Shown here: positions 1 to 24,245 of the stretch, in pieces
Position numbering within the stretch: position 1 is the first letter of the stretch
How the letters are laid out: each line of letters begins with the position of its first letter
Virus record (IMG/VR): IMGVR_UViG_3300007871_000001
Location: 1 to 24,245 of that record
Length of the DNA: 24,245 nt
From: a virus
Direction: 5' to 3' (one strand)
Notes under the pieces: model-generated
Told to the model about the DNA's origin: nothing
The model's database searches: none
Seen by the model: only the letters and a program-made list of their open reading frames with translations
Position numbers and translations under genes: made by a program

Positions 1-76
1 TTTTTTTTTTCAAGCAGAAGACGGCATACGAGATCTAGTACGGTCTCGTGGGCTCGGAGATGTGTATAAGAGACAG
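1..76 (+). other. Illumina Nextera adapter and poly-T (artefact)
   Basis: This segment is library sequence left on the contig. Positions 1-10 are poly-T, 11-34 match the P7 flow-cell oligo, 35-42 (CTAGTACG) match the Nextera N702 index, 43-57 match the i7 linker and 58-76 are the Tn5 mosaic end. On the opposite strand it reads as insert, mosaic end, index, P7, then poly-A, which is what a read-through beyond a short insert gives. Real sequence starts at about position 77. Confidence 0.97.
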
Positions 77-482
77 GTATCTGGATGAGTGTCTACCGGT
101 CAGCATAGACAAGCGTGCAGCCGAGTACGCAGGAGCGGACCCGGACGACTTCGGGCTAATCACATCACTGGCTGATGCGAAGCGAGTGAAGGTGGAGATC
201 GTGCTGAATCATCGTGACCAACAACTATCTCTGAAGCGTCAAGCCGAGGACGACAACCTGGCTCACGGTGACGCTCTTGGATTCATCGACAATACTATTA
301 CTGTAGGTGACGCTCGTATGGATATGCTAATTGGTGATGAAAACACACCGTTTAGTCTTGTAGGTATCTTAGCGACACTCAGTGTAGGCGGTGTTGGCCT
401 GGGTGTAGGCAAGAAGTTCTTTAAGTCCGATAAGGAACTACAACGGGAACACGATGAGAAAGTTAAGAACAATAATGCCTAA
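77..482 (+). CDS. C-terminal part of an unknown phage protein with a possible membrane segment (5' partial)
   Basis: An open frame enters from the adapter; the first full codon of real sequence is at 78, giving 134 residues. The true start is lost. I do not recognise the family. The N-terminal part is charged and soluble-looking (SIDKRAAEYAGADPDDFG). Near the end is a hydrophobic, glycine-rich stretch (FSLVGILATLSVGGVGLGVG) followed by a charged tail (KKFFKSDKELQREHDEKVKN). That arrangement would suit a C-terminal membrane anchor or an amphipathic helix. An apparent ATG at 48 lies in the adapter and adds a false MGSEMCIRDR leader. The stop overlaps the next gene by about 8 bases, so it belongs to the same rightward operon. 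Confidence 0.6.
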
Positions 483-843
483 ACACTTCCAAAATCGTAA
501 CGACATGATTAAGTGGTTAATCGCACAGTGTCCTCGCCCGGCAATTGTCCGAGCGTTGGACGCTGGTCGAGTGGAGTTCCTGGGGGGATTCAAGCCACTA
601 CTGGCAGGAATGCCTGGCTGGTGTTTCCGAGTGACGCTGGCACCTAAGAATATTAAGAATGTGTGTATTTTGTGTAATGACAAGAAATACAAGTATGAGA
701 TCAGAATTGTTAAGCATGTACCCTGGCAATACTGGAATGGTGTAATGTTAGGGAAATTAATAATCCGCAGTGATTTAAATCGTGGTGATAATCCTACACT
801 ATATCTAAACTTATGGAGATTAAAAAATGCCGAGACCAGGTAG
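475..843 (+). CDS. Hypothetical phage protein, 122 residues
   Basis: No recognised family. The protein begins MPKHFQNRNDMIKWLIAQCP, is basic, and has several aromatic residues and three cysteines, two of them in an NVCILCND stretch (CxxC). The CxxC has no obvious partner pair, so a metal site is only possible. The ATG at 475 overlaps the upstream stop by 8 bases. An in-frame ATG at 454 has a GGGA just upstream and would add seven residues, so the start is uncertain. Its 3' end overlaps the next gene by 17 bases, which supports co-translation in the rightward operon. Confidence 0.6.
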   Translation: MPKHFQNRNDMIKWLIAQCPRPAIVRALDAGRVEFLGGFKPLLAGMPGWCFRVTLAPKNIKNVCILCNDKKYKYEIRIVKHVPWQYWNGVMLGKLIIRSDLNRGDNPTLYLNLWRLKNAETR

Positions 844-1060
844 ACAAGTAACAGACAGATTAATAATCAGTGATGTCCCTGCGTACCTTCAAAGTACGCA
901 TGGTGTCAGCATGAAGAAGTGGACCATCCACCGTTGGACTATACACGGTAGGCGGTCCTATAGTAACAGGGTGGTTAAGTTAAGATATGAGAGAATACTT
1001 GGTAAGAAGTTTACCAGGAAATCATGGGTTAATGAATTTGTGAAAGCATTAGAAGAATGA
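827..1060 (+). CDS. Small excisionase/HTH-like DNA-binding protein
   Basis: A basic 77-residue protein. The N-terminal half (RLIISDVPAYLQSTHGVSMK, then KKWTIHRWTIHGRRSYSN) has the pattern of a short winged helix-turn-helix of the excisionase/AlpA type: a helix naming a 'pathway', a turn, then a W-T-xx-R-W recognition helix and a GRR turn. Such proteins bind DNA and act in recombination or transcription control. Here no integrase is visible, so a regulatory role is as likely as excision. The start is well supported: GGAG lies about 8 bases before the ATG (TTATGGAGATTAAAAAATG). The stop codon forms an ATGA overlap with the next gene. The family call is from pattern only. Confidence 0.55.
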   Translation: MPRPGRQVTDRLIISDVPAYLQSTHGVSMKKWTIHRWTIHGRRSYSNRVVKLRYERILGKKFTRKSWVNEFVKALEE

Positions 1061-1173
1061 AAGAATTTGAGAAATGGTGGATAAAAAGTAATCTAGAAGG
1101 TCATGTTGAATCTTTAGGTATTGAAATGGACAGTGACATCTGGAGAGCCGTCTTAGAGTGGGCATCAAACTAG
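1057..1173 (+). CDS. Small hypothetical protein, 38 residues
   Basis: A short frame below usual length cut-offs. Its ATG overlaps the upstream stop in an ATGA, the same junction used two genes later at 1517-1520. The translation starts MKEFEKWWIKSNLEGH and ends WRAVLEWASN. It is acidic, tryptophan-rich and predicted to be helical. Many phages encode tiny proteins of the style 'F-E-x-W-W ... A-W-x-A', so this is a credible real gene, but no function can be given. About 50 bases of non-coding sequence follow, ending in a GGAG/AGGGGA ribosome binding site for the next gene. Confidence 0.55.
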   Translation: MKEFEKWWIKSNLEGHVESLGIEMDSDIWRAVLEWASN

Positions 1174-1223
1174 ATACAGAATGACGCTAATGGTTTCTTC
1201 GATATAGTTAAGGAGTTAGGGGA

Positions 1224-1520
1224 ATGACAAAAGAACTTGCAGGGTGTATCCACAATATTTGTAAAAATTTTAATTTTCCTGACGTGCTTAGGATTAATGA
1301 ACCTTTAATACCACGCGGATGTTCCGATATTTTCATAACTTTTTTGGATACAACTACTTCATTCACAATAGAAAAAACAGAGCTTATTAGAAATGGTATC
1401 AAAACACCTAAAGATTATAGAAAATTACGAAGGATGATAAGGGCGCGTTTAATAAATGCTACTTATTCATTAAAACATTTAGCTGAGGATATGTTAGAGA
1501 ACCTGGGAGAATCTAAATGA
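1224..1520 (+). CDS. Hypothetical phage protein, 98 residues
   Basis: Not recognised. The protein starts MTKELAGCIHNICKNFNFPD and has a basic helical C-terminal half (KTPKDYRKLRRMIRARLINA). It has three cysteines (residues 8, 13 and about 33). A purine-rich GGAGTTAGGGGA sits directly before the ATG and fixes the start. The stop overlaps the start of the next gene as ATGA. This part of the operon is visibly more AT-rich than positions 77-640. Confidence 0.6.
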   Translation: MTKELAGCIHNICKNFNFPDVLRINEPLIPRGCSDIFITFLDTTTSFTIEKTELIRNGIKTPKDYRKLRRMIRARLINATYSLKHLAEDMLENLGESK

Positions 1521-1798
1521 TAATCACTGAAAAATCTTTTATACTGATAGAAGAACCTACAGGTACATTCGTAGTAAATACTCGCTTAGAACAATTACTG
1601 CGAAAAGAAATGCGACCTATCCTTTGGTTCAGAAAAGGTTTATCATGTGTGGTGCCGGTGGAAGTGTTGATGAACTTGCTTAATACTCTTGACGCGGTGC
1701 CATATGTCAAAGACGAACAGAAGCAAATAAACTGGAAACAATGCTGGCCTATAATTGATGGTCGTCCCATGTATGCTTTATCAGGACTTGATTATTAA
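1517..1798 (+). CDS. Hypothetical phage protein, 93 residues, last gene of the rightward operon
   Basis: Not recognised. Starts MIITEKSFILIEEPTGTFVV and ends with tryptophan-rich sequence (INWKQCWPIIDGRPMY). It is coupled to the upstream gene by ATGA at 1517-1520. Its last 18 bases overlap the 3' end of the leftward holin-like gene, so the two operons collide here. An inverted repeat 7 bases after its stop may end its transcript. Confidence 0.6.
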   Translation: MIITEKSFILIEEPTGTFVVNTRLEQLLRKEMRPILWFRKGLSCVVPVEVLMNLLNTLDAVPYVKDEQKQINWKQCWPIIDGRPMYALSGLDY

Positions 1799-1978
1799 AG
1801 CAGTAGCTATTGAAGCAATAGCTGTTAGCCCCACACCGAGACCTATCAAGAAGATCCTGAACAGTCGATCATAGAGTTTCTTGTGGTGTTCCATGTGGTT
1901 ATTCTGCCACGCTATAATTGTTTCGAGCATTCCTTCAATATTAATTAACCGCTCTTTGTTTGTTCTGCCTTTAATCAT
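1781..1978 (-). CDS. Small membrane protein, holin candidate
   Basis: A 65-residue protein with a charged N-terminal half (MIKGRTNKERLINIEGMLET) that could form a coiled coil. One C-terminal membrane segment (IFLIGLGVGLTAIASIATAL) ends four residues from the terminus. This is the XhlA-like layout: soluble helix first, single membrane helix last. In phages such proteins are holins or lysis helpers acting in the inner membrane. It is the last gene of the late operon, coupled by ATGA to the internal virion protein, which suits a lysis gene. No endolysin is seen nearby, so the role is inferred from topology and position only; it could also be a spanin-like or other membrane protein. Confidence 0.6.
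   Translation of the reverse strand: MIKGRTNKERLINIEGMLETIIAWQNNHMEHHKKLYDRLFRIFLIGLGVGLTAIASIATALIIKS
1805..1823 (+). terminator. Perfect 8-bp hairpin at the convergent operon junction
   Basis: AGCTATTG at 1805-1812 pairs with CAATAGCT at 1816-1823 around an AAG loop; A-T and two G-T pairs extend it to about 11 bp. It lies just after the last rightward stop (1798) and inside the 3' coding end of the leftward gene. There is no clear U-tract on either strand, so intrinsic termination is uncertain. It could instead protect 3' ends or slow colliding polymerases. Confidence 0.4.
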
Positions 1979-4900
1979 CTTCTTACCCTTCTTTTTCTCG
2001 GTCGTACTCGTCTTGCTCTCCGTCTGCCGCGTGATGACGGTGCTGGTCTCTTACCCTGTTCAAGTGCCCATTTACTATAAATTAACCGTCTGGGATCTTG
2101 TGTAGTTCCCGCTGCTAAGTCTATAATTCCTTCAGTAGTGCGTATCATCTGTGCTGTAGGTGGAACTCCTTTAAATGCTGCAACAGCTTTAGCGGCTTCT
2201 TTAATTACTTTTTTAATATCACCGTGTATAGCTGCTCGTCCTGCTGCAACTGCCGCTTCAGGTGCTGTTTCTGCTATCGTACCGGAGTTACCCCACCCAC
2301 GTATCATTCGGTCTATGAGTCTACCTATTATCATAAGTGGCATTATTGGGTAGGTGCCCAAGTCTACAGCAATTTCCTTCCAATCTTTCGGCAATCTCGC
2401 ACGGCCTATCATACCAAATAAAACAGCCGGTAAAACATAAGACCACATTACTCTGTGGGCAACTGTACTTATACCTATCTCACCTTTTTTCTTAGCTTGA
2501 TAGATGTCGTGATAATAAAAATTACCATACTGATTGATAAAATTATTAAATGTTGATATTAACTTTTCAAGTGGGCCATCACGGAAAAATTGTGGAAGGT
2601 GTTGAACATCACCCATTGGCTGTGTACGTCCTACCCACTTGTTTGCATATTTAATAGCATCAGTTTCATTACTACCCTTCTCTATAGCTACATCATATAA
2701 TGACTTCCAACTCGTAACCACTGTATGTTTATCCATAAACTTAATCCAGCGTAGGGCACTTTGCGAGAATGGTTTACCTGATTTGTAATACATGTACATT
2801 GCTTTGAGGTCGCCTTCTTTAGCGGCACCAAATACTTTTTTCATTCGCTTACCAAAATCAGTATATGTCAGGTTTCTTTTAAGGGTTATCTTATTCCACC
2901 TGCGGCGTATATCACGGTCCATATTACGATGTCTAAACGCTGGTGCTTTATCATATACAAATGCTTCCATCGCCTGATAACCTGATGGGGTCATTGCTTT
3001 CAATACATTCACAGGCATATATTTCATCATCAGCGGGTCTACTGCTATCGCTGTTAATCCTGATAATGTTTGTCGCAATGAAGATGGAACATTATAACCA
3101 ATAGCATAGACTATTCCGTTAATACGCATGATAGCTAATGTTTTACTAAGGAAGGTAGTTGATTCAGCAGATGATCCTTTGATAGCGTCCTTCAACCAAC
3201 TATTTATAAGTTTACTACCCTGTCCATAAGTTCTATCGTTTAATACTTGTTTAAAACTTTTATCATTTAGTGTTTTGCTTAACTTGTTAGCAAGCGGGGC
3301 CATTGTAATAAAGCGTTGTACTCTTGCAATATTGTGTAAATATACAACAAACGCATCTAATTCTACCTGCCCGATAGCACCTTTCTTTCTCTTTATTGTC
3401 ATTCCAGCTTCAGGCTTGTGACCTTTTTTATGAAATGGTTCAGCTAAGTCAGTTAAGAAATCTTCCTGAGATTCAAGATCAACATCAGTGCGTATGATAG
3501 GAGCATAGCGAAATTCTTTTTTTAAGGTCTTTAAATCAATGCCAGCTTGTTTTGCTGCCTGTTGTAAGATAGGCCACTGAGCTTCATATTTGTCAAGTAA
3601 CCACTCAGCCATCCTTATTTCTTGGTTACTCATTTGTTTTTCTATAGCTGTGATATTTCCAGCAGTTAAGTTCATACCATTTTTAAGGTATCTTAGACCA
3701 TTCTTATTCTTACTAAGTGTGTACACCCCAATACGTTGGGAAGCCGTTAGTTTAATATTAGTACCTGGAACTATATCTTTTACGCCTAACCATTGAACAG
3801 TATCAATGTCTTGATTCTCTATCTCAGACATAAATACACCCGCTTCTTGATTTACAGTAGAATCAATAGCATTGCAGGCATCGTTTACAGGTGTCCAAAA
3901 AGTATCATAGAATATACCTTTTTTGTGTCCATCCAGACTTTCAAAAAATCTTTCCGTGCGATAGAACAGTCCACCAACAGTATGTATTTTCTTCTTTATA
4001 CTATTGACTATTTTGTTTATGCCCTTACGGTTTATTGCTCTAATAGGATCTTCTGCTGTTACTTCTTTAGTCCTCTCTACAGTCTCGATCAGTTCTTTAG
4101 TAGGTAGAACAGGTGCTTCGTAAACCAATCCAGCTTCCTGCATCTTCTGATTAAGGGCATCTGTCAATGTGCGGAGTTGGTCCATCCCCTTCTTCCCTTT
4201 TGGAACATCTTTCATAGATTCAACACCGATAGTCTCTTTCATAAAATCACGGCGTTGATCTTCAGTCCATCCAAGAATCTCAGGAACGCCATGCCCTATC
4301 TTAAATCCTCTTTTACGGGTCATGCGTACAGGTTGGGCTACTCCCTTCTCCCCTGTGGGCTGGGCTTCTGTAACAGGTGGTGTTGGTTCTGCTATTGTTG
4401 ATTTGGCGGGGGGCTGGGCTTGCTCCAACTCTACCATGAACTGATCAATAGCGGCACCTTTGTCTTTGGCATGAATCTCATGTGTTTCACCTTGATGCTT
4501 TACAAAAAAATGAGTTGGTTGATAAACTGATTGTTCTATTGTGGCACCAGTTTCGTTAAAGTCAGCTATGAGTGTACCACCTTCGGTACTATCGCCTAAT
4601 GTTTGTCCGGGTGCGGCTATAACAGCATGTTCTATTTCCTCTGTTGTTTTGCCAGTAAGTTCCTCTACAGTAGGTGGAATTGCAATCAATTTTTTGGATT
4701 CGCGTGGACGTGCACCAGGAAGTACGATACTCGTTATTCCACCGGCACCTATGCCACCAACTAAAGCGTCCATCCAACCATCCATCATGTGATCGAAAGC
4801 TGATTTAACAGCAGTTGGTATGCTCTTTAAATCTTTATAATCATATCCGAAATATTCCAAAAGGTTGTGGCCCATAGTTTCGATTACTTCTTGTGCACCT

Positions 4901-5643
4901 TCCCACCCACTTTTTTTAAGAGTGTTCAAAATGGTTTTGGCACTTGGTTTAAGTAATTTTTCAAAACCTATTTTTTCAGTAACATAAGTCCATGCACCAG
5001 CTAATTGTGCGAGTTTAGAAGCTACGCCAACTGAAACATTTTCATCCCTGAGACGGCCATACATACTCCCTGTTTCAGAACTGGCTAATACAGCAAGTCC
5101 CGCATGTGGACTTTTAGTTAGGAAGGTAGTTCCAAGAACTATCCCTATAGAAGTCAAACCAGAACTTACAGCACTCACGGTTTTGCTAACTGGCCTGTCT
5201 CTCCACCTTGCTTCAGTTATTTCCGGATTAGGAGCTTCCCAACCTTTACCTGCCTGTTCTTCCCAAAAATCTTGAATCTTTTTACCAGAATCAGCGAGCT
5301 CTTTGATTTTTTTATCGTAAAATGCTTGTCCTTTTTTCCACCCATACTTACGTGTAAGGTGTTCAGCAAGAATACTAATAGCAGGTACTTTTATATGTGG
5401 AGTTATTATAGCGTTAAGTTTTAATTCTTCACTACGCATTTTTTCAAAATCACGCTCTCTTGTACTCGCTTCTGCTCCCATGCGTGTTAGACCACCTATA
5501 CCACCCGCTGCCATTGATTCAACAGTTCTAACAGGGGCAGCAACAGCTTCCTTAACAGCTTGACCAGCTTTCTGAATTTGAGTTGGTTCCGGAACAGTCT
5601 CCCACTCATCTTCATCTGTGATTGTTACCCACTCGTCTGCCAT
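1975..5643 (-). CDS. Large internal virion / DNA-ejection protein, 1222 residues
   Basis: The largest gene in the window. Its place after the nozzle and near the end of the late operon is where podoviruses keep internal core or ejectosome proteins. The N-terminal third has Gly/Ala-rich hydrophobic stretches (SSGLTSIGIVLGTTFLTK; MDALVGGIGAGGITSIVL) that could insert into the host envelope. A Pro/Thr-rich linker and a long helical middle follow. Residues about 1005-1044 (GRTQPMGDVQ...STFNNFINQYGNF) resemble the C-terminal region of the very long phage polyvalent proteins. Next comes a hydrophobic helix (SYVLPAVLFGMIG, about 1068-1080). The last 24 residues hold 13 Arg and one Lys, a probable nucleic-acid-binding tail. 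No catalytic motif such as a transglycosylase or protease was seen. The ATG at 5643 has GGTGGG upstream and overlaps the previous gene by 19 bases. The ejection role is inferred. Confidence 0.7.
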   Translation of the reverse strand: MADEWVTITDEDEWETVPEPTQIQKAGQAVKEAVAAPVRTVESMAAGGIGGLTRMGAEASTRERDFEKMRSEELKLNAIITPHIKVPAISILAEHLTRKYGWKKGQAFYDKKIKELADSGKKIQDFWEEQAGKGWEAPNPEITEARWRDRPVSKTVSAVSSGLTSIGIVLGTTFLTKSPHAGLAVLASSETGSMYGRLRDENVSVGVASKLAQLAGAWTYVTEKIGFEKLLKPSAKTILNTLKKSGWEGAQEVIETMGHNLLEYFGYDYKDLKSIPTAVKSAFDHMMDGWMDALVGGIGAGGITSIVLPGARPRESKKLIAIPPTVEELTGKTTEEIEHAVIAAPGQTLGDSTEGGTLIADFNETGATIEQSVYQPTHFFVKHQGETHEIHAKDKGAAIDQFMVELEQAQPPAKSTIAEPTPPVTEAQPTGEKGVAQPVRMTRKRGFKIGHGVPEILGWTEDQRRDFMKETIGVESMKDVPKGKKGMDQLRTLTDALNQKMQEAGLVYEAPVLPTKELIETVERTKEVTAEDPIRAINRKGINKIVNSIKKKIHTVGGLFYRTERFFESLDGHKKGIFYDTFWTPVNDACNAIDSTVNQEAGVFMSEIENQDIDTVQWLGVKDIVPGTNIKLTASQRIGVYTLSKNKNGLRYLKNGMNLTAGNITAIEKQMSNQEIRMAEWLLDKYEAQWPILQQAAKQAGIDLKTLKKEFRYAPIIRTDVDLESQEDFLTDLAEPFHKKGHKPEAGMTIKRKKGAIGQVELDAFVVYLHNIARVQRFITMAPLANKLSKTLNDKSFKQVLNDRTYGQGSKLINSWLKDAIKGSSAESTTFLSKTLAIMRINGIVYAIGYNVPSSLRQTLSGLTAIAVDPLMMKYMPVNVLKAMTPSGYQAMEAFVYDKAPAFRHRNMDRDIRRRWNKITLKRNLTYTDFGKRMKKVFGAAKEGDLKAMYMYYKSGKPFSQSALRWIKFMDKHTVVTSWKSLYDVAIEKGSNETDAIKYANKWVGRTQPMGDVQHLPQFFRDGPLEKLISTFNNFINQYGNFYYHDIYQAKKKGEIGISTVAHRVMWSYVLPAVLFGMIGRARLPKDWKEIAVDLGTYPIMPLMIIGRLIDRMIRGWGNSGTIAETAPEAAVAAGRAAIHGDIKKVIKEAAKAVAAFKGVPPTAQMIRTTEGIIDLAAGTTQDPRRLIYSKWALEQGKRPAPSSRGRRRARRVRPRKRRVRR

Positions 5644-6626
5644 GTTTTCCCACCATCGTGTGAAATTCGTTCTTGCCCAGTGCGTTTGTTACGTTGCTTG
5701 ATTACTTTTGGTGTTCCTATTCGTGACTGTCGTCTCTTTGGTAATGTTTGCCCTACTTTTTGTGCGAATGTACCATTAGGTTCAGGGGTGAATGTTGATA
5801 TAGTTTTTTTAATACCCTCATGTATAAGAACAGCTTGTGGAGTGGCACCGCTGTATTTCATAACTACCCCACCAATATCAGTAAGTTTACCCCAAAATCC
5901 TTTACGCCTTTGTGCAGTATACAACCCCTGCAAGTAAGAAGGGTCAGGCATACCCATATTAGACATCTGACCAAGAATATTTTGTTCTTGTTGTTCAAGC
6001 ACAGATAAAGCATCAGATGACATCACCCATAATTGTATTTCTTCGGGTGTAGCTGGTTTGCTTCTATCAGCCCCTAAACTTATATCATATTTTCCTTCAT
6101 CATTTGTTTTAACTTGATATAGTTTATCGTTCTCTATTACAAAGGTATCTGTTCTATCCATCAACCTATTTTGTTCAGCTAAATTACGCTGATGCTCTGC
6201 ACGCGGATCTTGCTCACCTGGAAACATTTGATCAGCAATCTCTTTACCAAACATAGCTTTATACTTTAGTTTATTAGCCACTTCTGGTTGATTGGGAAAC
6301 AGATGATCAAGCATAGCAAATTTGGATACTGTCTGCTGCATCCCTGTTTGAACAGCCTGCCTGCGTCCTGCTATGTCTCGTTCAAGTCTGCCCCGCAATC
6401 TCGTAATCTCGTCAGGATATTTTTCATGCCGTGACCAGTCATACAATTTGTTAAGCTGTTGATATTTATCTGACCACTCTTTGTCCAGGCTGGCAAGATG
6501 CTGCTGACCCTGACGTTCAATTAATGGTATCAGATCCATTCCATTAGTCTGTTGTGGTTGTTCGGCACCAGGACCAAGATTTATATTTCCAAGTTCATTA
6601 TATGTGTGTTGTTGAAACTCAGGCAT
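5625..6626 (-). CDS. Probable virion-associated protein, 333 residues
   Basis: No recognised domain. The protein is highly charged and helical in its first half (HLASLDKEWSDKYQQLNKLY, then EITRLRGRLERDIAGRRQ), consistent with a coiled coil. It contains repeated Gln/Met-rich stretches (LSVLEQQEQNILGQMSNMGM) and a basic C-terminal end. It sits between a small structural candidate and the 1222-residue internal protein, which it overlaps by 19 bases. A partner role in the internal core or tail is plausible. The start is a TAATG overlap with the upstream stop at 6626. Confidence 0.6.
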   Translation of the reverse strand: MPEFQQHTYNELGNINLGPGAEQPQQTNGMDLIPLIERQGQQHLASLDKEWSDKYQQLNKLYDWSRHEKYPDEITRLRGRLERDIAGRRQAVQTGMQQTVSKFAMLDHLFPNQPEVANKLKYKAMFGKEIADQMFPGEQDPRAEHQRNLAEQNRLMDRTDTFVIENDKLYQVKTNDEGKYDISLGADRSKPATPEEIQLWVMSSDALSVLEQQEQNILGQMSNMGMPDPSYLQGLYTAQRRKGFWGKLTDIGGVVMKYSGATPQAVLIHEGIKKTISTFTPEPNGTFAQKVGQTLPKRRQSRIGTPKVIKQRNKRTGQERISHDGGKTWQTSG

Positions 6627-6961
6627 TAAGATATCTCCGTTCCAAATACTGTTATAGTAATAGCGTTAGCAGTTCCCTCTTGATACGCTAAGTTCCCTGC
6701 TGAATTGTGCATAGGGAAAAATCCCATTATTATTTCACTTGCTCCCGCAGCAATCAAGATGTCGTAAGCTAAAGCTGTAGTCTGATCATAGGTGGTGCCG
6801 TCGTCATCGAGGAACACTCGTACTTTAGCTGATGAACTGGATGTATTAGCGAGGACAATAGTAGTGACAATTGCTGTGACACCTGACGCTGGTGAATACA
6901 CACTGTGGGCACTTGTATCATTATCTCTCGACTGTCCCAGTTGTTTTTCTTGATAGGCCAT
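6626..6961 (-). CDS. Small beta-rich virion protein candidate, 111 residues
   Basis: The sequence (MAYQEKQLGQSRDNDTSAHS; TTIVLANTSSSSAKVRVFLD; DDGTTYDQTTALAYDI) has the alternating Thr/Val beta pattern and the 'ANTS...V.VFLDDDGTTYD' style often seen in small phage structural proteins. It is probably a single beta-sandwich that decorates head or tail. It lies among other structural candidates and is coupled at both ends by TAATG junctions (6961 and 6626). The exact role is not known. Confidence 0.6.
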   Translation of the reverse strand: MAYQEKQLGQSRDNDTSAHSVYSPASGVTAIVTTIVLANTSSSSAKVRVFLDDDGTTYDQTTALAYDILIAAGASEIIMGFFPMHNSAGNLAYQEGTANAITITVFGTEIS

Positions 6962-7161
6962 TAATGGTCCCTTCGTGTTATCGTAGCCATCATAACAGCG
7001 TACCTGAGTATATCCCTACCCCCATAAGCCGTTACAGCCCCGGTTGCATGTACTTCGGCAAACGTAGGTTTAGCATCAGGTCCAAGCTGGAAATCAACTT
7101 TCTGGAACTGCCGCCGTACTGATTTTAAATCAACTTTGTTTAATGTTGGTAGTAGTGCCAT
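6961..7161 (-). CDS. Small hypothetical protein, 66 residues
   Basis: Starts MALLPTLNKVDLKSVRRQFQ and ends AVMMATITRRDH; it is basic and of mixed alpha/beta character. No family recognised. Both ends use TAATG overlaps with neighbours, so it is part of the tightly coupled structural block and may be a minor virion component. Confidence 0.6.
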   Translation of the reverse strand: MALLPTLNKVDLKSVRRQFQKVDFQLGPDAKPTFAEVHATGAVTAYGGRDILRYAVMMATITRRDH

Positions 7162-7922
7162 TATATTACATTTCCTGCCTGAGTGCGTGGTTGCAAACTG
7201 CTTAGTGGTATTCCTCTAGCTTTTGCCCACGCTATCTGATCGGATGAATACAGTCCTTCATCTGATCCTGCTGGTATTAAATTACCACCACTCATTACCA
7301 TTCCGGGATCTAATTCGGCACCACCCTCACCACCGCCAGTACCGCCAGTGTCATCACCACCGAGTTGATCGTATAAATCATTCTCATACCCACTATCAAC
7401 AGAGCTTCCGCCACCACCGCTAATGCCGCCCCCGCTAATGCCGCCACCACTGCCCCCACTACCAATAGGTGGTACGCCAAAATCAACTCTACTCTGATAA
7501 TCATATTCAGCTCCCGCTTCAGCTATATCCCTTGATAATAATCCACTGAAACCACCAGTAGCCAGGTGTGCTATTGTACCTGCTGATGGGGCTACCTGTG
7601 GAACATTATATCCTGCCTTAGTAGTCATAGCACCAGCTTCACCAGCAGCACGTTTAGCCTCAATGTTAGCAGCCATACCTGCACGAACAGCACCAGGTCT
7701 GGATGTACCTGATAATCCGCGACTAATCATTTGCTGTTCAACAGGTGCCATCCCTTCTCGAAGTAGTCCTGCTGTGGAACCACCACCAGGTTTATATGTT
7801 TCAATAACACTCTGTAAATCAGATACACCAGTTTCATAGCGTTCCTGTTGTCCTGTTACGGCCTCATCATATTGACCAGTGAATTTCTGTAACAATGCAC
7901 TAAGATCTATTTCATTTGCCAC
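7161..7922 (-). CDS. Gly-rich structural candidate, paralogue of the preceding gene
   Basis: 253 residues starting with GTG (MANEIDLSALLQKFTGQYDE), with GAGGTGG upstream and three bases between the preceding stop and the start. The N-terminal helix (IDLSALLQKF...QQERYETGVSDLQSVI) and a central motif (LATGGFSGL) match the adjacent 153-residue protein. Between them is ISRGLSGTSRPGAVRAG, a 'RGL-x-GTxRPG' segment seen in internal or tail proteins of short-tailed phages. A Gly/Ser linker (SGGSGGGISGGGISGGGGSS) separates this from an acidic C-terminal domain. Likely a virion protein; its precise place is not known. Confidence 0.6.
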   Translation of the reverse strand: MANEIDLSALLQKFTGQYDEAVTGQQERYETGVSDLQSVIETYKPGGGSTAGLLREGMAPVEQQMISRGLSGTSRPGAVRAGMAANIEAKRAAGEAGAMTTKAGYNVPQVAPSAGTIAHLATGGFSGLLSRDIAEAGAEYDYQSRVDFGVPPIGSGGSGGGISGGGISGGGGSSVDSGYENDLYDQLGGDDTGGTGGGEGGAELDPGMVMSGGNLIPAGSDEGLYSSDQIAWAKARGIPLSSLQPRTQAGNVI

Positions 7923-7925
7923 AGT

Positions 7926-8387
7926 TTACCACCTCTCCGGCGAAGTAAAGCTATATGTGTTATTAGGCATTTTTGCTAAAGGTCCACCAGCCCCCTCTGC
8001 TTGTATTTGTCTGGTTAATCCACTAAACCCACCAGTTGCTAAATTAACAAGTGCATTCGGTCCAGGAAACAGATTTGGGAAAGCGTTTTGAAAACTGGCC
8101 CTGGTTGTCAGTGCCTTAGCCTTGCCAGTGGTAGACATTCTTTTTATAGCTGATTGAAATGTTTTTGATAACTTAGGTGATACCTTCCCGATTCCGACCA
8201 TGCCACTCTTAGCAGCAGTCATAGCAGCCTTAGACACTTTACCGGAAACATCACCACTGTACATATTAATTACATCAGATAGTTCTGACATACCAGCAGT
8301 ATATCTTCGCTGCTGTTCAGTCTGAGCACTCTCAAAATCAGTTGTAAGTTTTTTCAACAATGCTGGAATATCTATAGCAGTTGCCAT
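7926..8387 (-). CDS. Structural candidate, 153 residues, paralogue of the next gene
   Basis: Starts MATAIDIPALLKKLTTDFES and shares with the following gene the pattern ID-x-x-ALL-x-K...QQxRY-x-x-G-x-S-x-L-x-x-VI, then LVNLATGGFSGL. It lacks the Gly/Ser linker and acidic C-terminal domain of that neighbour. The middle is basic and Ser/Lys/Ala-rich. It begins in a TAATG overlap with the nozzle gene. Probably a virion protein formed by tandem duplication, but no function is known. Confidence 0.6.
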   Translation of the reverse strand: MATAIDIPALLKKLTTDFESAQTEQQRRYTAGMSELSDVINMYSGDVSGKVSKAAMTAAKSGMVGIGKVSPKLSKTFQSAIKRMSTTGKAKALTTRASFQNAFPNLFPGPNALVNLATGGFSGLTRQIQAEGAGGPLAKMPNNTYSFTSPERW

Positions 8388-10531
8388 TATTTAGTCCTTC
8401 CCATCTTTTTAGCGTTAACCAGCAGTTTCTCCATCGCCCAAGTTTGCCCTGCTGTATTATTCCCTATTCGTATTCCAAGATACGTGGCTTTAACCTTACG
8501 TCTTTTCATGCTGCCACGTATTCTACCTGGTGCACTAATCGTTCCGCTTGAACGTATATTTGTTCCAGCGTTCAAACGTTCAAGGATTTTTTCTGCATCA
8601 GTCTCACCATATATCTTATAATAGACATCGTTAGAATCTGCCTGATTTCCACCTGATACTCCACCACCGGCCAGGATGCCGGTTAACGATGTCATCTTAC
8701 CTTCTCTACCTTCTTCACCTAACTGAAACGGTCCAAAGTCAACATAACTGTCTATTGCTTCGGGTGAGTCATCTGTTATTACATCACTCTTAACAGTCGG
8801 GTCAAAAAATCTAAGATACCCATCAAAGCAACCAAACAGAAGTTTTCTGTAATCTGGATCTTCAGCTTCGTAATAAAATGCTGAGTACACTCCACATTCT
8901 TCCGGTAACGTATCTCTGAACAACCCACCAACAGTCTGACCATCACTGTTCACTCGCAGGTCGAACCACCAGTTGACACTTACACCTGTGGTTAATGTAG
9001 TTCTGAATATGTGTATCCCATTATTGTCACGGTCGTAGGCCATTGTAATTCTATGTAGTGAATCATCATAGGCCAGGTCTTTAACGAAATCAGGATAAGA
9101 CCTCTCAGTTAAATTCTGAGGCGGTCCGAAACCAGGCGGTATCCTTAACAGTCCATTGGTCGATAGTATATATAAGTTCTCATTCTTATCCCAACACCAT
9201 GCTTTGGCTCCAAGTATCCCCTGTGTTAAACTTAGTTCAAGTATGGAACCGCTCTCAGCAGCGTCACCTACCAGATACCATAGTGTGTTGGCACAGCCGT
9301 GTATCATATAATCATCCTTATATGGTATCGTAGCTATTACGATGTCACCCACTTCACCAGCATCCGAGTCACCACCACGCACAGGTGCAGTTGCCAGGTT
9401 ATCAATATAATTCCAATTCCAGGGATTATTAACCTCTGCCTGATACCACTGATGTGGATAGTTCTCATCACCTGATAACTGTGCCCGGCCACGATACAGA
9501 CAACCAAGTGTAGCATAGGATGGCATCACACCGTAAGTTGAATCGTTACCGTATACTGTCCAATCATACCAGTGTGGCCCCGCTACTTCATCAACGGCTG
9601 TCATATCAAACGATATGGTATTACCATCATCGTCTGTACCTGTGACAGTTTCACCAGTTGTAAATGTAGCAGCAGTAATTCGTTTACCGTAGAGTGTAGT
9701 GGCACCAGTTAATGCTGTAATGTAGTCTACCACCATTTCTGCACTGGAGCTTCCACCAGTTAGTACCGTGTGGAAATCAGGTGGGTGGCTACCTACATCA
9801 GCAGTTGCTATTTTCACATTAATGAAATCAGCGACCTTCATACGAGTTCCGTTTGCTATAAACACCTTGCCGAAAGCCTCGAACATGTCCAGGCCAACAG
9901 TACAATCAAGCTGGTCTACAGAAGCCGCTAATGCTGACATTGTTCCAGCAGCCGATTCGTACCATAATTGATTATTGCTTATAGCAATCAGTTTCTTACT
10001 ATAAGAAACATTAGACGCTGGTGGCGGATCATCAGCAACAACCAGATCTAAACTGTACTCTTTAAACATGAAGTCATAATCATCTAATGGGGCTACAATA
10101 GACCAAGAACCGCCACTATCTGCACTTGTAGAATTTTGACCCCCGGTATAGCTTCCAGAAGTATCGAGTCTCCACCGCACAGCCGTAGGTGAGGTCGCAC
10201 CAGTGGCCCTGCACACGATAGCATAAGTTGTACCGGCAGTCAACTGGACTCTCGTAGTAAATTCAATATCTACAAATGCACCTGGACTTGCACCAAGTTC
10301 ATCACCATCTATTGTGCCAACACACAAATCTGCACCTGATGGTGCACCTGCTGTAGTGTTTCGTATACTGACAGTAAAGGTGCCAGGTGCACCATTCTTA
10401 TAGAGTTTTAATGCGACTTTTCCTATTCTGTGACTTGTTGACGGTGTAAATGTTTGTGCAAACCACTTGGCACCCTCAACTGGTGAATGTGTAGTATCGC
10501 CAGTCTCGTAAGATTCATATTTTGTAGCCAT
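8387..10531 (-). CDS. Tail nozzle (tail tubular protein B-like) with an N-terminal beta-sandwich domain
   Basis: 714 residues from the ATG at 10531. The main part looks like a podoviral nozzle beta-propeller: YSKKLIAISNNQLWYESAAG, then FGKVFIANGTRMKVADF, LGCLYRGRAQLSG...HQWYQAEVNNPWNW, and IATIPYKDDYMIHGCANTLW, ending with basic sequence. This matches the T7 gp12 style and its place after the adaptor, at the tail tip. Residues about 1-165 (AQTFTPSTSHRIGKVALKLY...GTFTVSIRNTTAG) look like a separate jelly-roll or 'choice-of-anchor' type domain, perhaps binding sugars. A GTG at 10555 would add eight residues, but the TAATG coupling favours 10531. The usual N-terminal segment of such proteins is encoded in the gene just before it. 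Confidence 0.75.
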   Translation of the reverse strand: MATKYESYETGDTTHSPVEGAKWFAQTFTPSTSHRIGKVALKLYKNGAPGTFTVSIRNTTAGAPSGADLCVGTIDGDELGASPGAFVDIEFTTRVQLTAGTTYAIVCRATGATSPTAVRWRLDTSGSYTGGQNSTSADSGGSWSIVAPLDDYDFMFKEYSLDLVVADDPPPASNVSYSKKLIAISNNQLWYESAAGTMSALAASVDQLDCTVGLDMFEAFGKVFIANGTRMKVADFINVKIATADVGSHPPDFHTVLTGGSSSAEMVVDYITALTGATTLYGKRITAATFTTGETVTGTDDDGNTISFDMTAVDEVAGPHWYDWTVYGNDSTYGVMPSYATLGCLYRGRAQLSGDENYPHQWYQAEVNNPWNWNYIDNLATAPVRGGDSDAGEVGDIVIATIPYKDDYMIHGCANTLWYLVGDAAESGSILELSLTQGILGAKAWCWDKNENLYILSTNGLLRIPPGFGPPQNLTERSYPDFVKDLAYDDSLHRITMAYDRDNNGIHIFRTTLTTGVSVNWWFDLRVNSDGQTVGGLFRDTLPEECGVYSAFYYEAEDPDYRKLLFGCFDGYLRFFDPTVKSDVITDDSPEAIDSYVDFGPFQLGEEGREGKMTSLTGILAGGGVSGGNQADSNDVYYKIYGETDAEKILERLNAGTNIRSSGTISAPGRIRGSMKRRKVKATYLGIRIGNNTAGQTWAMEKLLVNAKKMGRTK

Positions 10532-10752
10532 TAATCTACCACTGTTACTGAACACATTGCTATGATTGGGTACGCTGTTCCACCGATCTGTTGAGCGTAT
10601 TTCTTACCCATGCCCGGACGTTGACCACCACGACCACGATCATCCAGAGCATCATAGGGTCTTACATTCTGCGAATCAGAGCATGTGCCTGCTGGTTGTT
10701 TCCCGGCTGGTAGCCCTTTATGAAAACCTTTGAATGGGAATAAAAGTTCCAT
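10531..10752 (-). CDS. Separate N-terminal piece of the nozzle protein, 73 residues
   Basis: The sequence MELLFPFKGFHKGLPAGKQP, then SQNVRPYDALDDRGRGGQRP, resembles the first segment of single-chain podoviral nozzle or stopper proteins ('NVRPYD-x-L-x-x-R-x-RGGQRPG'). Here it stops after 73 residues in a TAATG overlap with the large nozzle gene. No slippery heptamer is visible at the junction, so translational coupling is more likely than frameshifting. The start is supported by GAGG before the ATG at 10752. It could act as a short peptide that docks with the nozzle, or be half of a gene split by domain insertion or sequence error. Confidence 0.65.
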   Translation of the reverse strand: MELLFPFKGFHKGLPAGKQPAGTCSDSQNVRPYDALDDRGRGGQRPGMGKKYAQQIGGTAYPIIAMCSVTVVD

Positions 10753-10816
10753 TATTTATGCCTCACAATACCAGGGGGCACATGCACTCGATATGTACCC
10801 GATTTCTTTTAATTCC

Positions 10817-10857
10817 TGGCTTGGTCTACGGGTTATCAGGTGCCGCAGACCAAGCCA
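10817..10857 (-). promoter_or_regulatory. Long intergenic stem-loop
   Basis: GGCTTGGTCT at 10818-10827 pairs perfectly with AGACCAAGCC at 10847-10856, and T10817/A10857 makes 11 bp. After a one-base mismatch, CGG (10829-10831) and CCG (10843-10845) can pair further inside the loop. It lies in the 135-base gap between the second decoration gene and the nozzle N-terminal gene. No U-tract follows on the leftward strand, so RNA processing, stability or attenuation is more likely than simple termination. Confidence 0.55.
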
Positions 10858-10860
10858 TAT

Positions 10861-10883
10861 AAAAAAACCACGCGGGGACGTGA
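10861..10883 (-). terminator. Weak candidate intrinsic terminator after the second decoration gene
   Basis: Directly after the stop codon, leftward RNA can form CACG/CGTG (10879-10882 with 10869-10872) around a six-base loop, with a possible G-T extension. Seven U residues (10867-10861) follow. The stem is short, so termination would be partial at best. Confidence 0.4.
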
Positions 10884-10887
10884 GATC

Positions 10888-11964
10888 TTATGCTTCCCTT
10901 ACTGTTTCACTTGTTGCGTTATAAACAAGTAACTTCATCCAGTCAATATAAAGTCCCTGTTCCGCACTATCACTTAAATTATCAATATTGAATGTCGGGC
11001 ATATAACAGCATCCGGCACACCATCATCACCACCAGCATCAGCATCAGTGACAGTCGTAACCAATGCACCTTTATGGTAAAACTTAACATAGTCATCAGC
11101 AGTATCACCGTTACCAAAAATGTGAATACCAAAGGTTTCATAAGCTGTTTTATCTACATCAGTACACTCATCATCAGCACTTGTAACATTAGTACCGTCA
11201 CAAGCCTGTGTACCCATATCAGCAGCAGTTGTGCCGCTGTCTCTGAAGAAACCAGCATGGTCGGTGTTAACTGCTATTGTTCCACTTCCGCCAATATCAG
11301 TACTGCCATCATCAGCAAGTCCTATAAACACTCCACCAGCATCGTCAACTACTTTAACACGTGCCTCAAAATAGATATGCGTACCAACACCAGGCTTGCA
11401 TTGCATACCAAGAAACGCCAGGTTAGTAGAGTGATCATTTGTAGCGGCACCATTGGTTAATTTTGCTATACCAGCAGCTAATGTAGGTTGGTTTGCAAGT
11501 GATCCTGATCCAGTATTCTGTGTTATTGTACCAGCTACCTCTGCTTCGGTTTTCATTTTAAGAAAATCTTCAAAAATGTGAAAACCTTTGCCAGGATTCA
11601 ATATAGTTTCCAGTACCGGAGCATCATCCCATAGTAACGGACTGGGGCCACCGTCATCAGCGGCAGTAGCTAAATACTCTGCTTCAATTTGGTCAACCAC
11701 ATTGTTAACGTCCAGCAATGCCTCAAAGTCCGGTGAAGCGTAGGTACCATAATTGTAATAAATTATAGACACGCCAGCCGCCACAAACTTCCTGTATATA
11801 CAACCCTCTGCATACGTGTTAGCAGTTGTCGGGGCCGCACCCGTTCCATAACAATCCGTTACACCATCTTCAGTTCTCCATAACACTCGTACTGTCGCTG
11901 ACGCAGCAGGTCCAGGGACCATGTTGTGGGCGTCAAACGCCATAGTATATCTTGTTCTACTCAT
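10888..11964 (-). CDS. Second decoration-type (ConA-like) virion protein, 358 residues
   Basis: Residues from about 104 onward resemble the gene two places earlier (13389-14204): GGPSPLLWDDAPV (105-117) against GGPSPRIWADCPV, then a shared PGKG-[FI]-HI-x-EDF. Both end with an amphipathic strand near a D-W motif (YIDWMKLLVY here, VDWLRF there). The alternating strand pattern (THIYFEARVKV; GVFIGLADDG; DDYVKFYHKG) is that of a concanavalin/laminin-G-like sandwich. The first 100 residues are extra and include YAEGCIYRKFVAAG and YYNYGTYASPDF. Such proteins commonly coat phage heads; virion location is inferred from position and fold pattern. AGGAG precedes the ATG. Confidence 0.65.
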   Translation of the reverse strand: MSRTRYTMAFDAHNMVPGPAASATVRVLWRTEDGVTDCYGTGAAPTTANTYAEGCIYRKFVAAGVSIIYYNYGTYASPDFEALLDVNNVVDQIEAEYLATAADDGGPSPLLWDDAPVLETILNPGKGFHIFEDFLKMKTEAEVAGTITQNTGSGSLANQPTLAAGIAKLTNGAATNDHSTNLAFLGMQCKPGVGTHIYFEARVKVVDDAGGVFIGLADDGSTDIGGSGTIAVNTDHAGFFRDSGTTAADMGTQACDGTNVTSADDECTDVDKTAYETFGIHIFGNGDTADDYVKFYHKGALVTTVTDADAGGDDGVPDAVICPTFNIDNLSDSAEQGLYIDWMKLLVYNATSETVREA

Positions 11965-12010
11965 TTTCTACTCCTATATCACGGCATCCCTGCTCACCAC
12001 ACATATTTCC

Positions 12011-13327
12011 TTATATGTCATTGTCAGTTGTTCTGTTCGCCCATGTACGTTCATAGCGATACAGTGTTTCACTTCGATTCATTGATCCACCCGTTCTTGG
12101 AGACAACCTGGCATCAGCACGAAACGCTGCAAGTAAAGCCTTTTTTATGTATCTCTGCTCTAATGATGGGTCTACTTCCTCATCTTCCATCGACAGTTTA
12201 GCATAACAAGCTGCTAAAATGGGTTCATCAAATATAAATCCAGCAGGATGAAAATTATTAACCGGCTGCACAGTATAGGCACTATTGGCACCTGGATTAG
12301 TCCCACCGGCTGCACCAGCAGCAGTAAGCCAATCGGCTACAGCGAATGCCCCTGTTGCACCGGTATAATCCGTAACAATTGCCCAACTTCCTTTCCCGGT
12401 CCCGGAGATTACATCACATCGCCAACCATTAAAATAATCATTACCCTCTGTTCTGCTACCATCTGTAAGATCTGTATTACCACCGCTATCAGCTGTGCCT
12501 GTCTCTACATCAAGATTATCAAAATGTGCCAGGTACGGGAACTGTAACGTATCAGCAGCAGATGGCTGAGGATCAAGTATAAGCTCAAACCTACGCTTGG
12601 CACTACCACCACTGATGTCTGTTATGGCCGGTTCCAATGGTCTAATAGTTGCGTGACGTGGATAGCCAGTCACTACGTTCACTGATCGATTAGCTCTAAT
12701 CAAAGACTCATCCACCCACTGTATAGGGGTAGCGTGAGCCGTATCCTTCACGTAATCGATTTTACCCTTTACCTCACCCCCAAAGGACTCAGCAAGCGGG
12801 TAACGAGCTATATCGCCGCCTACAGTCTCTACGGGGGTCACAGCAAACGTGCTATCAGTATCAGGGTCAGTTCCACCGGCGTTACCGTATTTGTCAAGCC
12901 AGTCTGCAACAGTTATGGTACCTGAAATGGCTGTATAACCTGTGATGACTGCCCAGGAACCTTCGCCTGTTTCACCAGTGATATAACAGTAATAACCGTT
13001 AAGATCGTCATCTGTGTCATAGGTGTCTGCAAGGGTTAAATCAACTATAGTAGTTGTGCTGGCTGAATCGGCTGTACCAGTTATGCGTGTTGCAGTAAGT
13101 ACAACGCTCATAATACGTTTCTGCCATCGCCAGCCACGTTTAGGGCCATCAGATACGAACATTCGAAAAGCATCACGTACAATCTCCTTGCATACTCCGA
13201 GATTATACTGATCTACTGGTATTAACGCTGACTGATTACCATTGACACCAAAATAGGCTACACCAGCCTTATTTGCCACCTTTTCTATCAGTTTAACAAA
13301 CGATAGTCCTGATGTTGGCTCTGCCAT
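12011..13327 (-). CDS. Head-tail adaptor (tail tubular protein A-like) with two inserted beta modules
   Basis: 438 residues. The N-terminal helical part (SFVKLIEKVANKAGVAYFG; YNLGVCKEIVRDAFRMFVSD) and C-terminal helices (DEPILAACYAKLSMEDEEVD; EQRYIKKALLAAFRADARLS) have the pattern of podoviral adaptor proteins (T7 gp11 type) that sit under the portal. Two related beta modules lie at residues about 84-166 and 278-356. They share YFNGWRCDVISGTGKGSWAI / LNGYYCYITGETGEGSWAV and a following VADWL. The modules probably project from the ring. Position between the two decoration genes, after capsid, agrees. The start is an ATG with TTGGAG upstream. Confidence 0.7.
   Translation of the reverse strand: MAEPTSGLSFVKLIEKVANKAGVAYFGVNGNQSALIPVDQYNLGVCKEIVRDAFRMFVSDGPKRGWRWQKRIMSVVLTATRITGTADSASTTTIVDLTLADTYDTDDDLNGYYCYITGETGEGSWAVITGYTAISGTITVADWLDKYGNAGGTDPDTDSTFAVTPVETVGGDIARYPLAESFGGEVKGKIDYVKDTAHATPIQWVDESLIRANRSVNVVTGYPRHATIRPLEPAITDISGGSAKRRFELILDPQPSAADTLQFPYLAHFDNLDVETGTADSGGNTDLTDGSRTEGNDYFNGWRCDVISGTGKGSWAIVTDYTGATGAFAVADWLTAAGAAGGTNPGANSAYTVQPVNNFHPAGFIFDEPILAACYAKLSMEDEEVDPSLEQRYIKKALLAAFRADARLSPRTGGSMNRSETLYRYERTWANRTTDNDI
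12260..12496 (-). repeat. Second copy of the beta module in the adaptor gene
   Basis: Encodes residues about 278-356. It matches the first module in the order NG-[WY]-x-C-x-[IV]-[ST]-G-x-[GT]-G-x-GSWA-[IV]-[IV]-T, then VADWL, then GGT-[DN]-P and a Val-x-Pro-Val end. The copies are diverged, so the duplication is old. Confidence 0.65.
12830..13078 (-). repeat. First copy of the beta module in the adaptor gene
   Basis: Encodes residues about 84-166 (LNGYYCYITGETGEGSWAV, then TITVADWLDKYGNAGG). A related but weaker pattern (LVGQYVYSYVNGD... LKVTDNTATVITVA) occurs near residues 80-115 of the propeller tail protein, so the module seems to be shared within this phage. Confidence 0.65.
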
Positions 13328-13347
13328 AATTCACTCCAAGAAAGCCA

Positions 13348-13373
13348 TCCTGGGTAGCGTATACTACCCAGGA
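13348..13373 (-). promoter_or_regulatory. Intergenic 10-bp stem-loop after the first decoration gene
   Basis: TCCTGGGTAG (13348-13357) pairs perfectly with CTACCCAGGA (13364-13373) around a six-base loop, in the 61-base gap between the decoration and adaptor genes. On the leftward RNA it is followed by GGCUUUCUU rather than a true U-tract, so it may attenuate transcription or protect the 3' end of the upstream message. Confidence 0.55.
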
Positions 13374-13388
13374 CAACGTTTAAACATC

Positions 13389-14204
13389 TTACTTCTCACA
13401 CGCAAAACGTAACCAATCAACCTGCATTCCACTGGCAGTAACACTTGCATCGTGTTTAATACCGAGAACAACACCTAAGTCCTCAGTAAGTTGGTCGCCA
13501 GTATCCAAATCAGCAAGATCAAAAGTCTCGGCTTGCTTGACACCATCGACATAAAACGTGACGGTTTCTTTACCATCAAATCTCATACCAAGTTTAATAT
13601 ACTCGTCATCGTAAGCAGTCGCATCTGTGGTCATATCTACTACAGCGGCTTCGACATCAGTAGGAGCACCACCATCACCGGCTTCGTGATAGACAGTATC
13701 AATGTCACCCATTACAGCACCATCGGATGCCGCAATAGCAGCGAAACCAATAAAATCGCCATCAGCGATAGAAGTACCATTATCAGCGATACCATCATCA
13801 TCCAGTAAACTATCTTCACCTAAACCAAGAATAAAACCACCTTCTTCAGAAGAATCAAGAAAATTAATTCTTGCTTCAAGCCAGAATTTTTTGCCGTTGT
13901 TTTTATCCAATTCGTAAAGGATGTTGCTAATAAGATAAGCAGCATTATTAGCACCACTCGGACCATCAATTACAACAACACTCTGTTCATCCGTGATCCA
14001 TTCTATATCTGCACTATCACCAATAAGTGCAAATTTAAAACTTTTAGCGTCATCGGTGATAAAACCGCCTTCAAAATCTTCCATGATATGAATACCTTTA
14101 CCTGGATCTTTCAAAAAAGAAATCACCGGACAATCAGCCCATATACGAGGACTTGGACCACCAGCGACAACTGTATCATCAGATCTATATGTAACTTCAC
14201 TCAT
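13389..14204 (-). CDS. First decoration-type (ConA-like) virion protein, 271 residues
   Basis: Directly follows the major capsid gene, the usual place of a head decoration protein. It starts MSEVTYRSDDTVVAGGPSPR, contains PGKGIHIMEDFEGG, and shows alternating strands (KKFWLEARINFLDSSEEGGF; IKLGMRFDGKETVTFYVDGV) as in concanavalin/laminin-G-like sandwiches. It is strongly acidic. It is a shorter paralogue of the 358-residue protein encoded at 10888-11964. AAGGAG precedes the ATG. A head-surface role is inferred from position and predicted fold. Confidence 0.65.
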   Translation of the reverse strand: MSEVTYRSDDTVVAGGPSPRIWADCPVISFLKDPGKGIHIMEDFEGGFITDDAKSFKFALIGDSADIEWITDEQSVVVIDGPSGANNAAYLISNILYELDKNNGKKFWLEARINFLDSSEEGGFILGLGEDSLLDDDGIADNGTSIADGDFIGFAAIAASDGAVMGDIDTVYHEAGDGGAPTDVEAAVVDMTTDATAYDDEYIKLGMRFDGKETVTFYVDGVKQAETFDLADLDTGDQLTEDLGVVLGIKHDASVTASGMQVDWLRFACEK

Positions 14205-14216
14205 TTAAATCTCCTT

Positions 14217-14232
14217 CCCTGACATATCAGGG
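14217..14232 (-). promoter_or_regulatory. Stem-loop between capsid and decoration genes
   Basis: CCCTGA (14217-14222) pairs with TCAGGG (14227-14232) around a four-base loop. It sits just upstream of the AAGGAG ribosome binding site of the decoration gene. It may mark the capsid message end or adjust translation of the next gene. Confidence 0.5.
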
Positions 14233-14244
14233 TTATAAGGATTA

Positions 14245-15345
14245 TTAGGCAATAGCTTTGTGAATAACAAATCCACAAGTACGCCTATTCTCACATAAAT
14301 TATTGTGTGCACCATCAAGAAAGACCGTATGCGTAGTATGCTGTCTACGGTCTGTCATCGGCTCACTCTCAACCATCCAATGACCTTCCTGTATATACGG
14401 AATAAACTTACGGAAGTCAACACAAAAGATAGGTGCAACGGCAACGCCAGTTGCTGGTTCAGTATAACCTTCCAGTTGCGGAATATAAACAACTGGCATC
14501 CTGTTGATATAAACCAGGCCACCATCGTCCATACGAATGTTGCCAAGTAACTCTTTACCACTATGTCGGTCGTCACGCTGATCTGCAAGATCCTGAAGTT
14601 CAACAGCAGTATCAGAATCACAATAGATCCTTTTTGCAGCGGTACTCTCACGTTTGGGATCATTGATGATTAACGGGGATTTAAACCGGGTCTTTATAGC
14701 AGCTTTACGGAATTTCTTTAACAAAGCATTGTCTATTGCCGTGTAAAGAGCGACATAGTTACGCCACTTAGCCTCAGACGCAGCATCGATACCTGCACAA
14801 GATGTTCCGGTAGAGGCGTTCTGATACCGAATTGTCTGACCAACAAAACCTGGTGTAGTTTCACCAGCAGTAATAAAGTTAAGATAATAAGGTACCCCGT
14901 AAGGATATAAATCATCAGTTGCACTTTGAGGACACTTCCAGGCACGATCTTCAATAAGATCAGCCAATGCCCACAAACCGTCTATTCTACGAACTTCCAT
15001 CAAACGAATGTAACCCTTTGCAGAGTTCATCTGGCGTTTAATTTCCAGAATATCCCAGGAATAATTGGTACCAATTTGTGTCCAGGGTACAGTGATGGTA
15101 TCCATCACGTCACCAACTGTCGGCTCGTCCGTATCATATAATCTACGATATCTGGCATTACCAGAATTATTAAGCATAACCTTACGCTTAATACTATCAC
15201 CACCATCTATCTCCATACGTTCCTTCTGATAGATGCGACAAAACTCATAATCCTCATTGTCCCACATGACCTCAAAATATTGCTTTGGAAAGTCACTTAA
15301 AGTGGTTGCAATAAGGTCAGCTAAATCTGCATTTTTAATAGCCAT
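14245..15345 (-). CDS. Major capsid protein
   Basis: 366 residues, right after the scaffold gene, with AAGGATGG before the ATG. The opening MAIKNADLADLIATTLSDFP, the middle AKRIYCDSDTAVELQDLADQ, and the ending THTVFLDGAHNNLCENRRTC with a final FVIHKAI fit HK97-fold capsid proteins of short-tailed environmental phages: an N-terminal arm, then a segment typical of the P-domain, then a terminal 'NRR-x-FV' strand. No N-terminal propeptide or cleavage site is evident. The call rests mainly on size, order (terminase, portal, scaffold, capsid) and general pattern. Confidence 0.8.
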   Translation of the reverse strand: MAIKNADLADLIATTLSDFPKQYFEVMWDNEDYEFCRIYQKERMEIDGGDSIKRKVMLNNSGNARYRRLYDTDEPTVGDVMDTITVPWTQIGTNYSWDILEIKRQMNSAKGYIRLMEVRRIDGLWALADLIEDRAWKCPQSATDDLYPYGVPYYLNFITAGETTPGFVGQTIRYQNASTGTSCAGIDAASEAKWRNYVALYTAIDNALLKKFRKAAIKTRFKSPLIINDPKRESTAAKRIYCDSDTAVELQDLADQRDDRHSGKELLGNIRMDDGGLVYINRMPVVYIPQLEGYTEPATGVAVAPIFCVDFRKFIPYIQEGHWMVESEPMTDRRQHTTHTVFLDGAHNNLCENRRTCGFVIHKAIA

Positions 15346-15348
15346 TTA

Positions 15349-16497
15349 TTACCATCCTTTTTGTTTTAGTGCTGCGAGTCTTTCGCCAGCATTCTTCACG
15401 GCTTCATCACGGTTAGTAGCTTTTTTAATTTCAGTAGATTTAGCCGAGCGTTTACTGTCGGAAGGTCGCAAAGTTTTAGTCCTTTTTTTCAGAGCCTTTT
15501 TAATCTTATTTACAGTTATAGACTCACGCATCGAATCTGTTACGAGAAGGTGAGCTTTTTCCATTGCTATAGCAGTTGAAACCTCTATACCCTGCGATGC
15601 ACTACCAACTTTATAACAGTCAGCTTCCTGCAAGACTGCTATGCGGTGTGCCTTCTGATTAGGTGTAATGTCATCCCAATCTTGACCCGATTTAACCACA
15701 CCGTAGAAATCAGTATATGGTTTCATATCATCGGCACTAAAGAAATTATTTACCGCCTGTAAAGCATTAGCATCAGCAGTAGCATTAGCTCTTGCTGTAG
15801 CAGCTTCCTGATCGGATTTAGCAAACTGTACATCACCAGGTACACGCCGTTTAGCAGCTTCAGCAGCATCATCCTTTATCCTTTGATTCATAGCTTTTAG
15901 AACAACAGCAGTAGCTTCATCGCCATCAGCGACTTTAGCTATCTCATCTGCTGTAATAAAATCTTTAATCTCAGGTGCAGCTTGTTCTGCTGCTTTTCTT
16001 GTTGCTTCTGCTTTTTCACGGCCAATAGCGGAGAACTGCCGCGTAATCTTATTGGAAGTTTCATACGCGTTTTGAGCCAATCTTCTCGTAAGATCAGGAT
16101 CAGCCTCATATTGTTTGGCTATATCCTCATCTTCCCATCCCTGGCCTTTCATAGCTCTGATATGACCATCAGGTATATCATCGGCTTCGGGTGGATCTTC
16201 CTTGTCCTTAGACCCATCTTTCTTGTCTTCAGAAGCATCCTCGTCCTTATCGTCATCCGAGTTAGTATCATCCTTAGATTCAGAGTCATCTGTCTGATCG
16301 TCTTGATCCTTATCTTGATCTTGATTATCAGAGGTAGAATCATCTGATTCATTGGATTGATCTGCCGGTTCGGATTCATCGAGTTTATCCCTGAAGCCTT
16401 CTAATAATTTTTCTGCCTTGTCCTGCAATCCCTCGTCATTTACACTGTCCTCTACATCCCTTAGCGGATCATCTTTGTGTTCTTTCTTCTCTGCCAT
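15349..16497 (-). CDS. Scaffolding protein
   Basis: 382 residues located immediately before the capsid gene, the standard place for a scaffold. Residues about 40-110 are extremely rich in Asp, Glu, Ser and Lys (SDDSTSDNQDQDKDQDDQTD). Ala/Glu/Lys-rich helices follow (AIGREKAEATRKAAEQAAPE). The last 50 residues are basic and helical (IKKALKKRTKTLRPSDSKRS), like the capsid-binding end of other scaffolds. Such proteins line the procapsid and leave during maturation. The ATG at 16497 has AAAGGAG about 12 bases upstream, a rather long spacing. The first clear gap in the morphogenesis cluster lies before it. Confidence 0.8.
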   Translation of the reverse strand: MAEKKEHKDDPLRDVEDSVNDEGLQDKAEKLLEGFRDKLDESEPADQSNESDDSTSDNQDQDKDQDDQTDDSESKDDTNSDDDKDEDASEDKKDGSKDKEDPPEADDIPDGHIRAMKGQGWEDEDIAKQYEADPDLTRRLAQNAYETSNKITRQFSAIGREKAEATRKAAEQAAPEIKDFITADEIAKVADGDEATAVVLKAMNQRIKDDAAEAAKRRVPGDVQFAKSDQEAATARANATADANALQAVNNFFSADDMKPYTDFYGVVKSGQDWDDITPNQKAHRIAVLQEADCYKVGSASQGIEVSTAIAMEKAHLLVTDSMRESITVNKIKKALKKRTKTLRPSDSKRSAKSTEIKKATNRDEAVKNAGERLAALKQKGW

Positions 16498-16521
16498 ATT
16501 ACATACTCTCCTTTAAAGCCG

Positions 16522-16538
16522 TTTCGCAACGAGCGAAA
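16522..16538 (-). promoter_or_regulatory. Stem-loop upstream of scaffold
   Basis: TTTCGC (16522-16527) and GCGAAA (16533-16538) pair around a five-base loop in the 60-base gap before the scaffold gene. No U-tract follows on the leftward strand. It may separate the scaffold/capsid message from upstream packaging genes by processing or stability. No promoter with confident -35/-10 boxes was seen. Confidence 0.45.
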
Positions 16539-16557
16539 GGTGGGTTTAATTTCAAGT

Positions 16558-16896
16558 TCAAGTAATTCGTTTAGCACTACTTCGTCTTAGTTTTTGTGTG
16601 TGTTTTACAAATCCTGTTTTTTTCAAATATGCCTCATGGTTAGTAAAATTATCGAAAACCGGGCGGCATTGAGCATCCAACTTCACATTCGGAAATAATT
16701 TCTCATGTTCCGCACGCTGATTCGGAAGAACAGCCAATGCGTCAGAATGTACCGGCTGTTTATAATTACCGTGAATAGCAATGTTTAAATCCCAGTACAT
16801 ATCTTGACCACATTGAGGACATTTATGTATACCCTTTGTAGTAGTATCCTCCACAAACGTTTCACAGGCAACACAAATAAATCTATGTATAGCCAT
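16558..16896 (-). CDS. FmdB-like zinc-ribbon phage protein, 112 residues
   Basis: Starts MAIHRFICVACETFVEDTTT and has Cys pairs at 8/11 and 26/29 (ICVAC ... KCPQCGQDM), a one-domain zinc ribbon. The C-terminal part (HSDALAVLPNQRAEHEKLFP; PVFDNFTNHEAYLKKTGFVK) is typical of a family found in the head-gene clusters of many phages, often named 'FmdB family regulatory protein'. The second half is not found in cellular FmdB proteins. The ATG at 16896 has GGAG upstream and begins two bases after the preceding stop (TAATATG). A longer frame upstream overlaps the neighbour and was not used. A role in head assembly is likely but unproven. Confidence 0.7.
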   Translation of the reverse strand: MAIHRFICVACETFVEDTTTKGIHKCPQCGQDMYWDLNIAIHGNYKQPVHSDALAVLPNQRAEHEKLFPNVKLDAQCRPVFDNFTNHEAYLKKTGFVKHTQKLRRSSAKRIT

Positions 16897-16897
16897 A

Positions 16898-17131
16898 TTA
16901 ACTCCGCTTCCCTGTTGGTTTAGGTTTTCTATATATTGGTTCCTGTACTTTCTTACCACGCACCTTTGCACGAAACTTTTTAAGCCTTGCTTCAATCTTT
17001 TCAATCAATGATTTTTCCTTCTTGGCACTACCTGGCTTACCAGGTTTCTGTTTAGCAATTCGCTTAATAGTTTTATCTACACCCTTACCTTCAAGTTCTC
17101 TTACTGTAGCCCAATATCCTTTTCTTGACAT
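16898..17131 (-). CDS. Small basic protein, 77 residues, next to portal
   Basis: Starts MSRKGYWATVRELEGKGVDK with a strong AGGAG before the ATG at 17131, directly after the portal stop. Very rich in Lys/Arg/Gly (KQKPGKPGSAKKEKS; EARLKKFRAKVRGKKVQEPI). It may bind nucleic acid or the acidic scaffold. No family recognised. An upstream in-frame start at 17197 lies inside the portal gene and lacks support. Confidence 0.6.
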   Translation of the reverse strand: MSRKGYWATVRELEGKGVDKTIKRIAKQKPGKPGSAKKEKSLIEKIEARLKKFRAKVRGKKVQEPIYRKPKPTGKRS

Positions 17132-17132
17132 A

Positions 17133-18914
17133 TTAATCTCCTGCCGGTTGTGGTACACCAGTCTGAAAATCCTGATTACGTTGAGTACCTGGTCCAACTA
17201 TCATATTTCCTGCTGAATACCCACTACCATTTTGATTTATTTCGTTGCCAGCCCCTTTAGCCTTACCAGCGTTCTGTGGCCCCATTTGTGCCATCATTTT
17301 CATACGTTTAGCAAATTCAGGATCATTAAACCAATCCATAATTTCATCATCAATATCCATCTGATCAGCCAACGATGTTAGACATCGCTGTGCATTAAAT
17401 TCTATACCTGTCTGTGAGGCTATCATAGCTGATTGCATAATATTTGGAAAGATCTGTGTAGCAAACTTCATTATCAATCCATTCTTAATATTTGGTTCAA
17501 GCCGTGACATCGACCTGGCTTTCAACTTAAATGTAAGCTCAAAGAAATCACCATACCGTTGTTCGGGTGTAAGATACAGTTGTACATGCTTACCGCCGGG
17601 CTGTCGTTTAGACAGTGGTAACTGTATCAATGGGTCAGTATGCAAATACCAGGCTTCTTTACCGCTAATCTCTCCACCACATTCATAAATAAGCTCACGT
17701 TCATCTTGCACTATTACATTAGCATTCGTTTCAAGAATCTGTGCTTGTGTAGCTGTATTAGCATCTGACTTCAATCCAGCCATCTGATCAGGATTACCTG
17801 ACATATAATTATACCAGATTTGTGTCTGACTTAACATCTTTTCGTTGTTTACGTTCTGCCCACCATAGGACATAACCTTAACTGTAGTGGGATCAGCAAA
17901 TACAACGTCACCATCCGCTGCGGTACGCATATCTTCAGCTTCCTCTGATGCCGTTGCATCTGCGACTGTTATATCTTTTTGACGTGACGCTTGTTCCATA
18001 CTCTTAATCATCAGTTCATTAGCAAGATTATGTAAATCATACCACATACTCACTTCTGATATAGGGAGCGGATTATTAGGTACAGGTGGTGCAAACGACA
18101 AGTATGTATATGGCCCTTCTTTTGGCCCATAAAAGGAATCACCTTTTAGGTAGGTGTCAAATATTTTAATATCAGGATCAGGAATAGTCAACATAGCGTC
18201 TGCACCAGGGACATACACTTCCACAACATCAACGTAATCCTCTAATTCATTAATTTCCGTCTGACTAAGATTAGTTTGTGTTAACTTCTCGACCTTGTTT
18301 TTAGCATCTGGGTGAGAAGATTTTGGTAGTTGCATCACCAAGTCACTATCATACTCGTCATCATCAAGTAAGATTTGACGCGGTATTCGATTTCTATCAG
18401 CCACAAATGCAGCTTTCCTGAGTGCCCTGCATGTAGGATCTATAGATAAGTCATCAAGGTCTACAAGATCCGTATAAATTTGACCAGGGTCTATGAACAT
18501 GTCGCCATACGTCAACACTTGACCACTATCAGCGATACCAGTTTTAAAGGTAGAAAAACCAAAGAAGGCACTTACTGCACCACCGCGTAGAATATTCTTA
18601 AAATTAGTTTTCTCATGGATGTCGTCAAGCCCAAGCCCAAGTAGCCACGCATAATCCCGCTGTGCTACAACTTGTGTGAGCACCCTACTCACAGGATTTT
18701 TCATCACAAGATTAGGGACCATAGTACGTATCGTATGGAAAACCAGATTAATAGGAGCGTTGCCTGTCATACCCCTAACAGACGTATAATACTGACCCAC
18801 ATAGGCTTTAATAAACATAGCCCTTGCTTTGCGGTATCGTTTCAGTCTGTTAAAGCCCTCTTTAACTGCTAACGCTATTTTACGCGGATATTCGGCTTCT
18901 ACATTCAGACTCAT
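17133..18914 (-). CDS. Portal protein
   Basis: 593 residues placed between the terminase and the scaffold/capsid genes. The chain runs from an N-terminal helical region (KIALAVKEGFNRLKRYRKAR), through residues about 271-310 (YLSFAPPVPN, then SMWYDLHNLANELMIKSMEQ), to LKSDANTATQAQILETNANV (381-400), a segment of the kind seen in podoviral portals. The C-terminal tail is Gly/Asn/Gln-rich. The portal is a 12-mer at one head vertex through which DNA is packaged and ejected. Its ATG overlaps the stop of the small cysteine gene as ATGA. Confidence 0.8.
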   Translation of the reverse strand: MSLNVEAEYPRKIALAVKEGFNRLKRYRKARAMFIKAYVGQYYTSVRGMTGNAPINLVFHTIRTMVPNLVMKNPVSRVLTQVVAQRDYAWLLGLGLDDIHEKTNFKNILRGGAVSAFFGFSTFKTGIADSGQVLTYGDMFIDPGQIYTDLVDLDDLSIDPTCRALRKAAFVADRNRIPRQILLDDDEYDSDLVMQLPKSSHPDAKNKVEKLTQTNLSQTEINELEDYVDVVEVYVPGADAMLTIPDPDIKIFDTYLKGDSFYGPKEGPYTYLSFAPPVPNNPLPISEVSMWYDLHNLANELMIKSMEQASRQKDITVADATASEEAEDMRTAADGDVVFADPTTVKVMSYGGQNVNNEKMLSQTQIWYNYMSGNPDQMAGLKSDANTATQAQILETNANVIVQDERELIYECGGEISGKEAWYLHTDPLIQLPLSKRQPGGKHVQLYLTPEQRYGDFFELTFKLKARSMSRLEPNIKNGLIMKFATQIFPNIMQSAMIASQTGIEFNAQRCLTSLADQMDIDDEIMDWFNDPEFAKRMKMMAQMGPQNAGKAKGAGNEINQNGSGYSAGNMIVGPGTQRNQDFQTGVPQPAGD

Positions 18915-19042
18915 TTTTTATCCTTGTAGCTTATACATTTCTGTCTAAGTATTTTTGATAGTGCCGTTTCTCTTGTACCTATACTTAAAATTGGACATGT
19001 CTCACGGTGTACACACTTTCTACACTGTTTCTTAGTCGCCAT
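18911..19042 (-). CDS. 43-residue cysteine protein between large terminase and portal
   Basis: A very short gene that fills the space between two essential packaging genes exactly. Its ATG shares a base with the terminase stop (TAATG at 19042) and its stop overlaps the portal start (ATGA at 18911-18914). The translation starts MATKKQCRKCVHRETCPILS and has Cys 7, 10, 16 and 36 plus His 12 (C-x2-C-x5-C-x19-C). That spacing could hold zinc or an iron-sulphur centre, though a complete ligand set is not certain. It is basic (many Lys/Arg), which suits DNA or protein binding. The double overlap is the main evidence that it is real. No family recognised. Confidence 0.7.
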   Translation of the reverse strand: MATKKQCRKCVHRETCPILSIGTRETALSKILRQKCISYKDKK

Positions 19043-20958
19043 TATTTCTCGCTAAAATCAAAATTCCTACGCCACGCATGTTTCCTCTTTTTCCTCTCAG
19101 CATCAACTTTCTTCATTCGACCAGCAAATGATCTCCCAGGAACATTAATATTATCTACTATTGTGCTTCTCGGCACATCTTTACTACTTAATGTCAACGC
19201 ATCAGCGATAACACAATCACCATGAGTTTTCTTAGCGGCCTGAGTCTCTTTTACAAGATAAGCCGGACCTACACCACCATCGTCATAGTAAACGTAGAGG
19301 TTGACTTCATCAAGTGCCCATATACTATGGTTGATATATCCGCCCGTTGCGAGTAATCTATCATAGAGTTCAAGTAATTCTTTTTTGCTGTCTGGACTCG
19401 CTTGCCAACCGTATTTCTTTGATTTTTTATCCCTAATATTTCCAACTTTAATATCTTTATAATAGAATGGATACCGCCACTCTTTTACCATACGTGCCCC
19501 ATATTCCAAACCGGGGCCATTTTTCTCCCACTTTTTAAACGGTAACTTTTTTCTACCACCTACCCACAAAGCTACAGCTACAGAAATCTTAGCAAACTCG
19601 TATACTGGCGTATTAGCATCACGCCACTCCCCTACTTTTTCTCCTGTTTGAACACACTTAATAGAGATCACAGAATTAGATGCACCAACACCTTTGCTTA
19701 TATCAATACCAAGAATATAATCTTTGTGTTGATCAAGCCTGCCAAGTATCAAATTGGTCCATATACGCAAAGAACCATTCTTATTACGCCTGGCTTCAAC
19801 TTTTTTCAGATCTTTAGTTTTTATGATATCACATATTGCATTATCAGGTACATCTTTTTTAAACCTGATGTTCCAACGGGTCTTAGGTTCACACCCGAAC
19901 AACATCTTATGTCTATTAGCATTACCTGGCGTAAAAAACTGTGACCCTGATTCCAGATCATTAGCCAGGATCTCTCTCGCAATTTCTCTTGGAGATCTAA
20001 CTTTACATTCCTCGTCAAACCAGGGTGAGCGTATCTCCCATATCCCGGTAACAGGGTGCTTATGAGTATACCGTTTATAACCTTTATCCGGGTGGTCCCA
20101 AAACATCAGTGGAAATACTTTAATAGTCCCATCATTCTTCCACTTACTATACTCTGTTCCAGGACCGGCTACGGTTGAGTTAATAATACGCATCAGTGCT
20201 ACATCCCTGGTGGCACTACGCATGAGAGCACCGTTCTCAACCTTAGCAAATTCATCAAGCAACACTACAAGCCGTCTATCTCCTGATCCGGCATGTTCAG
20301 TTGTTGACTCTCCATCAATACAGCTACCGTTATATGAATTAAGCATGTGCATTTTACTTCGGTGCTTTTCACGATACTTAATTGCGGGTGGCAGCATCCA
20401 ATCAGGCAACCACTGGTTTATGTAATCATGCCTTTGAAACAAGGCCTTCATGTTACCAGCCTTGTCTACATAATCCTCAGTACGTGACATTTCAAGTAGC
20501 TGTGCATCTTCTCTGAACAACCACAGCCAGTGCATAAACGCTATACATAGCCAACTTGCACCCATATCACGCGATTTATTAACCAGAATATCCTCAGCAT
20601 CAGCGAGGCATTTTTCAAATATATTACAGAGATCATCCTGCACTTCCCAAGTTACAAACGGTACGTGAGCGTTTGCTGCTTCTATTCTTTTTCCTGTTTC
20701 GCACTGAACATCAAACTGGTGGTATGTCATAACAAAGGTGTTGATCCAAAATAATAGAGACTGCTTACTTGCAGCCAGTAAGTCCTCTTGCAGAATAATA
20801 TCGTGCTCTGCTTCACCCAAAAGTTTATGTCTGTATCTCAAATTAGGCGAAGGGTTTTTAGGCACATACAGACCCGTCTTGGTACATTTCCACCTATCAG
20901 ACACGTTTGGAAATGGAGTCTTTAGCTTTGGCTCTATTGATTCTTCAACAGTGATCAC
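19042..20958 (-). CDS. Terminase large subunit
   Basis: 638 residues. The ATPase part has a Walker A-like NKSRDMGASWL (about 127-137), Walker B LVVLLDEF (220-227, catalytic E226), and a coupling-like IINSTVAG near 258-265. The RNase H-type nuclease part has ILGIDISKG (D419), NGPGLEYG (E485 candidate) and HGDCVIADAL (D581/D586). The protein cuts concatemers and drives DNA into the procapsid by ATP hydrolysis at the portal. The start is a GTG overlapping the upstream stop (GTGA at 20955-20958). Both catalytic domains look intact. Confidence 0.9.
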   Translation of the reverse strand: MITVEESIEPKLKTPFPNVSDRWKCTKTGLYVPKNPSPNLRYRHKLLGEAEHDIILQEDLLAASKQSLLFWINTFVMTYHQFDVQCETGKRIEAANAHVPFVTWEVQDDLCNIFEKCLADAEDILVNKSRDMGASWLCIAFMHWLWLFREDAQLLEMSRTEDYVDKAGNMKALFQRHDYINQWLPDWMLPPAIKYREKHRSKMHMLNSYNGSCIDGESTTEHAGSGDRRLVVLLDEFAKVENGALMRSATRDVALMRIINSTVAGPGTEYSKWKNDGTIKVFPLMFWDHPDKGYKRYTHKHPVTGIWEIRSPWFDEECKVRSPREIAREILANDLESGSQFFTPGNANRHKMLFGCEPKTRWNIRFKKDVPDNAICDIIKTKDLKKVEARRNKNGSLRIWTNLILGRLDQHKDYILGIDISKGVGASNSVISIKCVQTGEKVGEWRDANTPVYEFAKISVAVALWVGGRKKLPFKKWEKNGPGLEYGARMVKEWRYPFYYKDIKVGNIRDKKSKKYGWQASPDSKKELLELYDRLLATGGYINHSIWALDEVNLYVYYDDGGVGPAYLVKETQAAKKTHGDCVIADALTLSSKDVPRSTIVDNINVPGRSFAGRMKKVDAERKKRKHAWRRNFDFSEK

Positions 20959-21332
20959 TCAGTAACGTCCTTAGACACACTATTAATCCGCTTCTTGCTC
21001 TGATCGCCAACTCGGTCAGCTACAGTTCGTCGTTCCTTCTTACCTGGTTCAACAGCGGCCACCCTACCTTCAAGGCGATCAAGCAGCATACCAACATACA
21101 CACGGTCAGGCGGGTGAGCAATATCTGTTAATTCATTATTAACCAATTGCTGTTCGGTCCAACCAAGACCTTTTTTCCAGATTAACCTGGCAAGTTTCTC
21201 AGCTTTACTGATCATCTTAGGGTCGTCAACGCTATCATTAACTTCAGTTTTTTCTTCAGCTATGTCACGCAATAAAGAACTAAGAATTAATCCTGCCCGT
21301 TGTTTCTTTTTTGATCCTTCAGTCTGTGCCAT
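20955..21332 (-). CDS. Probable terminase small subunit
   Basis: 125 residues immediately upstream of the large terminase and overlapping it by four bases. It starts MAQTEGSKKKQRAGLILSSL and includes KAEKLARLIWKKGLGWTEQQ followed by VYVGMLLDRLEGRVAAVEPG. The latter resembles the 'x-IFDRI-[DE]-GR' signature of small phage proteins encoded next to large terminases. Basic segments at both ends suit DNA binding. The call rests on position plus this signature. A TAATG overlap with the protease gene sets the start. Confidence 0.6.
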   Translation of the reverse strand: MAQTEGSKKKQRAGLILSSLLRDIAEEKTEVNDSVDDPKMISKAEKLARLIWKKGLGWTEQQLVNNELTDIAHPPDRVYVGMLLDRLEGRVAAVEPGKKERRTVADRVGDQSKKRINSVSKDVTE

Positions 21333-22078
21333 TATTCTATTCCCTCAGCGTATTGTTCAGCTTTGTATATCGCAAACAATGCCTTGATAGTATCAACTGG
21401 CACCACAAGCCCGACACCATCAGCACCATTATAACCACCCACAAGAATGCCAACGATCTGACCGTTCATACCATATACGGGACCACCGCTGTTACCGGGC
21501 CACGATTGAGCATCAACCTGCATCAGCATCTTCTCTCCGAAGTACCCATCAAAATCTCTGCTGAATCCTGACACTATACCCTTAGTAACAGTGAATCGCA
21601 ACTCGTATCCAAACGGACACCCAATTATGAATACGTCATCACCTTTTCTTAAATCAGACGAACTTCCCGGATAGGAAATTGGTAAAACACCATTAACATC
21701 GAGTTGTATAAATCCGACATCAGAAATCTCAGACCTGTGCCATGATTTTGCAGACCAGAACTCCCGACCATCAGGTAATATGACCTTAAATGTAGCAGCA
21801 CCTTCTACAACATGAGCAGCAGTCAAGACCAGACCACCAGGATCTATAATAACACCAGAACCGGACCAGAGTTTGTAACTCTCACCGCCACCATAACTAT
21901 GTGCGTCAACCTCACCATACGCCTCAACATACACCACTGACGGATTCACTTGTTGTATCACCTGTACTAAACTTGGTCGTTCAGCCGGGGCACAATTTAA
22001 ACGGTTATCGTATTTCAAGATGCCAAGCAACGCTGCTACAACAACCAACAGTAATACAATTCGAGTTCGCGTTATCAT
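21332..22078 (-). CDS. Membrane-anchored trypsin/HtrA-like serine protease
   Basis: 248 residues. A basic start and one membrane segment (residues about 7-21, IVLLLVVVAALLGILK) would hold the enzyme in the inner membrane facing the periplasm. The catalytic triad is complete: H89 in LVLTAAHVVEG, D120 in SEISDVGFIQLD and S197 in SWPGNSGGPVYG. The surrounding patterns are those of the S1C (HtrA/DegP) family, but there is no PDZ domain and the chain ends just after the protease fold. AAGGAG lies just before the ATG. It is placed between a tail gene and the terminase genes. Its target is unknown: a virion protein, a host envelope protein or a superinfection factor are all possible. Confidence 0.85.
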   Translation of the reverse strand: MITRTRIVLLLVVVAALLGILKYDNRLNCAPAERPSLVQVIQQVNPSVVYVEAYGEVDAHSYGGGESYKLWSGSGVIIDPGGLVLTAAHVVEGAATFKVILPDGREFWSAKSWHRSEISDVGFIQLDVNGVLPISYPGSSSDLRKGDDVFIIGCPFGYELRFTVTKGIVSGFSRDFDGYFGEKMLMQVDAQSWPGNSGGPVYGMNGQIVGILVGGYNGADGVGLVVPVDTIKALFAIYKAEQYAEGIE

Positions 22079-22091
22079 TATACTCCTTTCG

Positions 22092-23759
22092 TTACACGTG
22101 GGCCGCGTGACTTATGTCATACCAATCAGACCCGTCACATATTAAAGTCCATCCACCATATTCCGTATCCAATTCCTCATCGTTACCTTTATGTAAATGT
22201 ATGTCCTGACCTCCACCAGCTTCTTCGTGTTCAAGTACGGCGGAAAAGGCAGCGTCACAACTTTTCACGATAATTAATATTTGGTTTTTACGACCACCCT
22301 TAAATCCACCTATGGTAACATCATTAGCTGCACAATCAATCCATAGAATACTAACATCAGTTACATCTACATCATCTGTTGGTCCTTCTGTGCTAAATGT
22401 CCTGCTACCAACACTGATCGCCTTGCCAACATTAAGTGGACCACTTGTATTTGATGCAGGTCGACCAAATCTCGGTGGAACGAAAGCTATAAGGTCATCT
22501 GCATTATTAGGTACCAACCACATACGCTCACCGTCAAATACTGCACTTATAAAAGCAGCATTTTCTTTTCCGTGAGGGTAAGAGATCATACTATTATCCT
22601 CTGGATTCAACTTTACTATATAATCGGAATTTTCCGGTATCAACCAAATACTCTCACCATCAAAGTGACCACCCGAAAACGCTGTAGCACCCTGTCCATG
22701 AGCTATAGCGGTCATCTGACCGTTAGTCGGATTAATCTTCATAATATTCTCGGCAGCATTGGGGACAACCCATACATTCTGACCGTCAAACACAATACCC
22801 TTGAACATATTATTGTCACCCTGCCCGTGAGCATAAGTTGTCATGCTACCATCTGAAGGATCAACCCTCACAATACTGGGACCATCAAACGGTGCCAACC
22901 AAATATATTTTCCGTCAAAGCAGCCGCCTACAAACTTGTCACCACCAGCATCAACACCAGTTATATCATACTGAGTTAACGAACCATCAGCAGGATCTAA
23001 TCTTGTAAGATTATCAGAGTCCCAGGGACACAACCAAACATACTGACCATCAAATATAGCACCCTGATAAGCATCAGCCCCTTGCCCATGAGCAATTGCA
23101 GTCATGCTACCATCTGAAGGGTCCACTTTGATAATATTGTCATCGGCAAACGGAACTAACCAGATGTTTTCACCATCAAACACACCACCAACAAAACTAT
23201 CCGGGTGTGCTGCCATATTATAAGATGTCATTGATCCATCAGACACGTTCACTTTCACAAGATCAGCAGAACCGAGAGGTATCAACCAAATACTCTCACC
23301 ATCAAAAACACCACCACCAAAAGCTCCGGCACCTTTACCGTGAGCATACTCATCCTGTATCGGTCGCCAGGGACAAGTAATAACTCTATCACAAAGAGCA
23401 TGTAAGTCACCCTCAGCAGCAGCTACCGTAATTACAGTAGCAGTATTATCTGTAACTTTCAGCCAGATCCCTAAATCTATGTCACCATTGACATAGCTGT
23501 AAACATACTGACCTACCAGAGCGTCAACTACCCAGGTATCAGCGTCCCTTGTAAATGTTTGAGCAGTTGTTCTGGTGCCAGCGATGGCAGCTTCAGGGGT
23601 AATCTTAGAGTAACCTGGTGCAGACTGCCCTGATGAATTGTTACCAGCAAATCGTTCTCGCTTCCCGCCGTGTACGATAGACCGTATTGCGTTATTACCC
23701 TGAACCTTCAGACTATCAAAATCTGGATTCGGGTAATATGGATATTTAATTATACTCAT
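22092..23759 (-). CDS. Tail/receptor-binding candidate with a seven-repeat beta-propeller
   Basis: 555 residues. The N-terminal part (1-140) is a probable attachment region. It includes a beta stretch near 80-115 like the modules of the adaptor. Residues about 147-427 are seven repeats whose FDG triplets fall at 152, 194, 236, 281, 324, 366 and 408. Each has FDG-x-x-[IV]-W-L-[IV]-P, then [IV]-x-K-[VIL]-x-P-x-DGSMT. A seven-bladed propeller is the natural reading. The C-terminal domain (WTLICDGSDWYDISH at the end) resembles ends of phage tail fibres and spikes. Such a protein could bind a surface sugar or protein. No enzyme motif was seen. AAGGAG precedes the ATG; the stop is 13 bases before the protease gene. 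Confidence 0.7.
   Translation of the reverse strand: MSIIKYPYYPNPDFDSLKVQGNNAIRSIVHGGKRERFAGNNSSGQSAPGYSKITPEAAIAGTRTTAQTFTRDADTWVVDALVGQYVYSYVNGDIDLGIWLKVTDNTATVITVAAAEGDLHALCDRVITCPWRPIQDEYAHGKGAGAFGGGVFDGESIWLIPLGSADLVKVNVSDGSMTSYNMAAHPDSFVGGVFDGENIWLVPFADDNIIKVDPSDGSMTAIAHGQGADAYQGAIFDGQYVWLCPWDSDNLTRLDPADGSLTQYDITGVDAGGDKFVGGCFDGKYIWLAPFDGPSIVRVDPSDGSMTTYAHGQGDNNMFKGIVFDGQNVWVVPNAAENIMKINPTNGQMTAIAHGQGATAFSGGHFDGESIWLIPENSDYIVKLNPEDNSMISYPHGKENAAFISAVFDGERMWLVPNNADDLIAFVPPRFGRPASNTSGPLNVGKAISVGSRTFSTEGPTDDVDVTDVSILWIDCAANDVTIGGFKGGRKNQILIIVKSCDAAFSAVLEHEEAGGGQDIHLHKGNDEELDTEYGGWTLICDGSDWYDISHAAHV
22479..23321 (-). repeat. Seven 42-45-residue propeller repeats
   Basis: Spacing of the FDG triplets is 42, 42, 45, 43, 42 and 42 residues. 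The repeats diverge in loops (for example PLGSADLVKV, PFADDNIIKV, PWDSDNLTRL) while the core strands are kept. Blades 2, 5 and 6 are the closest to each other around AIAHGQGA. Confidence 0.8.
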
Positions 23760-23768
23760 AGTTTCTCC

Positions 23769-24245
23769 TTAGACTGGTATATACCAACCAACTACACCGT
23801 CATTAGCATTGTCAGCGTCTATATGAATGTCGTTTAATTGGAGTTTACAACCTGCTGGCATTTCAAGTTCCCAAGTTGCACCAGGTATTAATTCAAATTC
23901 TTCAGCTGCACCTTGTTCAAGATCAGATAAACCAATGAATACATTACCCACGTTATCAGCACCAGCTTTCTTTGCCTGAAGATAAATTGCTCTTGCCTCT
24001 GTTGAAGCTACAATTAACTGCTGTGCCGTACTTACAACGTCTACAGTTTCCGCAATCTTTACAGGCACCTTTGCTACTGGTGCCGAAGTCAGTACAGCCG
24101 TGTCATCAGCTACAATAACTAACTCGCTATCAATAGCTGTCAGTGCAGTCTCAGTCGTTTCTAATTGACTTACAAGTTTAGTGGTGTCAGTATCAATTAA
24201 TACAAGTTCGCTATCGATAGCTACTGCACTCGCAGCTATATTAAC
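23769..24245 (-). CDS. Fibre-like protein, C-terminal part (5' partial at the window edge)
   Basis: The frame is open from the window edge to the stop at 23769, giving 158 residues; a GTG at 24068 is only an internal codon. The visible N-terminal part has AIDSELV twice, 28 residues apart (84 bases), with intervening Leu/Val spacing of about seven. That equals four heptads, as in trimeric coiled-coil fibre shafts. The last 99 residues (VKIAETVDVVSTAQQLIVAS; GNVFIGLSDLEQGAAEEFEL) form a small beta domain of a kind common in phage structural proteins. It is probably a tail fibre or head fibre; most of it may lie outside the window. The next gene follows after nine bases. Confidence 0.6.
   Translation of the reverse strand, partial: VNIAASAVAIDSELVLIDTDTTKLVSQLETTETALTAIDSELVIVADDTAVLTSAPVAKVPVKIAETVDVVSTAQQLIVASTEARAIYLQAKKAGADNVGNVFIGLSDLEQGAAEEFELIPGATWELEMPAGCKLQLNDIHIDADNANDGVVGWYIPV

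Follow-up and report, generated by a model that had tools for sequence, protein, structure and literature searches.

A conserved short cysteine-containing gene between the terminase and portal genes of an uncultivated phage group, in an apparently variable accessory slot

The window analyzed here, a stretch of 24,245 nucleotides covering positions 1 to 24,245 of the virus record IMGVR_UViG_3300007871_000001, carries on its minus strand a predicted large terminase gene (TerL) and a predicted portal gene, joined by a 132-nt ORF that runs from an ATG at 19042 to a TGA at 18911-18913 (Table 1). The profile matches behind the TerL and portal assignments are weak but consistent. The intervening ORF encodes P0001, MATKKQCRKCVHRETCPILSIGTRETALSKILRQKCISYKDKK, a product of 43 residues with cysteines at positions 7, 10, 16, and 36, at spacings of 2, 5, and 19 residues. 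At the 5′ junction, the ATG and the terminase stop codon have one base in common (TAATG), and at the 3′ junction, the TGA overlaps the portal ATG by 4 nt (ATGA). The sequence and frame coordinates bear out the preliminary description of this locus as to the limits of the ORF, its length, its four cysteines, and both overlaps, the minus strand being a detail left unstated there; its remark that the ORF is too short for default gene finders looks mistaken, 132 nt exceeding the 90-nt default minimum gene length of Prodigal. Two genes upstream of terL lies a gene for a trypsin-like protease (21332-22078, minus strand), itself preceded by the gene for a 555-aa repeat protein (22092-23759, minus strand; DUF6923, E 1.4e-7).

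Table 1. Coordinates of the features at the terminase-portal junction of the window.
Feature	Position	Strand	Basis
Large terminase (TerL), predicted; GTG start, 638 aa, stop TAA	19042..20958	minus	phrog_2, E 5e-9
Small cysteine gene (P0001), 43 aa	18911..19042	minus	ORF and frame reading
Cys7 to Cys10 codons (CxxC)	19013..19024	minus	sequence; both Cys invariant 7/7
Cys16-Pro17 codons	18992..18997	minus	sequence; invariant 7/7
Cys36 codon	18935..18937	minus	sequence; invariant 7/7
AAGGAT, Shine-Dalgarno-like site of portal, in small-gene codons K40-D41	18920..18925	minus	duplex energy -5.2 kcal/mol, spacing 5
Portal, predicted; 593 aa	17133..18914	minus	phrog_1216, E 2e-6; SU10_portal, E 8e-6, under Pfam cut-off

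The window contains 213 ORFs of at least 30 aa, so that the length of the P0001 ORF is by itself weak evidence; what lifts it beyond chance is that homologues occupy the equal position in other viruses. A search with the window TerL retrieved 22 related virus contigs, with a related small ORF downstream of terL in L002 and L003/L007/L019. Alignment scans added two carriers, L027 and L024, the latter a contig identical to the window (100%) across 5221 bp, and two more (L059 and L150) were recovered via TerL or portal scans alone, independently of the small protein. In addition, two DNA patterns were searched, including (i) a context-blind N-terminal pattern, present in 21 contigs, nine of which encode the family, invariably between TerL and portal (9/9), and contribute one new carrier (L206), the other 12 having no family-coding sequence; and (ii) a Cys-motif pattern without the N-terminus, present in 19 contigs, five of which encode the family, again always in this slot (5/5), the remaining 14 not belonging to it. 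Altogether the family comprises 10 virus records and seven distinct proteins, the window included, the six other distinct homologues displaying 46-60% identity to P0001. When the carrier records were searched whole, each of nine had exactly one copy of the small gene, and none of five large contigs lacking the family in the slot had a copy elsewhere, many of the records being fragments. On this sequence evidence, P0001 is the product of a genuine phage gene that had not been annotated before.

The pattern searches also touched two other kinds of protein. A longer ORF on the minus strand of L223, near 4410-4125, contains CKNCPWFSDCPIL, which resembles the N-terminal motif of the small family; hmmsearch relates this ORF to the family at E 2e-4, a value to be read with the fact that the contig was chosen by that motif, and the TerL and portal of the window's group were not found at the locus. 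A separate family of 41-42 aa, starting with MATK[IL]KCKYCGLT and carrying HESLCPKNPAF near the end, occurs in the virus contigs L198, L199, L201, L207, L208, L210, L212, and L215.

Searches beyond this group returned little. P0001 had no tblastn match in 50,697 phage records even at E 10, and comparison of three family members with annotated phages, and of one with plasmids, gave no credible tblastn match. Weak matches of the L206 protein in Pseudomonas phages are attributed to chance, lying antisense to a long annotated gene in the two records inspected; a third such record carries no annotation. No description of the family was found in targeted literature searches. The window portal likewise had no tblastn match among annotated phages, and the 129 annotated phage records matched by the window TerL all fell below 60% identity, with less than 80% of TerL spanned in every case. 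Judged by these comparisons, the virus group of the window is remote from annotated phages.

The alignment of the seven distinct proteins discloses 11 residues invariant in 7/7, M1, A2, T3, K4, C7, C10, C16, P17, L19, R33, and C36, and a middle region that varies in length. All four cysteines fall among the invariant gap-free columns, an outcome with a chance of 0.003 for random placement of invariant columns, and follow the spacing C-x2-C-x5-C-x15-20-C, with seven residues instead of five in L003. Two of the seven genes (L002 and L150) start with GTG. The preliminary description had expected a conserved short C-x2-C-x5-C frame between TerL and portal in related phages, and had named stop codons or loss of the cysteines in the equivalent gap as evidence against it; the frame is found in all seven distinct homologues (x7 in L003), with no stop codon and all four cysteines kept across their divergence (7/7), and that reading survives.

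Codons 2-21 form a 20-codon N-terminal block with no gaps except for two extra codons in L003. Within this block, frame 0 alone is stop-free among the six frames and attains a similarity score of 1453 vs at most 812 in the other frames, a value reached by none of 2000 column shuffles. Across the whole set of pairs, pS amounts to 0.59 and pN to 0.35, and substitutions at the three codon positions number 254, 211, and 338 in 21 pairs, a third-position excess from a tally in which related sequences are counted repeatedly. Three independent pairs, compared up to Cys36, show no third-position enrichment (32, 33, and 36), and purifying selection therefore looks weak in the middle part; the signal of selection comes chiefly from the N-terminal motif and Cys36. 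In a neutral simulation at 25-40% divergence, 9-16% of single lineages retain an open frame.

The small gene overlaps or abuts both neighbors in all seven cases, its overlap with portal ranging from 1 to 47 nt. A Shine-Dalgarno-like AAGGA, AGGA, or AGGGA preceding portal lies within the tail codons of the small gene in 5/7; of the other two, L150 has a weak site and L003 none. For the small gene itself, the Shine-Dalgarno match is stronger in L002, L059, and L150 than in the window, L003, L027, and L206, where it is poor or lacking. Because the portal ribosome-binding site overlies the tail codons, the conserved tail (YKDK in the window) partly reflects the portal start; the cysteines, unlike the tail, are not explained by it.

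Comparison of the terminase-portal junctions of relatives places the small gene in a wider context. Among 134 distinct junctions (after removal of 13 loci lacking the gene pair and of loci whose 500-nt junction duplicated another), 98 have a gap of at most 36 nt, with no room for a gene, and 36 are longer, a number that includes about three (L041, L054, and L121) that may be truncated or frame-shifted terminases and one of 2184 nt (L191) whose contents are unassigned in the cargo tally. The family occupies seven of these 36 longer gaps, those of L024 (standing for the window), L002, L003, L007, L027, L059, and L150. Other gaps contain (i) Endonuclease_7 genes with several CxxC pairs (L010 and L111); (ii) a GroES-like chaperonin 10 (L101:4248-4553; Cpn10, E 4e-17); (iii) a trypsin-like protease (L090:5914-6558); (iv) phrog_2423 (L061 and L180); and, in some further long gaps, (v) unrelated small ORFs. 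The slots of L051 (5923-6093) and L179 contain a 56-aa protein unrelated to the family, which has four cysteines and ends in CIDYKPNEDD; the L051 protein had no Pfam or PHROG match. Since most relatives are gapless at this point and others carry unrelated cargo, the junction is best described, on this comparative evidence, as a variable accessory slot. The distribution of the small gene is accordingly patchy, and relatives without it, being virus contigs, are presumably viable.

A terminase tree of 127 rows, built by a quick method with nine loci with short TerL matches skipped and L024 omitted as a copy of the window, places eight carriers in two clades. The first comprises the window, L002, L003, and L007, together with L001, the junction of which is cut off; the second comprises L059, L150, L027, and L206. 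The starred branches of the tree force at least three changes, and the gene may either have been gained once, early, and lost later, or have reached the same slot by transfer. No loss was seen within either clade, the gene being kept in 4/4 members with a readable junction in each, counts that include two near-copies (L003 and L007) and one carrier, L206, picked out with the pattern of the family itself. This retention could signal a real need for the gene in those phages.

With respect to function, P0001 had no significant match in Pfam, PHROGs, NCBIfam, PADLOC, or PDB sequences, and neither the first three of these libraries nor the PDB sequences gave a significant match to a known zinc or iron-sulfur family. 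The AlphaFold2 model comprises three short helices at low confidence (mean pLDDT 59.8), and the net charge is +6 to +10 in all seven members. The invariant C-x2-C-x5(7)-C-P...C pattern makes metal binding plausible, and the most economical reading would be a small, basic accessory protein with a structural zinc or iron-sulfur site. We consider it rather probable that the locus holds a real gene for a basic accessory protein with a putative metal site, carried as non-core cargo of the slot and acting as a dispensable late modulator. The four invariant cysteines would probably hold a structural metal, either zinc or an iron-sulfur cluster, that links the CxxC...CP knuckle at the N-terminus with a helix at the C-terminus. 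Ribosomes leaving the terminase gene would translate the small gene, by virtue of the stop-start overlap or abutment and of a weak site of its own in 4/7, and it would in turn pass ribosomes to the portal gene, whose site sits in the last codons in most copies. The protein would occupy an accessory slot and be no part of the core packaging machine, its likeliest role being that of a dispensable late modulator binding nucleic acid or protein via its basic surface.

The preliminary description had instead proposed a tiny metal-binding partner of the packaging motor, a proposal that sits poorly with the 98 junctions lacking room and with the unrelated genes in many other gaps. In its broader form, the small protein would bind TerL or portal as a lineage-specific add-on and tune docking, DNA cutting, or motor stoichiometry. 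The constant position in both pattern searches, the coupled geometry with both genes, and the retention in those members of both terminase clades that were sampled speak for such a partner; a fixed position is equally expected, however, from vertical descent in a slot, and a core motor component would be present wherever homologous TerL and portal occur, which is not the case at these 98 of 134 junctions. The proposal loses weight because most relatives lack the gene, and we regard it as unlikely. A narrower version, in which a lineage-specific partner of the terminase-portal complex binds metal, is made in step with both proteins by coupled translation, and tunes packaging in the two clades, seems less likely again.

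Ranking below both, and improbable, is the possibility that the ORF mainly carries ribosomes from terL to portal and that the peptide is of little importance. The TAATG/ATGA-type geometry and the portal site inside the tail codons fit such a coupler, but the invariant cysteine pattern and the frame-0 conservation are N-terminal, far from the portal start, and most relatives have no ORF at all at this junction. An anti-host or counter-defense effector, carried as optional cargo, is very doubtful: a variable slot with unrelated cargo would suit it, yet tight coupling inside a structural gene cluster would be an odd place for an early effector, and the lack of a match in the PADLOC scan says little on counter-defense, that library being one of defense proteins. 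The least probable and disfavored reading takes the ORF as a remnant or zinc part of the HNH or endonuclease VII genes found in the slot of relatives, of which L010 and L111 do have several CxxC pairs, but neither P0001 nor the six members scanned match an Endonuclease_7 or HNH profile, the cysteine spacing (2, 5-7, 15-20) is unlike a double CxxC, and seven intact copies in two clades are unlike decay.

The preferred reading, that of a non-core accessory protein, has its nearest precedent in SPP1, a phage of Bacillus subtilis whose ORFs 3-5 reportedly separate gene 2, for TerL, from gene 6, for portal. A passage in PMC6316719 describes ORFs 3, 4, and 5 as short, located between essential capsid-assembly genes, dispensable, and of unknown role. 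The likeness is that of short ORFs among morphogenesis genes, and the small gene displays the same combination of a short ORF between TerL and portal that is absent from relatives; no sequence relation to P0001 was found in the tblastn search at E 10, whose 50,697 phage records may not include SPP1. In lambda, gpW is encoded between the terminase gpA and the portal gpB, a likeness in the placing of a small protein. According to a passage in PMC4362835, gpW works at the head-tail connection and is required in lambda. The present gene, by contrast, is missing in most relatives, and its product is cysteine-rich and without a Pfam match; as to membership in the gpW family, nothing in Pfam or PHROGs rose above noise. 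The HNH endonuclease gp74 of HK97, which acts with TerL and promotes cos cleavage as stated in part of PMC9410871, offers a precedent for an accessory phage protein cooperating with TerL, but it is a nuclease and the small protein has no HNH match. A C-x2-C-x5-C iron-sulfur motif occurs in Cas4/AddB-type nucleases and in SPASM-type sites. The first three cysteines of P0001 have the same spacing as these sites, whereas its fourth cysteine is C-terminal, it has no nuclease domain as in the Cas4/AddB type, and no profile supports the relation.

The locus presents a real gene of 43 codons, fitted tightly between two genes of the core packaging apparatus, its four cysteines kept across deep divergence. 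In this uncultivated phage group, the junction of terminase and portal is a slot with exchangeable contents, among them small genes, nucleases, a chaperonin, and a protease, which yields a handful of small proteins open to testing. A role in packaging, if shown, would carry more weight.

Follow-up and report, generated by a model that had tools for sequence, protein, structure and literature searches.

What does a 555-residue protein with seven tandem repeats do for the virus that encodes it? The protein, which we will call P0001, is encoded near the end of the window, which is the whole stretch of DNA that we analyzed: a 24,245-base viral record from IMG/VR whose main genes all lie on the minus strand (Table 1). 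An earlier, sequence-only reading took the repeats for a seven-bladed propeller and proposed that this was the host-recognition part of a short-tailed phage. Judging from its sequence, P0001 is a mosaic of an anchor, a carrier domain, a propeller, and a cap. We propose that it is probably a tail-fiber or adhesin subunit of a tailed (and probably short-tailed) virus, with the propeller as its recognition head.

Table 1. Genes of the window and domains of P0001.
Feature	Position	Strand	Evidence
Propeller gene (P0001), 555 aa, mosaic tail-fiber-like protein, stop included	22092..23759	-	ORF translation
Gene preceding P0001, 158-aa open frame cut by the contig end, small protein without assigned function	23769..24245	-	No Pfam match
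Next gene after P0001, trypsin-like peptidase with hydrophobic N-terminal segment	21332..22078	-	PF13365, E 8e-27
Small protein before the large terminase, presumed small terminase	20955..21332	-	Position and conservation in relatives
Terminase large subunit (TerL)	19042..20958	-	phrog_2, E 5e-9
Portal protein, SU10-like, below Pfam cut-off	17133..18914	-	PF23899, E 8e-6; phrog_1216, E 2e-6
Candidate tail nozzle, 722 aa plus overlapping 73-aa ORF	8387..10752	-	Conserved in L013 and L025; role inferred from position; no Pfam call
P0001: short N-terminal segment, presumed virion attachment	residues 1-28, 23676..23759	-	Position only; no family match; low pLDDT
P0001: beta-rich carrier domain, GTRT..FTR..TW..DALxGQYxxSY..W..ITDN	residues 29-134, 23358..23675	-	Recurs in P0002 (L001), L049, L113, L114, L115, L117, L118; pLDDT <50
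P0001: predicted seven-bladed beta-propeller, closed by a strand that precedes the repeats	residues 131-430, 22470..23369	-	AlphaFold2 pLDDT mostly 83-97; VIA Z 35.2 to 2z2o; Pfam DUF6923, E 1.4e-7
P0001: C-terminal cap domain ending CDGSDWYD-SHA-HV	residues 440-555, 22095..22442	-	39-58% identity to the C-termini of nine other viral proteins; three match PF25692 (Phage_depo_C) below cut-off

The repeats and the predicted propeller

The motif FDGxx[IVLM]W occurs seven times in P0001, whereas no more than one copy arose in any of 20,000 shuffled sequences of identical composition (mean 0.0014). The distances between successive phenylalanines are 42, 42, 45, 43, 42, and 42 residues. This agrees with the steps of 42-45 residues in the sequence-only reading, and its block of repeats at 22479-23321 does correspond to residues 147-427. 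Its longer motif, FDG-x-x-[IV]-WL-[IV]-P, has seven copies but was drawn too tightly: repeat 7 is FDGERMWLVP, with M instead of I or V, and position 9 varies across repeats 1-7 (I, V, C, A, V, I, V). DGSMT, given as the latter half of the repeat, is exact in blades 1, 2, and 4, is altered in blades 3 (DGSLT), 5 (NGQMT), and 6 (DNSMI), and is absent from blade 7.

When run without an alignment, AlphaFold2 predicted seven blades with pLDDT of about 80. With a 14-row alignment built from the loci found in this analysis, the propeller reached the values in Table 1 and the C-terminal domain about 80, and residues 1-130 were not resolved. Both models close residues ~131-430 into one ring, as had been anticipated from the repeats. 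We assigned strands to the two models with DSSP and read the pairing of the closing strand from the strand order. Blade 7 contributes only three strands and has no outer one of its own; its fourth strand appears to be supplied by residues ~131-139, which lie before the repeats. Completion of the last blade by a strand from before the first repeat is the usual way for propellers to close. Because this strand belongs to the ring, the domain begins ~15 residues before the block of repeats.

The predicted structure matches known closed seven-bladed propellers. Both Foldseek and VIA ranked virginiamycin B lyase first, ahead of YncE and WD40 rings (for 2z2o, rmsd of 2.1 over 289 residues by VIA; Foldseek TM by target of up to 0.87). 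Virginiamycin B lyase (2z2o, 2z2n, and 2qc5) has the same closed seven-bladed fold, but it is a cellular enzyme with 16% identity to P0001, and P0001 lies outside the corresponding Pfam model: Vgb_lyase (PF24684) does not match P0001 at E <= 1, whereas it matches the propeller from another locus (L005) at E = 3e-11. We read this match as informative about fold and not about function.

P0001 does match the Pfam family DUF6923 (PF21959), with 31.9 bits against a curated cut-off of 27 bits, and its closest relative is likewise above the cut-off. DUF6923 is a repeat model without an assigned function and gives no information on a viral role; no papers mentioning it were found in the literature that we searched. 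A sequence search of the PDB with P0001 alone gave nothing credible, and a search with a two-row propeller profile gave weak matches only, to designed Pizza propellers.

Viral relatives share the anchor, carrier, and cap

The closest relative, P0002 (from contig L001), is 49% identical to P0001 over residues 16-435 and also has seven repeats. Its gene belongs to a baseplate operon (Phage_base_V, gp25, Baseplate_J, and Tail_P2_I, with the gp25 and Tail_P2_I calls below the Pfam cut-off) and lies directly after Tail_P2_I; a small gene and then a DUF4815 protein are downstream. The contig also encodes a terminase, a portal, a sheath, and a tube, which indicates a contractile-tailed phage. (The sheath is a PHROG match; the Pfam sheath model found none.) The N-terminus of P0002 is an Mtd_N anchor (E = 3.6e-9) that matches several tail fiber and tail spike PHROGs. 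Mtd_N is the N-terminal domain of the major tropism determinant of Bordetella phage. The N-terminus of P0001 matches no known anchor in Pfam.

The domain of ~80 residues that precedes the propeller recurs in viral proteins, mostly in a virion context (Table 1). The N-terminal 140 residues as a single query found nothing in the viral contigs, but a three-row alignment of this region did find relatives of the carrier there. In L113, the carrier is followed by seven blades, and the gene lies a few genes after that of a baseplate OB-domain protein. In L114, L115, L117, and L118, the carrier sits inside other proteins, most of them structural-looking. A match in L116 was set aside, as it is not in a clear ORF.

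The carrier in L049 (7812-8810) is followed by only three blades, the first two of which are 90% identical in DNA. L049 is a virus-like segment within a contig assigned to a Methanolobus MAG, and the propeller gene is downstream of a large protein with distant similarity to the 1222-aa protein of the window (21% identity, E = 4e-15). The three blades might be either a partial ring that needs oligomerization or a problem of assembly or binning. A different arrangement is found in L003, an 84-kb virus record that includes head genes and a prohead protease: propeller paralogs lie in tandem as three genes (6739-9836), which encode proteins of 338-343 residues, with about seven blades each and fiber-like N-termini. 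No reverse transcriptase of a hypermutation system was found in the records of L001, L113, or L003, and tblastn of P0001 against 50,697 GenBank phages found nothing.

The cap (~115 residues) ends nine other viral proteins, mostly fiber-like, as CDGSDWYDxSHAKHV or nearly so. The middles of these proteins differ, with LamG, segments that are repetitive and beta-roll-like, or an Mtd_N start, and several of them match LamG, Mtd_N, or tail fiber or tail spike PHROGs; one cap-bearing protein has just 171 residues. A shared cap with differing middles is the mosaic layout of tail fibers, and this is the strongest independent reason to regard P0001 as a fiber. Thus P0001 shares domains with known fibers, given this cap and the Mtd_N anchor on its near relative. 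Three of the cap relatives (L029-L031) score 20.7-22.4 bits against Phage_depo_C, below its cut-off of 25, while P0001 does not match that family at E <= 1. A profile search of the PDB with the cap found nothing.

The gene neighborhood

The window is probably a fragment, since its end truncates a gene. The virus infects bacteria (or archaea). Beyond the portal gene are scaffold, capsid, tail, and ejection-type genes, whose roles we partly inferred from gene order. No sheath, tube, or tape-measure genes were seen among the ORFs of this incomplete record, which makes a short tail plausible. The trypsin-like peptidase between the fiber and terminase genes is retained in many relatives. In the candidate nozzle, the 73-aa ORF (10531-10752, minus strand) overlaps the 722-aa ORF (8387-10555, minus strand). 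L013 and L025 also have separate overlapping ORFs, whereas L027 has one 527-aa ORF whose start matches the 73-aa ORF. This might reflect gene fusion or a programmed frameshift. At the other end of the window, positions 58-76 (plus strand) are an exact 19-base match to AGATGTGTATAAGAGACAG, which we take to be the Nextera transposase mosaic end and which yields "MCIRDR" at the start of the ORF at 48-482. Leftover adapter in the assembly would explain this and makes the first ~76 bases suspect.

The gene for P0001 adjoins the protease and terminase genes at the contig end, in contrast to the baseplate location of P0002. Using the terminase, we found 22 loci. The region beside the protease and terminase varies among them, and other proteins are encoded there: L017 and L024 have long, repetitive proteins of beta-helical appearance by eye (with a G8 match in L024), L027 has a LamG-like protein, and other relatives have small proteins. 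P0001 is missing from the records of eight relatives, including the longer L013, L016, and L023, although such fragments cannot prove absence; this pattern is as expected for a swapped adsorption gene. Upstream of the protease in close relatives is a 189-aa ORF (L013, 2420-2989) that looks SPFH/prohibitin-like by eye, which is also present in L025 (194-775) and partly in L008.

A probable tail fiber and its alternatives

If P0001 is a fiber subunit, then residues 1-28 would attach it to the tail, the beta-rich carrier would act as a spacer, and the closed propeller would be the recognition head. The cap probably drives or locks oligomerization, a role that C-terminal caps play in many tailspikes. 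The binding face, for a glycan or protein on the host surface, would be the one with the D-A and B-C loops. The proposal that this is a host-recognition protein gains support for its tail-fiber part, from relatives in baseplate or tail contexts and from the shared anchor, carrier, and cap; we infer that P0001 is incorporated into the virion and oligomerizes, and that it has a binding face, a ligand, and a receptor.

The loops of the putative binding face are the least conserved part. Between P0001 and P0002, the top-face B-C loops share 14% identity with boundaries from the models, or 11% in a fixed register, as compared to ~51% overall and 49-64% in the strands and A-B turns. We considered this variability as proof of selection by receptors and rejected it: in pairs of cellular propellers of similar total identity, B-C loops are 18-36% identical, so the control has nearly the same bias and the excess is slight.

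The propeller might instead be an enzyme, such as a glycan or lactone lyase or hydrolase that cuts a surface polymer, which would make P0001 a depolymerase-type tailspike and not a passive binder. The closest fold is a lyase, three relatives of the cap have weak matches to Phage_depo_C, and a histidine recurs in most of the D-A loops on the top face. But a common fold does not demonstrate activity, and the Vgb_lyase model recognizes the protein from L005 and not P0001, so we consider this unlikely. That P0001 is a structural or decoration protein of the head or tail, with no role in recognizing the host, seems more doubtful still: relatives of the carrier do lie within other structural-looking proteins, and the gene is next to the terminase and portal genes, but the nearest relative has an Mtd_N anchor and is in a fiber slot, and the cap is borne by fiber-like proteins.

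Some nozzle or muzzle proteins, such as those of T7, SU10, and crassvirus, include seven-bladed propellers (PMC6702177, PMC9509320, PMC10172136). It is nevertheless scarcely conceivable that P0001 is the tail nozzle. Another candidate (722 + 73 aa) in the window comes after the other tail genes and, unlike P0001, is conserved in relatives; the propeller of P0001 is uninterrupted, whereas that of the T7 gp12 type is interrupted by nozzle domains and is encoded among head-tail connector genes; and the nearest relative of P0001 is from a contractile-tailed phage. We also think it very improbable that P0001 is non-virion cargo, such as a protein that infected cells would secrete or display on their surface. 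The propeller family does occur in surface proteins of Paenibacillus with SLH-like C-termini, but no signal peptide is apparent by eye at the N-terminus of P0001, and its carrier and cap are common to fiber-like proteins of viruses. The tail-fiber or adhesin role is the explanation that we prefer.

Such a role has precedents. The sequence-only reading described a propeller as unusual in a phage tail protein, which is too strong: propellers are found in the phi11 RBP, PRD1 P2, and phiKZ gp131C (PMC4901313), and BFVD contains many from phages. In the RBP of Staphylococcus phage phi11 (Gp45), as in P0001, a propeller platform is flanked by an N-terminal stem and by a C-terminal domain, but the propeller has five blades, the stem is triple-helical, and the phage is a siphophage of S. 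aureus (PMC4901313). We found no sequence relation between the two proteins. The other two were those then known to the authors of that study. As described there, the C-terminal propeller of phiKZ gp131 (PDB 4GBF) has seven blades, like P0001, and is at the periphery of the baseplate; it was proposed to bind a receptor, although this function was unconfirmed, and phiKZ is a myophage (PMC4901313).

Where might this propeller have come from? A first scan of genomes with the full alignment found nothing, but a scan for propeller homologs gave 74 loci. The best full-length cellular homologs are proteins from Paenibacillus (L038-L046), which are 35-39% identical to P0001 and share its blade register and its seven repeats (FDG/YDG-x-x-x-W-x-x-P). 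They differ in having blades of 47 instead of 42 residues and a cell-surface architecture, with SLH-like C-termini in several, and they lack the carrier and cap. In a fixed blade register, P0002 is no closer to P0001 (0.51) than to the Paenibacillus proteins (0.44-0.52). In a tree of propellers, P0001, P0002, L113, and the Paenibacillus proteins are separated from L003-type propellers (support 100). The branching within this viral and Paenibacillus group is weak (support 52 and 27), and the tree therefore does not show which way the propeller was transferred.

Because the propeller family is common to virus fibers and cell-surface proteins, a role in the virion cannot be read from the propeller alone. 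Non-virion homologs had been named in advance as evidence against a host-recognition role. Surface-type proteins do exist in Paenibacillus, yet the closest full-length relative is in the fiber slot of a phage. A bolder scenario, which we think improbable, is that viruses of different tail types swap a cassette of carrier and FDG propeller that was derived from, or donated to, Paenibacillus-type propellers of host cell surfaces, so that an adhesin domain of host type would guide the virus to cells that bear that same surface or bind to it.

Propeller adhesins of viruses were already known, but as far as we searched, this sequence family is newly tied to fibers. Contractile-tailed and apparently short-tailed viruses carry its propeller head on different anchors. 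The carrier and FDG repeats, with or without the cap, offer a sequence signature for propeller-type fibers that would otherwise go unannotated in uncultured phages.
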